64,000 nt of DNA from an uncultured Clostridia bacterium (GTDB lineage Bacteria > Bacillota > Clostridia > Oscillospirales > QAKW01). The DNA lies in assembly GCA_944385895.1 (NCBI GenBank), contig CALWYZ010000001.1:62001-126000 (forward strand), written 5' to 3'. The translations under genes and the position numbers were made by a program. This document shows, piece by piece, positions 1-64,000 of this stretch; within the stretch, counting starts at the first letter, position 1, and each line of letters begins with the position of its first letter. Below the pieces are notes generated by a model. It ran no database searches, was not told the origin of the DNA, and worked only from the letters and a program-made list of their open reading frames with translations.

Positions 1-1366
1 CTAATATTAAATTTGCAAACCAGAAATAAATAAGCAGTGAAAGCGCATCTACTATAGTGGTGATAAAAGGGCTTGCCATAACTGCCGGATCAAACCCTGC
101 TTTTTTTGCAAAAAGAGGAAGTGTACAGCCGACAATTTTAGCTATTATTACAGTCACCAGAAGAGTTAAGCTTATGACCAGAGCAATTAGCAGCGTTATT
201 TCCTTACCCATTATCAGCTTATCTATAAGATAAACCTTTGCAAACGCTGTCACGGCAAGCGCCAATCCGCACATAATCGCAACACGCGATTCTTTGAATA
301 CAACCTTAAGTATATCCCTGAATTCTATATCTCCCAACGAAATTCCGCGTATAACGGTAACAGAAGCCTGACTGCCTGAATTTCCGCCGGTATCCATAAG
401 CATCGGTATAAACGCCGTCAGTATCGGCAGAGCGCCAAGCGAGCTTTCAAACTGTGATATTATGATTCCGGTAAAGGTTGCCGATATCATCAGAAGCAAA
501 AGCCAAGGTATACGCTTTGCAAAAGTTTGGGTAGCGGATATTTTAAAGTACGGCTTGTCGGACGGCGTTATTGCCGCCATTTTCTCAATATCCTCTGTTG
601 CCTCTTGCTGAAGCACATCGATAGCATCGTCTACCGTCACAATGCCTACCAGTCTGTTTTCCGTGTCAGTAACAGGCAGCTCAGTCAGGTCATATTTTTT
701 AAAAGTCAGTGCTACATTTTCTTTATCATCAAGTGTGTTTACTGATATTATGGCACATGTGTCCATTACGTTTTCAATCAGATCGTCGCTTTGCGAAAAA
801 AGCAGATCACGTATCGAAACAACACCTATAAGGTGGCGTTGCTTGTCAATAACATATAAAGTATTGACAGTTTCTTTGTCAAAGCCCGTTGTGCGTATGT
901 GCTCGATTGCGTGCTGTACTGACATTGTCGCCCTGAGCGAGATATACTCAGTGTTCATAATGCTTCCCGCGCTGTCATCGGGATAGCGCAGTATTTCGTT
1001 TATCATTTTACGCATATCGGGTGATGCCTGGCGCAAAATACGTTTGACGACATTTGCCGGCATCTCATCTACAAGGTCAGCTGCGTCATCGACGTACAAT
1101 TCGTCTATTACATCCGTAAGTTCGCTGTCCGAAAAGCTTTTTATAAGTTCCTGCTTTATATCGTCATCCAGCTCCACGAACACCTCTGCAGCAAGCTCCT
1201 TGGGCAAAAGTCTGAAGATCACAGGGCGTTTTTCGGCGGGAATCACCCTGTCAAATACAGCCGCGACATCAAAAGCGTTCATTACTCCCAGGACTTCGCG
1301 CAGTGCCTTGTATTTTTTGTCTTCGGCAAGTTTGAGAATTGTTTTCTCAAGTGTCATTTTTTCCAT
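1..1366 (-). CDS. mgtE: Magnesium transporter MgtE (3' end cut by window edge)
   Basis: Inner-membrane Mg2+ channel/transporter gated by its cytoplasmic domains. Reading the reverse strand from the ATG at 1366 gives about 455 residues with no stop before the window edge; the last residues seen (LLIYFWFANLIL) are close to where MgtE proteins normally end, so only a few codons should be missing. Order of domains: N-terminal helical MgtE_N region (about 25-130), two CBS domains (about 135-260), then five membrane segments from about 285. The pore signature DTGGNSGSQAS and the late AGFDPAVMASPF segment are typical of the family. The start has a strong upstream AAGGGGG. It has its own promoter (1591-1619) and a roughly 218-base structured leader, which suggests control by a leader RNA. 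Identification is firm; regulation is inferred. Confidence 0.93.
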   Translation of the reverse strand, partial: MEKMTLEKTILKLAEDKKYKALREVLGVMNAFDVAAVFDRVIPAEKRPVIFRLLPKELAAEVFVELDDDIKQELIKSFSDSELTDVIDELYVDDAADLVDEMPANVVKRILRQASPDMRKMINEILRYPDDSAGSIMNTEYISLRATMSVQHAIEHIRTTGFDKETVNTLYVIDKQRHLIGVVSIRDLLFSQSDDLIENVMDTCAIISVNTLDDKENVALTFKKYDLTELPVTDTENRLVGIVTVDDAIDVLQQEATEDIEKMAAITPSDKPYFKISATQTFAKRIPWLLLLMISATFTGIIISQFESSLGALPILTAFIPMLMDTGGNSGSQASVTVIRGISLGDIEFRDILKVVFKESRVAIMCGLALAVTAFAKVYLIDKLIMGKEITLLIALVISLTLLVTVIIAKIVGCTLPLFAKKAGFDPAVMASPFITTIVDALSLLIYFWFANLIL

Positions 1367-1584
1367 ATAAAATAAGCCCCCTTAAGTAAAATAAGAGGTA
1401 CCTTTGTAAGAATACACCGAAAGCGCACAAAATACGGCGCAGATGAAATCTATGCGCCTGGTATAAAGGCGGAGGCTCTGTGTATCCGCACGGCAAAAAC
1501 AGCAGAACAACTGTTTTGGCCGTATTGTCGAGGTACCGTCACGCCTGAAGCGTCCACTGTTTTCACCTACCTTTTATATGTGAT
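1367..1584 (-). promoter_or_regulatory. Long structured 5' leader of mgtE (possible metal-sensing RNA, class not identified)
   Basis: The stretch between the mgtE promoter and its start codon is about 218 bases. In transcript sense it can form a hairpin ACGC-UUCAG-GCGU near its 5' end, a 12-pair stem ACGGC(C)AAAACAG/CUGUUUU(U)GCCGU (plus-strand 1484-1524) and a GGCGCA/UGCGCC stem (plus-strand 1436-1458). GAGGTACC occurs twice on the plus strand (1395-1402 and 1530-1537), giving competing partners because GGTACC is self-complementary. Magnesium transporters of this family are often controlled by M-box riboswitches, so position and partner fit, but I could not align it to the M-box consensus. 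Treat it as an unassigned cis-regulatory RNA. Confidence 0.45.
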
Positions 1585-1590
1585 ATTATT

Positions 1591-1619
1591 ATTCTAATAT
1601 TTTAACTTAAATATGTCAA
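1591..1619 (-). promoter_or_regulatory. Promoter of mgtE
   Basis: Reverse strand shows TTGACA (1614-1619), a 17-base spacer and TAGAAT (1591-1596). Transcription would begin near 1584, leaving a leader of about 218 bases before the mgtE start codon. Confidence 0.75.
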
Positions 1620-1692
1620 CGCACAAAAAAATTTTTTTGAATTTGTTAAAATTTACTTGTCATAAACTGCGGTGTTTTGGTGAATATAATAC

Positions 1693-1719
1693 CGAAGGAT
1701 GACAAACATTCTTCGTTTT
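1693..1719 (+). other. Short hairpin followed by four T in the mgtE/1854 gap
   Basis: CGAAG-G-ATG pairs with CAT-T-CTTCG around a five-base loop and is followed by TTTT. It lies about 135 bases before the plus-strand start at 1854. It could be a weak terminator or leader hairpin. Apart from it, the mgtE leader and an imperfect TACCG/CGGTA repeat at 1791-1802, I see nothing else in the 1367-1853 gap. Confidence 0.3.
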
Positions 1720-1853
1720 CCGTAACCTTATAAGATACAGCCGCAGTTATTCCGTCAGGTCAGTAACGATTGCCGTATGCAGAAAGTGAGTACCGTGCGG
1801 TATGACATGTGGGTCTGTCTTGTTTAGGCTGCGGTTACAGAGGGGAGATTGTT

Positions 1854-2186
1854 ATGAAAAAACATTTGCCTTATGATTGCAACGACGAGAGAGAGCTGTT
1901 TGATGACAGCTTTCATGCGGCGTCTATGTCTGAATGTACGGGTCTTATTCCCACCGCGCCTGTCAGCCAGAGCGAGGTTCAATCGTACAGTCAAATTTAT
2001 GACATACCGCTGCCAAATTTCAGAAATGACCGGAGAGAAACTATGAACAACAATCAGCGTAACAACATGAACAACAACCAGAAAAACAACCAGAAAAACA
2101 ACCAGAACACAAATCAGAAAAACAACCAAAACTCAAATGAGCGCAATCAGAACTCAAATCAGAAGAATAAAGAGTATAACGATTAA
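1854..2186 (+). CDS. Small Asn/Gln-rich protein of unknown function
   Basis: A 110-residue protein. The ATG at 1854 is chosen because AGGGGAG sits just upstream; an open frame continues further 5' without a better ribosome site. The first 55 residues look like a conserved head, including MSECTGLIPTAPVSQSE and a YSQIYDIPLP motif; the last 50 residues are low-complexity Asn/Gln/Lys repeats of the NNQKNNQ kind. No signal peptide, membrane segment or catalytic motif is visible. A terminator (2199-2232) follows directly, so it is a single-gene unit. Asn/Gln-rich tails occur in spore and surface proteins of Clostridia, but I do not recognise the family and assign no function. Lysine-rich, highly polar composition suggests a disordered tail. 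Confidence 0.7.
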   Translation: MKKHLPYDCNDERELFDDSFHAASMSECTGLIPTAPVSQSEVQSYSQIYDIPLPNFRNDRRETMNNNQRNNMNNNQKNNQKNNQNTNQKNNQNSNERNQNSNQKNKEYND

Positions 2187-2198
2187 TTCCCCCCTTAA

Positions 2199-2232
2199 AA
2201 TTCCCCCGTATGACGGGGGGATTTTTATTTTT
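2199..2232 (+). terminator. Rho-independent terminator
   Basis: TCCCCCG and CGGGGGG arms around a short loop, followed by ATTTTTATTTTT, directly after the small gene ending at 2186. Confidence 0.85.
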
Positions 2233-2238
2233 ACTGAG

Positions 2239-2267
2239 TTGACATCAGGTGCTTACAGGTATATAAT
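2239..2267 (+). promoter_or_regulatory. Promoter of the nitroreductase gene
   Basis: Perfect TTGACA (2239-2244), 17-base spacer, perfect TATAAT (2262-2267), 25 bases before the start codon at 2292 with AAAGGAG in between. Confidence 0.85.
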
Positions 2268-2291
2268 CTGTAAAAGAAAGGAGTTTTTCTC

Positions 2292-2801
2292 ATGGAATTT
2301 TATGATGTGATTAAATCACGCTGGTCGGTTCGGAGTTTTGATGACAGAAAAGTGGAACAGGATAAAATTGACCGCATACTTAACGTCGCACGGACTGCTC
2401 CGACTGCTAAAAATATGCAGCCTGTAAGGATTCTATGCGCTGTGAGTGATAATGCTCTTGAAAAGCTCAACAGTATCAGTCCGTGTATATATAATGCGCC
2501 GCTTGTTTTTATAGTATGCAGCGATAATTCTGCATGCTGGACAAGTCCTCAGGGAAAAAGCCGTGGTGAAATGGATGCGTCTATAGCAGCGACGCATATT
2601 ATGCTCGCTGCAGCAAATGAGGGCTTGGGCAGCTGCTGGGTGTGTATGTTTGATCCTCAAAAGCTGTCAAAGGAATTTGGACTTGCCGAAAATATTGTGC
2701 CTCAGTGCCTTATAGTAGTCGGATACCCCTCTTCAAATGCAAAGCCTGCAGACAGACATTTTGACAGACTGCCGCTGAGCGAAACTGTAAAATATGTATA
2801 A
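2292..2801 (+). CDS. Nitroreductase-family flavoprotein
   Basis: A 169-residue FMN-dependent oxidoreductase of the compact nitroreductase type. The N-terminus YDVIKSRWSVRSFDDRKV carries the family's conserved Arg-Ser/Arg motif that contacts the FMN phosphate, followed by the ARTAPTAKNMQPVRIL block, the mid-region GEMDASIAATHIMLAAANEGLGSC dimer/FMN segment and a C-terminal IVVGYPS motif. The family reduces quinones, nitro compounds or flavins with NAD(P)H; the physiological substrate cannot be read from sequence. It is transcribed alone from a consensus promoter and faces a Crp/Fnr gene on the other strand, with a shared hairpin between the two 3' ends. Cytoplasmic; no signal peptide. Confidence 0.9.
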   Translation: MEFYDVIKSRWSVRSFDDRKVEQDKIDRILNVARTAPTAKNMQPVRILCAVSDNALEKLNSISPCIYNAPLVFIVCSDNSACWTSPQGKSRGEMDASIAATHIMLAAANEGLGSCWVCMFDPQKLSKEFGLAENIVPQCLIVVGYPSSNAKPADRHFDRLPLSETVKYV

Positions 2802-2806
2802 TAAAA

Positions 2807-2834
2807 CATCTGCTCCGATTAGAGCAGACGTAAA
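2807..2834 (-). terminator. Hairpin between convergent genes, best as terminator for the minus-strand regulator
   Basis: TCTGCTC and GAGCAGA arms around a six-base loop. On the minus strand it is followed by TGTTTTATTAT, so it fits a terminator for the Crp/Fnr gene; on the plus strand no T-run follows. Confidence 0.5.
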
Positions 2835-2911
2835 CATTATGATTGCAACAGCAGCATAAAATATCCAAACTAAATTTAATGTCTGCAGCGTTTGAAAATA
2901 TGCTGATGGGA

Positions 2912-3562
2912 TCATAGAAATTTGAAGCTGTTTTTTCTGTAATCTATAAGTCCCTCTTTTCGCATTTTGGACAGCTCATGTGACATAGCGCTTCTGTCTA
3001 CTGACAGATAGTCGGCAAGCTCTTGCCGGTTAAAAGGTATTTTGAAATAGTTTTTCCTGTTAAGATATGCCTGCTCGGACAGATATGACATCAGCTTATC
3101 TCTTATTGTGCGTTCTGTTATGTGGGAAATTTTTCTTGAAAGGGTGTTGTTTTTTGCCGCAAGAGACCGTGTCAGGTTATACAGCAGTCGGTTATGGCAG
3201 GAACATGGTATCAGCCCTGCGCTGAACAGACTTTCATGTCGTATTATAAATGCTGTAGCTTCTGTAACCGCGATAATACTGAACGGTACAAGCTCATTTA
3301 CGGGACAGCAGGACGCCTCGCCGAACATATCCCCCGTATGAAGGCTTGAAATTATCGTGCGGTTGCCCCAATAGTCCTCTTTTATAATCTGCATTTGTCC
3401 TTTTAATACTATACCGAAAACTCCCGGGTTTTCGCCGGGCTTTAAAACGGTGCTGCCTCTGCCGAAGCTTTTTTCAGATACGCCCAGTCTTTGAAGTATC
3501 ATATCTGCATCGTCCCGGCTGATACCGTCAAAGAGTATCGAATTATATATGTCTTTATTCAT
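2912..3562 (-). CDS. Crp/Fnr-family transcription regulator
   Basis: A 216-residue regulator: cyclic-nucleotide-binding-like beta domain (about 20-140), dimer helix (about 145-165) and C-terminal winged helix with FNRQELADYLSVDRSAMSHELSKMRKEGLI as its recognition region (about 175-210). The sensory domain carries a CC pair (EASCCPV) and CSC followed by HNRLL, a pattern seen in many clostridial Crp/Fnr proteins; these cysteines could serve redox, NO or metal sensing (inference), as the classical FNR N-terminal Cys cluster is absent. It is divergent from the rubredoxin-flavodiiron operon, and a 14-base inverted repeat lies in the shared 101-base gap, so it probably controls that operon and itself. 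Start supported by GCGGAG in the upstream region. Confidence 0.9.
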   Translation of the reverse strand: MNKDIYNSILFDGISRDDADMILQRLGVSEKSFGRGSTVLKPGENPGVFGIVLKGQMQIIKEDYWGNRTIISSLHTGDMFGEASCCPVNELVPFSIIAVTEATAFIIRHESLFSAGLIPCSCHNRLLYNLTRSLAAKNNTLSRKISHITERTIRDKLMSYLSEQAYLNRKNYFKIPFNRQELADYLSVDRSAMSHELSKMRKEGLIDYRKNSFKFL

Positions 3563-3588
3563 TTATTTACTCCGCTTTTTTTAGTTTT

Positions 3589-3602
3589 GTTGTATAAACA
3601 AC
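3589..3602. promoter_or_regulatory. Candidate operator (inverted repeat) between divergent Crp/Fnr and rubredoxin genes
   Basis: GTTGT-ATAA-ACAAC, an inverted repeat with 5-base arms, centred in the divergent promoter region. Crp/Fnr proteins bind such dyads; assignment to the adjacent regulator is inference from position. Confidence 0.4.
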
Positions 3603-3663
3603 ATACTTCTAATAAATAATATATTATAATAATAAAAAAATCAATAGAAAAGGAGCTGTTAGT

Positions 3664-3819
3664 ATGAAGTATATCTGTAATGTCTGCGGTTGGGAGTATG
3701 ACGAGCAGGAAGGAAGCGAGGAGCTCGGAATAGCACCCGGAACAAAGTTTGCAGATCTGCCCGAGGATTTTGAATGTCCGGTATGCGGCGTGGGCAAGGA
3801 TGAATTTTCCGAAGAATAG
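3664..3819 (+). CDS. Rubredoxin
   Basis: A 51-residue electron carrier with one FeCys4 centre. The two knuckles are clear: YICNVCGWEYD near the N-terminus and FECPVCGVGKDEF near the C-terminus, with the conserved hydrophobic/acidic middle (GIAPGTKFADLPEDF). Length is standard for a single-domain rubredoxin. The start has AAAAGGAG about nine bases upstream. The next gene, a flavodiiron protein that itself ends in a rubredoxin domain, begins 11 bases after this stop with AGGAGAA between, so the two form an operon; rubredoxin is the usual electron donor to flavodiiron proteins. Role in O2 or NO reduction is therefore likely (family knowledge plus context). Confidence 0.95.
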   Translation: MKYICNVCGWEYDEQEGSEELGIAPGTKFADLPEDFECPVCGVGKDEFSEE

Positions 3820-3830
3820 GAGAAATCGGC

Positions 3831-5624
3831 ATGTACAGGATAACGGATGATATAATCTATGTCGGGGTAAACGACCATGAAATAGATCTTTTTGAAGGTC
3901 AGTATACAGTCCCCAACGGTATGTCATACAATTCGTATATCGTCATTGATGAAAAAATCACGGTATTTGATACCGTGGACATAGGCTTTACTCATGAATG
4001 GCTGGATAATGTCCAGGATGCGCTTAAATCAAGAGAACCCGATTATCTTGTGGTACAGCACATGGAGCCGGATCACTCGGCAAATATTCTGAATTTTGTA
4101 AAGACTTATCCAAAAGTAAAAATCGTGGCAAATGCAAAAACATTTGCCATGATGGATAGGTTTTTTACTTTTGACAATACCGATAACCGCATAATTGTTC
4201 AAAACGGACAAAGCCTCAGTACGGGTAAGCATAATTTTACTTTTGTGTTTGCACCTATGGTTCATTGGCCTGAGGTTATGGTGACATACGACTCGACTGA
4301 TAAGGTTCTGTTTTCCGCCGACGGATTTGGAAAGTTCGGAGCTCTTGATGTTGAGGAGGACTGGGCATGTGAGGCAAGAAGATATTATTTCGGCATAGTC
4401 GGAAAATACGGGGCTCAGGTTCAGGCGCTTTTAAAAAAAGCTTCTGAACTGGATATTTCAGTGATTTGTCCGCTGCACGGCCCGGTGCTTAAAGAAAATT
4501 TGGGCTATTATATAGGTCTTTATAATACCTGGTCGTCATATCAGCCGGAAACGGACGGTATTATGATAGCTTATACCTCGGTTTACGGTAATACAAAAAA
4601 AGCTGTGGAGATTCTTGCGGACAAGCTAAATGCATTAGGCTGTCCCAAAGTAGTTGTTACCGATCTTTGCCGCTCGGATATGGCAGAGGCGGTGGAAGAT
4701 GCATTTCGTTACAGCAAGCTTGTTCTTGCCACAACGACTTATAACGCGGATATCTTCCCTCCTATGCGTGAGTTTATAAGCGATCTTGTTGAGCGTAACT
4801 ACCAGAACCGCACGGTAGCTATTATAGAGAATGGATCGTGGGCACCCATGGCGGCAAAAATAATGCGCTCAAAGCTGGAAAATTTGAAGAATATAAATTT
4901 TGCCGATACAGTTGTTACTGTAAATTCTGCTGTAAAAGATGACACAGTGGCACAGCTTGATACGCTTGCAGGCGAGCTTTGCCGCGACTATATAGCACGC
5001 TTTTCCGACAAGGCGGATAAGAACGACCTGTCAGCACTTTTCAATATTGGCTACGGTCTGTATGTTGTTACCTGCAATGACGGTAAACGTGATAACGGAC
5101 TTATAGTCAATACCATAACACAGGTTACAAATACTCCAAACCGTATTGCAGTGACGATAAATAAAGATAACTATTCTCACCATATCATAAAACAAACCGG
5201 TATCATGAACGTCAACTGTCTGTCTGTTGATGCTCCGTTCTCCGTATTTGAACGCTTTGGCTTCAAGAGCGGCAGAAATACCGATAAGTTTGAGGGTATG
5301 GAATACGGACGCTCTGATAACGGTCTTGCTTTTTTAAATTCATATATCAATTCGTTTTTGTCTTTAAAGACTGTCAGTTATGTAGATCTGGATACTCACG
5401 GAATGTTTATATGTGAGATAACAGAGGCACGCGTAATTTCCGACCGTGAGACAATGACTTATACTTATTACCAGAAAAACGTAAAGCCCAAACCTCAGAC
5501 GGAGGGCGTCAAGGGCTACGTATGCAAGATCTGCGGCTATGTTTATGAGGGTGAAACTCTGCCGGATGATTTTATATGTCCGCTTTGTAAGCACGGCGCG
5601 TCAGACTTTGAAAAAATCCAGTGA
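3831..5624 (+). CDS. Four-domain flavodiiron protein (diiron core, flavodoxin, flavin reductase, rubredoxin)
   Basis: A 597-residue soluble O2 and/or NO reductase. Domain order: metallo-beta-lactamase-like diiron domain (1-240) with HMEPDH ligands at His77, Glu79, Asp81, His82 plus later MVHWPE, FSADGFG and CPLHGP ligand segments; flavodoxin domain (about 244-385) with the FMN loop YTSVYGNTKKA; flavin-reductase-like domain (about 395-545) beginning ALFNIGYGLYVVTCNDG; and a C-terminal rubredoxin (about 562-597) with CKICGYVY and CPLCKHGA. All diiron ligands look present, so it should be active. The added reductase and rubredoxin modules would allow electrons to pass internally from NAD(P)H to the diiron site. 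It follows a free rubredoxin by 11 bases and ends at a strong terminator. The Crp/Fnr gene upstream is the likely regulator. Confidence 0.93.
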   Translation: MYRITDDIIYVGVNDHEIDLFEGQYTVPNGMSYNSYIVIDEKITVFDTVDIGFTHEWLDNVQDALKSREPDYLVVQHMEPDHSANILNFVKTYPKVKIVANAKTFAMMDRFFTFDNTDNRIIVQNGQSLSTGKHNFTFVFAPMVHWPEVMVTYDSTDKVLFSADGFGKFGALDVEEDWACEARRYYFGIVGKYGAQVQALLKKASELDISVICPLHGPVLKENLGYYIGLYNTWSSYQPETDGIMIAYTSVYGNTKKAVEILADKLNALGCPKVVVTDLCRSDMAEAVEDAFRYSKLVLATTTYNADIFPPMREFISDLVERNYQNRTVAIIENGSWAPMAAKIMRSKLENLKNINFADTVVTVNSAVKDDTVAQLDTLAGELCRDYIARFSDKADKNDLSALFNIGYGLYVVTCNDGKRDNGLIVNTITQVTNTPNRIAVTINKDNYSHHIIKQTGIMNVNCLSVDAPFSVFERFGFKSGRNTDKFEGMEYGRSDNGLAFLNSYINSFLSLKTVSYVDLDTHGMFICEITEARVISDRETMTYTYYQKNVKPKPQTEGVKGYVCKICGYVYEGETLPDDFICPLCKHGASDFEKIQ

Positions 5625-5640
5625 TTTTTAACTTCTGAAA

Positions 5641-5678
5641 AAACGGCGGTATTTTTTATAACCGCCGTTTTTTATTTG
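5641..5678 (+). terminator. Terminator after the flavodiiron operon
   Basis: AACGGCGGT and ACCGCCGTT arms with a T-rich loop, followed by TTTTATTT. Confidence 0.9.
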
Positions 5679-5705
5679 CTGTTTTGCCGAAAATATATTT
5701 ATATG

Positions 5706-5734
5706 TTGACAAATGAAATTTATGGTATTATTAT
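5706..5734 (+). promoter_or_regulatory. Promoter of the second Crp/Fnr-ABC operon
   Basis: TTGACA (5706-5711), 17-base spacer, TATTAT (5729-5734); the start codon at 5770 lies 36 bases downstream. Confidence 0.8.
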
Positions 5735-5739
5735 ATATT

Positions 5740-5755
5740 TGTCTCATATGATACA
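5740..5755. promoter_or_regulatory. Candidate operator overlapping the transcription start
   Basis: TGTCTCATATGATACA is a near-perfect 16-base inverted repeat (one mismatched pair) sitting just after the -10 box of the regulator's own promoter. This placement would suit autorepression by the Crp/Fnr protein encoded next (inference). Confidence 0.4.
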
Positions 5756-5769
5756 TTTTTGAGGTCAAA

Positions 5770-6414
5770 ATGGATATAGAAAAATACTGTTACAAAATCA
5801 AAATGACGCCTTTGTTTGAAAAGATGTCAGACAGGGTGCTCAAGGACGCGCTTGCAAGAGCAGACGAAAAAACATATCAGCCGGGTCAGAATATAGACAC
5901 TCTGGAGTGTTTGGCGTTTATGGACAAAGGCAGCGCCAATGTATATTCGGCGGACAGCAGACGCAGACTTCTGTTAAGACGGATAAGAAGCGGAGAGGTT
6001 TTCGGAGCGGCAGGACTGTTTTTGAGCGGCAACTGTTTTAGCCATATTTATTCAAAGGGTATATCCAGAGTATTGTTATTTGATATCTCGACAGTAGAGT
6101 ATATGCTGCAAAACGACAGTGAGTTCATGTACGGATACCTGAGATTTCTGAGCGGCAGGATATGCTATCTGAATCAAAAAATAACCTGCCTTACAGCCGG
6201 CAGTACTGAGCGAAAGCTCGCTATGTTCATTGATTCATTCGGACAGGATCAGCTAAAGTTTCCTGTCAATCTCACAGCCATATCGGATATGCTTGATATC
6301 GGAAGGGCTTCACTGTACCGCGCGCTTGACAAAATGGCGCAGGACGGATGTATAGCCAGAGACGGTAACAGTATAACCGTGCTTGACCGAAAAAAAATGT
6401 TAGAAAAATATTAG
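5770..6414 (+). CDS. Second Crp/Fnr-family regulator, heading an ABC importer operon
   Basis: A 214-residue Crp/Fnr protein: sensory beta domain (about 15-120, with GSANVYSADSRRRLLLRRI and SGEVFGAAGLF strands), dimer helix and a C-terminal winged helix (LTAISDMLDIGRASLYRALDKMAQDGCI). It starts at the ATG preceded by GAGG. The ABC importer genes follow 12 bases downstream on the same strand, so it is probably a pathway-specific regulator of that uptake system. The effector cannot be read from the sequence; there is no FNR-type cysteine cluster. The protein is divergent from the first Crp/Fnr (2912-3562) and is not a recent duplicate. Confidence 0.88.
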   Translation: MDIEKYCYKIKMTPLFEKMSDRVLKDALARADEKTYQPGQNIDTLECLAFMDKGSANVYSADSRRRLLLRRIRSGEVFGAAGLFLSGNCFSHIYSKGISRVLLFDISTVEYMLQNDSEFMYGYLRFLSGRICYLNQKITCLTAGSTERKLAMFIDSFGQDQLKFPVNLTAISDMLDIGRASLYRALDKMAQDGCIARDGNSITVLDRKKMLEKY

Positions 6415-6426
6415 GAGGAATAAAAA

Positions 6427-7410
6427 ATGAAAAAGAGACTGTTTTTGTTGATAACCGTTATCGTGCTTGCATTAACGCTCTTATCATGTTCACAAACCCC
6501 TGCCCTTGATACCGAAAAGGAAATTTCGGTAATGGTTCTCAACGGTACTACGGGTTTTGGCGCAGCAAAACTGATCGATGACAGTGCAAACGGAAACACT
6601 GAACTGAATTATAAGTTTTCAGTTGAGAGCGATGCCTCTGTTGTCAATTCAGCGCTTATAAACGGAAGTGTGGATATAGCGGCGCTTCCGACAAATGCTG
6701 CCGCTGTGGTTTATAACAAGACCGGCGGAAATGTCAAGGTTGCTGCGGTAAACACGCTCGGTGTTTTATATATTGTAGAAAACGGAGAGAGTGTAAACAG
6801 TTTTGCAGATCTTAAAGGCAAGACCGTATATGTTCCAGGACAGGGCTCCAACCCCGAGTATGTAACAGCATTTCTGTGTGAGGAAAACGGACTTAAGGTG
6901 GGAGAGGATGTAACTCTTGATTTCACATATAACGCACCTGCAGACCTGCGTACAGCAGTTGCAAGCGGACAGGTGGAAATCGCAGTACTGCCTGAGCCTA
7001 TGGTAACAATAGCCAAGACTGCAAATGCTGATCTTCGCGTAGCTCTTGATCTTACAAAGGAATGGGATAAAGTAGCTGAGAAAAATTCGCTTATGCAGGG
7101 TTGTATTGTTGTTACAAAGAAATTTGCCGACGAGAATCCCCAAGAGCTCAATAAGTTTTTAGAAGAATACGGTCAGTCTGTCAACTTTGTAAACGAAAAT
7201 CCGACAGAGGCTTCTGAAATGATAGCAGAGCATGGTATTTTTGAAAAAGCTCAGGTTGCGGCTAAAGCGATCCCCAACTGTAATCTTTGCTATATAACAG
7301 GTGAGGAAATGAAGACATCGCTTTCAAAATTCTATGAAGTGCTGTTAGAGGCAGACCCTGCTTCTGTAGGCGGTTCACTTCCGTCAGACGATATATATTA
7401 TATCGGATAA
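6427..7410 (+). CDS. ABC transporter substrate-binding lipoprotein (NMT1/SsuA-like)
   Basis: A 327-residue exported solute-binding protein. The N-terminus is a lipoprotein signal (hydrophobic stretch then LLSCS, predicted lipidated Cys near residue 21). The rest has the type II periplasmic-binding layout: an N-lobe with NGTTGFGAAKL, the INGSVDIAALPTNAAAVVY segment typical of NMT1/THI5- and SsuA-like proteins, and a FADLKGKTVYVPGQGSNPEY hinge-region motif. Such proteins carry sulfonates, nitrate, pyrimidine precursors or other small organics; the substrate here is not identifiable. Strong AGGAGG-like site upstream, 12 bases after the regulator. The permease starts immediately after its stop codon. 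Confidence 0.88.
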   Translation: MKKRLFLLITVIVLALTLLSCSQTPALDTEKEISVMVLNGTTGFGAAKLIDDSANGNTELNYKFSVESDASVVNSALINGSVDIAALPTNAAAVVYNKTGGNVKVAAVNTLGVLYIVENGESVNSFADLKGKTVYVPGQGSNPEYVTAFLCEENGLKVGEDVTLDFTYNAPADLRTAVASGQVEIAVLPEPMVTIAKTANADLRVALDLTKEWDKVAEKNSLMQGCIVVTKKFADENPQELNKFLEEYGQSVNFVNENPTEASEMIAEHGIFEKAQVAAKAIPNCNLCYITGEEMKTSLSKFYEVLLEADPASVGGSLPSDDIYYIG

Positions 7411-8166
7411 TTGAAAAGAAAAGTATTTACAAATATATTATCTGCCGCATTCTGGCTGTCGGTGTGGCAGATAATTTCATACTTTGTCGCAAGCCCGCTT
7501 TTGCTGCCCGGACCGTATCTTGTGTTAAGGCGGCTTTTTGAGCTGTGCGGCACGCTGCGGTTTTGGCAGATCGCGTCCGTATCGCTTTTGCGTATACTAC
7601 TGGGGATAGTTGCAGCGCTTGTTTTCGGAATCATAGCTGCCGTCCTCAGCAGTAAGTACAGGCTTGCAAATGCTCTTATAGCCCCGGCGGTCAATATTAT
7701 TAAAGCAACGCCTGTGGCGTCGTTTATAATGCTTGCGCTTTTATGGATAAACCGCGATATACTGCCTGCGTTTATAACGGTACTTATCGCGCTGCCTGTA
7801 GTGTTCTCCAATGTCAGTACGGGTATTTTGACTATAAACAGAGGGCTTATACAGGTCGCAGAGTGTTTTGAGTTTACAGCGGTAAAAAAAATATACAGGC
7901 TTTACATACCCTCGGTGTTTCCGTATTTCCTGTCGGCGTGTCGGTCTTGTCTGGGACTTGCCTGGAAAGCGGGGGTGGCCGCAGAGGTTCTGGCAGTCCC
8001 GGCGGTTTCTATAGGCAAAATGATATATTCAAGCAAAATGTATCTTGAAACTACCGATCTTTTTGCGTGGAGTGCCGTTGTAATAATACTCAGCGTTGTC
8101 ATAGAGTATATCCTGTGCGCAGCACTTTCCCGTGTCGGCAAAAAATATGAAAGGCAGGGTGAGTGA
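7411..8166 (+). CDS. ABC transporter permease (BPD-type, SsuC/TauC-like)
   Basis: A 251-residue inner-membrane permease with about six membrane segments. The TTG at 7411 is taken as start: it follows the previous stop without a gap and gives KRKVFTNILSAAFWLSVWQ, the normal positive-inside N-terminus; the ribosome site is weak, so translational coupling to the upstream gene is likely. The region around residues 145-165 (ECFEFTAVKKIYRLYIPSVF) corresponds to the EAA loop that contacts the ATPase, and SCLGLAWKAGVAAEVLAVP is typical of the SsuC/TauC/NrtB group. It completes the membrane part of the importer with the neighbouring lipoprotein and ATPase. Confidence 0.87.
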   Translation: MKRKVFTNILSAAFWLSVWQIISYFVASPLLLPGPYLVLRRLFELCGTLRFWQIASVSLLRILLGIVAALVFGIIAAVLSSKYRLANALIAPAVNIIKATPVASFIMLALLWINRDILPAFITVLIALPVVFSNVSTGILTINRGLIQVAECFEFTAVKKIYRLYIPSVFPYFLSACRSCLGLAWKAGVAAEVLAVPAVSIGKMIYSSKMYLETTDLFAWSAVVIILSVVIEYILCAALSRVGKKYERQGE

Positions 8167-8167
8167 T

Positions 8168-8725
8168 ATGGTTGTTTTTGATAAAATAACGGTCAAATTC
8201 GGTGAAAAAACCGTGCTTGATAATTTTTGCGCTGATGTATCAGACAACCATATAACCGCTGTTATCGGTCCTTCCGGCAGCGGTAAGACCACACTTATGT
8301 CTGTCGCTTCAGGCTTGATAAAACCTCAAGGCGGAAAATTTATCTGTGATAAAAAAATATCTGTCATGTTTCAGCAGCCGCGTCTTTTTCCGTGGCTTAC
8401 AGCGCTTGAAAATGTAAATATTGTGGCATCCGACAATAAAACTACGATTCAGCTTTCAAAGGATATGCTGCTGAAGGTGGGAATAAATGAATTTGATAAA
8501 TATCCGGATCAGCTGTCAGGCGGCATGAAACAGCGCGTTGCGTTTGCAAGAGCGCTTGTCTATGACGCTGACCTGATGCTGCTGGACGAGCCATTTTCGG
8601 CTCTTGATGAAAATATACGCGATGATATGCTGAAAATTTTGACCGGTATCAACAGACAGATTATTTTTGTGACACATAACCGTCAGGAGCTTAATATAGC
8701 AGATAAAATAATAGAATTAAAATAA
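8168..8725 (+). CDS. ABC transporter ATP-binding protein (SsuB/TauB-like)
   Basis: A 185-residue nucleotide-binding subunit. ATG 8168 is chosen because it has GGGTGAG just upstream (overlapping the permease 3' end) and gives the family start MVVFDKITVKFGEKTVLDNF. Walker A is GPSGSGKTT, the Q-loop MFQQPRLFPWLTALENV, the signature LSGGMKQRVAFARAL, Walker B LMLLDEPFSALD, and the switch His lies in IFVTHNRQE. All catalytic residues are intact. At 185 residues it is shorter than the usual 240-260 because it ends soon after the switch region. Substrate unknown. The operon is closed by a terminator 155 bases downstream. Confidence 0.9.
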   Translation: MVVFDKITVKFGEKTVLDNFCADVSDNHITAVIGPSGSGKTTLMSVASGLIKPQGGKFICDKKISVMFQQPRLFPWLTALENVNIVASDNKTTIQLSKDMLLKVGINEFDKYPDQLSGGMKQRVAFARALVYDADLMLLDEPFSALDENIRDDMLKILTGINRQIIFVTHNRQELNIADKIIELK

Positions 8726-8879
8726 ATAGCCCTAATATAAATCGTCAGTGACAGAGCTATTATCAGGTAATAAAATAATATTTTATAATGATTAACAGCA
8801 GAAAAAATTATTGTCATGCCTAAATATCATTTAACCTGCGGTTTTGCGGAAAATCGATTGAATTTAAAATGATATAATA

Positions 8880-8909
8880 AAAAGCAGAGCTTTTTGCTCT
8901 GCTTTTTTT
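8880..8909 (+). terminator. Terminator of the ABC importer operon
   Basis: GCAGAGC and GCTCTGC arms around a T-rich loop, preceded by an A-run and followed by seven T; works in both directions. Confidence 0.8.
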
Positions 8910-9065
8910 GTAAGTAAAATTGCGTCACTGCTTTTAAACGTAATAGAGTTTAAAACAATAAAAATTTTTTAACCGTTATAATTAAGAAAAAATTTTCGGT
9001 AAAAAATAATGATGGCAGTCGATTTTAGTTTAAAATGTATAAAGCTATGCGATGTTTTTATCTGC

Positions 9066-9100
9066 AAAAAAGAGACACTTTAAAAAACAGTGTCCCTTTT
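9066..9100 (-). terminator. Terminator after queT (minus strand)
   Basis: On the minus strand GGGACACT pairs with AGTGTCTC (one mismatch) across a T/A-rich loop and is followed by seven T. Confidence 0.75.
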
Positions 9101-9104
9101 GTTC

Positions 9105-9584
9105 TTATTTCATGTATCTGTCTATCTTGTACTTTTGCAAAAGCTTTGTAAAAGGTATGCCCAGAACAAAGCAAACAATAAACTGCGAAAGCGCTAAGCT
9201 GCCCATATAGCTTAAAAGCAGCAACGGAGAAAAATTGTCCGCCATAACTGCCAGCATTGTCCCTATAGCAAGTGCGTTGATGATTATCGGGGGCAAAGCG
9301 GCAAAATATATTTTTTTGCACTTATATGTAATAATCGCCGCGGCAAGCGTCGCAAGACTGCCGACGATCATATCGATAGGAGTCGAAAACAGCATATTTG
9401 ATACAAAACATCCTATGAACACTCCGTAAATTGCGTAAGGAGACAAAAACGGCAGCAGGGTAAAGGCCTCTGCAATCCTGAACTGGATAGGTCCGAAAGC
9501 AATAGATGCAAACGGCAGGGTAAGTACTACATAAGCCGCGGCGATCACCGCACTTGTTGTTATTCCTTTAATTGATATGCGCAT
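9105..9584 (-). CDS. queT: QueT-family queuosine-precursor transporter (ECF S component)
   Basis: A 159-residue integral membrane protein. The start ATG at 9584 has CGGAG nine bases upstream; a longer reading into lepA has no ribosome site. It begins MRISIKGITTSAVIAAAYVVLTL and continues GPIQFRIAEAFTLLPFLSPYAIYGVFIGCF, the hallmark of QueT proteins, with five to six membrane segments and the conserved ID(M)IVGSLATLAAA stretch. As an ECF-type S subunit it would need a shared energising module (EcfA/A'/T), which is not in this window. It imports precursors of the tRNA modification queuosine. It lies 16 bases after lepA and seems to be the last gene of that operon; no preQ1 riboswitch is visible. 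Confidence 0.87.
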   Translation of the reverse strand: MRISIKGITTSAVIAAAYVVLTLPFASIAFGPIQFRIAEAFTLLPFLSPYAIYGVFIGCFVSNMLFSTPIDMIVGSLATLAAAIITYKCKKIYFAALPPIIINALAIGTMLAVMADNFSPLLLLSYMGSLALSQFIVCFVLGIPFTKLLQKYKIDRYMK

Positions 9585-9600
9585 ATAAAATTCTCCGTTT

Positions 9601-11409
9601 CTATTTATCGCTGTCAAGCTTCAAAACGGCCATAAAAGCTTCCTGCGGAACCTCAACACTGCCGAGACTGCGCATACGCTTTTTGCCTTCTTTCTGCTTT
9701 TCAAGCAGTTTTTTCTTTCTTGTTATATCACCGCCGTAGCACTTTGCAAGTACGTCTTTTCTCAATGCCTTGACAGTTTCTCGTGCAATAACTTTACCGC
9801 CTATCGCCGCCTGAATCGGTATTTCAAACAGCTGGCGCGGGATATGCTCTTTTAGTTTTTCAGCCATTTTTCTTGCACGCGGATAAGCTTTGTCAGTATG
9901 AACTATAAACGACAGTGCGTCAACAACCTCGCCGCTGAGCAGAATATCCAGTTTTACAAGCTTTGAAGGTTTATAATCAGACAGCTCATAGTCAAGAGAT
10001 GCATATCCGCGTGTACGAGATTTCAAAGTATCAAAAAAATCATACACTATCTCACCCAGCGGAAGCTCGTAATGTATATTTACCCTGCCGGTGTCAATAT
10101 AAGTCATATCTTTGAAAATACCGCGTCTGTCTTGACACAGCTCCATTATATTTCCGACAAATTCTTCCGGAGAAATGATATCCGCTTTGACATAAGGCTC
10201 CAATGTCTCTGCTATGACAGCCGGGTCGGGGAAGTTTGTAGGGTTTGAAATATACTGACTTGTCCCGTCGGTGTATTTGACAAGGTATGATACAGACGGC
10301 GCAGTAGTAATAATATCAAGTAAAAATTCGCGTTCGATGCGCTCCTGAATTATTTCCATATGCAAAAGCCCCAAAAATCCGCATCTGAAACCAAATCCCA
10401 ACGCCGCAGAAGTCTCCGGCTCGAACATAAATGATGCATCATTCAGCTTTAGTTTTGCAAGAGCGTCTTTCAGATCGTCATATTTGGCACCGTCTGCCGG
10501 ATAAATACCGGAAAACACCATAGGAGTGCATTCCTTGTATCCTGCAAGCGGTTTATCACATGGCTTTTCTGTATGGGTGACGGTATCACCGACACGTGTG
10601 TTTTCAACATTTTTTATTGAGGCGGTAAAATATCCGACATCCCCCGCTTTAAGTATGCCGGTCTGCTCCAGATCAAGCGGGCGCATAAATCCGCATTCCA
10701 CTACTTCAAATTCAGCGCCTGTTGCCATCATTTTTATTTTATCACCGGTTTTAAGAGTGCCGTCCATCATTCTAATGTATACAATAACACCCTTATAGCT
10801 GTCATAATAGCTGTCGAATATAAGCGCGCACAGCGGAGCGTTTTCATCGCCTGACGGAGGCGGTATATTGTTTACAACCGCTTCCAGTACGCTTGGCATA
10901 TTGATGTTCATTTTTGCAGATACCTGCGGTGCGTCCTGTGCGGGGATACCGATTATGTCTTCAATCTCGTGAATACATCTTTGTGGGTCTGCCGAGGGCA
11001 GGTCTATTTTGTTTATAACAGGCACCAGTTCCAGATTGTTGTCAAGAGCGATATATGTATTGGCAAGAGTCTGTGCCTCGATGCCCTGAGATGCGTCAAC
11101 CACAAGCACCGCTCCTTCACATGCTGCAAGCGCGCGTGACACTTCGTAATTGAAATCTACATGTCCGGGGGTGTCTATGAGATTTATTGTATAAACCTTG
11201 CCGTTTAAAGCTTTGTACTCCAGGTGAACAGCACGCGCTTTTATCGTTATTCCGCGCTCCCGTTCAAGCTCCATGTTATCAAGAAGCTGGTCTTCCATCT
11301 GACGGGAAGTGACGGCATTGCACAGTTCCAGCAATCTATCGGCTATTGTGCTTTTTCCGTGATCTATATGTGCTATGATGGAAAAATTACGGATGTTTTC
11401 TTGGCTCAT
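9601..11409 (-). CDS. lepA: Elongation factor 4 (LepA)
   Basis: A 602-residue translational GTPase that back-translocates or rescues stalled ribosomes. G1 is AHIDHGKST, followed by the switch [11 protein letters not shown]3 DTPGHVDF, G4 NKIDLP and G5 near SAKMNI. After domain II come the [15 protein letters not shown] block and the LepA-specific C-terminal domain ending in [21 protein letters not shown], which separates it from EF-G and TypA. Length is standard (about 600). Its start codon lies two bases after the stop of a 62-residue exported protein, so they share a transcript; queT follows. Confidence 0.97.
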
Positions 11410-11411
11410 TT

Positions 11412-11600
11412 TTACCTCAGTTTAAATTGTTCGTTAAGGATAGTAATAACTGTGTTTCCGTCTTCACTGTGTATATCGAAAAATACGTTAGAATCCAGAA
11501 ATCCGGCGACTTTTTTTGTGTTTCTGTCAACAGCCTGCATGGCTAAAACAGCAATCACGCATAATAAAGCCGCCGCGCAGAACGCTAAAAACCGTTTCAT
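11412..11600 (-). CDS. Small exported or membrane-anchored protein of unknown function
   Basis: A 62-residue protein. Its first 23 residues ([22 protein letters not shown]) form a signal peptide or membrane anchor; the remaining 39 residues (…[25 protein letters not shown]) are polar with no known motif. It has a GAGG about nine bases before its ATG and ends two bases before lepA, which argues that it is translated and coupled to lepA. I do not recognise a family. Confidence 0.6.
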
Positions 11601-11627
11601 ATTGCAGCCTCGCTTCGGATTTTATTA

Positions 11628-11657
11628 TCCGCACACCCAATTTGACGGGCGTGCGGA
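11628..11657 (-). other. Hairpin in the leader of the small gene/lepA
   Basis: TCCGCAC-A-CCC and GGG-C-GTGCGGA arms. No T-run follows in either direction, so it is not a simple terminator; it could slow or mark the leader between the glycerophosphodiesterase gene and the small gene. Confidence 0.35.
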
Positions 11658-11707
11658 CTTGATGTTAGTTTGCAATAAAAAACGGTGTTTATACTTAATT
11701 TAAATAT

Positions 11708-12445
11708 TTACAGATCTTTTACAGCGTCTCTGATCTGTCTGGGATAGTTTGTTATAATCCCCGTAACCCCGGCTTTTACGGTATTGACGGCGCTTTCTGC
11801 GTCATTGACAGTCCAGGCGTTGATCTCAATGCCTGCATTGCGCACAGCCATTAGATTACCTCTGAGTATATTGCTTCTGTATTCGGGATGTACAGCAAAA
11901 GCACCTATGGATTTTGCATAATTTTCGGCCTTGTATATTACATCGCTGTATAACGGAGCAACCTTGGCATCAGGATTAGCCTTAAGTATATTTACAAGTA
12001 TCGGATGGTCAAAGCAGGAATAGAAAATTTTATCTTCAACTCCGTACTGCTTTACCATTTCAACTATATCATATTCCAGACCGTCGTCTACTGTACGGTT
12101 GGCCTTGATTTCTATGTTGAGTTCTATACCGGTTTTTTTAACCAGTTCAAGCAGTTCTGAGAGCTTTACTATATTCTGTACAGGTACGTTTGGAAAATGT
12201 TTTGAACTGATATCGACGTCTTTGATCTGATCGTATGTCATTTCAGTGACATCCCAATCGGCATATGCATCACCTGCAAGGCGTTTGAGAGTGGAATCGT
12301 GCATTATTATAAGCACACCGTCTTTTGTTTTTCTGACATCGGTCTCTATAGCATCGGCACCGTCAGATACGGCTTTTTCAAATGCGTACATTGTGTTTCC
12401 CGGAGCTTCACCGGAAGAACCTCTGTGTGCTATTATTTTAACCAT
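11708..12445 (-). CDS. Glycerophosphodiester phosphodiesterase (GDPD)
   Basis: A 245-residue cytoplasmic enzyme of the GDPD TIM-barrel family that splits glycerophosphodiesters into glycerol 3-phosphate and an alcohol. The N-terminal HRGSSGEAPGNTMYAFEKA (catalytic His, with the ENT-like turn), the DAIETDVRKTKDGVLIIMHDSTLKRL block (metal-binding Glu/Asp and second catalytic His) and a central ELNIEIK motif are all present; the C-terminus AWTVNDAESAVNTVKAGVTGIITNYP is typical. No signal peptide, so it resembles UgpQ rather than exported GlpQ. It starts two bases after the stop of an upstream membrane protein gene, indicating an operon. Confidence 0.93.
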   Translation of the reverse strand: MVKIIAHRGSSGEAPGNTMYAFEKAVSDGADAIETDVRKTKDGVLIIMHDSTLKRLAGDAYADWDVTEMTYDQIKDVDISSKHFPNVPVQNIVKLSELLELVKKTGIELNIEIKANRTVDDGLEYDIVEMVKQYGVEDKIFYSCFDHPILVNILKANPDAKVAPLYSDVIYKAENYAKSIGAFAVHPEYRSNILRGNLMAVRNAGIEINAWTVNDAESAVNTVKAGVTGIITNYPRQIRDAVKDL

Positions 12446-12447
12446 TA

Positions 12448-13377
12448 TTATCTCTCCTCTTCATATATATTATTTATAATTGGATCTTTATTTTGAACAT
12501 CATCCGGCTTGTGCTGCATATCTTCAGTACCGTCAATGCAGACACGTTGCTGGTCATCTTGCTGGTTTTGCATATTGCAAACGCTGTAATCATCAGCATC
12601 TGCGTTAATAAGAACAATGAAAGAAATAATTATAAATACTGTTTGTATTAAAGCATTGAAAATAAAGCTTGCGGGAGAGAAGGCATATACCTTGCCGACT
12701 GCGGCGGCATATAAATCGGCAATCGAGCCTGAGGAAGCGATGACCGCGTAAAGAAGGGATAATGCGACGATACGTTTTTTTGTTACTTTTTGCCCGCAAA
12801 ACAGCAAAACAACAGTCATGACAAGCAAAGCCATGCAGCACAGTATAAGCATGTTAAACTTGACCTGACTGACATGCGATTTTTCAAAGGAACTGAAAAA
12901 TGCTTTTATAGCGTGCGCAATAATATAAATCGGAGCAAAAAATCCAAGAGCATAAATACCTTTTTTTGGTTTGCTTCCGCTGAGTATGGTATAACCGAGT
13001 ATTGCGTAAAATACAGCGGCTAACAGCTCCAAAACGGTTACAGGATCGGGCATTTGGGTTTTAAGCATTGCCGCTAAGTTTACTCCGAAATCCGCCATCA
13101 TTATAATAGCGATAATGATAAACATCAATCCCGAGTTGTTGCTTTTGAAAATACGTCTGTTGGCTTTCTGAGAGCTTCCCCAAATCAAAAACAAACCCGA
13201 AAAGACAGCAGCAGCTGCCATCAAGATATAAAGGGAATATACCAGAAACGACTGAAATCCGTTTTGCGGCTTAAAAAATCCGTTTTCATCAATTACAAAA
13301 ATATATTGCAAAATTCTCAAAACGGTACACACCGGCACTAAAACCGTCGTGAACAAAAGCGCGTGTTTTGTTTTCAA
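12448..13377 (-). CDS. Polytopic membrane protein of unknown function
   Basis: A protein of about 309 residues with roughly eight hydrophobic segments and a polar C-terminal tail of about 45 residues that begins after a last helix (FIIISFIVLIN) and is rich in Asp/Gln. The TTG at 13377 is preferred as start because GCGGAGGCG lies eight to nine bases upstream and gives MKTKHALLFTTVLVPVCTVL; a longer reading from 13398 would bury that ribosome site inside the gene. No motif of a transporter, enzyme or receptor is recognisable. It is translationally close to the GDPD gene (two-base gap), so a lipid or envelope role is possible but unproven. Confidence 0.72.
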   Translation of the reverse strand: MKTKHALLFTTVLVPVCTVLRILQYIFVIDENGFFKPQNGFQSFLVYSLYILMAAAAVFSGLFLIWGSSQKANRRIFKSNNSGLMFIIIAIIMMADFGVNLAAMLKTQMPDPVTVLELLAAVFYAILGYTILSGSKPKKGIYALGFFAPIYIIAHAIKAFFSSFEKSHVSQVKFNMLILCCMALLVMTVVLLFCGQKVTKKRIVALSLLYAVIASSGSIADLYAAAVGKVYAFSPASFIFNALIQTVFIIISFIVLINADADDYSVCNMQNQQDDQQRVCIDGTEDMQHKPDDVQNKDPIINNIYEEER

Positions 13378-13424
13378 ATAAAACGCCTCCGCATACAACT
13401 ATACTTAAAATACATAATAATGGT

Positions 13425-13453
13425 ATTATACTATACATTTTATTAAAAGTAAA
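13425..13453 (-). promoter_or_regulatory. Probable promoter of the membrane protein-GDPD unit
   Basis: Minus strand TTTACT (13448-13453), 17-base spacer, perfect TATAAT (13425-13430). The -35 box is weak. Confidence 0.5.
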
Positions 13454-13493
13454 TGGATATTGCGAATTTATTGACAGCAGATGCCTGTCGCTG

Positions 13494-13522
13494 TTGACAA
13501 ACACGGGGTATAAATATATAAT
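13494..13522 (+). promoter_or_regulatory. Promoter of prfB
   Basis: Perfect TTGACA (13494-13499), 17-base spacer, perfect TATAAT (13517-13522); the prfB start codon is 37 bases downstream. Confidence 0.85.
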
Positions 13523-13559
13523 GTTGTGTATATTCAAACAAAACGCAGCGGGAGATTAT

Positions 13560-14657
13560 ATGATAATAATTGACGACTATAAAAACAAGCTTAACAGGTA
13601 TCGCCAGGAGCTGGCGAATTTATATGACGCACTCAAAATCGATGCGGTAAAGACCAAGCTTGAACAGGATGAGGCGCTTACTGCACAGGACGGATTCTGG
13701 AATGATATGGAAAAGTCCCAAAAGGTTTCGCAGTCAATAAAAAATTCAAAAAACATAATCGCGGAATATGAGACTCTTGAAAAAAAAGCGGATGATCTGT
13801 CGGCATTGATAGAGTTTGCCGAGGATGGCATGCTTGAGGATGTTGAACAGGATATCATCGTAGAATTCCCGGAATTTGAAAAGGAGCTGGAAAACGCCAA
13901 GCTTAAAACACTGCTGTCAGGTGAATATGACAAAAACAATGCTATACTTACCTTTCATGCCGGGGCCGGCGGAACCGAGGCTCAGGACTGGGTGGAAATG
14001 CTGTACAGAATGTATACACGTTTTGCACAGCGGCATGATTACAAGGTTACGGTGCTTGACTATCTGGACGGTGATGAAGCCGGAATAAAAAGCGCGTCGA
14101 TACTGGTGGAAGGATTGTATGCATACGGTTATCTTAAAGCGGAAAACGGGGTTCACCGCCTTGTCAGAGTTTCTCCATTTGATTCTTCCGGCAGACGTCA
14201 TACATCTTTTGCATCATTGGAGGTTATGCCCGAGCTTGATGATGATACCATGATAGAAATTCGTGATGAGGATCTTAAAGTAGATACTTACCGTTCATCG
14301 GGAGCGGGAGGTCAGCATGTAAATAAGACAGAAAGCGCAATACGCATTACCCACTTGCCTACCGGAGTTGTGGTCGCTTGTCAGAATGAACGCTCACAGC
14401 ATAAAAACCGTGAAATGGCAATGAAAATGCTTAAGTCAAAACTCGTAGAAATAAAAGAACGTGAGCATCTTGAAAAAATAGAGGATATCAAAGGCGAGCA
14501 TATGCAGATCGGCTGGGGCTCTCAGATACGTTCGTATGTGTTTATGCCGTATACTCTTGTCAAGGACCACAGGACCGGCTTTGAGTCCGGAAATATAAAT
14601 GCGGTTATGGACGGCGATATTGACGGATTTATAAATGCATACCTGCTTTCACTGTAA
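13560..14657 (+). CDS. prfB: Peptide chain release factor 2
   Basis: A 365-residue factor that reads UGA and UAA and triggers peptide release. The ATG at 13560 has GGGAG upstream. The stop-codon recognition tripeptide SPF is seen in RVSPFDSSGRRHTSF, which identifies RF2 rather than RF1, and the catalytic GGQ in SSGAGGQHVNKTESAIRITH contacts the peptidyl-transferase centre. The N-terminal coiled coil (ELANLYDALKIDAVKTKLEQDE…GFWND) is intact and in frame: there is no in-frame UGA and no programmed +1 frameshift, unlike prfB of many bacteria. Own consensus promoter; the next gene has a separate promoter. Confidence 0.97.
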   Translation: MIIIDDYKNKLNRYRQELANLYDALKIDAVKTKLEQDEALTAQDGFWNDMEKSQKVSQSIKNSKNIIAEYETLEKKADDLSALIEFAEDGMLEDVEQDIIVEFPEFEKELENAKLKTLLSGEYDKNNAILTFHAGAGGTEAQDWVEMLYRMYTRFAQRHDYKVTVLDYLDGDEAGIKSASILVEGLYAYGYLKAENGVHRLVRVSPFDSSGRRHTSFASLEVMPELDDDTMIEIRDEDLKVDTYRSSGAGGQHVNKTESAIRITHLPTGVVVACQNERSQHKNREMAMKMLKSKLVEIKEREHLEKIEDIKGEHMQIGWGSQIRSYVFMPYTLVKDHRTGFESGNINAVMDGDIDGFINAYLLSL

Positions 14658-14748
14658 AAACAAGTGTCCAAAATGCACAAAAAACTGACTTTATATTTGT
14701 TCAAAAAGCGACTTTTTGTTGCAGTTTTGTTACATTAAGATTTTGAAG

Positions 14749-14777
14749 TTGACTTGATCTGCTATTAATATTATAAT
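14749..14777 (+). promoter_or_regulatory. Promoter of the SLH-protein gene
   Basis: TTGACT (14749-14754), 17-base spacer, TATAAT (14772-14777); start codon 32 bases further with a GGAGG site. Confidence 0.8.
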
Positions 14778-14809
14778 TTTATCAAGTTACTTGCAGGAGG
14801 AAAATATCC

Positions 14810-16750
14810 ATGAAATTAGTTAAAAGCTTAACGGCAGTTTGTCTTATGGTTCTGCTTATGTGCACCATGTGTCTGTCCGCGTTCGCATACAATGATGTGA
14901 GTATGGACGACGAGGCAATGCCTTATATTGAGTATGTTGACAGATTGGGAATACTGCCCAGTACCTGGAACAACGATTTTCAGCCCGAGCAGTATCTTAC
15001 TCGTGCTGACGCTATAGTAGCTGCTTATAAGATGCTTTACGGCACTGCTATCGATCCTTCTTTGTATCAAGACGTGAATATTGATTTTGTCGCAACAGGC
15101 GGAGATACAGGTGATATCGAGGAGACATCTATTCTTAAAGCATATCTTGCATGGGGTGTTGACAAATACCTTATCACAACAAATGTTGAAAATTCTATGT
15201 TTAAGCCTGCAGAGGCGATAACAGCCAATGAATTTATGACATTGCTTGCAAAGATACTCAGACTGGTCGAAAATGCCAATGCAACTTATCCTGATGATTA
15301 TGTCAATGCGGTAACCGGTATTGTCGGTGATATTGAAGCGGGCAATGACCCTGTAACAAGAAAGCAGGCAGCTGTTGCACTTGCAAACGCCATAGTTTCT
15401 GAAAACGGTGAAGCCGGTGAACTGGGCGTATACGAGAGCTATGAGGGAGAGCCTCTTGATTCTCTTGCAGTTAATGTTTTTCATATGTCAAGCGTAAATC
15501 TGATAATTCGTGCTACAAAGAATAAGAACCTTGGATATAACGTTAAAAACGGTACCCTTCTTTCAAACGGTGCCGACGTTGATTTGAGTGAGGATCTGTC
15601 TGATTATGTAGGTTACGGAATAAATGTCACCTATCGTGACGGAGATAATTCCGGAACATATACCGAGGACGAAGACATACTTACATATTCCGTAAGCTCA
15701 ACTGTTACAGCCACCGTCTCACTTGAAAATGTTAATATTGAATCAGGCAACTCTGTTTCAATAGTTACTGACAACGGAAGCTTTAGAATAGGTACTTCGA
15801 CATATCTTTATCTCAACGACGATCCGTGGCCGATAGACAATAGCAGATATGATCTTATCAGTTTGGTATCCGCTATCGGAACATCCACTTCTGTAACCAA
15901 CCGTAATAATCTTAAATTTAAATGCATGGCCGCTTCAAGTGAATCACAGTATCTTGCTACTGTGTTTGCAACCGAGTCGAAACCGGGTAAGGTTGTAGGT
16001 ATTAATAATGGATATTATTCTATTTACGACTATTACTATGCGGGTACCGATGAGGAGATCAAGACGTATCATATTTCAAGCTGTGTATTTTCAAACCCTG
16101 TGAAGGTAGGAGATTATGTAAGCTTTTATGAGTCGGCAGGGAAGCTGTATTGTAATGCAGGAACGACTCTGAACTCAGGAGTATGGGATAAGACCGGTAA
16201 TGTATATACTCTCACAAATGGAACAGAGCTTGAGGAGCATATGTATTTTAAACCCGGTGATACTATCCTTAAATTTGATCCCAATGAGGAGACGGCTCCC
16301 AAATATCAGTTCATACTTGCAGACAGCACGTCAAATCAGCTTATAACTTGGGAGAACTATAAGACAAATTATGAGCAGATGGTCATTGAGAGCATTACTT
16401 CTGCAAATAGTGTTCATCAGATAACTGCAAAAAATCTCAGAACAGACACAAGCGTTTCATTCAGCGTAAGCTATGACGATGTTGATTCAACAACACAACT
16501 TGCTGTAGGAGATTTTATCGATTACAGTACCAACGGAGCAGAGAATCCGATAGTATACGTCAAAAAGACAGCTTCTAAAACCCTTGATGTAACTGATATG
16601 GGCAACTACTTTGTGGAAACTGAAACAGGAAAAATTTATTATAAAAATGTATACTATATGGGTAATTTAGGCGACGGCGGAGATTTTACTACCGGAACTG
16701 CTACATTGAACCTTGATATGGCAAACTGTGTCGTATCTATAGTATATTAA
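14810..16750 (+). CDS. Secreted protein with S-layer homology (SLH) repeats
   Basis: A 646-residue exported protein. Signal peptide of 26 residues (KLVKSLTAVCLMVLLMCTMC core, cleavage after SAFA). Residues about 30-210 hold three SLH-type repeats, each recognisable by the F.P...LTRAD-like end (FQPEQYLTRADAIVAAYKML; FKPAEAITANEFMTLLAKIL; NDPVTRKQAAVALANAI). SLH repeats anchor proteins non-covalently to pyruvylated secondary wall polymers. The remaining 430 residues are beta-rich, Ser/Thr/Asp/Asn-rich and acidic, without a catalytic motif that I can recognise, so a structural or S-layer-like role is plausible. Monocistronic: own promoter before it and a strong terminator after it. GGAGG precedes the ATG. 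Confidence 0.85.
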   Translation: MKLVKSLTAVCLMVLLMCTMCLSAFAYNDVSMDDEAMPYIEYVDRLGILPSTWNNDFQPEQYLTRADAIVAAYKMLYGTAIDPSLYQDVNIDFVATGGDTGDIEETSILKAYLAWGVDKYLITTNVENSMFKPAEAITANEFMTLLAKILRLVENANATYPDDYVNAVTGIVGDIEAGNDPVTRKQAAVALANAIVSENGEAGELGVYESYEGEPLDSLAVNVFHMSSVNLIIRATKNKNLGYNVKNGTLLSNGADVDLSEDLSDYVGYGINVTYRDGDNSGTYTEDEDILTYSVSSTVTATVSLENVNIESGNSVSIVTDNGSFRIGTSTYLYLNDDPWPIDNSRYDLISLVSAIGTSTSVTNRNNLKFKCMAASSESQYLATVFATESKPGKVVGINNGYYSIYDYYYAGTDEEIKTYHISSCVFSNPVKVGDYVSFYESAGKLYCNAGTTLNSGVWDKTGNVYTLTNGTELEEHMYFKPGDTILKFDPNEETAPKYQFILADSTSNQLITWENYKTNYEQMVIESITSANSVHQITAKNLRTDTSVSFSVSYDDVDSTTQLAVGDFIDYSTNGAENPIVYVKKTASKTLDVTDMGNYFVETETGKIYYKNVYYMGNLGDGGDFTTGTATLNLDMANCVVSIVY

Positions 16751-16761
16751 ATAATTTAAAT

Positions 16762-16790
16762 ACGCCCGGTATTTAACCGGGCGTTTTTTT
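16762..16790 (+). terminator. Terminator after the SLH-protein gene
   Basis: ACGCCCGGT and ACCGGGCGT arms, five-base loop, then seven T. Confidence 0.92.
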
Positions 16791-16817
16791 ATTGTTTTTT
16801 CAGAATGTTAAAAAACA

Positions 16818-16846
16818 TTGAAATTACTTATTTGTTATTGTATAAT
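16818..16846 (+). promoter_or_regulatory. Promoter of the trpS operon
   Basis: TTGAAA (16818-16823), 17-base spacer, TATAAT (16841-16846), about 80 bases before the trpS start. The leader is too short for a T-box. Confidence 0.7.
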
Positions 16847-16928
16847 GGCTTTAATTATGCTATTATTTAAAAGTACGATTATAATATGTTGGTATTTAAT
16901 AAAAGTATCTGAGAGGTATAATATAAGT

Positions 16929-17924
16929 ATGGAAGAGCAAAAGATAATTTTCAGCGGTATACAGCCAAGCGGGACAATAACGCTTGGCAATTATATAGGA
17001 GCAGTACGGAATTGGCCGCTTGTATCGGAGCTTGGATTCGGTATATTTTCAGTTGTGGATATGCATGCGATAACTGTCAGAAATACCCCTGCCGACCTGC
17101 GTGCTCGTACATTGTCTACGCTTGCTGTTATTCTGGCCTCAGGTGTGGATCCGGAGAAGAATCTTGTGTTTATTCAGAGCCATGTCCCTGCACATGCTGA
17201 GCTTGCATGGATACTTAACTGTTATACAATGTTCGGAGAACTGGGAAGAATGACTCAGTTTAAGGATAAATCCAAACAGCATGCAGACAATATTAACGCG
17301 GGATTGTTTACTTATCCCACTCTGATGGCGGCGGATATTCTTCTGTATAATACAGATCTTGTTCCTGTAGGGGTTGATCAGAAGCAGCATCTGGAGCTTG
17401 CAAGAAATATAGCAATTCGCTTCAACGGAATATACGGTGACGTCTTCAAAATTCCTGAGGGGCATATCCCACAGCTGGGAGCAAAAATAATGTCATTGTC
17501 CTCACCCGACAAAAAAATGAGCAAGTCAGACCCAAATCCCAAATCATATATAAGCATAACCGAAGGAAAAGACTCTATAATAAAGAAATTTAAGAGTGCT
17601 GTCACAGACAGTGACAATAAAATAGAGTTTTCCGACACCAAGCCGGGGATTTCCAATTTGCTTACTATTTACAGCGTAATGACTGGCTGTACGGTGCAAG
17701 AGGCGGTATCACGCTTTGACGGACGGGGTTACGGTGAGTTTAAACTCGCAGTAGGAGAAGCGGTGGCAGACGGGCTTGAGCCCTTGCGCCAAAAATACGA
17801 ATATTTTATGCAAAATAAGGATTATCTTGAAAAAATTTATACAGAAAGCGCGGATAAGGCATGTCGTCTTTCATACCGCATGCTGTCAAAGGTTCAGAAA
17901 AAGATAGGATTCATAAAAAAATAA
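16929..17924 (+). CDS. trpS: Tryptophanyl-tRNA synthetase
   Basis: A 331-residue class I synthetase that charges tRNA-Trp. ATG 16929 is chosen over an upstream in-frame ATG because it yields the family N-terminus MEEQKIIFSGIQPSGTITLGNYIGA and follows a GAGAGG. The HIGH-equivalent is TLGN within PSGTITLGN; the KMSKS loop is KKMSKSDPNPKS. Length matches bacterial TrpRS (about 330). It is the first gene of a unit continuing with a TagO/WecA-like transferase 16 bases downstream, an unusual pairing but with no intervening terminator. Confidence 0.97.
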   Translation: MEEQKIIFSGIQPSGTITLGNYIGAVRNWPLVSELGFGIFSVVDMHAITVRNTPADLRARTLSTLAVILASGVDPEKNLVFIQSHVPAHAELAWILNCYTMFGELGRMTQFKDKSKQHADNINAGLFTYPTLMAADILLYNTDLVPVGVDQKQHLELARNIAIRFNGIYGDVFKIPEGHIPQLGAKIMSLSSPDKKMSKSDPNPKSYISITEGKDSIIKKFKSAVTDSDNKIEFSDTKPGISNLLTIYSVMTGCTVQEAVSRFDGRGYGEFKLAVGEAVADGLEPLRQKYEYFMQNKDYLEKIYTESADKACRLSYRMLSKVQKKIGFIKK

Positions 17925-17940
17925 AGGAAGCCGACAAACA

Positions 17941-19014
17941 ATGGGTAAAACAGATTACATTTTTCTTGCCGGTGCGTTTATAATGGCACTTGTGCTTTCA
18001 TTTGCATGTACGCCTATAGCGCGCAATTTTGCGTATAAGATAGGCGCAATAGACGTGCCCAGGGATAAACGCAGAATGCATAAAAAACCTATTCCGCGGC
18101 TTGGCGGACTTGCGATATTTTCCGGTTTTTATGTTTCGGCGCTTGTTTTTTGCACTCAATATATGACAAAAGAAATACGGGGCGCGCTTATAGGCGCGAT
18201 AGTAATCGTTGCGTTGGGAATATTTGATGATGTGCTGGCTCTAAAGCCGTATCAGAAATTTGTATTTCAGCTTATCGCCACAGCAATTCCCGTGTATTTC
18301 GGTGTACGTATCTCAAGCCTGCCCAATATTTTCGGCGGCGGCAGCGCTTATATTACTCTTAATATATACTTGCAATATATAATCACAATCATTTGGCTTT
18401 TGGGAATATTAAACGCAGTAAACCTGATAGATGGTTTGGACGGTCTTGCGGTAGGAGTATCTGCTATAATGGCTGTTTGCGTAACTGTAATTGTAATATT
18501 GCTCCAGACTCCTGCTGTCGCCATTATGGGAGCGGCTCTTGCCGGCGCATGCCTTGGTTTTATCCCATATAATTTTAACCCCGCAAAGCTTTTTATGGGT
18601 GATACGGGGGCAATGTTTATTGGATATATGCTTGCTGTTATGTCTGTTATGGGACTGTTCAAGGCGTATGCCATAATAGCGTTTGCAATACCGTTTCTGA
18701 TTTTCGGACTGCCGATATTTGATATGATTTTTGTGTCCATGCGCCGTATGCTGCATGGAAAATCTCCGATGTCGGCCGACAAGACTCATTTGCATCACAG
18801 ACTTATAGAACTGGGATTTACTCAAAAACAGGCGGTAGCAATAATGTATGCAATTGCCGCGGTTTTAGGCCTTATTGCCGTACTTATGGCAGGAGAGGGA
18901 TTTGTACGCGCCATTGTAATCGTTATTATTGCATTTATTGTGGTAATAATGTGTTCTTTGATTATGTACAAACACAGAATTCATAAAGGAATAAAAAATG
19001 ATGAACAAAATTAA
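17941..19014 (+). CDS. tagO: Undecaprenyl-phosphate sugar-1-phosphate transferase (TagO/WecA type)
   Basis: A 357-residue polytopic membrane enzyme that moves a HexNAc-1-phosphate (usually GlcNAc-1-P) from UDP to undecaprenyl phosphate, starting wall teichoic acid or another secondary wall polymer. Family motifs are clear: DVPRDKRRMHKKPIPRLGG, the metal-binding Asp-rich FDDVLALKP, NLIDGLDGLAVGVS, and MGDTGAMFIGYML; the C-terminal loop SADKTHLHHRLIELGF holds the His-rich cytoplasmic motif of this PNPT family. About ten membrane segments. AAAGGAAG precedes the ATG. Its 3' end overlaps the next gene, UDP-GlcNAc 2-epimerase, by 17 bases, which makes a shared ManNAc-containing linkage unit likely. 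MraY itself is excluded by length and motifs. Confidence 0.93.
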   Translation: MGKTDYIFLAGAFIMALVLSFACTPIARNFAYKIGAIDVPRDKRRMHKKPIPRLGGLAIFSGFYVSALVFCTQYMTKEIRGALIGAIVIVALGIFDDVLALKPYQKFVFQLIATAIPVYFGVRISSLPNIFGGGSAYITLNIYLQYIITIIWLLGILNAVNLIDGLDGLAVGVSAIMAVCVTVIVILLQTPAVAIMGAALAGACLGFIPYNFNPAKLFMGDTGAMFIGYMLAVMSVMGLFKAYAIIAFAIPFLIFGLPIFDMIFVSMRRMLHGKSPMSADKTHLHHRLIELGFTQKQAVAIMYAIAAVLGLIAVLMAGEGFVRAIVIVIIAFIVVIMCSLIMYKHRIHKGIKNDEQN

Positions 19015-20146
19015 AGTAATGACTGTTTTCGGCACTCGTCCCGAGGCGATAAAAATGGCTCCTTTGATAAAGGAATTGGAAAATCGGGATTTGATTGAGA
19101 GTATAGTCTGCCTTACGGGTCAGCATCGTGAAATGCTCACTCAGGTTCTTGACACATTTAAAATAAAAGACGATTTCAATTTAAATATCATGCGTCCCGG
19201 ACAAACTGTAACTACGATTACAACAGACGTTCTTTCCGGTATGGAAAAGATACTTTGCGATGTCAAGCCGGATATAATGCTTGTTCACGGAGATACAAGC
19301 ACTTCATTTGCCGGTGCGCTTGCGGCGTTTTATGCCGGAGTTCGGGTGGGTCATGTAGAAGCGGGTCTTCGCACTTATGATAAATACTCTCCGTTTCCGG
19401 AAGAGATGAACAGGCAGATGACCTCGCGTCTTGCCGACCTTCATTTTGCTCCTACTGTTTCCAATAAGCAAAACCTTTTAAAGGAAAATGTAACACAAAA
19501 CGTTTTTGTTACCGGAAATACAGTTATTGATGCCCTGTCGCATACTGTTAAACCGGATTACTGCTTTGCAGACAATACTCTTGCAAAAATTGATTTCAAC
19601 AAATATAAATATATACTGCTTACAGCCCACCGCCGTGAGAATCTCGGTGCGCCGCTGAGGCAGATCTGTACCGCTGTACGTAAGATAGCTGAAAGTAATT
19701 CCGATGTCAGATTTATTTATCCTATGCATTTAAATCCGTTGGTGCGCAATACGGCAACGGAAATACTGGGCGGGCTGAATAATGTCATATTGATAGACCC
19801 TGTTGATGTCTGCGATATGCATAATCTTATGCAACGCTGCTATATGGTGATGACAGACAGCGGAGGACTTCAGGAAGAGGCTCCCGCACTGGGTAAACCG
19901 GTTCTTGTTTTGCGTACTGAAACTGAACGTCCGGAGGCAGTTGCCGCCGGAACTGTAAAGATAGCCGGTGTAGATACCAATACTATTATAGAGATGGCAA
20001 ATACTCTGATACGTGATAAAAACGCATATGACCTGCAGGCGGCAGCTGTAAATCCGTACGGGGACGGAAATGCCTCTCAGCGCATAGCCAATGCGATACT
20101 ATATTATTTCGGTTTAGGCGATAAACCAAAGGATTTCGGTGATTGA
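18998..20146 (+). CDS. mnaA: UDP-N-acetylglucosamine 2-epimerase (non-hydrolysing)
   Basis: A 382-residue cytoplasmic enzyme interconverting UDP-GlcNAc and UDP-ManNAc. Seen: VMTVFGTRPEAIKMAPLIKEL at the N-terminus, the LTGQHREML motif, LVHGDTSTSFAGALAAFY, the HVEAGLRTYDKYSPFPEEMNRQM block with catalytic acidic residues, LTAHRRENLG and the DSGGLQEEAPALGKPVLVLR allosteric/active-site stretch. Full length for the family. The start overlaps the TagO-like gene by 17 bases with AAAGGAATAAAAA upstream. UDP-ManNAc would feed a TagA-type ManNAc transferase such as the one at 50597-51340. Confidence 0.95.
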   Translation: MMNKIKVMTVFGTRPEAIKMAPLIKELENRDLIESIVCLTGQHREMLTQVLDTFKIKDDFNLNIMRPGQTVTTITTDVLSGMEKILCDVKPDIMLVHGDTSTSFAGALAAFYAGVRVGHVEAGLRTYDKYSPFPEEMNRQMTSRLADLHFAPTVSNKQNLLKENVTQNVFVTGNTVIDALSHTVKPDYCFADNTLAKIDFNKYKYILLTAHRRENLGAPLRQICTAVRKIAESNSDVRFIYPMHLNPLVRNTATEILGGLNNVILIDPVDVCDMHNLMQRCYMVMTDSGGLQEEAPALGKPVLVLRTETERPEAVAAGTVKIAGVDTNTIIEMANTLIRDKNAYDLQAAAVNPYGDGNASQRIANAILYYFGLGDKPKDFGD

Positions 20147-20151
20147 TCTTA

Positions 20152-21177
20152 ATGAAAAGAAGTAAAAAAAGTTTGCAAAATTCCCAAACGGAAGGGGCTG
20201 CGACTAAAATAAAGTTTGCAAAACGTCCGGTAGGTAAATTTGTTTTGTCTATGATTTATACATGGTTTTTATGCGGCGTGGTCAGCCTTTTTCTGCTTTA
20301 CGGTCCATGGGACTGGTTCAGAACAACGCTTATAACATCCTCAGAAACCACAATTAATCATAAATACATAGCAAGGCTGTTCTATTCCCAGTCTATGATA
20401 GATGAGGTTATGAGCAAGAACAAGGTAATAGATCTTGATACCCAGACGGATGCTAACAGTATCAGTGCAGACACTGATGTCAATGAGGTAGTGCTTACAG
20501 ATATAAGCGAGGGCAATTATAAGGCATGGATGCTGGAAATTTCCGATCCGTCGAGTGTATTTCTCGGTGTTTCGGAGTATTTTGGCGTCAAAGGTCAGAA
20601 GCTTCCGTATCTTATGAACAACTATCCCAATGCGCTGGCCGGTATTAATGCCGGCGGTTTTGGCGACGCAAACGGCTTTGGAAACGGCGGAATACCGATG
20701 GGTCTTGTAATGTCCGAGGGCGAGATGCTGTATATGCCGAATAAAAGCTCATATAACATTGTCGGATTCAACACGGATAATGTCCTTATTCTCGGAAATT
20801 TCAAAAAAAGCGAGCTCAATGATTTGAATTTACGCGACGCGGTAGAATTTACACCATTTTTGATAATAAACGGAGAGGCGGCAACAATAAAAGGCAACGG
20901 CGGCTGGGGGCTTGCACCGAGAACCGCTATCGGCCAGAGAAGGGACGGTACGGTTGTTTTTGTTGTCGTAGACGGACGTTCCGTGTCGTCAGCAGGCGTT
21001 ACAATTAAGACGCTTCAGGATATAATGATCGAGCAGGAATGTTATAATGCAGCCAACCTTGACGGCGGTTCTTCTACTGTTCTTCAGTATAACGGAAATG
21101 TTGTAAACAAACCCAGCGGCTCTGATGCCGACGGAATGAGATTTTTACCCAACGCATTTCTTGTCGCTGATAATTGA
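20152..21177 (+). CDS. Membrane-anchored phosphodiester glycosidase domain protein (NAGPA-like)
   Basis: A 341-residue protein with an N-terminal cytoplasmic Lys-rich tail and one membrane segment (about 30-52: SMIYTWFLCGVVSLFLLYG), placing the rest outside. The outer region carries the NAGPA/phosphodiester glycosidase fold: AGINAGGFGDANG, GIPMGLVMSEGE, the RTAIGQRRDGTVVFVVVDGR block and the C-terminal NLDGGSSTVLQYNG. Family members hydrolyse GlcNAc-1-phosphodiesters or act on wall-linked sugars. ATG 20152 is used; an in-frame TTG nine bases earlier is possible but the ribosome site is weak either way. It directly follows the tagO-mnaA pair, supporting a role in wall-polymer turnover or attachment (inference). 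Confidence 0.85.
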   Translation: MKRSKKSLQNSQTEGAATKIKFAKRPVGKFVLSMIYTWFLCGVVSLFLLYGPWDWFRTTLITSSETTINHKYIARLFYSQSMIDEVMSKNKVIDLDTQTDANSISADTDVNEVVLTDISEGNYKAWMLEISDPSSVFLGVSEYFGVKGQKLPYLMNNYPNALAGINAGGFGDANGFGNGGIPMGLVMSEGEMLYMPNKSSYNIVGFNTDNVLILGNFKKSELNDLNLRDAVEFTPFLIINGEAATIKGNGGWGLAPRTAIGQRRDGTVVFVVVDGRSVSSAGVTIKTLQDIMIEQECYNAANLDGGSSTVLQYNGNVVNKPSGSDADGMRFLPNAFLVADN

Positions 21178-21191
21178 TACGGGGGCTGCAA

Positions 21192-21992
21192 ATGACTGAT
21201 ATTTCCGTAGTTGTCGGTTATTCCGATCAGCAATGCTGCCGATTTGTGATTGATTTTCTGGAGACGTTTGAATATAATGTCGCCGATACGGTTGAATATG
21301 GATTTGATTGTATTTTCGCTGTTAATAAATTCAATCCCGATATTGTCATCTGTGATGCGTTTATGTACGACTTGAATGTTTGTCAGGTGATAGAAAAAGT
21401 AAAATCAATGGGTGTTGCCGACCCTGCATTTGTAGTCGTTACCAGATCAAACATAAGTCATTTTTTAGATATTTCAGGCTGCAGGGATATCAGCTTTTAT
21501 TGTCTTATGCCGTTTGATTATTTATCATTTGATAAAAAGCTAAGAGAAATAGTGACTCGTAAAAATAGCCCTCCTGAATTTTTCAAGCCTGATGTTTTTA
21601 CAGGCTTATCATATCCGATCTCTGAGCATTCTTACGATAGTGTAAAGTGCGTCAGCTGCATCAGAAATAATTTGAATAAACTGGGAATACCCGCTAAAAT
21701 GCGCGGATATAAATATATTTTGGAATCGGTACTGCTTGCGCTTGATGACAGTGAGATTTTGTATTCGCTTACAAAACGCCTGTATCCAAAGCTTGCAAAA
21801 ATAGCAGGCGTTTCTTCGGCAAGCGTAGAACATGCAATCAGAGTAGCGATAAAATACTGCTGGGATAATGGTAATTACATAGCCGTAAACAATATGTTCG
21901 GCAGTACGGTAAAGCCCGGAGGGTGCCCTACAAACGGTCAGTTTATTTCCATATTGACAGAGATTGTAAAAAGTGAACTCGGACTTATTTAA
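21192..21992 (+). CDS. Spo0A-like regulator with a degraded receiver domain
   Basis: A 266-residue protein. ATG 21192 has a CGGGGGC ribosome site. Residues about 1-125 follow a response-regulator receiver fold, and residues about 155-262 match the Spo0A DNA-binding domain (NKLGIPAKMRGYKYILESV, LYPKLAKIAGVSSASVEHAIRVAI, NMFGSTVKPGGCPTNGQFI). The phospho-acceptor position is kept (Asp55 in IVICDAFMYD, with Thr84), but the metal-binding acidic pair is missing (GYSDQQ in place of a DD/DE pair) and the invariant Lys is replaced by Met106 (CLMPFD for the usual xLKPFD). It is therefore probably a Spo0A relative with altered or no phosphorylation rather than a standard sporulation master regulator. 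Last gene of the trpS unit, followed by a terminator. Confidence 0.85.
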   Translation: MTDISVVVGYSDQQCCRFVIDFLETFEYNVADTVEYGFDCIFAVNKFNPDIVICDAFMYDLNVCQVIEKVKSMGVADPAFVVVTRSNISHFLDISGCRDISFYCLMPFDYLSFDKKLREIVTRKNSPPEFFKPDVFTGLSYPISEHSYDSVKCVSCIRNNLNKLGIPAKMRGYKYILESVLLALDDSEILYSLTKRLYPKLAKIAGVSSASVEHAIRVAIKYCWDNGNYIAVNNMFGSTVKPGGCPTNGQFISILTEIVKSELGLI

Positions 21993-22005
21993 GAGTTTTT
22001 TCCAG

Positions 22006-22037
22006 TCAAGGCATCATCATGATGCCTTGATTTTTTA
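22006..22037 (+). terminator. Terminator after the Spo0A-like gene
   Basis: Perfect 11-pair stem TCAAGGCATCA/TGATGCCTTGA with a three-base loop, then a T-run. Confidence 0.92.
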
Positions 22038-22075
22038 ATGTAAGTATTAATAAATTGTAAAAAATAACTTTGGGG

Positions 22076-22103
22076 TTGACATATTTTTTTATGCTGTTAT
22101 AAT
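22076..22103 (+). promoter_or_regulatory. Promoter of the MarR-ABC operon
   Basis: TTGACA (22076-22081), 16-base spacer, TATAAT (22098-22103). Confidence 0.85.
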
Positions 22104-22113
22104 GTATAACGGT

Positions 22114-22131
22114 TAGTTAATGCATTAACTA
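22114..22131. promoter_or_regulatory. MarR-type operator
   Basis: TAGTTAATGCATTAACTA is a perfect 18-base palindrome starting ten bases after the -10 box, so it covers the transcription start. MarR proteins bind such AT-rich dyads, and the next gene encodes one: autorepression is the natural reading. Confidence 0.7.
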
Positions 22132-22154
22132 TTTGGATGTAAAGGGTGAGTTGT

Positions 22155-22592
22155 TTGAGGGACAAATATTCAAATAATGTTCATCTAATGATGAGTGCGC
22201 TTAGGCTTCACAGAATCAGGTGCGAACAGCTTGTGGGTCAGCTCGGGATACATCATTCGCAGCATCAGCTGCTGATGTATCTGTCCAAATCACGCAACGC
22301 ACCGTCTCAGAAAGATATAGCCAAGGAATTTGGCGTAAGCTATGCTGCGGTAGCAGTAACGATAAAAAAGCTGGAAAGCAGCGGATACATATCAAGAACG
22401 ACAGATGATAAAGATATGCGTCAGAATAGGATACAGATAACGCAGCAGGGAAGGAAGATAATAGATAGATCCCGTTCCATTTTTCATTCTGTTGACAAGT
22501 GTATGTTTAAGGATTTTAATGACGATCAACTCAATGAGTTTACAAATTATTTAATGAAGATAGAAAAAAATCTGAGCGATGAGGAGAGGTGA
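22155..22592 (+). CDS. MarR-family transcription repressor
   Basis: A 145-residue winged-helix regulator. The TTG at 22155 is preferred over the in-frame GTG at 22146 because the GGGTGAG ribosome site lies just before it and overlaps the GTG. The HTH is SQKDIAKEFGVSYAAVAVTIKKLESSGYI (about 50-80) and the wing is RTTDDKDMRQNRIQIT; flanking helices form the dimer interface. It has a perfect palindromic operator over its own start site and is followed 9 bases later by two ABC exporter genes, so it most likely represses a drug- or metabolite-responsive efflux pump. Confidence 0.9.
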   Translation: MRDKYSNNVHLMMSALRLHRIRCEQLVGQLGIHHSQHQLLMYLSKSRNAPSQKDIAKEFGVSYAAVAVTIKKLESSGYISRTTDDKDMRQNRIQITQQGRKIIDRSRSIFHSVDKCMFKDFNDDQLNEFTNYLMKIEKNLSDEER

Positions 22593-22601
22593 TTTTAATA
22601 T

Positions 22602-24338
22602 ATGAAAAGATGGATGAAATATGTAAAGCCGTACATATTGTTTTTCATATTGGGACCGCTTTGTATGATAGTAGAGGTCATAGGCGAGGTTTTGATGCCG
22701 AAATTTTTGTCGCTGATAATAAATCACGGTGTGAACAATGGTGACTGGCAGTATATAGTAGGAATCTGCGCTCTTATGGTTCTTACGGCGGTTCTTATGA
22801 TGTTAGGCGGCATGGGCGGCGCGTATTTCGGTGCAAAAGCATCTGTTAATTTTGCAACAGATGTACGCCGTGACGTATTTGCCAAGATACAGTCATTTTC
22901 CTTTGCTAATATTGACAAGTTTTCCACCGGATCGCTTGTAACAAGGCTTACAAATGATATAACGCAGATTCAGAACTTTGTAAACATGCTTCTGCGGATG
23001 TTTCTGCGTGCGCCGGGTATGCTTATCGGAGCGCTTATAATGGCAATATTGCTTCGTCCGTCTCTGGCGGTTGTACTGGCGGTTGCAATACCTGTACTGT
23101 TTATTGTGCTTATTATAATAATCCGCATAGGTTTTCCGCGGTTTGGAATAATGCAGGAAAAGGTTGATGGACTCAACTCCAACATACAGGAAAACATTAC
23201 AAACATGCGTGTTGTAAAGTCTTTTGTACGCCGGGATTTTGAAATACAGAAGTTCAGGACCTCAAACGGTAATCTAAAAAAAGCGGGTATGAACGCGATG
23301 CTGGTAATGATATGCATGCAACCGTTTATGACTCTGATTATGAATCTGACGACAGTGTCTGTTCTGTGGTTGGGCGGAAGGCTTGTCATGAACGGTCAGA
23401 TGCTGGACGGAGATCTTATAGCGTTTATAACATATATCACCCAGATACTGATGTCACTTGTTATGGTTACAATGATGTTTATGTTTTCATCTCGTGCTAT
23501 CGCGTCTGCAAAGCGTATAAAAGAAGTGCTTGATGAAAAGATAGACATAACAGATGTTGATGCTGCTCAGAGCAACCTTCATGTACAGTCCGGAAGAGTT
23601 GAATTTAAAAATGTCAGCTTTAGGTATTATAAAACCAGTCCCGGCAAGGTTTTGGATAATATTAACCTTACAATAGAGCCGGGAGAGATAGTGGGAATAA
23701 TAGGCTCTACAGGCTGCGGAAAAACAACGCTTGTTTCGCTTATTCCGCGTCTGTATGATGTGGACGAGGGTCAGGTACTGATAGACGGTGTAGATGTGCG
23801 TGACTACAGCTTGTTCAACCTGCGCGAGGGTGTCGGTATGGTACTTCAGAAAAACGTTCTGTTTTCAGGCACTATTGAGGATAACCTTCGCTGGGGTGAT
23901 GAAAATGCCACAGACGAGCAGGTAAAGGCTGTATGCGAGAGCGCACAGGCCAATGGATTTATAGAGAGCTTTATTGACGGATATAAAACCGAGCTTGACC
24001 AGGGCGGAACAAACGTATCCGGAGGACAAAAACAGAGACTTTGTATTGCGCGCGCTCTGCTTAAAAATCCGAAAATTCTTATTCTCGATGACTCGACAAG
24101 TGCTGTTGATACTGCTACCGAGGCAAATATCCGGCGCGCTTTTAAAAACGAGCTTGCTCAATCCACAAAAATCATTATCGCACAGCGTATCTCATCTGTA
24201 ATCGACGCGGATAAGATAGTTGTCATGGACGACGGCGTGATAACAGGCATAGGTACTCATGATCAGCTTCTTGAAAATAACGAAGAATATAAGGAGATAT
24301 ATTATTCACAGAATGATAAGAAGGGAGGCGCTCAATAA
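22602..24338 (+). CDS. ABC exporter half-transporter, subunit 1 (degenerate catalytic Glu)
   Basis: A 578-residue type I (B-family) exporter half with six N-terminal membrane helices (1-310) and a C-terminal nucleotide-binding domain. Walker A GSTGCGKTT, Q-loop MVLQKNVLF, signature VSGGQKQRLCIARAL and Walker B ILILDDSTSAVD. The residue after the Walker B Asp is Asp, not the usual catalytic Glu, and the switch position is IIIAQRIS with Gln where His is expected. Both changes mark the degenerate ATPase site of heterodimeric exporters. Its partner is the next gene, which starts on the last base of this gene's stop codon. Likely function is multidrug or lipid export. Confidence 0.92.
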   Translation: MKRWMKYVKPYILFFILGPLCMIVEVIGEVLMPKFLSLIINHGVNNGDWQYIVGICALMVLTAVLMMLGGMGGAYFGAKASVNFATDVRRDVFAKIQSFSFANIDKFSTGSLVTRLTNDITQIQNFVNMLLRMFLRAPGMLIGALIMAILLRPSLAVVLAVAIPVLFIVLIIIIRIGFPRFGIMQEKVDGLNSNIQENITNMRVVKSFVRRDFEIQKFRTSNGNLKKAGMNAMLVMICMQPFMTLIMNLTTVSVLWLGGRLVMNGQMLDGDLIAFITYITQILMSLVMVTMMFMFSSRAIASAKRIKEVLDEKIDITDVDAAQSNLHVQSGRVEFKNVSFRYYKTSPGKVLDNINLTIEPGEIVGIIGSTGCGKTTLVSLIPRLYDVDEGQVLIDGVDVRDYSLFNLREGVGMVLQKNVLFSGTIEDNLRWGDENATDEQVKAVCESAQANGFIESFIDGYKTELDQGGTNVSGGQKQRLCIARALLKNPKILILDDSTSAVDTATEANIRRAFKNELAQSTKIIIAQRISSVIDADKIVVMDDGVITGIGTHDQLLENNEEYKEIYYSQNDKKGGAQ

Positions 24339-26209
24339 TGGCTGCAAGAAGTCTTGAAGAATTGAAAAAGCAGTACAGCGGCGCATCCGGACTGGAAAGC
24401 TCAAGACCCGGTCCAGGCGGACCCGGCAGAGGAAGAGGTATGCACGCCCACGGCAAGCCTAAAAATGTGAAACACACAATGAAAAGGCTGTTGTCATATC
24501 TGGGCGTGTATAAGGTCAAACTTATTTTTGTGCTGATATTTATGGTATGCTCTACAGCAACAAGTCTTATAGGCTCGTATATGCTAAGACCTGTTATAAA
24601 TAATCTTACCGTTTCAGGCAGGACAGTCTCTGAGCGTATATCATACCTGCTAATCATGATAGCGATCATGCTTGGAGTATATCTTGTAGGTGTTGCCTTT
24701 ACGTATATGCAGCAGAGAATGATGCTTGTCATATCTCAGAGCGCTATTGAAAAAATCAGGAATGATCTGTTTGATAAAATTCAGTCGCTCCCTGTAAGAT
24801 TTTTTGACAACAACAGTACAGGCGACGTTATGAGCCGGTTTACAAACGATGTTGATAATATTTCTACGATGCTTGACAACTCTGTTGTATCGCTTATATC
24901 AGGAGCCATAACTCTGATTGGTACACTGTTTATGATGATATACACAAATATCTGGCTGACTATGATAACATTGGTGTTTTCTCCGATTTTCATACTGGGT
25001 GGTTCGGCGATAGGCAAAATGAGCCGGAAGTATTACAATTCCCAGCAGGAAGCGCTGGGTGCCGTAAACGGATACATAGAAGAACTTGTATCCGGTCAGA
25101 AAGTCGTTAAAGTATTTAATCACGAACATGTGTGTGTCGAGGAATTTTCAGTATTGAATGAGGATCTGAGAAACAAGCAGATACACGCTCAGTTTTGGGG
25201 CGGAGTTATGGGTCCTATCATGGGCAATACCTCACAGATAAGTTATTCCCTGACAGCAGGAATAGGCGGGATACTTTGTGTTTTAAGAGGCTTTGATGTC
25301 GGAGGACTTACCATCTTTGTAAACTTTGCAAGACATTTTTCCATGCCGATAAATAATATTTCTCAGCAGATGGCTACAATCTTTTCTGCCCTTGCCGGTG
25401 CGGAAAGAGTGTTTAAAGTTCTTGACCTTGATGAGGAGCCCGCCGATTCTGAAAAAGCTGTTTCCGGCGATAACATAAAGGGTTATGTTGTACTGGATAA
25501 CGTGACATTTGGATATAATCCCGGTAAGACAATATTGAAAAACATATCCCTGTATGCCAAGCCCGGACAAAAGATAGCGTTTGTCGGTTCTACCGGTGCG
25601 GGCAAGACCACCATTACAAATCTTCTTAACAGATTTTACGATATACAAGAGGGCAGTATCACAATAGACGGAATAAATATACGTGATTACAAGATGGATG
25701 ACCTTCGTCGTAATATTGCAATGGTTTTGCAGGATACACATCTGTTTACCGGTACTGTAATGGAGAACATACGTTACGGCAGGCTTGACGCGACGGATGA
25801 AGAGGTCATTGCTGCGGCGAAGACGGCCAGCGCACATAGCTTTATAATGCGTTTGTCAGACGGTTATAATACTATGATCGAGGGCGATGGGGCCAATCTT
25901 TCGCAGGGTCAGCGTCAGCTTTTAAATATTGCAAGAGCGGCAATTTCAAAAGCTCCCATTCTTGTGCTTGACGAGGCGACCAGCTCTGTTGATACACGTA
26001 CAGAACGCCATATAGAGCACGGTATGGACAGACTGATGAAAGAGCGTACTACCTTTGTTATCGCGCACAGACTTTCAACTGTAAGAAATGCAAATGCCAT
26101 AATGGTGCTAGAGCACGGAGAAATTATAGAACGAGGAGATCATGACGATCTGCTCGCTCAAAAAGGCAGATATTATGAGCTTTACACAGGTAAAAAAGAG
26201 CTTGACTAA
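24338..26209 (+). CDS. ABC exporter half-transporter, subunit 2 (canonical Walker B)
   Basis: A 623-residue partner of the preceding exporter. It opens with a Gly/Pro/Arg-rich cytoplasmic extension of about 40 residues (SSRPGPGGPGRGRGMHAHGK), then six membrane helices and an NBD with Walker A GSTGAGKTT, Walker B ILVLDEATSSVD with catalytic Glu, and switch His in FVIAHRLSTVR. Its signature is LSQGQRQLLNIARA, with Gln in place of the first Gly of LSGGQ. In a heterodimer this altered signature pairs with subunit 1's Walker A/B to make the degenerate site, and the intact site is formed by this Walker A/B with subunit 1's VSGGQ. GGGAGG precedes the ATG. A bidirectional terminator closes the operon. 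Confidence 0.92.
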   Translation: MAARSLEELKKQYSGASGLESSRPGPGGPGRGRGMHAHGKPKNVKHTMKRLLSYLGVYKVKLIFVLIFMVCSTATSLIGSYMLRPVINNLTVSGRTVSERISYLLIMIAIMLGVYLVGVAFTYMQQRMMLVISQSAIEKIRNDLFDKIQSLPVRFFDNNSTGDVMSRFTNDVDNISTMLDNSVVSLISGAITLIGTLFMMIYTNIWLTMITLVFSPIFILGGSAIGKMSRKYYNSQQEALGAVNGYIEELVSGQKVVKVFNHEHVCVEEFSVLNEDLRNKQIHAQFWGGVMGPIMGNTSQISYSLTAGIGGILCVLRGFDVGGLTIFVNFARHFSMPINNISQQMATIFSALAGAERVFKVLDLDEEPADSEKAVSGDNIKGYVVLDNVTFGYNPGKTILKNISLYAKPGQKIAFVGSTGAGKTTITNLLNRFYDIQEGSITIDGINIRDYKMDDLRRNIAMVLQDTHLFTGTVMENIRYGRLDATDEEVIAAAKTASAHSFIMRLSDGYNTMIEGDGANLSQGQRQLLNIARAAISKAPILVLDEATSSVDTRTERHIEHGMDRLMKERTTFVIAHRLSTVRNANAIMVLEHGEIIERGDHDDLLAQKGRYYELYTGKKELD

Positions 26210-26210
26210 T

Positions 26211-26245
26211 AAAAAACGCTCCCATAAATACGGGAGCGTTTTTAT
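26211..26245. terminator. Bidirectional terminator between convergent units
   Basis: AACGCTCCC and GGGAGCGTT arms flanked by an A-run and a T-run; serves the ABC exporter operon and the minus-strand EEP gene. Confidence 0.9.
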
Positions 26246-26925
26246 ATAAAGTCAATTTGCGCATAAAGCATATAATGATCTGAATTTCTGGTGGCAGTGT
26301 ACATGCCGGTTTTGACAAATTTGAGTGAGTGTGAAATTATAATATTGTCAATGGCGATATTTGAAGGGTAAAAAGACCGGTAAATGCGGTTTTTGTTGTT
26401 CATAAGTGTGACGGGGACACCCAGGTTTTCAAAAACATCAAAATTGTCAGTATTAAAATCTCCTGTCAGTACAAACGGCATATCTAATGACCAAAGATAA
26501 TTTCCAAGCGCTTTTAGCTGGATCTTTTGTATTTCTGTGTTTTCATATGACAGATGAGTATTTACAAAGCAGACCGGTCTTTGCTGTATGCTCAGCTGTA
26601 CTGAGCAGTAGACACGTGGCTCCAGTCCCTGCATTGACGGTAATGCATGAAAATATTTGTTTTCCGGTCTGAATCGCGACAGGAAGCCTATACCGTATTC
26701 TCCGCCATTATACGGCATGGCTTTTGCAAATCCGTAGAAATTCAGATTGCAGCAGTCAGCTAAAACAGGCATGGTGTCAATTTTTCCGTTGCGGGCGGTC
26801 AGGCGGTCTACTTCCTGTATTCCTGCAATATCGGCACCGACTGCTTTTATGTCGTTTGCTATCAAAGACATGTCAAATCCTACGAGAGATGCGCATTTTA
26901 TGTTGTAGCAGGCTGCTGTAAACAT
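26242..26925 (-). CDS. Endonuclease/exonuclease/phosphatase (EEP) family hydrolase
   Basis: A 227-residue Mg-dependent phosphodiesterase/phosphatase fold. Active-site residues in order: Asn in YNIK, Glu in AGIQEVDRL, His in VNTHLSYE, Asp and Asn in LTGDFNTD, Asp in NIAIDNIIIS and the terminal SDH in RNSDHYMLYA, so it should be catalytic. No signal peptide. Substrates in this family range from DNA to sphingolipids and inositol phosphates and cannot be told here. It starts one base after the upstream EamA gene stops, so it belongs to the HAD-EamA-EEP unit. Confidence 0.88.
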   Translation of the reverse strand: MFTAACYNIKCASLVGFDMSLIANDIKAVGADIAGIQEVDRLTARNGKIDTMPVLADCCNLNFYGFAKAMPYNGGEYGIGFLSRFRPENKYFHALPSMQGLEPRVYCSVQLSIQQRPVCFVNTHLSYENTEIQKIQLKALGNYLWSLDMPFVLTGDFNTDNFDVFENLGVPVTLMNNKNRIYRSFYPSNIAIDNIIISHSLKFVKTGMYTATRNSDHYMLYAQIDFI

Positions 26926-26926
26926 A

Positions 26927-27802
26927 TTACAGACTTAAAACCGTAATGCTGGCAACAGCGAGTAAAATTCCCAGAATCTTTGAAACTGACGGCTTTTCTT
27001 TAAAGAATATAATTGAATACACAGCCGCAACAAGTAAAACACCGCCGTTTTCGACAGTATAGAAAACTGCAATATTGACAAGTGGTATTATCATTACAAG
27101 CGCGTTTATAGCAAAGCCCGCGGTAAGTATGCATAGTATGAGAAAAACAAGCGCTTTTTTGTTTATTTTGAATGCCTTTAGGGTGTTGCCTTTTTCTTTT
27201 GCTGAAAGCTGAATAAAAGCAATAACGCCCATGAGCGCATATGTAATTATTATCATTTCTTTGCTTTGTGAAGAATTTACCTGTTCCTGAACCTTTATGA
27301 GCGTACCGTAAACACCGTTGCATACAAACAGCAAAAGACAGAATACATAAAATGAAACCGGCACCTTTCCGGGCTTCAAACCGTCAAAATTCATAAGTAC
27401 AAAAGAAACAAGCATTGCCGCGATTGCAGCATACTTTATCACATCCAGTTGCTTATCGTGAAGAAATGCTGTGCTGTATATCATAGGCACAATTATACCT
27501 CCAAACAGCATCGCAACATTTAAGAATGCGTAGGATCCTCGGCTGCCGGCTGCTATCAGGGACGTATTATATCCGAAAAGAGCTGCGGCATTTATGATTC
27601 CTATTATAAGCGTGGGCGTTGATATATTGAGCCTAAAACCGTTAAATGCAAGCGATATCACTACTATCGCCACGCTTTCCAATATGCAGAAAATCGGCGT
27701 TGCAAGGTCTTGTCTTCCCTCAAACTTATCTGAATACACTTTGCAGAATAAAGTCTGAAGACTGTACAGGATTATAATTATAACAATTAATAATGATGAC
27801 AT
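26927..27802 (-). CDS. EamA/DMT-superfamily transporter
   Basis: A 291-residue membrane protein with about ten hydrophobic segments arranged as two five-helix repeats, as usual for the drug/metabolite transporter superfamily. C-terminal region FYTVENGGVLLVAAVYSIIFFKEKPSVSKILGILLAVASI is the typical last pair of helices with the conserved E-K-P turn. Substrate unknown. GAGGAA precedes the ATG. It lies between a HAD phosphatase (16-base gap) and an EEP hydrolase (one-base gap). Confidence 0.85.
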   Translation of the reverse strand: MSSLLIVIIIILYSLQTLFCKVYSDKFEGRQDLATPIFCILESVAIVVISLAFNGFRLNISTPTLIIGIINAAALFGYNTSLIAAGSRGSYAFLNVAMLFGGIIVPMIYSTAFLHDKQLDVIKYAAIAAMLVSFVLMNFDGLKPGKVPVSFYVFCLLLFVCNGVYGTLIKVQEQVNSSQSKEMIIITYALMGVIAFIQLSAKEKGNTLKAFKINKKALVFLILCILTAGFAINALVMIIPLVNIAVFYTVENGGVLLVAAVYSIIFFKEKPSVSKILGILLAVASITVLSL

Positions 27803-27818
27803 ATAAAATTCCTCATTT

Positions 27819-28430
27819 TTAAAATATTCCTATGGCTTTAAGATGGTCTGTGAAATTCTGAGCAGTGGTAAAAGTATGTGCATGCATGCCTGCTTTCATG
27901 GCAGCGTCGGTATTGATTTTCATATCGTCAGTAAACAGAGTTTGGTCAGCCCTCAGACAATATGTATTTAAGATGTATTCAAATATTTCTTTGTGCGGTT
28001 TTATTAGATGAATATCGCATGACACTATTTTTTCATCCAGTAAGTCAAGGATAGGGCAGCGGACAGAAACCCTTTTAAACATTTCCTTGGGAAAATTTGA
28101 AAGAAGAAAAAGATGAAGCCCTTTGTCTTTCAGCTGCTGCAGTATGGGAACCATTTGATCATACTGATCAAAGCACTTGTCGACAGTAGTTACAAACTCC
28201 GTTACCGCCTTGTGATATTCAGGCTCGATATCGTCGCAAAGACGGTCAATGACCTGCTTTTCACTGCAAAGACCGGCATCATAATCGTTCCAGATTTTTT
28301 TGTTGTTTATAGTCTTTTCATGAAGATAAGATCCCTTTTTTGTATCTCCGCCCATTAATTGAGATGCCCATGCTACGGGATCGTATTGAGTCAAAACATT
28401 TCCGAAGTCAAAAATAATATTTTTTATCAT
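27819..28430 (-). CDS. HAD-superfamily (subfamily IA) hydrolase
   Basis: A 203-residue phosphatase-like protein. ATG 28430 is used, with AGGAG nine bases upstream. Motif I is FDFGNVLT: the first Asp is kept but the second, acid/base position is Gly-Asn rather than the usual D-x-D, as in some HAD-IA proteins annotated as FMN/epoxide-hydrolase-like. Motif II is LLSNFP, motif III Lys is in HLIKPHKEIFE, and motif IV is LFTDDMKINTDAAMKAGM. A helical cap lies at about 20-90. Substrate unknown. First gene of a three-gene minus-strand unit. Confidence 0.85.
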   Translation of the reverse strand: MIKNIIFDFGNVLTQYDPVAWASQLMGGDTKKGSYLHEKTINNKKIWNDYDAGLCSEKQVIDRLCDDIEPEYHKAVTEFVTTVDKCFDQYDQMVPILQQLKDKGLHLFLLSNFPKEMFKRVSVRCPILDLLDEKIVSCDIHLIKPHKEIFEYILNTYCLRADQTLFTDDMKINTDAAMKAGMHAHTFTTAQNFTDHLKAIGIF

Positions 28431-28505
28431 AATCAATCTCCTAATAAAATCTTTAATATTTTATATTATAATGAGTGATATTGCAATAATAATTTTTATA
28501 AATAA

Positions 28506-28540
28506 AAAAGTTATATCTCAGTTGTGAGATATAACTTTTA
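28506..28540. terminator. Terminator after the PBP2 gene
   Basis: AAAAGTTATATCTCA and TGAGATATAACTTTT arms, a 15-pair stem with a short loop and T-runs on both strands; placed three bases after the PBP2 stop codon. Confidence 0.85.
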
Positions 28541-28542
28541 AA

Positions 28543-30597
28543 TCAGTATATCATTTGTTCTTCGGCAGGTACTTTTATTTGGGTGGTTTTTCCGTTGAAA
28601 TACTCGTCAAATATAGCCTTTGCCACGGCTCCGACATAGTTGCCGTGAGCGCCGTGTTCAACGACAACACATACTGCTATCTCAGGGTCCTCATAGGGAG
28701 CAAACGCAACAAAGATACCGTTTGCAGTACCGCTGGGCACCGATGCCGTACCGGTTTTGGCACCTACTCCTACCTTGTAATTTGAAAACAGGGTAGAAGC
28801 GGTTCCGCTGTCTGCAGCAAGCTTCATACCGTACATGATAGCGTGGTAGTTCTCTTCTTTCATTTCAAGTGTTTCTACCGCCTGTATCGTAGCACCTGTA
28901 ATGTTTGAGCCGTCATTTGAGTTATTTACTGATTTGACAAGATGTGCTTTATAGCGTGTCCCGCCGTTAACTATTGTTGCCACATAGTTTGCAAGCTGAA
29001 GGGGCGTAAACAGGTTATCAGACTGACCTATTGCGGCTTGGAGCGTGTCGCCCGGGAACCATTCACTGTCATTTTTTTCTCTGTATTCCGGACCGGCAAG
29101 TACGCCTGAGTATTCAGTGATTTCAACTCCTGTTTTTTGCCCAAGCCCCAGCTTTGAACAGTACTCGTTCAAGTGCTCGATACCCATAAGGTCTGCTGTT
29201 TCGTAAAAGAAATAGTTACAGGATTTTTCAAGCGCCTGAGAGACGTTTATTGATCCGTGTGTCGTACCGTAATCACTGTATACCCAGCACCGAGGCTGAT
29301 AGTCTGGATATTTGCGATAAATACCAAGATCTTTTATCTTAGTGGACGGAGTTATATAGCCTTCTTCAAGAGCGGCTATACCGGTTGCCATTTTAAATGT
29401 CGATCCGGGTGCGTAAAGACCGGTAAAAGCACGGTTGATCATTGGCTTTTGTTCATCTGATGCCAGCTGTGTATAGTTTTCAAGATATGTTGACAAATCA
29501 AAATTGGGCGCAGAGGCTGAGGCGAGTATTTCACCGCTGTCTACGGCAATTGCAACAACAGCTCCGGCGTTTGCATCTGCACCTTCGCCGCTTGATTTGT
29601 TTTTGCCTGAGTCGGATATGCTTTTTATTGTAGCTTCAAGCGATGTTTGGGCGATTTGCTGTAAATCCTTGTCCAGTGTAAGTATAATGTTATTTCCCGA
29701 TATCGGATCACGCATTGTGGTTACATTAAGAACTTTGCCGCTTGAATCTCTTTCGATAACACGTACGCCGTCTGTTCCGTGAAGGTATTCCTCCATGGCT
29801 TTTTCAATTCCCTCTTTGCCGACATACTCGTTCATTTTATAGCCCTTTTCGCGTAGCTGTTCGTACTCGTCTGCATATATTTTTCCGGTCCTGCCAAGAA
29901 TATGTGATGCCAAGTACGGTGTAGTATAGACACGTTTGCTTTCAGTGCCTATGTCAACGCCAGGATATTCGTCTGACAGCTCTTTTATGGTAGTCACGGT
30001 GCTTATTGAAATATCGCTTGCAAACGTATATGGATTGGAAGATGAAAAGGAAGACCTCTCCATTTCATACCGTACGCCTGCTATAATACGCTTTTGCTCA
30101 GTGGTGAGTGAGGTGTCGATTTTATATTTTTTTATAAGCTGTTCCATTACCTGTGCCGCTGTTGCGTCAGACGGCAGTTTTAATGTTTCAAGCAGATCTA
30201 TTATTTGTTTTTCGGAAGTATCATTTTCATAAGTAAAGGAATACGGCGCGCTGTCACTGATAGGCAGAGTGTCGTAATAGCTTTCATTGGAATTTCTTAG
30301 AAGGCTGCAGAGGCTTAGAATTATGCTGTCCTGTGATTGAGTCGGCAAAAGAGCACGGGAAAAGCGTATGGTATAAACCGTCTCATTTGTAACAAGCAAC
30401 TGACCGTTGCGGTCGCAGATATTCCCACGTGAGGCGGATATAGTTTCAGTTGAGTAAATTTTGCTTTCTGACTGCTCTTTATAATACTGTGTGTCAATTA
30501 TCTGCATTTTGAACAGCACAAAAACATATGCCGCAAATATACATACGGAAACGATTATAAAGGTGTAAAATCTTGCGCTTCCGTCTTTTAAATTCAA
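28543..30597 (-). CDS. mrdA: Penicillin-binding protein 2 (elongasome transpeptidase)
   Basis: A 684-residue class B PBP: a short cytoplasmic tail and one membrane anchor (about 12-32), a pedestal domain (NICDRNGQLLVTNETVYTI), and the C-terminal transpeptidase. Catalytic motifs: SxxK as STFK in YAPGSTFKMATGIAALE, SxN as SCN in LEKSCNYFF, and KTG as KTGTAS. It makes peptidoglycan cross-links during cell elongation together with RodA and the Mre proteins. It is the last gene of zapA-dut-maf-mreBCD-pbp2, overlapping mreD by four bases (ATGA). Length is normal for the clostridial form. Confidence 0.95.
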   Translation of the reverse strand: MNLKDGSARFYTFIIVSVCIFAAYVFVLFKMQIIDTQYYKEQSESKIYSTETISASRGNICDRNGQLLVTNETVYTIRFSRALLPTQSQDSIILSLCSLLRNSNESYYDTLPISDSAPYSFTYENDTSEKQIIDLLETLKLPSDATAAQVMEQLIKKYKIDTSLTTEQKRIIAGVRYEMERSSFSSSNPYTFASDISISTVTTIKELSDEYPGVDIGTESKRVYTTPYLASHILGRTGKIYADEYEQLREKGYKMNEYVGKEGIEKAMEEYLHGTDGVRVIERDSSGKVLNVTTMRDPISGNNIILTLDKDLQQIAQTSLEATIKSISDSGKNKSSGEGADANAGAVVAIAVDSGEILASASAPNFDLSTYLENYTQLASDEQKPMINRAFTGLYAPGSTFKMATGIAALEEGYITPSTKIKDLGIYRKYPDYQPRCWVYSDYGTTHGSINVSQALEKSCNYFFYETADLMGIEHLNEYCSKLGLGQKTGVEITEYSGVLAGPEYREKNDSEWFPGDTLQAAIGQSDNLFTPLQLANYVATIVNGGTRYKAHLVKSVNNSNDGSNITGATIQAVETLEMKEENYHAIMYGMKLAADSGTASTLFSNYKVGVGAKTGTASVPSGTANGIFVAFAPYEDPEIAVCVVVEHGAHGNYVGAVAKAIFDEYFNGKTTQIKVPAEEQMIY

Positions 30598-31115
30598 TCC
30601 TCATCCCTCCTTGTAGTTTTTTTGTGAAGAGATTTTACGATAAAATAAATAGGATAAGCCAAAACGCCGGTGAAAAGGAATTTTGGCAAAATTATCTTTG
30701 TAAGAGACTGTAAAAATGGCAGATATTTAAAAAATATTACCGTAAATATATATTCCAGCATCAGAAAAAAAGCCAAAAACGAAAAAGTCATGGCGATATA
30801 AGTAAGAAACATTTTTCTGAATGTGGTTTGCAGGAGCACAGAAACAAAAAAGGCGCCGAACATAAAAAGAATAGCGCTTTTTCCTATTATGCTGCTTGTA
30901 ATTATATCGTTAAGCAGACCGCATGCAAGGCCGAAAAAAGCCGAAAATGTCTCGTTTTCAAAAAAGGCGACTGCCAAAGAAACGGTTAAAAGCAGCTCCG
31001 GACTTACGCCCATATACCTAAGCCCTAGTGACGGTACGCTTTGCAGCAGATACAGTGCAAGCGCAAACAGTGAATAAAGTATGATTTTGAAGTGAGTATC
31101 GTTTTTTTCAAACAT
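30594..31115 (-). CDS. mreD: Rod shape-determining protein MreD
   Basis: A 173-residue integral membrane protein with five to six helices, starting FKIILYSLFALALYLLQSVPSLG. The family has low sequence conservation; the call rests on size, topology, the FGLACGLLNDIITSS segment typical of MreD and its place between mreC (one-base overlap) and PBP2 (four-base overlap). It is part of the elongasome membrane core. Confidence 0.9.
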   Translation of the reverse strand: MFEKNDTHFKIILYSLFALALYLLQSVPSLGLRYMGVSPELLLTVSLAVAFFENETFSAFFGLACGLLNDIITSSIIGKSAILFMFGAFFVSVLLQTTFRKMFLTYIAMTFSFLAFFLMLEYIFTVIFFKYLPFLQSLTKIILPKFLFTGVLAYPIYFIVKSLHKKTTRRDED

Positions 31116-31984
31116 CAGTTTTCACCGTTTTCAGTCGTATCCGGATCTGTTTGTGTACCAAAACCCGTGATAACAAAAACATTCTTGAGATCGGTAAAAT
31201 CCACCGCCGGTTCTATGACAGCGTACTGAGAGATACCGTGAGCTTCAGGTTTGATTTCTAAAACGTTGCCTATAAGCAGATCTTCGGGAAATATTCCGCC
31301 TATGCCGGACGTTACTATACTGTCGCCGGAATTTAGCTGCACTTCATTAGAAAGATAAGAAACCTTACAGTTTCCCTCAGCCGACAGTACATAATCGCCT
31401 TCAAGCACACCTATATCCTGTGTACGAGTCACCATCGCGCCTATTTCGCATGAATAGTCCAGCAGGGTAATTGCGCGGCACCATGTTGAACCGACTTCTG
31501 TCACATATCCGACAAGCCCCTGTTCAGTAATAATGACGTCACGCTTTTTCACATTGTTTAAACTGCCCTTATTGAGAGTTATGGTGTGAGAATAGCCGCT
31601 GCGGTCGTCGGCGACTATAAGCGCGGGTTCAAATTCAAAATCCGGATTTTTCTCCTTGATGCCTAAAATACCTTTAAGACTTTCATTTTCAAGCTTATAT
31701 TGCTGCGCGTCGCGCAGTGCGGAGGCTGTGGCGGCAAGTTCCTGCTTGACCTGTTCAAGTTCCTGTTCCATTTGATTATATTCGGTAAAAACAGCGATAA
31801 AATCACCTGACTTTGAAGACACGGTGGTACACAGGTTTTGGATCGGTGTGATCACAATGCCCGCTATGTCTTCCAGTATGGTGACTCTTCCGCTGTTAGC
31901 CGCGCTGACTGCAGTCATTGCCAAAAGCAGCGCAGCAATGATACATATAGCTATAAAAGTTCTTGTTTTAAGAAAATCTTTCAC
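31115..31984 (-). CDS. mreC: Rod shape-determining protein MreC
   Basis: A 289-residue bitopic membrane protein: membrane anchor at about 8-28, coiled coil at about 60-100 (YNQMEQELEQVKQELAATAS), then the two beta domains of MreC (PALIVADDRSGYSHTITLNKG; GLVGYVTEVGSTWCRAITLLD; SGIGGIFPEDLLIGNVLEI). It links MreB filaments to PBP2. The start is GTG at 31984 with CGGAG upstream, 12 bases after mreB. Confidence 0.94.
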   Translation of the reverse strand: MKDFLKTRTFIAICIIAALLLAMTAVSAANSGRVTILEDIAGIVITPIQNLCTTVSSKSGDFIAVFTEYNQMEQELEQVKQELAATASALRDAQQYKLENESLKGILGIKEKNPDFEFEPALIVADDRSGYSHTITLNKGSLNNVKKRDVIITEQGLVGYVTEVGSTWCRAITLLDYSCEIGAMVTRTQDIGVLEGDYVLSAEGNCKVSYLSNEVQLNSGDSIVTSGIGGIFPEDLLIGNVLEIKPEAHGISQYAVIEPAVDFTDLKNVFVITGFGTQTDPDTTENGEN

Positions 31985-31996
31985 GACTGTACTCCG

Positions 31997-33016
31997 TTAT
32001 TTTGAAAGAGAATTCCACAGTGCTGCGTTTTCGAGCGATTTTCCCGTTCCCAGTGCGACGCAGTCAAGCGGCGCCTGAGCGATATATACAGGTATTCCTG
32101 TTTCCTCACAGATAAGCTTATCAAGACCGCGCAGCAGAGCTCCGCCGCCGGTAAGTGTTATGCCGTGATCTATTATATCGGCTGCAAGCTCGGGAGGAGT
32201 TTGCTCGAGAGTGTTTTTGACAGCCTCCAATATAAGTGCTATCGGCTCCTCTATGGCATTGCTGATGTCCTGCGCGGTAACGGTTATGTTTTGAGGCAGC
32301 CCTGACATCATATCGCGTCCGCGTATGTCCATCTGTCCCTGATAGTCTTTTGCATTTCCTATTTCAAATTTGATTTCCTCGGCAGTGCGTTCTCCTATAA
32401 CAAGTGAAAAATTCTTTTTTATATACGCTATTATCGCCGCGTCAATAGCATCTCCCGCGACGCGTACTGACTGAGACGAGACGATACCCCCCAGAGAAAT
32501 TACCGCCACCTCGCTTGTGCCGCCGCCTATATCTACTATCATGCTTCCGGTCGGTTCACTGACCGGAAGATTTGCACCTATTGCGGCTGCAAGCGGCTCT
32601 TCGATTATTTTTACGTCCTTAGCGCCGGTAAAATATGCAGCCTTTTCAACTGCAGAGCGCTCAACATCCGTCACTGCGTACGGGATACATATAAGTATCC
32701 TGTTTTTGCCCATAAAGGACTTGCCCATTGCTTTTTTGAGAAAGTATTTAAGCATTGTAGCTGTTGACTCATAGTCTGCAATAACTCCGTCCTTGAGCGG
32801 GCGTATCGCTTCTATGCTTCCGGGAGTTCTTCCTATCATTTCCTTGGCTTCTATTCCTACAGCAACCGGCCGCTTTGTGTCCGTATTGATAGCAACTACA
32901 GACGGTTCACGCAGAATTATGCCTTTTCCTGTCTTGTAAACAATTGTATTGGCTGTGCCCAGATCTATGCCTATATCGTTATAACGAGTAAATTTGAATA
33001 TATTTTTAAGTTTCAT
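31997..33016 (-). CDS. mreB: Rod shape-determining actin homologue MreB
   Basis: A 339-residue actin-like ATPase that directs lateral wall growth. Phosphate 1 motif [13 protein letters not shown], connect 1 and phosphate 2 [20 protein letters not shown], adenosine motif [17 protein letters not shown]; ATPase fold complete. The N-terminal [11 protein letters not shown] is an amphipathic membrane-binding stretch. It overlaps the 3' end of maf by 11 bases and precedes mreC by 12. Confidence 0.96.
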
Positions 33017-33590
33017 TTTTGTCTCCCTGTATTTTTTTTATTTCCGAAACAGTCCTTGCCATGGGCAGACCGATAACGTTGCTAAGCTCTCCTTTTATGC
33101 TTTCTATAAAGGCTATGCCCATATCGTCCTGTATGCCGTAGCCCCCCGCCTTGTCAAAAGGCGAACCGCTGTCTATATATCGGTATATCTGTGTTTTGCT
33201 GAGTTTATAAAAAGAAACATCGGTTTTTTCGCAAAATACGGTTTGTCTTTTTTCAAAAGATATACAAACACCTGTAAAAACAGTATGGGTCGCTCCCGAC
33301 AGCATAGAAAGCATATTATACGCCTGTGTTCTGTCGGACGGTTTGCCCAGTATCTGATTATCAAGGCATACCACCGTATCAGCCGCAATTACGGGAAATT
33401 CATAGCAGCTGCTGGTTTGGCTGACACATCTGTTTTTAGCGCGTGCCAATGCAGTGACAAGTAAAGCTGCATCGTTTTCCAATATAGTGCTTTCGTCAAA
33501 GTCCGGCTTTACCACGGCTACATCAAAGCCGTAGTTTTCAAGAAGTAACTTGCGGCGAGGCGAGCCGGATGCCAGAATTACTTTATTCAT
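33006..33590 (-). CDS. maf: Maf-type nucleoside triphosphate pyrophosphatase
   Basis: A 194-residue enzyme that hydrolyses non-canonical or modified NTPs. ATG 33590 gives the family N-terminus [22 protein letters not shown] and has AGGAAAA upstream; a longer frame starts inside dut. Other motifs: [23 protein letters not shown] with the catalytic Asp, and the [30 protein letters not shown]-terminal block. Maf genes next to mreB are common in Bacillota and other phyla. Confidence 0.94.
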
Positions 33591-33591
33591 G

Positions 33592-34041
33592 CTATTTTCC
33601 TGTTGAGCCGAAGCCCCCTCCCGCACGTTTTGTTTCCGACAGGTTGTCCGATTCAATAAACTGCGCGGTTTCTACCGGTATGAATACAAGCTGTGCAATT
33701 CTTTCAAACGGCTGTACTGTGTACGGTTGCTGAGAGGTATTTACTATTGCAATTTTAATTTCGCCTCTATAATCGCTGTCCACGACTCCGACACCGTTTG
33801 CAAGGCAGACTCCTTTTTTGGAGGACAGTCCGCTTCTTGCAAATACAAACGCGCCATATCCCGGACTTTCCATTTCTATTGCAAATCCCGATGGTATAAG
33901 TGCGCGCTCATGCGGATTGACCGTTAACGGCCGGTCTATACATGCGCACAGATCTGCACCGGCAGAAAATTCGCTCTGGTATTGCGGCAGCGGGGCTGTT
34001 TTTCCGTCAGGAGTGGGTATGAGTTTAATTTTAACTTTCAT
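33592..34041 (-). CDS. dut: Deoxyuridine 5'-triphosphate nucleotidohydrolase
   Basis: A 149-residue trimeric dUTPase giving dUMP and PPi, which keeps uracil out of DNA and feeds ThyX. ATG 34041 is chosen because it opens with the family start KVKIKLIPT and lies one base after zapA; the longer open frame upstream is only the zapA region. Five motifs are visible: AGADLCACI, ARSGLSSKKG, GVVDSDYRGEIK, ERIAQLVFIP and the C-terminal RAGGGFGSTG arm that closes the active site. Complete length. Confidence 0.95.
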   Translation of the reverse strand: MKVKIKLIPTPDGKTAPLPQYQSEFSAGADLCACIDRPLTVNPHERALIPSGFAIEMESPGYGAFVFARSGLSSKKGVCLANGVGVVDSDYRGEIKIAIVNTSQQPYTVQPFERIAQLVFIPVETAQFIESDNLSETKRAGGGFGSTGK

Positions 34042-34042
34042 G

Positions 34043-34387
34043 TTATACGCCTCTCCCCTCGAAAAGTTCAAGTTTTTTCTTGGCTGCCGACAGCTCATTT
34101 TCCAGCTGTGAAACTTTTGCCTCAAGCTCAGCGTTGCGTTCAAAATAGCTGCGTATCTCATCGCGCATGCGGCTTGCGGCGGCTTTGTTCTTTTCATTTT
34201 CATCACATAGATCAAGACATGCCAGAATACATGCCATCGGTGTTGTAACTTTGCTGCTGGATGCCAGCAGTGCACGGACCTTCGTGTCTATTATACCTGC
34301 CAGCATCGTAGTGTATTCACGTGTTTCCTCAGTCATAACGACAAGCTCACTGCCTGCGATAGAAACAATTATTTTATTTTTACCCAT
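34043..34387 (-). CDS. zapA: Cell division protein ZapA-like
   Basis: A 114-residue protein: N-terminal globular ZapA domain (KNKIIVSIAGSELVVMTEETREYTTMLAGIIDTKV) and a C-terminal coiled coil (YFERNAELEAKVSQLENELSAAKKKLELF). ZapA bundles FtsZ filaments at the division ring. AAAGGAAA lies upstream of the ATG. First gene of the cell-shape operon, joined to dut by a one-base gap, thereby tying a division factor to elongation genes. Confidence 0.85.
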   Translation of the reverse strand: MGKNKIIVSIAGSELVVMTEETREYTTMLAGIIDTKVRALLASSSKVTTPMACILACLDLCDENEKNKAAASRMRDEIRSYFERNAELEAKVSQLENELSAAKKKLELFEGRGV

Positions 34388-34408
34388 CTTATTTCATTTC
34401 CTTTGCAG

Positions 34409-34417
34409 ATTATACCA
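34409..34417 (-). promoter_or_regulatory. Extended -10 promoter element of the zapA-mre operon
   Basis: Minus strand TGGTATAAT, an extended -10 box, 22 bases before the zapA start. No good -35 box is visible. Confidence 0.5.
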
Positions 34418-34468
34418 TACATTATAAAATACATTAAATTGTATTTCAAGTATATTTTACTAATATTC

Positions 34469-34497
34469 TTGACATAAGTATAACGATATAATATACT
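34469..34497 (+). promoter_or_regulatory. Promoter of the AEC transporter gene
   Basis: TTGACA (34469-34474), 17-base spacer, TATACT (34492-34497); start codon at 34521 after AAAGGGAG. Confidence 0.75.
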
Positions 34498-34520
34498 TTA
34501 AAGCCGAAAGGGAGAAAATA

Positions 34521-35480
34521 ATGGCATTTTTGAATAATGTTTACACGGTTTTTGAACAGGTGATGGTATTGGCCGTGATAGTTGCCGTCGGATTTTTCGG
34601 CGATAGATTCGGCTATTTTACCGAGCGCGCCGCCCGGCTTTGCAACAATCTGCTTTTTTATGTGATAACCCCGTGCGTTATAGTCAATTCTTTTTTGAGT
34701 GTAGAGTATACGCGTCAGAGTGCCGGTGGATTTTTTGCAGCTTTTGGATGTGCTATGGTCTTTCACGCAATAGCGGCGATTCTAAGCTGTTTTCTGTTTA
34801 ACCGTGCTGATGATGATAAAAGTAAAATATATAAATTTGCGACAGTATACGGCAACACGGGCTATATGGGACTTCCGCTTGCCGGTGCGGTTATGCAGGC
34901 AGTGGCGGGAAATAGTGAGATAGGAATTTTTTATTGTTCTGCCGCGGTTGCAGCGTTTAACCTCTTTTGCTTTACACATGGTGTATGGCTGATGTCCGGC
35001 AAAGACGGAAAGAGCAAGTTCAATTTTTCAAAGCTTATAATAAACCCCGGCATGCTGTCTGTTATAGTCGGTCTGCCGCTGTTTTTGTTTTCTGTCAAAC
35101 TTATTCCTCTTTTCTCTCAGCCTATAAATCATTTAGCGTCTATGAATACGCCTCTTGCCATGGTAATGTTTGGGACATATCTTTCAAAGGCGGATTTTGC
35201 ATCGGCGTTCAAACAAAAAAACATTTATATCACTGCTCTTTTAAAACTTGTGGTCATACCGCTTTCAATGATAGGATTGTTCAGATCATGCGGTATAACC
35301 GGAAATCTTCTTATTGTCGCGTCTGTGTTTGTCAGCGCGCCCAGTGCCAATAACACCGTTATGTTTGCCGCCAAATATAACAGGGATACTTCTCTTGCAT
35401 CTCAGGTATGTGGATTTACAAGCATAATTTCAGTCTTGACAATGCCGGCCTGCGTGGCGATTGCAATGATGGTTGCATGA
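34521..35480 (+). CDS. AEC-family (auxin efflux carrier-like) transporter
   Basis: A 319-residue membrane protein with about ten helices in two five-helix repeats. The N-repeat contains YGNTGYMGLPLAGAV and the C-repeat VFVSAPSANNTVMFAAKYN, both characteristic of the AEC/YfdV-like carriers of organic acids (for example malate or malonate). The conserved crossover Pro/Asn residues are present in both. Monocistronic with its own promoter. Substrate not identifiable. Confidence 0.88.
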   Translation: MAFLNNVYTVFEQVMVLAVIVAVGFFGDRFGYFTERAARLCNNLLFYVITPCVIVNSFLSVEYTRQSAGGFFAAFGCAMVFHAIAAILSCFLFNRADDDKSKIYKFATVYGNTGYMGLPLAGAVMQAVAGNSEIGIFYCSAAVAAFNLFCFTHGVWLMSGKDGKSKFNFSKLIINPGMLSVIVGLPLFLFSVKLIPLFSQPINHLASMNTPLAMVMFGTYLSKADFASAFKQKNIYITALLKLVVIPLSMIGLFRSCGITGNLLIVASVFVSAPSANNTVMFAAKYNRDTSLASQVCGFTSIISVLTMPACVAIAMMVA

Positions 35481-35508
35481 AATTAATAAAAAGTCAATAT
35501 ATTATGGC

Positions 35509-35537
35509 TTGACATATTGTTTTTGCGGTATTAAAAT
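35509..35537 (+). promoter_or_regulatory. Promoter of the unknown anchored protein gene
   Basis: TTGACA (35509-35514), 17-base spacer, TAAAAT (35532-35537), 53 bases before the TTG start at 35591. Confidence 0.75.
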
Positions 35538-35590
35538 CTATAATAAGAAAATTGTCGCTTTTTCTTTTGCGGCAGTATAAGGAGATTGTT

Positions 35591-36436
35591 TTGAAAACTC
35601 TTTTGAAAAATACCGTGGAATTTTTCAAGTCCCGCGGACATAAAATTTTTACATTTATAATAGGCCTGGCATTTATTGCTGCTGTATGTTTCGGTATAGG
35701 CAAACTATCTGTAAGCATTTACAGGATTTTTGTGCCAAATAATATATATACGGATCCAATATATGAAAATACCCTGTATGGCGGTTCCGTCTATGAATCG
35801 CGCACAGATGTCATGTACGAGGAAGGCAGCGCTGAGTTCTTTGAAAATTATCTAAGCAATTTTATAATGCAGGATATGCCTAATTTTGATGATCCTCTCG
35901 ACCTTAATGATGAGTATATTATTTCGTTTGGAATATGGCAGGCTATAACGCTCAATAACTACCAGGGGGTATATACCTATAATTCAAACGGAAGCTTTAG
36001 GATACCTGTAAAAGATGTGGAAATGTATGCAAGCTACTGCTTTGACTTCCCGCGTAAGATAGATCACAGATCAGTAGACGTATGCGGTAACTTTAAGTAC
36101 AACTTCTTAAGCAAGACTTATACGGTGCCGGCTGCCAACATAGATTCCTATCTGATTCCGGATATACTGAGTGTGGAAGAAGGGGAAAACGACACCTACA
36201 TAATAACCGCCGACTGTTATGAGGGCAATCTTGTTTCTTCAGAGGCGCCAGAGGACGATCCGGCAAACTTCAGACGCCGTGTGGTGATAACATTGCAGAA
36301 TATGGGGATACAAAATTATAATGCCGAAACCGGAACTCCTGTTTACCGTTATATGATACTGTCATGCAAAACCGTTGATGAAACTGCAGATCAGGGCGAA
36401 AGCACAGCAGAAACCGGAGAAATAGAATTGAATTAA
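35591..36436 (+). CDS. Membrane-anchored extracytoplasmic protein of unknown function
   Basis: A 281-residue protein. The TTG at 35591 is preferred: AAGGAGATTG sits just upstream, and the longer frame back to 35552 would swallow that site. A short cytoplasmic Lys/Arg-rich tail is followed by one membrane helix (about 17-42, IFTFIIGLAFIAAVCFGIGKL); the rest is acidic, Tyr- and Asn-rich and predicted to lie outside the cell. There are paired cysteines (SYCFDF, DVCGNF, TADCYE, LSCKT) that might form disulfides. No family recognised. It is a single-gene unit between a promoter and a terminator, and only 53 bases before the ANL-like gene. Confidence 0.7.
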   Translation: MKTLLKNTVEFFKSRGHKIFTFIIGLAFIAAVCFGIGKLSVSIYRIFVPNNIYTDPIYENTLYGGSVYESRTDVMYEEGSAEFFENYLSNFIMQDMPNFDDPLDLNDEYIISFGIWQAITLNNYQGVYTYNSNGSFRIPVKDVEMYASYCFDFPRKIDHRSVDVCGNFKYNFLSKTYTVPAANIDSYLIPDILSVEEGENDTYIITADCYEGNLVSSEAPEDDPANFRRRVVITLQNMGIQNYNAETGTPVYRYMILSCKTVDETADQGESTAETGEIELN

Positions 36437-36438
36437 TA

Positions 36439-36469
36439 GACACCGCCGGAACAGGCGGTGTTTTATTTT
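36439..36469 (+). terminator. Terminator after the unknown anchored protein gene
   Basis: CACCGCC and GGCGGTG arms, six-base loop, then TTTTATTTTA. Confidence 0.85.
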
Positions 36470-36489
36470 ACAGTACACGGAGTATAAAT

Positions 36490-37512
36490 ATGTTTGATTA
36501 TAATAAATTCAAAGCTGTCTCATACAGGTATAAATATGAGACAGCGCTTGAGACACAGAGCGAACGGATAAGCTTTGGGCAGCTGCTTGACATGATTGAT
36601 GCAGTTTATAACTCTATTTACGTTTCAAATCCGTCCGGCGGCAACGTCGCAGTACTTCTGCGCTGCTGCCCGGAGGCTATCTGCACATATTTTGCGTGCA
36701 GCAAAGCGGGGTTTGAATGCATAAGTGCAGACAGTATGATATCTGAGCATGAGGCGGACAGGCTTGCAGGTCTTTACCATCCGACTGTAGTTGTTATGCC
36801 GTCGGATCAGATGGCCAGACTATCAGGCGTATTTCAGAAAAACGGGTGCAAAATCGCGGTATATACCGGTTCGGAGCCGCAGACTCAATACTTTCCGGCG
36901 CAGTTTGGATTTGATGTGCTGCTTGATAAAAACAACTATTCTATTGTTGAAAAAAAACATGTTGTAAAAGCCTGTGAGCATGTTTTTTATTACGGCAGCA
37001 ATTATAATGATAAATTGCCGGCTGAAGTTTTTGAACTCGGACAGCGTCAGTCCGTTTATATTGGACTTCCGGTATATGAACAGGCGGGAGCATCTTTGCT
37101 GTGCGGTCTTCTGTACAGCGGACACAGATGCTTTATTTCACAGCAGCCTGATATAAAGCTTCTGAAGCGTAAAAAGGTCTGGGCGGTTGTGTGCGACAAA
37201 CTTTCTGTACAGCTGTATGAGGAGACTGTAAAGTGTAAAGTGTTTGCAGTAGATACCGATGTAAGCAAGAAATTTGTATATGCAGGCGGGGGTATTTTGT
37301 ATCCGGACTGTGTCTCTGACGACTTGTCAGGGTTAACCGGTCTGCACGTGTCATGTAAATTTGACGGTAAAAAAATACGCATTGTAACCGAAACTAACAA
37401 AACTCCCGACCCCTCAGATGAGCTTGTAAAACTGATTTCAAAACGCTGCAATGAGCTTTTGTACGGCTTAGACGTACCAAAAAGCCTTGTTTTTGTAGTA
37501 AAAACAGTTTGA
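36490..37512 (+). CDS. Degenerate AMP-binding (ANL superfamily) protein, probably not an active acyl-CoA synthetase
   Basis: A 340-residue protein. Residues about 27-105 (ISFGQLLDMIDAVYNSIY, NVAVLLRCCPEAICTYFACS, KAGFECISADSMISEHEADR) match the first half of ANL adenylating enzymes well. The rest is shortened and lacks the signatures: no TSGTTGxPK phosphate loop (the position holds HVFYYGSNYNDKLPAEV), no TGD motif and no C-terminal catalytic Lys in a PxxxxGK context, although the last 50 residues resemble the end of the C-terminal subdomain (ELLYGLDVPKSLVFV). Normal enzymes exceed 500 residues. It has an ACGGAG site, follows a terminator by about 20 bases and lies just before a MinD-like gene. 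It could be a non-catalytic scaffold or binding protein; function unknown. Confidence 0.6.
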   Translation: MFDYNKFKAVSYRYKYETALETQSERISFGQLLDMIDAVYNSIYVSNPSGGNVAVLLRCCPEAICTYFACSKAGFECISADSMISEHEADRLAGLYHPTVVVMPSDQMARLSGVFQKNGCKIAVYTGSEPQTQYFPAQFGFDVLLDKNNYSIVEKKHVVKACEHVFYYGSNYNDKLPAEVFELGQRQSVYIGLPVYEQAGASLLCGLLYSGHRCFISQQPDIKLLKRKKVWAVVCDKLSVQLYEETVKCKVFAVDTDVSKKFVYAGGGILYPDCVSDDLSGLTGLHVSCKFDGKKIRIVTETNKTPDPSDELVKLISKRCNELLYGLDVPKSLVFVVKTV

Positions 37513-37537
37513 CTATGTCAGTTATATATGATATTAT
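37509..37537 (+). promoter_or_regulatory. Promoter of the MinD-like/MgsA-like unit
   Basis: TTGACT (37509-37514, overlapping the previous stop codon), 17-base spacer, TATTAT (37532-37537), 34 bases before the start codon. Confidence 0.65.
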
Positions 37538-37570
37538 TTATATATTAAGTGTTATTTTGGGAAAGCTGTT

Positions 37571-38332
37571 ATGAATAAAATTATAGGAATTGTATCGGGC
37601 AAGGGTGGTGTCGGAAAGACAACACTGTGTGCAAATGTTGCTTTTTCTTTGGCCTTTGCCGGTAAAAAAGTCATAGCTATAGACGGTGATATCAGTCTGA
37701 AAAATCTTGATATTCCGCTTGGCATGACAGACAAGTCGGCATATGATTTTACAGACGTGCTCAGCGGCAGATGTGCTGTTGATAAGGCTATCCAGCAGCA
37801 TGACGATTATCCCGGCCTGCATTTTATCGCCGCGCCTCAGCAGATAGACGCTGACAGTCCAAACGCCGAAGGCTTTGCACAGCTTTGCAGACAGCTTAAA
37901 CAAACATATGATTTTGTTCTTGTTGATGCGCCTGCCGGTGTCGGCAGATGGGTGCGTGACATAATAGGCTGTTGTGACCAGTGTATTGTTGTCGCCACTC
38001 CCGACCTTACGGCGCTGCGTGATGCCCAGCGGGTTGTTCAGTTGATATCCGACAGCGGCAATCCGCCGTCAAGACTTGTTATAAATAAGGTAAGTCCCAC
38101 AATGATAAACAGGGGGTACCTGCAAAATATCGATGATATGATGGACAGCGTAGCTTTGCCGCTGCTGGGACTTGTTCCCACTGATGACAGTATCGTAATT
38201 TATTCAAACAGCGGAAAGCCTGTTGCCGGCACTAAAAGCGTTTGCTCTCAGCCGTTTAAGAATATTGCCATGCGTCTTTGCAATAACAATGTGCCGCTGG
38301 ATAAATACTGGAGAAAAAACAAAAACAGATAA
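37571..38332 (+). CDS. MinD-like ParA-family ATPase without the usual membrane-targeting tail
   Basis: A 253-residue deviant Walker ATPase. Walker A is SGKGGVGKTT with the signature Lys; VIAIDGDISLKNLD (switch I), FVLVDAPAGVGRWV (switch II/Walker B), VATPDLTALRDAQRV and LVINKVSPTMINRG match MinD closely. The sequence ends FKNIAMRLCNNNVPLDKYWRKNKNR; the amphipathic FxxKLKKLFG-type helix by which MinD binds membrane is not visible, although a basic tail remains. No minC or minE is present in the window. It is transcribed with an MgsA-like gene 19 bases downstream, an order also found for minD and mgsA in other Clostridia. ATPase is probably active; role in division placement is uncertain. Confidence 0.83.
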   Translation: MNKIIGIVSGKGGVGKTTLCANVAFSLAFAGKKVIAIDGDISLKNLDIPLGMTDKSAYDFTDVLSGRCAVDKAIQQHDDYPGLHFIAAPQQIDADSPNAEGFAQLCRQLKQTYDFVLVDAPAGVGRWVRDIIGCCDQCIVVATPDLTALRDAQRVVQLISDSGNPPSRLVINKVSPTMINRGYLQNIDDMMDSVALPLLGLVPTDDSIVIYSNSGKPVAGTKSVCSQPFKNIAMRLCNNNVPLDKYWRKNKNR

Positions 38333-38351
38333 TAAAGGAGGATAAAACGGG

Positions 38352-38750
38352 ATGAACATAGCATTGCTTGCTCATGAAAAAAAGAAGGAGTTAATGGTAC
38401 AGTTTTGCATAGCGTATGCAGGTGTACTGTCAAAACATAATTTGTGGTCCTCTTCTGCATTGGGAAACCTTGTCTCATCCAACACGGGACTTCAGATAAA
38501 CAGAGTAATCAGCGGATCAAACAGTGCTGAAGACCAAATAGCCGCCCGTGTCTCCTGCAATGAGATAGATGTGTTATTGTTTTTCCGTGATCCGCTCACA
38601 CCGACTACACGTAAAAACGAGGAAACAGGCATTTTAAGGCTCTGCGACGTTCATAATGTACCGGTGGCGACAAATATCGCAACTGCCGAGGTTATTATCA
38701 TGGCGCTTGACAGGGGCGATCTTGACTGGATAGAAATTTCAAGAAAATAA
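38352..38750 (+). CDS. Divergent methylglyoxal-synthase-like protein
   Basis: A 132-residue protein of the MGS-like fold. The scaffold is kept (NIALLAHEKKKELM, NLVSSNTGLQINRVISG, EIDVLLFFRDPL, ILRLCDVHNVPVATNIATAE). MgsA makes methylglyoxal from dihydroxyacetone phosphate. The catalytic Asp equivalent to E. coli Asp71 is present (Asp61) and His8 matches His19, but the His98 position is Arg87, the Asp101 position is Glu90, and the GTTG and SGPxGGDQQ phosphate-binding segments read SSALG and SGSNSAEDQ. Activity is therefore doubtful; it may bind a phosphorylated ligand without catalysis. AAAGGAGGA precedes the ATG, 19 bases after the MinD-like gene. Confidence 0.8.
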   Translation: MNIALLAHEKKKELMVQFCIAYAGVLSKHNLWSSSALGNLVSSNTGLQINRVISGSNSAEDQIAARVSCNEIDVLLFFRDPLTPTTRKNEETGILRLCDVHNVPVATNIATAEVIIMALDRGDLDWIEISRK

Positions 38751-38755
38751 TTCAG

Positions 38756-38822
38756 GCTTCCGACTTCAGAGATAGTGCGGCATTTTTATGACAGCTGCAT
38801 CTGAATTCGGAAGCACGTTTTT
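38756..38822 (+). terminator. Long hairpin terminator between the MgsA-like gene and hisS
   Basis: GCTTCCGA-c-TTCAGA pairs with TCTGAA-t-TCGGAAGC, enclosing an inner GCGGC/GCTGC stem, followed by ACGTTTTTGT. Because no clear promoter fits between it and hisS, partial read-through or attenuation of hisS-aspS is possible. Confidence 0.7.
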
Positions 38823-38839
38823 GTAATAAAAGGAGTGTT

Positions 38840-38857
38840 ATGGACAAATGTCATTAA
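38840..38857 (+). other. Possible five-codon leader ORF overlapping the hisS start
   Basis: ATG GAC AAA TGT CAT TAA: reads Met-Asp-Lys-Cys-His-stop. Its ATG is four bases after AGGAG, whereas the hisS ATG at 38848 is twelve bases after it and lies inside this mini-frame. May be chance. Confidence 0.25.
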
Positions 38858-40110
38858 TAACCGCACCAAAGGGCACGGCGGATATACTTCCGTCAGACTC
38901 GTATAAATGGCAGTATTTAGAGAAAAAAATACGTGATATCAGTGCACGTTACGGATTTAATGAAATACGCACCCCGGTGTTTGAGCATACCGAGGTGTTT
39001 GAGCGCGGAGTAGGTGATACGACTGATGTCGTATCAAAGGAAATGTACACTTTTCAGGATAAGGGTGGACGCTCCGTCACATTGCGTCCCGAGGGTACGG
39101 CGGGAGTGGTGCGGTCTTTTATAGAAAACGGTCTGTTCAATGAACCGATGCCCGCAAAGCTGTATTATCTTATTAACTGCTTCCGCTATGAAAAGCCGCA
39201 GAAGGGCAGGCTGCGCCAGTTTTCCCAGTACGGCATAGAGATGTTCGGCGCAACATCTCCCGCGGCGGACGCCATGGTGATATCCCTGCCGTATAATATA
39301 TTCAGGGAACTGGGCATTAAGGACATCGAGCTTAAGATAAATTCCATCGGATGCCGTAAATGCCGCGCCGATTACAGAAATGCGCTTATAAGCTATTATG
39401 AAGACAAAAAGGACATGCTTTGCCCTACTTGTAACGAACGGCTGTATAAAAACCCAATGCGGATACTTGATTGTAAAAGCGATATTTGCAAAAGCATTTC
39501 GGTAAACGCGCCTAAGATACTCGATTATCTTTGCAGTGACTGTGCCGATCATTTCAATCAGCTCAAAGAGCTGCTTGACGGTATGGGTATAGGCTATACA
39601 GTAGATCCATACATAGTGCGCGGGCTTGACTACTATAATCGTACAGTGTTTGAATTTATAAGCAGCGGCATCGGCGCCCAGGGTACTGTATGCGGAGGCG
39701 GCAGATATGATGGAATGACCGAGCAACTTGGGGGTGCTTCTTATCCGGGCATTGGATTTGCAATGGGGCTTGAACGCATAATGCTTCTTTTGGATTGCGA
39801 AAATATAAAAAAGCCCGTGCCCGATCTCTATATAGCATCAATGGGACATCGTGCTCAGATTGAGTCTGCGCTTATCGCCCAGAGACTGATACGCAGCGGC
39901 GCTGCTGTGGAATACGATATAATGGACCGGTCTTTGAAAGCGCAGATGAAATATGCAGATAAAACGGGAGCGCTTTGCAGTATGGTTCTTGGCGACAATG
40001 AGCTGGATACCGGCATAGTCACGGTCAAGAATATGAGAACAAAAGAGCAGCGCCAAGTCAAAATCAAAGATATAGATTTTCAGTTTATTACGGAGATGAC
40101 AAAAGAATGA
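38848..40110 (+). CDS. hisS: Histidyl-tRNA synthetase
   Basis: A 420-residue class II synthetase. N-terminus SLITAPKGTADILPSDSYKW is typical. Motif 2 is CFRYEKPQKGRLRQFSQYGIE, the histidine-binding segments are VRGLDYYNRTVFEF and GGGRYDGM, and motif 3 is GIGFAMGLERIML; the C-terminal anticodon-binding domain follows (about 330-420). A CxxC…CxxC pair at about 170-190 (GCRKCRADY, LCPTCNERL) is common in clostridial HisRS. The ATG is 12 bases after AGGAG. It overlaps aspS by four bases (ATGA), the standard hisS-aspS operon. Confidence 0.97.
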   Translation: MSLITAPKGTADILPSDSYKWQYLEKKIRDISARYGFNEIRTPVFEHTEVFERGVGDTTDVVSKEMYTFQDKGGRSVTLRPEGTAGVVRSFIENGLFNEPMPAKLYYLINCFRYEKPQKGRLRQFSQYGIEMFGATSPAADAMVISLPYNIFRELGIKDIELKINSIGCRKCRADYRNALISYYEDKKDMLCPTCNERLYKNPMRILDCKSDICKSISVNAPKILDYLCSDCADHFNQLKELLDGMGIGYTVDPYIVRGLDYYNRTVFEFISSGIGAQGTVCGGGRYDGMTEQLGGASYPGIGFAMGLERIMLLLDCENIKKPVPDLYIASMGHRAQIESALIAQRLIRSGAAVEYDIMDRSLKAQMKYADKTGALCSMVLGDNELDTGIVTVKNMRTKEQRQVKIKDIDFQFITEMTKE

Positions 40111-41873
40111 AAAGAACATGTTATTGCGGTGAGTTTACAGATAAACTTTTAGATCAGACGGTAACGGCATGCGGCTGGGTACAGCGAGTGCGCGACCTGG
40201 GCGGGCTTATATTCATAGATTTGCGCGACAGAACAGGAATAATACAGCTGCAGTTTGATGAAAATATTTCCAAATCCGCCTTTGATACTGCTTTCAAGGT
40301 GCGCAGTGAGTATGTTTTGGAGGTGACGGGCGTGCTTCAGAAGCGCGGCGGCGCCGTAAATACTAATCTTGCTACGGGCGCGCTTGAAATATCTGTCAAC
40401 GATATAAAAATTCTGGGCAGATCCGAAACTCCGCCGTTTGAGATAGTCGAAAACAGCAATGTAAATGAAGAACTGAGGCTTAAGTACAGATATCTTGATC
40501 TTCGCCGCAGTGATCTTCAAAAAAATATACTTCTTCGTCATAAGATAGCCAAGGTGACGCGCGATTATTTTGATGAAAACGGATTTATAGAGATAGAGAC
40601 TCCGATGCTTATAAAATCAACGCCCGAGGGTGCGCGTGATTATATTGTGCCCAGCCGTGTGCATAAAGGCAGCTTTTATGCTCTGCCTCAGTCTCCGCAG
40701 ATGTATAAGCAGCTTTCAATGGTTGCGGGATTTGACCGTTATATGCAGCTTGCGCGCTGTTTTCGAGATGAGGACCTGCGTGCTGACAGACAGCCGGAAT
40801 TTACTCAGATAGATCTTGAAATGTCGTTTGTCGATACAGAAGACGTGCTGCAAATAGGCGAGGGCTATTTGAAACGTGTATTCAAAGATGTTCTTGATGT
40901 AGATATTCCGCTTCCGCTGCCAAGGCTTACCTATGCCGATTCCATGAACCGCTACGGAACGGACAAGCCGGATATACGCTTTGGTATGGAAATAACGGAT
41001 ATAACAGACGCGGTAAAAGACTGTCAATTCGGAGTGTTTTCCTCAGCTGTCAGCGGCGGTGGCAGTGTGCGCGCAATAAATGTAAAAAACGGCGCAGCAA
41101 AGCTTACGCGTAAAGAGATAGACAAGCTCACAGAGCATGCGCGTGGAATCGGGGCAAAGGGCCTTGCATTTATAAGACTTACAGACGACGCAATGTCATG
41201 TTCGTTTGCCAAGTTCATGACCGACGCCCAGATGTCCCGTATACTTGAGATGACAGACGCCTGTACGGGCGATGTCGTTCTTATCGTGGCAGATGTGAAA
41301 AATTCTGTGGTGCTTTCGACATTGGGAGCACTGCGCCTAATAGCGGCCGATAAGGTCGGCGTCGAGAGAACCGGATTTGCACCGCTCTGGATAACGGAAT
41401 TTCCGTTTTTCGACTGGGATGAGGATAATCAATGCTATGTTGCAATGCATCACCCGTTTACCGCGCCGATGGATGAATGTCTTGAGTACCTGGAAACCGA
41501 TAAGTCGAAGGTACGTGCCAAAGCATACGATCTTGTACTGAACGGTATTGAACTGTCAAGCGGCTCAATTCGTATAACTGACCCTGAGCTCCAGGAGCGT
41601 ATGTTCAATATGCTGGGAATGAGCCATGAAGAGGCGGAGCAGAAATTCGGGTTTTTGATGGGTGCGTTTAAGTACGGCGCGCCGCCTCACGGAGGCATGG
41701 GCATAGGTCTTGACAGACTGGTAATGCAAATGGTCGGCGCACAGAGCCTCAGGGATGTTGTAGCATTCCCCAAAGTGCAAAATGCAAGCGAGCTTATGAG
41801 TCAGTGTCCGTCTGAAGTGTCGCCGGAACAGCTTGAAGAGCTCGGTATTAAGATTTGCGACTCAAATATTTAA
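40107..41873 (+). CDS. aspS: Aspartyl-tRNA synthetase
   Basis: A 588-residue class IIb synthetase of the bacterial type. OB-fold anticodon domain (1-110: VTACGWVQRVRDLGGLIFIDLRDRTGIIQLQF), motif 1 region (HKIAKVTRDYFDENGFIEIETPML), motif 2 CFRDEDLRADRQPEFTQIDLEMSF, a bacterial GAD insertion at about 275-415, and motif 3 GGMGIGLDRLVM. Length is normal. Overlaps the hisS stop by four bases, so translation is coupled. No archaeal/eukaryotic-type features. Confidence 0.97.
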   Translation: MKRTCYCGEFTDKLLDQTVTACGWVQRVRDLGGLIFIDLRDRTGIIQLQFDENISKSAFDTAFKVRSEYVLEVTGVLQKRGGAVNTNLATGALEISVNDIKILGRSETPPFEIVENSNVNEELRLKYRYLDLRRSDLQKNILLRHKIAKVTRDYFDENGFIEIETPMLIKSTPEGARDYIVPSRVHKGSFYALPQSPQMYKQLSMVAGFDRYMQLARCFRDEDLRADRQPEFTQIDLEMSFVDTEDVLQIGEGYLKRVFKDVLDVDIPLPLPRLTYADSMNRYGTDKPDIRFGMEITDITDAVKDCQFGVFSSAVSGGGSVRAINVKNGAAKLTRKEIDKLTEHARGIGAKGLAFIRLTDDAMSCSFAKFMTDAQMSRILEMTDACTGDVVLIVADVKNSVVLSTLGALRLIAADKVGVERTGFAPLWITEFPFFDWDEDNQCYVAMHHPFTAPMDECLEYLETDKSKVRAKAYDLVLNGIELSSGSIRITDPELQERMFNMLGMSHEEAEQKFGFLMGAFKYGAPPHGGMGIGLDRLVMQMVGAQSLRDVVAFPKVQNASELMSQCPSEVSPEQLEELGIKICDSNI

Positions 41874-41942
41874 CAAATTATTCACTAATGAACCAATAGT
41901 GTATGATAATATAAACTTATAAAGATATAAGGAGGGAACACC

Positions 41943-42893
41943 GTGATAGAAGTCAGGAATATCGTTAAAAAATACGGCGATAAATACGCTGTCAACGATA
42001 TATCGTTTACCGTAAACCGCGGTGAAATAGTGGGTTTTTTGGGGCCTAACGGCGCCGGTAAGTCTACGACTATGAATATTTTGACCGGATATCTGTCCGC
42101 GACCTCAGGAACGGTCAAAATAGACGGCAATGATATTCTGGAAGACCCGACAAAGGCAAAAAAGCTTATCGGGTTTCTACCTGAATTGCCGCCGTTGTAT
42201 ATGGATATGACTGTCAAGGAATATCTTGATTTTGTATATGATCTGAAAGGCTGCAAGTTTCCCAGGCGTCCTCATATAAACGAGATATGCGAGCTTATAA
42301 AAATAACCGATGTATATAACAGAATGATTAAAAACCTCTCAAAGGGATATAAACAGCGCGTCGGATTTGCTCAGGCTCTTGTAGGAAATCCGCCTGTTCT
42401 TATCCTTGATGAGCCGACTGTCGGACTTGATCCCAGACAGATAATTGAAATAAGAAATCTGGTTAAAAAGCTCGGCAAGACCCATACTGTCATATTGTCT
42501 ACGCATATACTTCAGGAAGTCCAGTCGGTATGCGACAGGATCATAGTTATAAACAAGGGACAGCTTGTTGCGGATGGTGATGCCGAAACTCTTACATATA
42601 AAGTCGCCGGCAACCGCAGGCTGATAGCCAGAATAAGCGGGCCGAAAAACGAGATCGTAAAAACTCTGCGCGCGCTTGACAGTGTGATCTTTGTTGATCC
42701 GATGGGCTCAAAGGAGCCGGGATCATATGATTATCTTGTAGAATCCCAGCCAAACGTTGATATCAGAAAAATGATGTTTTCGACTCTTGCAAACAAGGGC
42801 TGGCCGCTCATCGGACTCAGGTCAATGGATATGTCGCTTGAGGATGTTTTTGTCCAGCTTATTACAAACGATACAGGTGAGGTGGTGGAATAA
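41943..42893 (+). CDS. ABC-2 type transporter ATP-binding protein (GldA-like)
   Basis: A 316-residue ATPase, GTG start with AAGGAGGG upstream. Walker A GPNGAGKST, Q-loop GFLPELPPLYMDMTV, signature LSKGYKQRVGFAQAL, Walker B VLILDEPTVGLDPRQ, switch His in ILSTHILQEV; a C-terminal DUF4162-like domain (about 220-316) follows. The next genes are an ABC-2 permease, a GldG-like protein and a DUF4340 protein, the set known from gliding-associated Gld systems and widely present in non-gliding bacteria. Coupled to the permease (one-base overlap). Export substrate unknown. Confidence 0.92.
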   Translation: MIEVRNIVKKYGDKYAVNDISFTVNRGEIVGFLGPNGAGKSTTMNILTGYLSATSGTVKIDGNDILEDPTKAKKLIGFLPELPPLYMDMTVKEYLDFVYDLKGCKFPRRPHINEICELIKITDVYNRMIKNLSKGYKQRVGFAQALVGNPPVLILDEPTVGLDPRQIIEIRNLVKKLGKTHTVILSTHILQEVQSVCDRIIVINKGQLVADGDAETLTYKVAGNRRLIARISGPKNEIVKTLRALDSVIFVDPMGSKEPGSYDYLVESQPNVDIRKMMFSTLANKGWPLIGLRSMDMSLEDVFVQLITNDTGEVVE

Positions 42894-43597
42894 TGATAGC
42901 CGTATTCAAACGTGAACTCAAATCATATTTGACATCGCCGGTAGGTTATTCGTATCTTTTCATTTTTCTGCTGGCAACCGGATTTTTCTTTTATGTAAAT
43001 AATATAATTGCCGGCTCGACTGATACTATCGGCTATTTTGCGTATACAAGATATCTTCTTATAATTATTCTTCCTCTGCTTGCCATGAAGCTTTTTCCGG
43101 AGGAGCGCAAGAACAAGACTGATCAGGTGCTTATAACCTCTCCCGTCAGTATTCCCAAAATCGTTATAGGCAAGTTTTTGGCCGTATATGCTATGTTTGC
43201 TATAGGTTTGGTTCCTACACTTATAAATATGATATTTCTTGCAAACGTAGGGTATCTTGAATGGGGCATCGTTGCCGGAAACTATATCGGGCTTTTGTTT
43301 ATAGCCGCTGCGTTTTTGGCAATAGCAATGCTTATGTCCGTACTTACAGAAAGTATGATAACCGCTTTTATAATGGGTGCTTTTACGCTTGCTCTTTTTG
43401 CTGTAGCGGATCTGGTTTCACAGACACTTAATATTACAATTTTAAACAAAATAGTAAGTGTTGTATCCGTTACAAGCAGATACGAGGAATTCAATCAGGG
43501 ATTGTTCAATATCTCAACGATCATTTATTTCCTCAGCCTTGCGGTAATCTTTATATTCTTAACAATAAGAGTGATAGATAAAAGGAGGTGGAGTTGA
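42893..43597 (+). CDS. ABC-2 type transporter permease (GldF-like)
   Basis: A 234-residue membrane protein with six helices, beginning MIAVFKRELKSYLTSPVGYSYLFIFLL, the typical GldF/NosY-like start, with the KLFPEERKNKTDQVLITSPVS cytoplasmic loop. The start codon overlaps the ATPase stop (TAATG) and the stop overlaps the next ATG (TGATG), so the four genes are translationally coupled. Confidence 0.92.
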   Translation: MIAVFKRELKSYLTSPVGYSYLFIFLLATGFFFYVNNIIAGSTDTIGYFAYTRYLLIIILPLLAMKLFPEERKNKTDQVLITSPVSIPKIVIGKFLAVYAMFAIGLVPTLINMIFLANVGYLEWGIVAGNYIGLLFIAAAFLAIAMLMSVLTESMITAFIMGAFTLALFAVADLVSQTLNITILNKIVSVVSVTSRYEEFNQGLFNISTIIYFLSLAVIFIFLTIRVIDKRRWS

Positions 43598-45153
43598 TGG
43601 ACAACAATAATAACACAAATCTGCCTGAACAGGACGACAAGCTTGTAGTTGAGAAAGTATCTGCTGATGAAATAACTGTTTCAGCGATCAAATCCTCGAA
43701 AAAAAGCACAAAAACCTCATTCTTTAAAAGCAGAGGCTTTAAATACGGAAGCTTTGCTACGGCAATGACAGCACTTTTGATAATAGTTGTGATAGCGGCC
43801 AATATGGTGCTTTCCACTTTGTCCGACCGTTATTCATGGGCTTTGGATTTCACCTCAACCGGAATGTATGATATTTCAGACGCTACAAAACAGGTTGTAA
43901 ATTCTCTTGATCCGTCTGTGTATATAGAGATCACGGTATTTTATAATGAAAACAGCTATCCGTACTACCTTTCGGAGCCTATAAAAAGATTTGCAAATCT
44001 GTCGGATAATATAACCGTTACATATGTTGATCCGGAAAAAAACCCGGCATCACTCAATCAATATGGAACGGAATATAACATTCAGTCCGGCGCCGTCGTA
44101 GTGAAAAGCGGCAAAAGAGTAAGAGTATTTAATGTAGATGACTACCTTGAGCAGGATGACGAAACGGGCGCTATGCATATTTATGTAGAAGAGCGGCTTG
44201 CCGCAGGCGTGCTATTTGTCACAAAGGATGAAATCCCGGTTGTATACTTTGTCAACGGCCACGGTGAAGAGGGCTATGACAGTCTTATGAATATGATCGC
44301 CAATAACGGCGCTGAAGTTAAGGAAATTGACCTTATGACGGATACCGAGGGCTTTGATCCTGCTTCAAAGCTGATGATTATCTGTAACCCGGCAAGGGAC
44401 TATTCCGATTCCGAAATACGGCTTATAGATGATTTTCTCAGCAATGAAAACGAATTGGGAAGAAACCTTATGTATTTTTCCTCTACCGATTCAATATCCG
44501 TGCCTAACCTGGAAAGGTTTCTTAAGGACTGGGGCATAGAATTTAATAATGACTTGGTGCTTGATGATAAATACTGCGTAGGTACCTCGCCTTATATGGT
44601 TATCCCTCAATTCACCTCAGAGGAAGTGATGAACACGGGTACCGTCGCGTCTACCGTAACTTCACCTATCACTCCCAATGCCCGTTCGCTTACTCTTTTA
44701 TTTGAAGAAAACGCATCATATAAGACCCAGTCTCTTATAACCTCATTTGAGGACAGCTCTTACAGCAAGGATAAGTCTGTTGTCACAACGACATGGGACA
44801 GACAGGACGGTGATAAACCCGGACCGTTTACCGTTGCCGCTCTCTCAATGAATTATAAATATGTAAATAATATTCAGGTACAGAACTATGTCTTTGTAAG
44901 CGGTTCTACTGATATGCTTGAAAACAGTATTCTCACCTATTCGGGCAACGGGGAATATCTGATGCAGATTTATAAAATAATGGTTAATGAACAGGACGAT
45001 ACAATACTTGCAGCACAGAAATCAACATCGTCCAGTGTAGCAACTCTTAATAAGAATCAAACACTTGCAATGACACTTGTCGTGCTTGTGATACTTCCGC
45101 TGATTTGCCTTATAGTCGGGCTTGCCGTTTATATTAGAAGGAGATTTATGTGA
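43597..45153 (+). CDS. GldG-like ABC-associated protein
   Basis: A 518-residue protein. ATG 43597 is used because AAAGGAGGTG lies six bases upstream. A 50-residue cytoplasmic tail precedes a membrane helix (about 55-75); the large outer region matches the ABC_transp_aux/GldG domain (YSWALDFTSTGMYDISDATKQV, ITVFYNENSYPYYLSEPI, VVYFVNGHGEEGYDSL, FLKDWGIEFNNDLVLD); a second helix lies at the C-terminus (LVVLVILPLICLIVGLAVYIRRRF). It works with the upstream ATPase and permease; the transported substrate is unknown. Confidence 0.9.
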   Translation: MDNNNNTNLPEQDDKLVVEKVSADEITVSAIKSSKKSTKTSFFKSRGFKYGSFATAMTALLIIVVIAANMVLSTLSDRYSWALDFTSTGMYDISDATKQVVNSLDPSVYIEITVFYNENSYPYYLSEPIKRFANLSDNITVTYVDPEKNPASLNQYGTEYNIQSGAVVVKSGKRVRVFNVDDYLEQDDETGAMHIYVEERLAAGVLFVTKDEIPVVYFVNGHGEEGYDSLMNMIANNGAEVKEIDLMTDTEGFDPASKLMIICNPARDYSDSEIRLIDDFLSNENELGRNLMYFSSTDSISVPNLERFLKDWGIEFNNDLVLDDKYCVGTSPYMVIPQFTSEEVMNTGTVASTVTSPITPNARSLTLLFEENASYKTQSLITSFEDSSYSKDKSVVTTTWDRQDGDKPGPFTVAALSMNYKYVNNIQVQNYVFVSGSTDMLENSILTYSGNGEYLMQIYKIMVNEQDDTILAAQKSTSSSVATLNKNQTLAMTLVVLVILPLICLIVGLAVYIRRRFM

Positions 45154-46745
45154 TGGACGACAAGGATTTAAGACAAAATATCCCGGACGAAACACAGAGG
45201 GACATTACAGACCAGAAAAATGACGTGAACTCTTCAACCCCTGAAGAGAACAGTAGTGACAGCCAGAATACGAGCACGCAGCTTTCGTCACCTGAATTTA
45301 AATTTCTTGGAGATCCTGACACTGCCGGCAAAACCGATGTGAAAAAAAGCTCTGTGTACAAACGCCTTAGACCTATAATCGTACTTTGCACTATTGCAAT
45401 TTTGCTCATAGGTTCAGTTTTTGTGTTAAAATCAGTACTTCCTCAGGAGCAGACGTCTGACACCGATGATAGCAGCTCGGGAATACAGATATATGATTTT
45501 ATCGGAAGCTCTGCTGACAGAATGGAAATTAAAAACACTAACGACAGCTACGCTTTTGTGAAAAAAGTGGAAAAGACGTTTGTCATAGAGGGCAAGGAAG
45601 ACCTTCCTGTATTGAACTCAAGCATAATCGCTGCTATGAGCACGTTCGGTTCGCTAACAGCTGACAGTGAGGTTGAGACAGGAGTAACTGACTTTGAGCA
45701 GTACGGGCTGAACGATCCCGTCTCAACCGTTACATGGACAAAGGACGATCAGACGCACTATATCGAGCTTGGAACCCTTGCTCCCAGCGGCGGATATTAT
45801 ATGCGTGTTGACGGAGGCGATACGATATATACATATGACAGTACTGACGCCAAGTATTTTCTGTCTCCGCGTATGGACTATTACAGTACGGCTGTATTTG
45901 ACTTTAATGAAGAACAGGATGCATCTTATATAAATCATTTTATGATACATAAAAAGGGCTCCGAACCGATAGAAATAGAGCTTCAGGATCTTACAGATGA
46001 ATCTTTAGACAGCGCTTATCTTATTGTAGAGCCGGTTACTCATAATTTTTCTGTCGAAAAATCATATCAGCTTACACAGCTTATGAAAAATCTTACGTCC
46101 TGTACAGTATACGACGATGATATAAGTCCTGAAAACCTTAAAAAGTATGGGCTGGATGATCCGCAGTATACATTTTCCTTTACAAATGTTCAGGTGGTCA
46201 ATACCGCGTATTTCGGAAACCTGTCAGATGAGGGCTATTATTATATGTACGCAGACGGTCATGACTTTATCTATATTGTAGACGCAGATACTATAAATGT
46301 TATTACTCATGATGTAGCATATTATTGTGAGGGAATGTCATATGTCCGTTCCTATGACACAATCGATAATCTTACTATCAGCGGCGGCGGAAAAACCTAT
46401 TTTATAGATATCACCGGTACTGCTGATACAAATGACCTTAAGGCTTATATTAATAATAAATATGTTGAGTATGACAGATTTGCCGATCTTTACGGACATA
46501 TCATAAGTATCGAGATCAAGGATACAGGTGAAAAGCATCCGGATGATGAGCTGCTTGTAACAATAACAGTAAATTGTATAGATGGTACAACCGATGTTTT
46601 GAAATACTATAAACAGAGTGACCTCGATTCATTTTTTGAGCTGAACGGCAAGGGAATATTTATTGTTCCCACGTCCAAAGTCGAGCAGATACTCGAATTT
46701 GCCCAGAAGCTTTATGACGGCGAGGAAATATTGGTAGACTGGTAA
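45153..46745 (+). CDS. DUF4340 domain membrane-anchored protein
   Basis: A 530-residue protein: polar Gln/Ser/Asp-rich cytoplasmic tail (about 1-70), one membrane helix (about 72-95, PIIVLCTIAILLIGSVFVLK) and a large outer region. The outer part has the repeated DUF4340 pattern (FEQYGLNDPVSTVTWTKDDQTHYIELG; LKKYGLDDPQYTFSFTN), a domain regularly encoded after GldG. ATG 45153 overlaps the previous stop and has AAGGAG nine bases upstream; an alternative GTG at 45150 is adjacent. Ends the Gld-type operon before a strong terminator. Confidence 0.88.
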   Translation: MDDKDLRQNIPDETQRDITDQKNDVNSSTPEENSSDSQNTSTQLSSPEFKFLGDPDTAGKTDVKKSSVYKRLRPIIVLCTIAILLIGSVFVLKSVLPQEQTSDTDDSSSGIQIYDFIGSSADRMEIKNTNDSYAFVKKVEKTFVIEGKEDLPVLNSSIIAAMSTFGSLTADSEVETGVTDFEQYGLNDPVSTVTWTKDDQTHYIELGTLAPSGGYYMRVDGGDTIYTYDSTDAKYFLSPRMDYYSTAVFDFNEEQDASYINHFMIHKKGSEPIEIELQDLTDESLDSAYLIVEPVTHNFSVEKSYQLTQLMKNLTSCTVYDDDISPENLKKYGLDDPQYTFSFTNVQVVNTAYFGNLSDEGYYYMYADGHDFIYIVDADTINVITHDVAYYCEGMSYVRSYDTIDNLTISGGGKTYFIDITGTADTNDLKAYINNKYVEYDRFADLYGHIISIEIKDTGEKHPDDELLVTITVNCIDGTTDVLKYYKQSDLDSFFELNGKGIFIVPTSKVEQILEFAQKLYDGEEILVDW

Positions 46746-46763
46746 AATATCTTGTTAATGAAT

Positions 46764-46803
46764 AAAAAAATACGCTGTGCTTAAAAGCACAGCGTATTTT
46801 TTA
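46764..46803. terminator. Bidirectional terminator after the Gld-type operon
   Basis: ATACGCTGTGCT and AGCACAGCGTAT arms, A-run before and T-run after; also placed to end the minus-strand CPBP gene transcript. Confidence 0.92.
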
Positions 46804-46861
46804 TAATACTTCAGTCATGTAAGCTAAATCGCTGATGTTGTTTTTTGAGTGCAATTTTTTG

Positions 46862-47776
46862 TTAATTGAACGGCAGATTGAAATTTGTAATCCGAATTAC
46901 AGCAGCAGTGATGCTTACCGCAAAAAACAGCCATATAAAAACCGATTTAAGCGGGTCTCCGTATACCAGCTTTTTTGTGTTTGTTTTCAGTCTCTTTTTA
47001 TCTCCCAGATCGTCTATCACATTTTCTGTAAGTCTGAGGGTGAGATATAGAACTGTAAGCAAAACAAGCACCGTTATTATGGCGAATATAACGTCACTTA
47101 AAAGGTATGCTATATAATCGCTGTTCAGGCTTATATATACAGCCAGTGCGTTATTGATGCAGTGGCATATTATTGCCGGATAAACGCTTTTGAATAGATG
47201 TGTAATAACCGCATAAAAAACTCCGGCGATAAACAGTGACGGGATAGTGAGCAAAGACGCGTGGAAAAGAGAAAATACGATAGATGTCATTATTACCGAG
47301 ACTGTAACGCCGTATTTCTCATACTCGGATAGAGCAAGACCTCTTAAAAGAAGCTCTTCGCATACAGCGGGCATGAACACACAGGTAAGTACTGTAATAA
47401 ACGGGTTCTGGCTTACAAATTGCACTGTAGAGGACGCGGCGGAAAAATCCCACAGTCCGTCTGCCAGAGCCGCAATACCTACGTTTATAAGCGCGCATAT
47501 TACCGATGTCGATATACCGAACAGAAAAATAAACGGAAGATATTTTATCTTTACAAATTTTAGCTTTAACGCGGTCTTGCGTTTGTATCTGTTGGCGCGG
47601 ATATAGATAGCTACAGGCAGTATGAAAATAACAAGATAAATTAATATTTTATGAAGATTGGTAATGTTTTTAAGCAGGTGCGGCGATAAAAAATCAAGCA
47701 TTAGCAGCAGTGTAAGCACAGAAAAGAGCAGTGCTGCAATTTTGTCGGATACAAATCTTTTTTTTCTGTCAGCCAT
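46862..47776 (-). CDS. CPBP-family intramembrane metalloprotease
   Basis: A 304-residue membrane protein with about eight helices. The three conserved motifs of the CAAX protease/bacteriocin-processing family are present: EExxxR as CEELLLRGL, FxxxH as FSLFHASL, and HxxxN as CHCINNALA, so the site looks intact. Roles in the family include bacteriocin immunity and membrane-protein processing; none can be assigned here. It overlaps the DJ-1 gene by eight bases and is the last gene of the tagA-thyX-tmk unit. Confidence 0.9.
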   Translation of the reverse strand: MADRKKRFVSDKIAALLFSVLTLLLMLDFLSPHLLKNITNLHKILIYLVIFILPVAIYIRANRYKRKTALKLKFVKIKYLPFIFLFGISTSVICALINVGIAALADGLWDFSAASSTVQFVSQNPFITVLTCVFMPAVCEELLLRGLALSEYEKYGVTVSVIMTSIVFSLFHASLLTIPSLFIAGVFYAVITHLFKSVYPAIICHCINNALAVYISLNSDYIAYLLSDVIFAIITVLVLLTVLYLTLRLTENVIDDLGDKKRLKTNTKKLVYGDPLKSVFIWLFFAVSITAAVIRITNFNLPFN

Positions 47777-48320
47777 TGTAAACTATCTGATCGGCGACTT
47801 TACGGCGAGTCTGCGCATCAAAGAGCCGTTCTATAAGAGTGAGAGAAAAGTCTATTGCAAACGCCGCGCTTTTGGCGGTTATTATATTACCGTCCGAGCA
47901 CACCCCATCTGATACAATTTTTTTGCAATTAAGGCTGTCTTCCATACCCGGATAGCAAACCGCGCTTGAATTTTTCAGCAAACCCTTTGCACCCAGCACC
48001 GCCGCAGGTGACGCACAAATGGCCGCCACAAAGCGGTTTTGGTCAAGCATCAGCTTTATGATATCTTCAACCTGCTTGCTTTCGGCGAGGTTTTTGTATC
48101 CCGGATAACCGCCTGGAAGCAATATCATATCCGGCAGTGACAGTGAATCTGAGACGGTGCTGTCGCAAACCACGCTTACTCCGCGTGCGCCGCATACCGT
48201 GAGACTGTCTGTTATTGATACAAGCGTTACCTGCGCGCCGGCACGACGCAAAAGGTCAGCAGGAGCAAGGGCTTCTATTTCCTCGAATCCTTCAGCCATA
48301 TAAATGTATACTTTTTTCAT
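47769..48320 (-). CDS. DJ-1/PfpI-family protein
   Basis: A 183-residue cytoplasmic protein. ATG 48320 is chosen: it gives the family start KKVYIYMAEGFEEIEALAPADLLRRAGA with the conserved acidic residue, and has AAGGAAG upstream. The nucleophile elbow is AAICASPAAVLGAKGLL (Cys of the AICxxP motif), preceded by LLPGGYPGYKNL. Family members act as glyoxalase III, deglycase or stress proteins; THI/YajL-like by similarity, exact role unknown. Confidence 0.9.
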   Translation of the reverse strand: MKKVYIYMAEGFEEIEALAPADLLRRAGAQVTLVSITDSLTVCGARGVSVVCDSTVSDSLSLPDMILLPGGYPGYKNLAESKQVEDIIKLMLDQNRFVAAICASPAAVLGAKGLLKNSSAVCYPGMEDSLNCKKIVSDGVCSDGNIITAKSAAFAIDFSLTLIERLFDAQTRRKVADQIVYNG

Positions 48321-48324
48321 AGTT

Positions 48325-49203
48325 TTACTTCCTTTTAACTGCTTTGTATTTTCTGCCGACGTCAGTTGGGTAATAGCTAAGCTTTGCACGTCTAAGCCCT
48401 TCATCGCCGGCATCGTCTTCTCGATTTACATATTTGTAATTTTTGCAGAAAGTGCGTACAAATTCCCTGTTTATCATTTGGTATGCCCCGCGTATATCAA
48501 CATCCGCTTTTTCAACATGCACACAAAAGGTATCGCTGTTTATCGGCTCACCATAGCTGTATGCTGCAAGCTTATCATTTTTAAAGAGCATAAGACCTGA
48601 AAATCCTAGCTTTTCAAAATTATTTATACCGACCTCTACAGCACACATCTCGCTGGCAAGGGAGCCTGACATATGTCCGCATAAATTTCGGCACCATTTT
48701 TTATTGAAAGTCAGCAGTTCAGATGTATTTTCGCAAGTGATTATTTCTGTCCGCCATATACCGTCGGATAAAAACGCGTTTATATGATTGCGCTTAGATG
48801 CGAGCTTTTTGCCGGATAATGACTGTAATTTTTCAGATTCATATATATAATCAAAAGCACGCGTGTCCTCGGTCAATTCAAATTCATTATCAAAATATTT
48901 TTTCAGCATGTCTTTATCAGATTCGGAAAGAGCCATAATCGTAAGCTTGGGATATGAGCTTTTTAAAAACTCCAATGCATATTTTACATTATCGCTGCTG
49001 CCCGCGGGCATGTAAAATTTTTGTGATTTGGGGTATCCGAAAATGATCAGGTCATCAGATGTAAATATCTCAAGACCCGAGGCACTTCCCCAGCAGTACA
49101 TATTGCCGAATGTATACTCGCAGAACCTTATATCAGAGTCTTTAAAAATTTTATCAGCAAATGTTTTATCTTCAATCGTTATTTTGTGAAAGTTTATCTC
49201 CAT
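48325..49203 (-). CDS. DUF2156 (phosphatidylglycerol lysyltransferase C-terminal-like) protein
   Basis: A 292-residue protein resembling the tandem acetyltransferase fold of the MprF catalytic domain. Seen: DIRFCEYTFGNMYCWG near the N-terminus, KKLASKRNHINAFL in the middle, LCGHMSGSLASEMCAVEVGINNFEKLGFSGLMLF and the C-terminal AYQMINREFVRTF…YVNREDDAGDEGLRRAKLSYYPTDVGRKY motif. No membrane flippase part, so it is a stand-alone transferase-like protein; substrate unknown. Its ATG (with AAAGGAT) lies inside the 3' end of tmk, a 32-base overlap. Confidence 0.85.
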   Translation of the reverse strand: MEINFHKITIEDKTFADKIFKDSDIRFCEYTFGNMYCWGSASGLEIFTSDDLIIFGYPKSQKFYMPAGSSDNVKYALEFLKSSYPKLTIMALSESDKDMLKKYFDNEFELTEDTRAFDYIYESEKLQSLSGKKLASKRNHINAFLSDGIWRTEIITCENTSELLTFNKKWCRNLCGHMSGSLASEMCAVEVGINNFEKLGFSGLMLFKNDKLAAYSYGEPINSDTFCVHVEKADVDIRGAYQMINREFVRTFCKNYKYVNREDDAGDEGLRRAKLSYYPTDVGRKYKAVKRK

Positions 49204-49858
49204 AAAAATCCTTTAATTTATTATATACCAGTTCAAAAGCTTTCTGGGGCGAGAGCATATCGCCGTTTGAACACGGACAAATCACCTGCCAGCCCAGCTT
49301 TTTTGCGGCGTACAGAGCAGTCTTGCGGCTTTTTTCAAGATATTCTGTATCCTTTTCGTGTATATCCTTTTTTGTCTGGTCGCCCTTGTACCTGCCAGCT
49401 ATCAGGCGCTGTGATATCTCAGGAAAAACATCAAGATAAATCACGATATCAGGGCGCGGCAGTCCCAGTTTTGTAAATTCAAAATCGTAAAGCCAGTCAA
49501 GGTAATCGTCACGTGCTTTGCCCTCAAGCTTTGATGCCTGATGTACGGCGTTTGATGTCGTGTAACGGTCGGCGATTATCCAGGTCCCATTTTGCATATC
49601 CGACTGCCAGACGGATTTATAGCTTGCGTATCTGTCTACTGCGTAGAAAGCGGAGGCGGCATAAGCGTTGACATCATCGGGTTTTGAACCGAATTTACCG
49701 GAGAGATACATTTTTACAAGCGCAGATGAATCACTGTTATAATCCGGAAAAGATATTTTACGTACTTTTTTGCCGTTTTGTTTAAGCTTTTGTTCAAGCA
49801 TAGCGGCGTTTGTGGCTTTGCCGCTGCCGTCCAGACCCTCTATTACAATCAGAGGCAT
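49172..49858 (-). CDS. tmk: Thymidylate kinase (divergent type)
   Basis: A 228-residue P-loop kinase making dTDP from dTMP. P-loop IEGLDGSGKATNAAML; the DRY motif appears as IADRYTTSNAVHQASKL; the LID region is RYKGDQTKKDIHEKDTEYLEKS. Slightly longer than E. coli Tmk, as in clostridial and eukaryote-like forms. It starts five bases after thyX stops, so dTMP synthesis and phosphorylation are encoded together. Confidence 0.93.
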   Translation of the reverse strand: MPLIVIEGLDGSGKATNAAMLEQKLKQNGKKVRKISFPDYNSDSSALVKMYLSGKFGSKPDDVNAYAASAFYAVDRYASYKSVWQSDMQNGTWIIADRYTTSNAVHQASKLEGKARDDYLDWLYDFEFTKLGLPRPDIVIYLDVFPEISQRLIAGRYKGDQTKKDIHEKDTEYLEKSRKTALYAAKKLGWQVICPCSNGDMLSPQKAFELVYNKLKDFYGDKLSQNND

Positions 49859-49863
49859 ATCAT

Positions 49864-50610
49864 TTACCTGCCTTCTTTAAACTTTTTGCGTACCGATTCC
49901 GCCTGACCGCAGCTCATTTTGCCTTCTGAGCATGCTCCTCGTACACAGGACGGACCCGCGTTGGCAAATACTTTCGGTGCCACCTGCTTGACAAGCATCA
50001 GCATTTGAAAAGCAAGCTCGCGTATCTCCCACTGTGCGCGGTTGCAGCAGCGAAGCTTAAAAAAGTTCATAAGAGATCTTGCGTTCATGGTGACGATCAT
50101 TTTTGTTGTGCAGGCATTGGGAAGTACATATCTTGCATCTTCTATTGCCTTCTTTTCAGCGGCTTTTTCGTCCATCCCGCTCTCAATATTGGCTTTTTTC
50201 AGCATATCGGCAAGGGTGTTGTATGAATTAGCGATATCCTGCATTGTCGTAAGATATATTTTTTTTGCCTCAGGGTTATCGGCTATCTGAGGCGGGGTAA
50301 TAAACTCGAAATCAAGCTCTTTTACATATCTCTGGCTCTGTACGCTGAAAGATGCATGACGGTGTCGTGTTATCTGGGCAAGAAGTGAGCGAGAAACGTT
50401 TTCTATTCCGAAAGTGAAATTCATATGTTCCATAGGACTTTCATGTCCAAGACCTGACAGCATTTCAATAAAGCTGTCTGTTTTTTGGTCGGTAAGCCCG
50501 TCCATGACAGTGTCTATATCTGAGCGTGCGTAGCACAGCTTTGCTGCGGCTGCCATTATTTTCTGAGGCTGAGGTGTGTATGTTAAAAGTGTTACTTTAA
50601 GCTCTGGCAT
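49864..50610 (-). CDS. thyX: Flavin-dependent thymidylate synthase ThyX
   Basis: A 248-residue FAD-dependent enzyme converting dUMP to dTMP with methylene-THF. ATG 50610 has AGGAG nine bases upstream and yields MPELKVTLLTYTPQPQKIM. The ThyX signature RHRxxSxxxxSxR is clear in ITRHRHASFSVQSQRY, and the substrate-binding C-terminal ARSLMNFFKLRCCNRAQWEIRELA is present. Use of ThyX is common in anaerobes. It overlaps the 3' end of the tagA gene by 14 bases and is followed by tmk. Confidence 0.96.
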   Translation of the reverse strand: MPELKVTLLTYTPQPQKIMAAAAKLCYARSDIDTVMDGLTDQKTDSFIEMLSGLGHESPMEHMNFTFGIENVSRSLLAQITRHRHASFSVQSQRYVKELDFEFITPPQIADNPEAKKIYLTTMQDIANSYNTLADMLKKANIESGMDEKAAEKKAIEDARYVLPNACTTKMIVTMNARSLMNFFKLRCCNRAQWEIRELAFQMLMLVKQVAPKVFANAGPSCVRGACSEGKMSCGQAESVRKKFKEGR

Positions 50611-51340
50611 CTTTGTTTCTCCTTTTAAGTTCCTGTTTGGCAAGCTTTATTACTCTGGGTATTTTAATCATACGTCCAAACCGCCAAGGCTCTTTTATCA
50701 GTCTGTACAGCCATTCGGCTTTGCATTTTATCATGAATTTGGGAGCGCGTTTCACATTTCCGGCATAGACATCAAGGCTTCCGCCCAGACCCAGCATTAC
50801 GCTGACATTGAGCTTGTCCTTGTTTTCGGCCATCCATTTTTCCTGCTTGGGAGCGCCAAGACATACCCATAACACGTCAGCGCCGCTGTCATTTATCTGT
50901 TTGACTATTTCGTCGTCTTGCTCAGGTGTAAAATATCCGTCGCGGGTGCCGCATACTATAAGTCCCGGAATTTTTTCGCATAGATTTTTAGCTGCACACT
51001 CCGCAACCCCCGGCTTTGCACCGAAAAGAAATACAGAATTACCGTTTTTTGCTGCGATTTTAAGCAGATTATACCCCAGATCACAGCCTGCGACTTTTTC
51101 TTTGAGCGGGGTTTTAAGTATTTTTGCGGCTTCCAGCACGCCCACTCCGTCGGCGCATACAAATGATGCTTTGCCAATCGCATCGCGAAGCTGAGGATCA
51201 TTTTCGCACATCAACAGTATTTCCGCATTGGGCGTTACTACGATATGCGAATCTTTGCTGCCCAAATATTGCGAAACCGCATTCACCGCCTCATCCATTG
51301 TCGCGTTGTCGACTTTTACGCCGAGAATATCATATTTCAT
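50597..51340 (-). CDS. tagA: WecG/TagA/CpsF-family glycosyltransferase
   Basis: A 247-residue GT26 enzyme. Motifs: YDILGVKVDNATMDEAV, the VVTPNAEILLMCENDPQLRDAI block with catalytic Asp region, CADGVGVLEAAKIL, FLFGAKPGVAECAA, VLWVCLGAPKQEKWMAEN and GLGGSLDVYAGNVKRAPKFM. TagA adds ManNAc to undecaprenyl-PP-GlcNAc in wall polymer synthesis, the step after TagO (17941-19014) with UDP-ManNAc from MnaA (18998-20146), all found in this window although 30 kb apart. First gene of a six-gene minus-strand unit, with its own promoter. Confidence 0.93.
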   Translation of the reverse strand: MKYDILGVKVDNATMDEAVNAVSQYLGSKDSHIVVTPNAEILLMCENDPQLRDAIGKASFVCADGVGVLEAAKILKTPLKEKVAGCDLGYNLLKIAAKNGNSVFLFGAKPGVAECAAKNLCEKIPGLIVCGTRDGYFTPEQDDEIVKQINDSGADVLWVCLGAPKQEKWMAENKDKLNVSVMLGLGGSLDVYAGNVKRAPKFMIKCKAEWLYRLIKEPWRFGRMIKIPRVIKLAKQELKRRNKDARA

Positions 51341-51367
51341 AGCCGCCTCCGTTTTGTTAATACTAAT

Positions 51368-51396
51368 ATTGTAACAAATGGATAAATTAAATTCAA
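51368..51396 (-). promoter_or_regulatory. Promoter of the tagA-thyX-tmk unit
   Basis: Minus strand TTGAAT (51391-51396), 17-base spacer, TACAAT (51368-51373), 28 bases before the tagA start. Confidence 0.7.
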
Positions 51397-51466
51397 CAGA
51401 TTCTGCAAAAAGTTATTTGTTTTAAATCCTTGCAATACCACGCATTATTGTCAAAACCACCAAAAA

Positions 51467-51515
51467 ACACAATATATATTAGTCAAAAAGACTATTGACA
51501 TACAATATTTAGTGT
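51467..51515 (+). promoter_or_regulatory. Pair of NrdR-box-like sites upstream of nrdD
   Basis: Two 16-base sites resemble the NrdR consensus acaCwAtATaTwGtgt: ACACAATATATATTAG (51467-51482) and ATACAATATTTAGTGT (51500-51515). Their centres are 33 bases apart, about three helical turns, as is usual for NrdR. The second lies between the -35 and -10 boxes of the nrdD promoter, consistent with repression when dATP is high. No nrdR gene is in the window. Confidence 0.7.
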
Positions 51516-51523
51516 GGTATTCT
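51495..51523 (+). promoter_or_regulatory. Promoter of nrdD
   Basis: TTGACA (51495-51500), 17-base spacer, TATTCT (51518-51523), 45 bases before the start codon. Confidence 0.75.
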
Positions 51524-51568
51524 ATTTATGCTAAAAAAAGAAACTAACAGTAAAACTTGGAGGGCGAC

Positions 51569-53743
51569 ATGAAAATCATTAAAAGAAGCGGTACGGAAGT
51601 GCCGTTTGACAGACGGAAAATAGAGATCGCGGTCACCAAGGCAAATGAGAGCGTGATCCCCAGCGAGCGGATGAGTGAAATCCAGATAAAACGTATAGCG
51701 GAGGATGTAGAAAACGCTGCGCTCAATATGAACAGGTCGCTTTCTGTTGAGGAAATTCAGGATATGGTCGAGGACCAGATTATGAATCAGAGGGCTTTTT
51801 CTGTTGCGCGCAGATATATAACATATCGCTATACTCGTGAGCTTGTGCGTAAATCCAATACCACAGATGACCAGATACTGACGCTGATCGAATGCAACAA
51901 CGAAGAAGTAAAACAGGAAAATTCAAACAAAAACCCCACTGTCAACAGTGTTCAGCGTGATTATATGGCGGGTGAGGTCAGCAAGGATATTACCCGTAGG
52001 ATACTTTTGCCTCAGGATATAGTGTCTGCTCATGATGAGGGTATTATCCATTTCCATGACGCTGATTATTTTGCCCAGCATATGCACAACTGCGACCTTG
52101 TAAACCTTGAGGATATGCTTCAAAACGGAACGGTGATAAGCGGAACGCTGATCGAAAAGCCGCATTCTTTTTCAACTGCCTGTAACATAGCAACCCAAAT
52201 AATCGCTCAGGTTGCTTCCAGCCAGTACGGCGGTCAGTCGATAAGCCTTACCCATCTTGCACCGTTTGTAGATATAAGCAGAAAGAAAATAGCAAAAGAG
52301 GTCCGTGAGGAATTTAAAAGCGCCGGAGTCAGTGTTGCGGAAAACATACTCAACGGTATTGTTGAAAACAGACTGCGCGATGAAATACGCCGCGGAGTAC
52401 AGACTATACAGTATCAGGTAGTAACTCTTATGACGACAAACGGACAGGCCCCGTTTGTAACTGTTTTTATGTACCTGAACGAGGCTAGAAACGAACAGGA
52501 AAAAGCGGATCTTGCAATGATTATCGAAGAGACGCTCAATCAGCGCTATCAGGGCGTTAAAAATCAGAGCGGAGTCTGGATAACACCCGCATTTCCTAAG
52601 CTTATATATGTGCTTGAGGAGGATAATGTCACCCCGGACAGCAAATATTATTATCTTACAAAGCTTGCTGCAAAATGCACCGCCAAGCGTATGGTTCCAG
52701 ACTATATTTCCGAAAAGATAATGCTTAAGAACAAGATAGATAAAAACGGCAACGGTAACTGCTATACTTGCATGGGCTGCCGCAGTTTTCTCACACCGTA
52801 TGTCGATGAAAACGGAAAGCCTAAATATTACGGCAGATTCAATCAGGGTGTTGTTACAGTAAATCTTGTTGATATAGGGCTTTCGGCAAATAAGGATATG
52901 GAGCGGTTCTGGGAGATATTTGATGAGCGTATGGAGCTTTGTCACAGAGCGCTTCAGTGCAGGCATGAGCGTCTGACAGGCACGCTGTCCGATGCGGCAC
53001 CTATTTTGTGGCAGCACGGTGCGCTTTTGAGACTGAAAAGCGGTGAGACTATAGATAAATATCTGCACGGCGGCTATTCAACATTGTCACTGGGCTATGC
53101 CGGTCTTTGGGAATGTGTTTACAGCATGATAGGCAAAAAGCTTACCGAAAAGGAAGGTGAGCAGTTTGGACTGGAGATCATGCATAAGCTGAACGAGTAT
53201 ACCGCAAAGTGGAAAGCGGAGGAGAATATAGATTACAGTCTGTATGGCACCCCGCTGGAAAGTACAACTTATAAATTTGCAAAATGTCTGCAAAAGCGCT
53301 TTGGCATAATCAAGGGCGTTACAGACAAGACATATATTACAAACAGCTATCACATACATGTCACCGAGCCTATTGATGCGTTTGAGAAACTGGCGATCGA
53401 GTCCAAATTCCAGGCTCTGTCTCCGGGTGGCGCGATCTCGTATGTAGAGGTGCCCAACATGAACGATAATCTTGATGCGGTAATGGAGGTCATGAAGTTT
53501 ATTTATGACAATATTATGTATGCCGAGCTCAATACCAAGAGTGATTTCTGTCAGGTGTGCGGTTATGACGGTGAAATACAGATAGTTGAAGAAGACAAAA
53601 AGCTTGTATGGGAATGTCCTAACTGTAAAAACCGCGATCAGGCAAAAATGAATGTCGCACGCCGTACCTGCGGATATATCGGGACTCAGTTCTGGAACCA
53701 GGGAAGAACACAGGAAATTAAAGAACGGGTACTGCATCTGTAA
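51569..53743 (+). CDS. nrdD: Anaerobic ribonucleoside-triphosphate reductase (class III)
   Basis: A 724-residue glycyl-radical enzyme that makes dNTPs without oxygen. ATG 51569 has TTGGAGGG upstream. An ATP-cone at 1-95 (KIIKRSGTEVPFDRRKIEIAV) allows dATP feedback; the catalytic barrel includes HDADYFAQHMHNCDLVNLEDML and CNIATQIIAQVASSQYGGQS; the C-terminal zinc site is CQVCGY…CPNCKN; and the glycyl-radical loop RRTCGYIGTQFWNQGR is intact. It needs NrdG, encoded 120 bases downstream. NrdR-like boxes overlap the promoter. Confidence 0.97.
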   Translation: MKIIKRSGTEVPFDRRKIEIAVTKANESVIPSERMSEIQIKRIAEDVENAALNMNRSLSVEEIQDMVEDQIMNQRAFSVARRYITYRYTRELVRKSNTTDDQILTLIECNNEEVKQENSNKNPTVNSVQRDYMAGEVSKDITRRILLPQDIVSAHDEGIIHFHDADYFAQHMHNCDLVNLEDMLQNGTVISGTLIEKPHSFSTACNIATQIIAQVASSQYGGQSISLTHLAPFVDISRKKIAKEVREEFKSAGVSVAENILNGIVENRLRDEIRRGVQTIQYQVVTLMTTNGQAPFVTVFMYLNEARNEQEKADLAMIIEETLNQRYQGVKNQSGVWITPAFPKLIYVLEEDNVTPDSKYYYLTKLAAKCTAKRMVPDYISEKIMLKNKIDKNGNGNCYTCMGCRSFLTPYVDENGKPKYYGRFNQGVVTVNLVDIGLSANKDMERFWEIFDERMELCHRALQCRHERLTGTLSDAAPILWQHGALLRLKSGETIDKYLHGGYSTLSLGYAGLWECVYSMIGKKLTEKEGEQFGLEIMHKLNEYTAKWKAEENIDYSLYGTPLESTTYKFAKCLQKRFGIIKGVTDKTYITNSYHIHVTEPIDAFEKLAIESKFQALSPGGAISYVEVPNMNDNLDAVMEVMKFIYDNIMYAELNTKSDFCQVCGYDGEIQIVEEDKKLVWECPNCKNRDQAKMNVARRTCGYIGTQFWNQGRTQEIKERVLHL

Positions 53744-53782
53744 GAAAATCCCGACCGGCCAGGCTGTGCAAAACAGAAGAAC

Positions 53783-53813
53783 AATAAGGGACGGTTTATC
53801 GCTGTCCCTTATT
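53783..53813 (+). other. Hairpin between nrdD and nrdG
   Basis: AATAAGGGAC and GTCCCTTATT form a 10-pair stem with an 11-base loop, followed by AATAATTT rather than a T-run. It could be a weak attenuator or an RNA-stability element setting the NrdD:NrdG ratio. Confidence 0.5.
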
Positions 53814-53862
53814 AATAATTTATACACCGTAATGTTTGGCGGTGACGCTTTGGAGGAGTGCT

Positions 53863-54381
53863 ATGAACTACGGCGAAATAAAAAAATGCGATATTGCCAA
53901 CGGTATAGGGGTGCGTGTTTCTCTTTTTGTATCCGGATGCCGACATCACTGCCCGGACTGCTTCAATTCTATGACATGGGATTTTGGCTATGGAAGGGAA
54001 TTTACTTCCGATACTCAGGATGAAATTATCGGCGCGCTTTCTAAAAGTTATATCCGCGGTATGACTCTGATAGGCGGCGAGCCGCTGGAACCGGAAAACC
54101 AACCCTGCGTGCTGGAACTGCTAAGACGTGTGAAAACAGAGCTGAGTGATAAGGATATATGGTGTTACAGCGGTTTTACCTTTGAAGAACTGACAGGCGA
54201 CAGCCGCGCTCATACAGAATATATAGATGAAATACTCAAACTGATAGATGTGCTTGTTGACGGTCGGTTTGAAAGAGAAAGAAAAAATATCTCGCTCCGC
54301 TTTCGCGGATCGGAAAACCAGCGTATCATAGACGTCAAAAAATCCTTAAAAGAAGGAACTGTCGTGCTCTGGCAGGAATGA
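53863..54381 (+). CDS. nrdG: Anaerobic ribonucleotide reductase-activating protein
   Basis: A 172-residue radical SAM enzyme that installs the glycyl radical on NrdD. ATG 53863 has GGAGGAG upstream; a longer frame starting at 53836 lacks a site. The [4Fe-4S] cluster motif CxxxCxxC reads VSGCRHHCPDCFN; the SAM-binding GGEPLEPEN motif and the IWCYSGFTFEEL and VLVDGRFE strands follow. Complete length. A strong terminator lies ten bases after the stop. Confidence 0.96.
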   Translation: MNYGEIKKCDIANGIGVRVSLFVSGCRHHCPDCFNSMTWDFGYGREFTSDTQDEIIGALSKSYIRGMTLIGGEPLEPENQPCVLELLRRVKTELSDKDIWCYSGFTFEELTGDSRAHTEYIDEILKLIDVLVDGRFERERKNISLRFRGSENQRIIDVKKSLKEGTVVLWQE

Positions 54382-54387
54382 AATATA

Positions 54388-54426
54388 ATAAAAAAGGTGC
54401 GGACTTTCAGTCCGCACCTTTTTTAT
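54388..54426. terminator. Bidirectional terminator after nrdG
   Basis: AAGGTGCGGACT and AGTCCGCACCTT arms with a three-base loop, A-run before and T-run after. Confidence 0.92.
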
Positions 54427-54460
54427 TGTATATTTGCAGCTCAAGCTTTGCCCTTATGCT

Positions 54461-55996
54461 TTACTGCTCTCCGTTTTTTATCTGTTCTGCTGTTTGCTTC
54501 TGTATTTCCTTATCAAATGAGAGTATAGGCTCTATATCTTTGCCGTGTAGTCTTCGGTCGATATAGTTTTTGGTTATTTTTGAAACGAGCGGGAAAAGCG
54601 CCAGTACTCCTATCAGGTTTGGTATCATCATCATTCCGTTGAAGGTGTCAGATATATCCCATGCAAGCGATGACGTCATAACAGCACCTGAAATAATCAT
54701 AAGCACAAAAATCACCTTATATACAGGCGTCGCCTTTTCACCGAACATGTATTCTACGGCTTTGGTTCCGTATTGGGACCAGCCCAGAACTGTGGTGAAA
54801 GCAAACAGAAGCATTGCAAGAGCTATAAAAATCTCACCCGCTCTGCCGAATACATTTCCGAAAGCCGTCGCGACAAGTGTAGAGTCATTTACTCCTTGAA
54901 CGGCAAGTCCTGTCTCAAGGTCAATATACCCTGATGAAAGTACCACGACAGCAGTCATTGTACATACTACGAATGTATCAAAAAATACTTCAAAAATCCC
55001 CCACATGCCCTGTCTTACGGGTTCTTTCACATTAGAAGATGAATGTACCATTACGGAAGATCCAAGCCCTGCCTCGTTGGAGAACACACCGCGCTTGCAG
55101 CCCTGGGTTATAACCTGTTTTATTGTTATACCCACAACTGCCCCGCTAGCCGCTTTGACGCCGAATGCAAACTTAAATATAGAGGCGAATATATTTCCTA
55201 CGTTATTGATATGTATACAAAAAACAACAATACATCCAACCACATACAAAACAGCCATAAACGGTACGATGTGTTCTGCCACTGCAGCAATACGCTGAAG
55301 TCCGCCTATGATTATCATTGCTGCGATTATCATCAAAACTACACCGATAACAATATTTACAACTGATACTCCTCCTATTTCGGGAAACTCAATGTCAGCA
55401 AAAAACGCGGAATGGATATTGAGAGTTATTTTGTTTATCTGTCCCATGTTCCCTATTCCGAATGACGCCAGAATGGCACAAATAGAAAAGATTATTCCCA
55501 ATATTTTACCGATTGTTTTATTGCGGATCTTGCTGCCCAGTCCGTCCTCCAGATAATACATCGCACCGCCGGACCATTCATTGCGGCTGTTGCGGCGTCT
55601 GTAATAGATACCCAGAACATTTTCGGAAAAATTGGTCATCATTCCGAAAAATGCGGCAGCCCACATCCAAAACACGGCACCCGGACCGCCTAATACGATA
55701 GCGGCGGATACTCCTGCGATATTTCCGGTTCCTATGGTAGCCGCAAGCGCTGTACATAATGCCTGAAATTGTGAAATTGTTTGCTTGTCCGTTTTTTTTG
55801 TTGATGAATTGTTTTTTCTGAAAACACTGCCTATTGTTTCTCTCCACCAGTGTCTAAGATGTGTAACCTGAAAAAAACCGGTACAGCAGGTCAGAAGTAT
55901 TCCTGTGCCGATAAGTATGATAAGACCGGTTTTTACCCAGACAAAATCATTTATCGCACTGTTTATTTCTGTAAGAGTTTTTAAAAATTTGTCCAT
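54461..55996 (-). CDS. Sodium:alanine/glycine symporter (AGCS family)
   Basis: A 511-residue membrane protein with about eleven helices. Family hallmarks: FQALCTALAATIGTGNIAGVSAAI (Na+/substrate-binding unwound helix), GPGAVFWMWAAAFFGMMTNFSE, GCKRGVFSNEAGLGSS, and the C-terminal VFALMLLFAF-like segment around LAMLLFAFTTVLGWSQYG. It takes up alanine or glycine with sodium. The gene is preceded by a glycine riboswitch and a terminator hairpin, which directly supports glycine as a substrate or related metabolite. GGGGGAG upstream of the ATG. Monocistronic. Confidence 0.95.
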   Translation of the reverse strand: MDKFLKTLTEINSAINDFVWVKTGLIILIGTGILLTCCTGFFQVTHLRHWWRETIGSVFRKNNSSTKKTDKQTISQFQALCTALAATIGTGNIAGVSAAIVLGGPGAVFWMWAAAFFGMMTNFSENVLGIYYRRRNSRNEWSGGAMYYLEDGLGSKIRNKTIGKILGIIFSICAILASFGIGNMGQINKITLNIHSAFFADIEFPEIGGVSVVNIVIGVVLMIIAAMIIIGGLQRIAAVAEHIVPFMAVLYVVGCIVVFCIHINNVGNIFASIFKFAFGVKAASGAVVGITIKQVITQGCKRGVFSNEAGLGSSVMVHSSSNVKEPVRQGMWGIFEVFFDTFVVCTMTAVVVLSSGYIDLETGLAVQGVNDSTLVATAFGNVFGRAGEIFIALAMLLFAFTTVLGWSQYGTKAVEYMFGEKATPVYKVIFVLMIISGAVMTSSLAWDISDTFNGMMMIPNLIGVLALFPLVSKITKNYIDRRLHGKDIEPILSFDKEIQKQTAEQIKNGEQ

Positions 55997-56027
55997 ATTC
56001 TCCCCCGTTTATAAAAATGTTTCGTAT

Positions 56028-56070
56028 ATAAAAACAGCAGACCATTGCTTCTTAAAAGCCCGGTCTGCTG
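56028..56070 (-). terminator. Terminator hairpin in the symporter leader (riboswitch expression platform)
   Basis: Minus strand CAGCAGACC and GGTCTGCTG arms followed by TTTTTATAT, located between the glycine aptamer and the symporter start codon. Confidence 0.85.
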
Positions 56071-56103
56071 AAGAGCGCGTATGTTCTCAAGTTGACAAAC
56101 AAG

Positions 56104-56185
56104 TACTTTGTCCTTTTGCCTGAGAGATTAACGCTGCCTGCGTTTTGCCCCTTCGGCACTCAATTAAATGAGCTTCTCCAAAGTT
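56104..56185 (-). promoter_or_regulatory. Glycine riboswitch (single aptamer)
   Basis: In minus-strand sense the conserved core is clear: UUUGGAGAAGCUC, then GUGCCGAAGGGGCAAA, then AUCUCUCAGGCAAAAGGACA, the three hallmark blocks of the glycine aptamer. Only one aptamer is seen; the sequence 5' of it (56186-56230) folds into a CUUGCAG/CUGCAAG stem instead of a second core, as in singlet forms that carry a vestigial partner helix. A terminator hairpin follows before the AGCS symporter gene. Transcription would start near 56237. Confidence 0.92.
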
Positions 56186-56243
56186 CTGTCGGCTTGCAGT
56201 CTCTGCTGCGGCAGTTTCTGCAAGTTTCATTCAGACTGTCAAA

Positions 56244-56272
56244 ATTATATCAGATAAGATCTTAAATTACAA
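56244..56272 (-). promoter_or_regulatory. Promoter of the riboswitch-symporter transcript
   Basis: Minus strand TTGTAA (56267-56272), 17-base spacer, TATAAT (56244-56249). Confidence 0.75.
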
Positions 56273-56304
56273 TATATCAATTGATAAAAAATTTACTTTG
56301 CCTC

Positions 56305-56333
56305 TTGAAAAATACCCATAGGGGGTATATAAT
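56305..56333 (+). promoter_or_regulatory. Promoter of the csoR-copA operon
   Basis: TTGAAA (56305-56310), 17-base spacer, TATAAT (56328-56333), 42 bases before the csoR start. Confidence 0.85.
56312..56328. promoter_or_regulatory. CsoR operator
   Basis: ATACCCATAGGGGGTAT, a pseudo-palindrome with the G/C tracts known from CsoR operators, lying wholly within the spacer between -35 and -10 boxes. Copper would release CsoR and allow transcription. Confidence 0.85.
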
Positions 56334-56374
56334 ATACTTGAAAGCAATGAAAATAAATATTTGAAGAGGATAAA

Positions 56375-56671
56375 ATGGATAATAATTGTTGTAAAAGGAC
56401 AAAAATACGTTCACAGGAGGAATACAAAAAACTCATCAACAGGCTCAACAGACTTGAAGGGCAGGTGCGCGGAATAAAAAATATGGTTGAGAACAATGCG
56501 TATTGCCCTGATATACTGGTGCAGACAGCTGCCGTTCAGTCAGCGCTGAGTGCATTTTCAAGGGAGCTTTTGTCAAGTCATATACGTACTTGTGTGTCAG
56601 AGGATATACGCGCGGGTAAATATGAGACGGTCGATGAGCTGACTGAGACGCTTCAGAAACTTATAAGATAG
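56375..56671 (+). CDS. csoR: Copper-sensing repressor CsoR
   Basis: A 98-residue all-helical repressor (CsoR/RcnR family). The family core [20 protein letters not shown] is followed by the Cu(I) ligand set Cys-His-Cys: Cys in [10 protein letters not shown], His and Cys in [10 protein letters not shown]. This is the copper rather than nickel or persulfide pattern. It begins [17 protein letters not shown] with extra N-terminal cysteines. GAAGAGG lies upstream. Its operator is in its own promoter and copA follows 11 bases later. Confidence 0.95.
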
Positions 56672-56682
56672 GAGTATATATA

Positions 56683-59160
56683 ATGAAGAAATTTGATGTT
56701 ACGGGAATGAGCTGTTCGGCATGTTCCGCAGCCGTCACCAGGGCGGTTATGAAGACTAAGGGTGTGACCCGCTGTGATGTCAGTCTGCTTACAAACTCTA
56801 TGACAGTTGAAGGAGAGTTTTCCGATTTTGATGTTATAGACGCTGTAAAAAGTGCGGGATATGACGCGTCGGTAAAGGGCTCTGGCAAAAGCGGGACGTC
56901 AAAGGAAATGACTGCGGATAGAGAAACGCCGGCCATGATAAAACGGCTTGCTTTTTCCGCTGTGTTTTTGCTGCTTCTGATGTACATTTCTATGGGCCAT
57001 ACAATGTGGGGATGGCCGCTGCCGGCAGCACTTGCCGAAAATTATTTGGCACAGGGACTCGTACAGCTTTTGCTGACAACTGCTGTCATGGTGATAAATC
57101 AGAAATTTTTTATAAGCGGCTTTAAAAGCCTTATAAAAGGCGCGCCTAATATGGATGCGCTTGTTGCAATAGGCTCGGCAGCGGCATATGCTTACAGTAC
57201 TTATGCTCTTTTTGCTATGACCTTCGATGCACAGCATGCAGCTCATTATTTGCATGATTTTTATTTTGAATCAGCCGCAATGATATTGACCCTTATCACA
57301 TTAGGAAAGATGCTTGAGGCGTATTCTAAGGGAAAAACGACAGATGCGCTGAAATCTCTTATGAGCCTTACGCCTAAAACAGCTGTTATTGAGCGAGACG
57401 GAAAGGAAACCACAGTAGCGGTCGAAGACGTGATGGTAGGAGATGTGTTTGTGGTTCGTCCGGGGGACAGTATACCGGTAGACGGTGTTGTTATAGACGG
57501 AGAAAGCGCCGTTGACGAATCTGCGCTTACAGGTGAGAGTTTGCCTGCGGATAAAGCAAAAGGGGACAGAGTCAGTGCTGCTACTGTAAACAGATCAGGA
57601 TTTATGCGCTGCAGGGCGGTGAGTGTAGGAAAGGACACCACTATTTCACAGATAATACAGATGGTAAGTGATGCTGCTTCTTCAAAAGCTCCCATATCAC
57701 GTGCAGCAGACCGTGTGTCCGGCATATTTGTACCGTCGGTCATGGCAATAGCCGTTGTTACAGCTGCAGTATGGCTTATAGCCGGTGCATCTGCAGGCAC
57801 AGCTTTGGCAAGGGCAGTTTCGGTGCTTGTCATCAGCTGTCCGTGCGCTCTGGGCCTTGCAACGCCGGTTGCGATAATGGTGGCAAGCGGAGTGGGAGCC
57901 AGACACGGTATTCTCTTCAAAAATGCAAAAGCTCTTGAAAACGCCGGTAGAATAAAAACCGCGGCTTTGGATAAGACAGGAACCGTCACTTGCGGTCAGC
58001 CGTCGGTCACGGATATAGTTACTGCAGACGATGTGACTCAGACAGAGCTTTTGGCGTATGCCGTTTCTCTTGAAAGACAGAGCGAGCATCCTTTTGCAAG
58101 GGCGATAGTAGATTATACGGCAGGAAAAGATATACCGGCTTATGAAACATCTGATTTTAAAGCTCTTCCCGGCAGCGGATTGCAGGCGGTCATAAACGGA
58201 AAGACTGCTTTCGGAGGAAGCATGGAGTTTATCGGCGGTATCGTAAAGATACCAGAGAATATGCGCAAGCGTGCGCTTAAGTTGGCACAGAGCGGAAAGA
58301 CCCCGCTGTTTTTTACCGATGGCGACAAACTGCTGGGTATGATAGCTGCTGCAGATACCATCAAGCCTGACAGTGCATATGCTGTAAGCATGATGAGGCA
58401 TATGGGGATCAGCACCGTCATGCTGACAGGTGATAATGAACGCACAGCGCGTGCAATAGCGGATTTGGCAGGCATTGATAAGGTGACAGCCGGAGTTATG
58501 CCTGCTGGAAAGGAAAACGTCATAAAACAGCTGTGCGCCGACGGAACTAAGATTGCAATGATAGGTGACGGTATAAATGATGCTCCGGCGCTGACCCGTG
58601 CCGATCTGGGAATTGCAATCGGCGCCGGCACGGATGTCGCCATAGACGCCGCCGATGTTGTGTTGATGAACAGTTCTCTGACAGACGCTGCAAATGCACT
58701 CAAACTCGGACGCACAACTCTGCGTAACATTCATGAAAATCTATTTTGGGCATTTATTTATAACGTAATAGGTATACCGCTTGCCGCGGGAGTTTGGGTG
58801 CCGCTGTTCGGGTGGACGCTCAGTCCTATGTTTGCAGCAGCGGCTATGAGTCTGTCAAGCGTATGTGTTGTAAGCAACGCCTTAAGACTTAATTTTTTCA
58901 AGCCGTTTAAACCGGTATTTACAGGTAAACCTAATAAAAGAAAGGAGAATATAACAATGGAAAAAACACTTAAGATTCAGGGCATGATGTGTCCTAAATG
59001 CGAACAGCATGTAAGGGAGGCGCTTGAAAGTATTGAAGGAGTACAGTCAGCTGATGTCAGCCACAAGAGCGGTACGGCTGTAGTGGTTATGAACGGTGAT
59101 GTCTCCGATTCTGCGCTGACAGACGCTGTAGAGCATGCCGGATATACTGTATTGAACTGA
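56683..59160 (+). CDS. copA: Copper-translocating P-type ATPase fused at its C-terminus to a CopZ-like domain
   Basis: An 825-residue P1B-ATPase that exports Cu(I). N-terminal heavy-metal domain with GMSCSACS (CxxC, about 8-14); six-plus membrane helices with the metal site CPC (Cys386-Pro-Cys388 in [12 protein letters not shown]); TGE in [10 protein letters not shown]; catalytic Asp430 in LDKTGT; HP in SEHPFARA; and [16 protein letters not shown]. After the last helices and [10 protein letters not shown] a Lys/Arg/Asn-rich linker leads into a second complete heavy-metal domain (about 759-825) with GMMCPKCEQ. Most clostridial copA genes end before this and have a separate copZ. The linker DNA still contains AAAGGAG and an ATG at 58957, so free CopZ is probably made too. 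Confidence 0.93.
58957..59160 (+). CDS. copZ: Nested CopZ-like copper chaperone (internal start within copA)
   Basis: An in-frame ATG at 58957 is preceded at ideal distance (eight bases) by AAAGGAG (58941-58947) within copA. Translation from it would give a 67-residue heavy-metal-associated protein, [19 protein letters not shown]… to …[12 protein letters not shown], the full size of a stand-alone CopZ with its CxxC copper site. CopZ carries Cu(I) to CopA in the cytoplasm. The ribosome site is in the linker of the fused protein, so both a fusion and a free chaperone could be made from one message. Internal initiation is inferred from sequence only. Confidence 0.6.
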
Positions 59161-59163
59161 ATA

Positions 59164-59200
59164 AAAAAATACGGTATGCAAATGTATACCGTATTTTTTA
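59164..59200. terminator. Bidirectional terminator between copA and the CapD-like gene
   Basis: TACGGTAT and ATACCGTA arms flanked by A- and T-runs. Confidence 0.88.
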
Positions 59201-60220
59201 TTTCTCAGAGACTAAATCATGCAGTAAATTTACAACCGCTAAGCTGTCGTTTCTTTGTGCCAGCTGAATAAGGGATTTCAGGTCACGCATAAAATTTTTT
59301 GGGACTTGCGGCAGCTGTCCTATATAGACGCTGTTGTCTTGGCAAAGCTCTGTGTATTCTGAGCTTTGAAAAAGCTGTTCATGCAGCTTTTCTCCTTCTC
59401 TGAGACCTGTGAATTTGATATCAATATCCTTATACGGCTGAAAACCACTGTCTCTTATCATTGTTTCTGCCAGATCCAGTATTTTTACAGGCTTATCCAT
59501 TTTGGGAATATATATTTGGCCGCTGTCAGCGTTTGCTGCCGCCTTTAGAATCAGCCATGCTGACTGAGGGATCGTTATAAAATATCGGGATACGTCTGGG
59601 TGGGTTACCGTTACCGGACCGCCCGATTCTATCTGCTTTTTGAACAGTACAGCCACAGAACCGCTTGATCCCAATACGTTGCCCATGCGCACTGTTATAA
59701 ATGAGCAGCCGCCTTGAGACGCAAAATACTTTATTATCATTTCGCAGCAGCGTTTGGTTGCTCCCATAACACTTAAAGGATTCACCGCCTTGTCTGTGGA
59801 TATAAGTATAAATCGTTTTACATTATACTTTATAGACGTTTCTGCCAGATTTAAAGTGGGGGCAACGTTGTTCTTTACCGCTTCTTCCGCACAATGCTCC
59901 ATCAGCGGCACATGCTTGTGCGCGGCGGTATGGAATACAATATCCGGTAAGTACCGCTCAAATATTATTTCCATTTTGTCACGGTCACGGACAGATGCTA
60001 TTTCAATGGTCACAGGCACATGCATGCCGTGTTTGAAGAAAATCTCCTGCTGCAGCTCGTAAACTCCGTTTTCGCATATATCGAGAAGTATTAGCTTTTT
60101 CGGACTGTAATCTATTATCTGCCTGCATAACTGAGAGCCTATAGTTCCTCCTGCGCCGGTTACAAGACAGACGCTGTTTTCTATAACTTTCCGTACGCTG
60201 TTTGTCTGGATATCTGTCAT
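59198..60220 (-). CDS. Nucleotide-sugar 4,6-dehydratase (CapD/FlaA1-like, soluble form)
   Basis: A 340-residue extended short-chain dehydrogenase. Cofactor loop VTGAGGTIGSQLCRQII, DICENGVYELQQEIF, FHTAAHKHVPLMEH, then the active-site region ISTDKAVNPLSVMGATKRCCEM in place of a classical YxxxK, followed by VRMGNVLGSSGSVAVLFKKQIESGGPVTVTHPDVSRYFITI. This matches UDP-GlcNAc 4,6-dehydratases such as FlaA1/CapD. The usual N-terminal membrane domain of large CapD proteins is absent. It probably makes a deoxy-amino sugar precursor for surface glycans. Own promoter on the minus strand; no partner aminotransferase in the window. Confidence 0.9.
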   Translation of the reverse strand: MTDIQTNSVRKVIENSVCLVTGAGGTIGSQLCRQIIDYSPKKLILLDICENGVYELQQEIFFKHGMHVPVTIEIASVRDRDKMEIIFERYLPDIVFHTAAHKHVPLMEHCAEEAVKNNVAPTLNLAETSIKYNVKRFILISTDKAVNPLSVMGATKRCCEMIIKYFASQGGCSFITVRMGNVLGSSGSVAVLFKKQIESGGPVTVTHPDVSRYFITIPQSAWLILKAAANADSGQIYIPKMDKPVKILDLAETMIRDSGFQPYKDIDIKFTGLREGEKLHEQLFQSSEYTELCQDNSVYIGQLPQVPKNFMRDLKSLIQLAQRNDSLAVVNLLHDLVSEK

Positions 60221-60250
60221 AACAATCTCTCCGTAAAAAAAATCAAAGTC

Positions 60251-60279
60251 ATTATAATATGTTTTTTGGCGTTTGTACA
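60251..60279 (-). promoter_or_regulatory. Probable promoter of the CapD-like gene
   Basis: Minus strand TGTACA (60274-60279), 17-base spacer, TATAAT (60251-60256), 30 bases before the start codon. Confidence 0.5.
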
Positions 60280-60315
60280 GTCGTATTTATAAATTGATTT
60301 ATTTGTAAAAAAATA

Positions 60316-60343
60316 TTGACATTAAATATCAGTGCTATATAAT
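60316..60343 (+). promoter_or_regulatory. Promoter of the GH27 gene
   Basis: TTGACA (60316-60321), 16-base spacer, TATAAT (60338-60343), 49 bases before the start codon. Confidence 0.8.
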
Positions 60344-60392
60344 GAAGGTAATTCTAATCTTAATGCCTCTATGAGACAGAAAGGAAAAAATT

Positions 60393-61556
60393 ATGGATAA
60401 TAAGTATCTCGGACTTACCCCGCCCATGGGATGGAACTCATGGAACACCTTTACGGAAGATATCAATGAAGAAGTTGTAAAAAAGTCAGCTAACGCAATG
60501 ATTGAAAGCGGTTTACATGACGCTGGTTACGAATATGTTGTAATCGATGACTGCTGGAGTCTGAAAGAGCGTGACAAAGACGGAAGATTACAGGAAGACC
60601 CTGAAAAATTTCCTTCAGGTATGAAAGCGCTTGCCGACTACATACATTCAAAAGGCCTTAAATTCGGTATGTATTCATGCAACGGTCCGCTTACATGCGC
60701 ATGTTATCCCGGCTCCTTTGATCATGAATTCACTGATGCTGAAACTTTTGCAGAGTGGGGTGTGGATTTCCTTAAGTATGATAATTGTTTTAAGCCAAAA
60801 ATTGATGGTAATATTCTTTACAGACGCATGGCAATGGCTCTAAGAAATTGCGGCCGTGATATTCTGTTTTCGGCATGCAACTGGGGCGCTGAAAATGTTG
60901 AAACATGGATACGTTCTACCGGTGCACAGATGTACAGATCAACAGTAGATATACGCGATTCATGGCAGTCTATAAAGCAGCTGGCACTTTCTCAAATAAG
61001 TAAAATTTCTTACAGTGGCTCATATTGCTTTAATGATATCGATATGCTTGTTGTAGGTATGTATGGAAAAAGTACTAATCAGTTTATAGCAAATTCTGAG
61101 ATTTCAAAATGCACTGATATTGATTACAGAACTCATTTTGCATTTTGGTGCATGATGAATTCACCTCTTATGATAGGCTGCGATATACGCAGTATGAACG
61201 AGGCAACTAAAAAAACACTTACAAACCGCGATCTTATAGCAATAAATCAGGATATTGAGGGTAGATCCCCTTATTACATCGGGTCTTCTCCTGAAGCTCC
61301 CAGAGAGTACTTCTGGATGATAAAAATGCTTTCAAACGGTGATATAGCTTTGGGCGCATTTAACTTTTCCGATAAAGATCGTACTCTTTCTCTTCAGCTT
61401 TTTGATATCGGCCTGCCTGTAACAACAGGCAAGTGCCTGCGCGCTTATGACTGCGTAAATCAGTGTGATGCCGGTGTATTTTCAGAGATCATTGTTGATA
61501 AGATAAAAGCGCATGACTGTAAAATTTTCCGTTGCAAGATCCAAGATTTGAAATAA
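60393..61556 (+). CDS. Glycoside hydrolase family 27 alpha-galactosidase
   Basis: A 387-residue enzyme without signal peptide, so intracellular. The GH27 N-terminus LTPPMGWNSWNTF, the VVIDDCWSL segment, GLKFGMYSCNGPLTCACYPGS and the nucleophile Asp in FLKYDNCFKP are all present; the acid/base Asp lies in RSTVDIRDSWQS; IDMLVVGMYG and MMNSPLMIGCDI complete the barrel. A small beta domain closes the C-terminus. It releases terminal alpha-galactose (for example from melibiose or raffinose-type sugars) or related alpha-linked sugars. No transporter is adjacent. Coupled to a small zinc-ribbon gene whose ATG overlaps its stop. Confidence 0.95.
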   Translation: MDNKYLGLTPPMGWNSWNTFTEDINEEVVKKSANAMIESGLHDAGYEYVVIDDCWSLKERDKDGRLQEDPEKFPSGMKALADYIHSKGLKFGMYSCNGPLTCACYPGSFDHEFTDAETFAEWGVDFLKYDNCFKPKIDGNILYRRMAMALRNCGRDILFSACNWGAENVETWIRSTGAQMYRSTVDIRDSWQSIKQLALSQISKISYSGSYCFNDIDMLVVGMYGKSTNQFIANSEISKCTDIDYRTHFAFWCMMNSPLMIGCDIRSMNEATKKTLTNRDLIAINQDIEGRSPYYIGSSPEAPREYFWMIKMLSNGDIALGAFNFSDKDRTLSLQLFDIGLPVTTGKCLRAYDCVNQCDAGVFSEIIVDKIKAHDCKIFRCKIQDLK

Positions 61557-61756
61557 TGGCAAACGAAAGTACATGCTTTAAATGCGGCAAAAGTCTTGAG
61601 TCAGACGCTATACCAATATATAAAAAACTTATAAACCGCGGGGCGGAGGAATATATGTGTATAGACTGTCTTGCAGAGTATATCCAAATGCCCAGAAGCG
61701 CTATTGAACAGCTTATTGATTTTTATACCCAAAGCGGCACATGCGCATTGTTTTAA
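61556..61756 (+). CDS. Small zinc-ribbon-like protein of unknown function
   Basis: A 66-residue protein, MANESTCFKCGKSLESDAIPIYKK at its start, with two CxxC knuckles (CFKCG at about 7-10 and MCIDC at about 37-41) expected to bind one zinc. The C-terminal helix (PRSAIEQLIDFYTQSGTCALF) holds one more Cys. Its ATG overlaps the last base of the GH27 stop, so it is translationally coupled; the frame also extends a little upstream within the GH27 gene but without a site. A terminator follows. No function recognised. Confidence 0.75.
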   Translation: MANESTCFKCGKSLESDAIPIYKKLINRGAEEYMCIDCLAEYIQMPRSAIEQLIDFYTQSGTCALF

Positions 61757-61761
61757 TTATG

Positions 61762-61797
61762 AAGACACGAAGATTTTGTTTTTCGTGTCTTTTTTTA
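61762..61797 (+). terminator. Terminator after the GH27-zinc-ribbon unit
   Basis: AGACACGAA and TTCGTGTCT arms, T-rich loop, then seven T. Confidence 0.88.
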
Positions 61798-61908
61798 TTG
61801 TGAAAATAGACAAATCAATTATATAAAAATATACATTCTAACCAAATTCTATATATTTTTCCAAAAACGCAACATTTTTGAATTTACAATACAATTATAA
61901 GTAAAGAA

Positions 61909-61926
61909 GGATATTATATCATATCC
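61909..61926. promoter_or_regulatory. Inverted repeat upstream of the unknown exported-protein pair
   Basis: GGATAT-TATATC-ATATCC about 90 bases before the start at 62017. Possible regulator site; no convincing promoter boxes are placed around it. The rest of the 61798-62016 gap is AT-rich without visible features. Confidence 0.3.
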
Positions 61927-62016
61927 GAATAAAATCTGCAGTTAAAAGGTAACGTTCTTTATTGCTTTTGAACGAAATATTAATGAGATTTAGTGTATTG
62001 AAATGAGGTGGGGCAC

Positions 62017-62928
62017 ATGAAAAAATACAGAGCAATAGTTATTTTGCTGATTGTTTTGGTCATATCCGTTGTCGGATGCATGGCGGTGGTTGCTGACATC
62101 AATGATATCGACATCAGCGCCGCAAAAAACGGCAAGCGGCTTTTTGCCGCAAGGACAAAAACATTGGTATTGCCCGGTTATAATGATAATTTAGAAGATA
62201 AGGATTTTTTCACAAGAGAAATCGTTGACGGCAAAGCGACCGCGTCGGGCGGAAAAAGCATATCTCCAAACGGCACCGAGCTGAAATATTCGCATTCTGA
62301 AGCAAGAAACGGCAAATACAGCTATGATGTGTATTACGATGTAAATCCTGACAAAAACGAAAACTGGAAACTCAATGAATATAAGTATGACTTGTCAGGT
62401 AATTTGATATTGTTTAATATTTACCCTCTTGTCAGGGATGTAAACATACAAAATGCAAGCGATTTGCTTACAGAGCAGCAAGCCCTGGAACTTGCGCAGA
62501 AATATGTATATTTGCTGTTCGGGGATGAAATGGGGGATTATGTGACAGAGTGGTCTTCTGCTCATTTGGATCAGCATTATTATTCGTTCGGGTTTGCCAA
62601 AAAGTACGGCTATGCTGTGGGGGAGCGCTGTTTTATCGATATTTGTACAAACGGTTTGCTGTTTGCCGCACAGCGTACGGATTACAACAAGTATAAAGAC
62701 TTTGATACGGATATGCTTTCAAATATACCTGAGCAGCAGCTTTTGGACGATATAGACGAATATGTAAAATATCTGTATCCTGATAATCTTGTCGACTATG
62801 ATGTCGACTCTGTTAATTTGAAGAAAAACGGTGATAAATATTATCTTTTGGCGTTAGTGAATATACATTACGATAATAACGGCGATGTACTTTATGACGG
62901 GCAGGAGTATTACTATGAGCTGGGTTAA
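62017..62928 (+). CDS. Probable lipoprotein of unknown function
   Basis: A 303-residue exported protein. ATG 62017 has GAGGTGGGG upstream. The N-terminus MKKYRAIVILLIVLVISVVGC is a signal sequence with a possible lipobox (SVVGC), giving lipidation at about residue 21. The mature part is Tyr-, Asp- and Lys-rich; residues about 90-160 (YSYDVYYDVNPDKNENWKLNEYKYDLSGNLILF, LTEQQALELAQKYVYLLFGDEMGDY) resemble the YycI/PepSY-like pattern of extracytoplasmic helix-and-sheet domains, but I cannot assign a family. The next gene overlaps its 3' end by 14 bases. Confidence 0.65.
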   Translation: MKKYRAIVILLIVLVISVVGCMAVVADINDIDISAAKNGKRLFAARTKTLVLPGYNDNLEDKDFFTREIVDGKATASGGKSISPNGTELKYSHSEARNGKYSYDVYYDVNPDKNENWKLNEYKYDLSGNLILFNIYPLVRDVNIQNASDLLTEQQALELAQKYVYLLFGDEMGDYVTEWSSAHLDQHYYSFGFAKKYGYAVGERCFIDICTNGLLFAAQRTDYNKYKDFDTDMLSNIPEQQLLDDIDEYVKYLYPDNLVDYDVDSVNLKKNGDKYYLLALVNIHYDNNGDVLYDGQEYYYELG

Positions 62929-63472
62929 AAGCAAAAGGCTGTGGATAGTTGTTTTGGCAGTATTGATAGCTGCCGTAAACATTGTGACGGCTGTGGTTTT
63001 TTTGCATTATACATTAAAGCCCGGAAAGTACGAAATATTCAAAACGCCCGACAGCATAGTGCTGCACTATCAAAAGAAAAGCCTTGAGCTCTATCCGGAC
63101 GACAGCCGGTTCAATGAGATAGTGACGCTTAACAGAAAGCGCGCAGATGCAGTTGATATCTATAAAGAAGGAGCTTTCGGAAATGCTTATTTTGCTTATG
63201 ACAACCCGGAGGACAATATCAACGATATAAACAATCTTAAGGATTTCTATATAGAATACAGATATGACGATGATGAAAAGTTCTCCGTTTATACGCAGAC
63301 AGGCGGCAAAAAAAGCATTGAAAGCGACAGGGTGTATTATATTCTGACCGGCAGCTTTTGCAACGAAGTTTTTATACCTAAGGTAAAGCAAGATTGTGAT
63401 TCGATTACGGTGGGCGGGCTTATTTCAAACGCCGAGCTTATAAAGCTTGTGTTCTCAATTATGAAGGATTAA
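62915..63472 (+). CDS. Membrane-anchored protein of unknown function
   Basis: A 185-residue protein. ATG 62915 is chosen for the GCAGGAG just upstream. After a short KSKR tail there is one membrane helix (about 8-32, LWIVVLAVLIAAVNIVTAVVFLHY), then an outer domain rich in Asp, Tyr and Lys (LHYQKKSLELYPDDSRFNEIV; YIEYRYDDDEKFSVYTQTGGKK). No family recognised. It overlaps the preceding gene by 14 bases, and both have the same anchored-outside layout, so the two products may act together. Confidence 0.62.
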   Translation: MSWVKSKRLWIVVLAVLIAAVNIVTAVVFLHYTLKPGKYEIFKTPDSIVLHYQKKSLELYPDDSRFNEIVTLNRKRADAVDIYKEGAFGNAYFAYDNPEDNINDINNLKDFYIEYRYDDDEKFSVYTQTGGKKSIESDRVYYILTGSFCNEVFIPKVKQDCDSITVGGLISNAELIKLVFSIMKD

Positions 63473-63495
63473 GCTTTCCGGTATTTTTAGAATAG

Positions 63496-64000
63496 TGGAA
63501 ATATTACAAATATATATTTATTTTTATTAAAATATATGGTAAAATTAAATCAGAAAGTAATAATATAATAGATACAGCTGATACAACATATGATGATTAT
63601 GATAATTTCGGGACGATCAGTAGCACTTCAGATGTTGACTGGTGGAAATATACCGCTACATATACCGGTTTTGCAAATATTTGGCTTGGTAACATTCCAT
63701 CCGGATGCAATTATGATTTGTACGTTTATTCAAGTGATGGAACTTATCTTGGATGTTCAGCTAAACCTTCTGGTACTCAGGAAATGGTGCGCTGCAGAGT
63801 AATATCGGGAAATACGTATTATGCCAAGGTGATAAGTTCAGTGGGATATTCAGGCTCACAGTACAAGTTCAGGATAAAAAATAATACATTAGGCTATGCC
63901 AGATTATTTTTATATAAAGACAATACGAAAGTTGATTCGACTGGTATCGGAATAAATAGCATGTCATATATATGGGGCATGGGATACGACGGACAATATT
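63496..64000 (+). pseudogene. PPC-like (pre-peptidase C-terminal) domain fragment without a visible start; runs off the window
   Basis: A frame open from 63496 to the window edge encodes, from about 63571, a sequence with the bacterial pre-peptidase C-terminal domain pattern: DYDNFGTISSTSDVDWWKYT, GFANIWLGNIPSGCNYDLYVY, then GNTYYAKVISSVGYSGSQYKFRI. Such domains sit at the end of secreted proteases and surface proteins. No ATG, GTG or TTG with a ribosome site exists upstream in this frame, and the residues before the domain come from AT-rich non-coding-like sequence. It is thus likely a 5'-truncated remnant or a displaced domain of a gene continuing past 64000; a frameshifted 5' end cannot be excluded. 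Confidence 0.5.

Follow-up and report, generated by a model that had tools for sequence, protein, structure and literature searches.

The window, that is, the whole 64,000-nucleotide stretch of DNA analysed here, contains a forward-strand operon whose last gene encodes a paralogue of Spo0A (positions 21192-21992; hereafter the window copy). The source genome is referred to as G000 and its other spo0A gene as the main copy; G001, G002 and G003 are related genomes. In the list below, the names trpS, tagO and mnaA are read from the sequences.

16818-16846, forward strand: promoter-like TTGAAA-17-TATAAT upstream of trpS (11 of 12 positions; consensus match only)
16929-17924, forward strand: trpS, first gene of the operon (start picked by eye within the listed frame 16818-17924)
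17941-19014, forward strand: tagO-like undecaprenyl-phosphate sugar transferase, same operon (present in G002)
18998-20146, forward strand: mnaA-like UDP-GlcNAc 2-epimerase, same operon (conserved in G002)
20143-21177, forward strand: phosphodiester glycosidase (NAGPA, PF09992, by Pfam), same operon, ending 14 bases before the ATG of the paralogue
21192-21992, forward strand: Spo0A paralogue of 266 aa, with a pseudo-receiver at about 1-125, a low-confidence linker at 134-146 and a Spo0A_C effector at about 147-263
21219-21224, forward strand: codons 10-11, Tyr-Ser replacing the acidic metal-binding pair (alignment with solved Spo0A receivers)
21354-21356, forward strand: codon 55, the acceptor site, which is Asp here and Asn in the G003 homologue (receiver alignment)
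21507-21509, forward strand: codon 106, Met replacing the invariant Lys (receiver alignment)
22004-22032, forward strand: terminator-like hairpin of 13 pairs directly after the paralogue (consensus match only)
22146-22592, forward strand: MarR-family regulator with its own promoter-like site and two ABC exporter genes behind it (same neighbours in G001 and G002)

The open frame containing the window copy spans 21174-21992 on the forward strand, and the ATG at 21192, preceded by GGGGG, is its likely start. The gene closes a tight trpS-tagO-mnaA-glycosidase run that is kept in G002, and the genes downstream of it are kept in both G001 and G002. This last place in the run, between a promoter-like site and a hairpin, points to expression during growth; the window copy might also be connected in some way with the envelope genes beside it. 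Outside the operon, a perfect TTGACA-16-TATAAT promoter-like site (12 of 12, a consensus match) lies before the MarR gene at 22076-22103, and between that site and the gene a palindrome seen by eye, TTAGTTAATGCATTAACTA, is likely to be the gene's self-operator (site and palindrome together within 22076-22145). The window also carries a glycine riboswitch aptamer on the reverse strand at 56098-56191, with a score of 62.2 bits where the gathering score is 32.

The window copy is genuine and encodes an intact regulator of the Spo0A type, whose receiver domain is a pseudo-receiver. Its effector domain matches Spo0A_C (PF08769) at 99 bits against a cut-off of 25, its Response_reg match stays below threshold (17.3 bits against 30.2, both by Pfam), and its score against the Spo0A equivalog TIGR02875 is 118.9 bits, short of the cut-off of 200. 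In an AlphaFold model (pLDDT 88.9, 51 aligned sequences), the receiver and effector folds are both kept: the modelled receiver aligns with 1qmp_A (Z 18.2, rmsd 2.2, 124 residues aligned) and with 1qmp_B (TM 0.83 on target), and the modelled effector with 1lq1_C (Z 19.5, rmsd 1.5, 110 residues aligned) and with the 1lq1 chains generally (TM 0.88-0.92 on target, by Foldseek). A preliminary description of this DNA had read the receiver pocket as degraded, with Asp55 kept and Met106 in place of Lys, and alignment with solved receivers bears this out: the acidic pair is Tyr10-Ser11, Asp55 and the Thr are present and the Lys is Met106, so that the quintet reads YS / D / T / M and is changed at three of five positions. 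This broken pocket argues against phosphorelay input. The Thr (Ser in G002) and the aromatic residue of Y-T coupling are retained, and an Arg directly follows the Thr; a small residue at that place is the general rule in true receivers, according to the main text of a review of pseudo-receivers (PMC12632262). The Arg is common to the three intact orthologues and so to three of the four homologues, the fourth (G003) having Asn as its acceptor residue. As the receiver fold is present and at least one of the five active-site residues is absent, the domain classes as a pseudo-receiver; with Asp55 retained, it falls outside the aspartate-less receivers (ALR).

The part of the protein expected to contact DNA has also changed. 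The recognition helix reads ASVEHAIRV in the window copy and SRVERAIRH in main copies; at the five positions taken to be the recognition-helix residues of the solved DNA complex, this amounts to S-E-H-R-V against R-E-R-R-H, with only two of five residues kept. We found that the first Arg and the last His have been lost in all nine of the divergent second copies fetched in the family (four of the window-copy clade and five of a sister genus, g2), and that R-E-R-R-H is retained in 69 of the 72 best copies of the order. With three of five positions altered, the window copy probably reads DNA sites other than 0A boxes, and its binding to ordinary 0A boxes is doubtful. The earlier view of the DNA-binding domain as well kept thus holds for the fold, not for the recognition helix; likewise, of the suggestion that the protein regulates 0A-box genes without a phosphorelay, the second half agrees with the pocket and the first half does not sit well with the helix. 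A scan of nine promoter regions for the TGTCGAA core, allowing up to one mismatch, found no perfect core near the operon or upstream of spoIIAA, spo0A and spoIVA, and the window as a whole holds five perfect cores, against about eight expected.

The source genome, that of a gut bacterium, measures 1.95 Mb in 30 contigs and is 99.8% complete. It contains two Spo0A_C genes, so the window copy is not its sole Spo0A homologue. The other, with a canonical recognition helix, is:

G000 C1:4115-4978, about 79 kb upstream of the window copy: main spo0A

A canonical spo0A, for which the preliminary description had advised a search, therefore exists as far as a second gene is concerned, but its pocket is equally broken (Q-P / D / T / I, a Gln-Pro pair and Ile for Lys). 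This rules out a contrast between a degraded paralogue and a true Spo0A and, because the main copy's pocket is broken too, antagonism of a phosphorylated Spo0A, as one might read the earlier proposal that the window copy antagonises a true Spo0A, is no longer a natural model. Nor does the operon set the window copy apart in the way supposed: its place after tagO, mnaA and the glycosidase is as described, but the main spo0A also lacks an adjoining spoIVB and sits between an amidase gene and an AlaX-like gene, with a LysM protein gene nearby (names from sequence). SpoIVA and, as read from sequence, a spoIIAA-spoIIAB-sigF cluster are present, so the lineage has not simply abandoned its sporulation genes. 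A block of about 900 bases, running over the amidase gene and the promoter of the main spo0A into the start of its coding sequence, is 99-100% identical between two species (L033:3313-4212 in G000:C1 and L035 in G001:C3), with flanking DNA about 72-90% identical; recent exchange or strong constraint could underlie this identity.

Orthologues of the window copy occur in G001 (77% identity) and G002 (56% identity), and Asp55 is invariant among the three intact genes, which suggests that the residue still matters. The homologue in G003 is shortened and badly eroded, lies in a different neighbourhood and has Asn as its acceptor residue; the genus can thus do without the gene. The frame is not due to chance, as it is common to three species with dN/dS about 0.09 in the closest pair. 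Estimates are 0.088 for G000-G001 and 0.198 for G000-G002, with dS saturated, and 0.085 for the effector domain in the closest pair; the window copy is under purifying selection. In phylogenetic analysis, the four paralogues form one clade (SH-aLRT 99), which is placed beside the main copies of the genus with moderate support (81) and flagged long branches; the enclosing set comprises all 20 rows of the family plus one long-branch row (SH-aLRT 100). In the sister genus g2, five second copies group as a separate clade (support 97). On this tree, the paralogue appears to have arisen within the family of the source bacterium. In G002, which is 99% complete and has SpoIVA, the paralogue is the only Spo0A_C gene found. 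We do not accept that G002 lives on the paralogue alone: a search of that genome gave no match to the LysM-protein neighbour of the main copy and no ortholog of the AlaX-like neighbour (the sole match being a 911-aa frame at 24% identity), and with both tested neighbours missing, incomplete assembly accounts for the absence as readily as a deletion does.

Loss of the pocket extends well beyond this genus. We scored the best copy per genome, preferring copies with a canonical-type helix, and called a pocket intact if all five residues were present; under a lax rule, any D/E pair was accepted as the acidic pair. The order was represented by 80 genomes, of which 75 gave a match and 72 a scorable receiver, G015, G021 and G151 being excluded because their matches were weak or fragmentary. 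The rest of the class was represented by 104 genomes, after removal of four that belong to the order; matches came from 87 of these and scores from 79, with G040, G083, G086, G088, G112, G135 and G136 dropped as fragments or short frames and G109 for masked letters. No genome among the family's 12 has an intact pocket; the count is 10 of 72 for the order as a whole (16 of 72 by the lax rule) and 59 of 79 elsewhere in the class (P below 1e-10 for order against rest of class by Fisher's exact test, kinship ignored). Since 20 of the 79 genomes outside the order also have a broken pocket, this is a strong enrichment and not a private trait. The acceptor residue in the order is D in 49 genomes, E in 14, N in 8 and S in 1, i.e. 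the Asp has been replaced in 23 of 72. On a tree of 144 main copies, built with the five pocket columns removed, a minimum of 12 changes is required for the intact or broken state (lax rule) and of 19 for the acceptor residue, so that pocket loss looks recurrent rather than a single event. Among 40 relatives, of which 36 were scored and crossed by hand, SpoIVA is present in 22 of the 27 whose pocket is broken (lax rule) and in eight of the nine whose pocket is intact; four of the five broken-pocket genomes without SpoIVA are only 60-85% complete.

Other forms of the effector domain were encountered in these genomes. Many carry Spo0A_C frames of about 105-185 aa that are too short to include a receiver and resemble the phage-borne forms described in PMC10294663; examples are found in G008 (C19, C39, C46), G024 (C2, C9), G006 (C38), G017 (C18), G028 (C20), G149 and G170. 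Three near-complete genomes of 0.8-0.9 Mb in family f29 (G043, G076 and G124; L142, L140 and L141) have three Spo0A_C matches each, and in their full-length Spo0A the acceptor residue is Glu and an Arg of the recognition helix is replaced by Lys.

A HATPase_c scan of the source genome returned seven histidine-kinase-like genes, each adjoining a response regulator. Three matches of 630-641 aa were set aside, by size only, as GyrB/MutL/HtpG types; judged from sequence, two of them (C9:34922 and C9:38210) lie among iron-sulphur/hydrogenase-type genes and one (C12:68194) beside a DNA methyltransferase-like gene. A search with a G002 protein recovered a degenerate orphan that the scan had missed, which rules out a complete absence of orphan kinases and means that further degenerate ones may exist:

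G000:C10:66273-67379 (L241:1501-2607), reverse strand: orphan PAS-DHp-ATPase protein, adjoining galE

This protein carries a conserved C-terminal tail, has no significant Pfam match and shows weak NCBIfam similarity to kinase cores; its model (pLDDT 79.8) has a PAS, two-helix and ATPase arrangement and matches histidine kinases. Inspection of an alignment by eye shows neither the H-box His nor the G1 and G2 boxes of the ATP site, and G000 yielded no orphan kinase whose ATP site is intact. Its orthologues in G001, G002 and G003 are 73%, 50% and 31% identical, respectively, with a recognisable ATPase domain kept in the latter two. Similar orphans in G004, G006, G018, G019 and G028 align weakly, and at 11-17% identity to the G000 protein outside the genus, they are at most putative homologues across the order. 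Among nine aligned kinase-like proteins, the canonical His was seen by eye only in G028, whose Spo0A is intact; G018 has an intact Spo0A yet no His at the canonical place, and in G006 the His is one residue off. In eight genomes scanned for pairs (adjacency by eye), the three with intact Spo0A were not obviously richer in orphan kinases, which speaks against a simple story of co-loss. We treat a link between the orphan and Spo0A, or their co-degeneration, as a lead only.

The window copy can be set against several known systems. It shares with Spo0A (TIGR02875, PF08769) a receiver fold and Spo0A_C effector of clear common descent, but falls under the equivalog cut-off, has a broken pocket and a changed helix and does not lie in a sporulation locus. 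Like the pseudo-receivers and atypical response regulators treated in PMC12632262, PMC4395418 (a survey of ALRs) and PMC4125116 (BldM-WhiI), it has a receiver fold without phosphotransfer residues. According to the first of these, DD2 is the position most often lost and replacement of D by Glu is common, as also seen in the order of the source bacterium, and action by amount, ligand or heterodimer has precedents; a word search of its main text finds no mention of Spo0. A point of difference is that a developmental master regulator is affected here, over much of an order. The second Spo0A of Clostridium thermocellum (Clo1313_0637 / Cthe_3087), 49% identical to that of B. subtilis as given in the available text of PMC4890492, is likewise a paralogue alongside the sporulation Spo0A, but divergence of the window copy is much greater. 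The truncated spo0A carried by phages (PMC10294663) similarly frees Spo0A_C output from phosphate input; it has no receiver, whereas that of the window copy is present and predicted to be folded. Among the matches listed from the open-access literature, with most subscription journals outside its scope, no description of a Spo0A with a broken pocket was found, nor any of its spread over an order; for Spo0A with a pseudo-receiver, the single paper listed concerns cmrRST of C. difficile.

We consider the window copy to be a duplicated, neofunctionalised and phosphorylation-independent Spo0A paralogue, in a lineage whose Spo0A has left phosphate control (probability about 0.62). The duplication would have occurred within the family. 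The Spo0A that was duplicated probably had a broken pocket by then, and the DNA-recognition helix would have changed afterwards. The paralogue, being last in its operon, is probably produced while the cells grow, and is most likely a dimeric pseudo-receiver transcription factor; its activity would be set by the level of the protein, or by binding of a ligand or partner to its receiver, and it would act at sites differing from the canonical 0A box. We infer that it is not phosphorylated in the cell, and dimerisation, control by amount or ligand and different DNA sites would follow the same reading. The invariant Asp55 and the retained Thr/Ser and Y-T aromatic count against this reading, and the first two of these would be expected if the protein were still a phospho-switch, with Asp55 phosphorylated by an unusual route that dispenses with the acidic pair and the Lys. 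We regard this as improbable, given that both metal-ligand positions and the Lys are changed, that an Arg stands next to the Thr, that the G003 homologue has Asn and that the only orphan found in G000 lacks an intact ATP site.

A rather unlikely alternative, by analogy, is that the window copy serves as partner or antagonist of the main Spo0A, the pseudo-receivers forming heterodimers that bind a different site or none, so that the ratio of the two proteins tunes sporulation. The two copies share a fold and an ancestor, the paralogue would come from a growth-time operon, and the BldM-WhiI heterodimers of Streptomyces are a model case in the main text of PMC12632262; the presence of the paralogue in G002, where the main copy was not found, is against it. 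The long branches, the degraded pocket and the eroded, relocated G003 copy would also suit a decaying duplicate without a role of its own, but frame, operon and sequence are kept in three species at dN/dS of 0.09-0.20, with a low value in the effector of the closest pair as well, and we regard this view as improbable. Least probable is that the paralogue is replacing Spo0A as the sporulation regulator of the genus: its status as sole copy in the nearly complete, SpoIVA-bearing G002 would fit, but the main copy's neighbours are absent as well, as a missing stretch of assembly would give, and the recognition helix is altered. More tentatively than for the neofunctionalised paralogue itself, we propose a phosphate-free sporulation switch, in which, over much of the order, the Spo0A receiver and the orphan kinase-like protein, as a possible partner, would have lost phosphotransfer and would communicate by binding (ligand or protein to pseudo-kinase to pseudo-receiver), while duplicated Spo0A copies take on new DNA sites. 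The source genome would be the complete case, with both Spo0A pockets dead and an orphan without recognisable H-box, G1 or G2.

All endospore formers are held to start sporulation through Spo0A phosphorylated at a conserved Asp, according to the available text of two reviews (PMC11210211, PMC3533761). In contrast, the order studied here keeps the Spo0A DNA helix nearly intact (69 of 72) and mostly SpoIVA, yet most of its genomes miss at least one phosphotransfer residue, and these bacteria may decide on sporulation by another route. More surprising than the window paralogue is this wider setting, an order that bears spore genes while its Spo0A has in many cases departed from the phosphorelay; the window paralogue would be a next step, a freed Spo0A copy with a new DNA helix. 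If this is true, sporulation in many uncultured gut bacteria would be neither predictable from their kinases nor inducible through a phosphorelay, and the order would offer natural experiments on a response regulator escaping its kinase.
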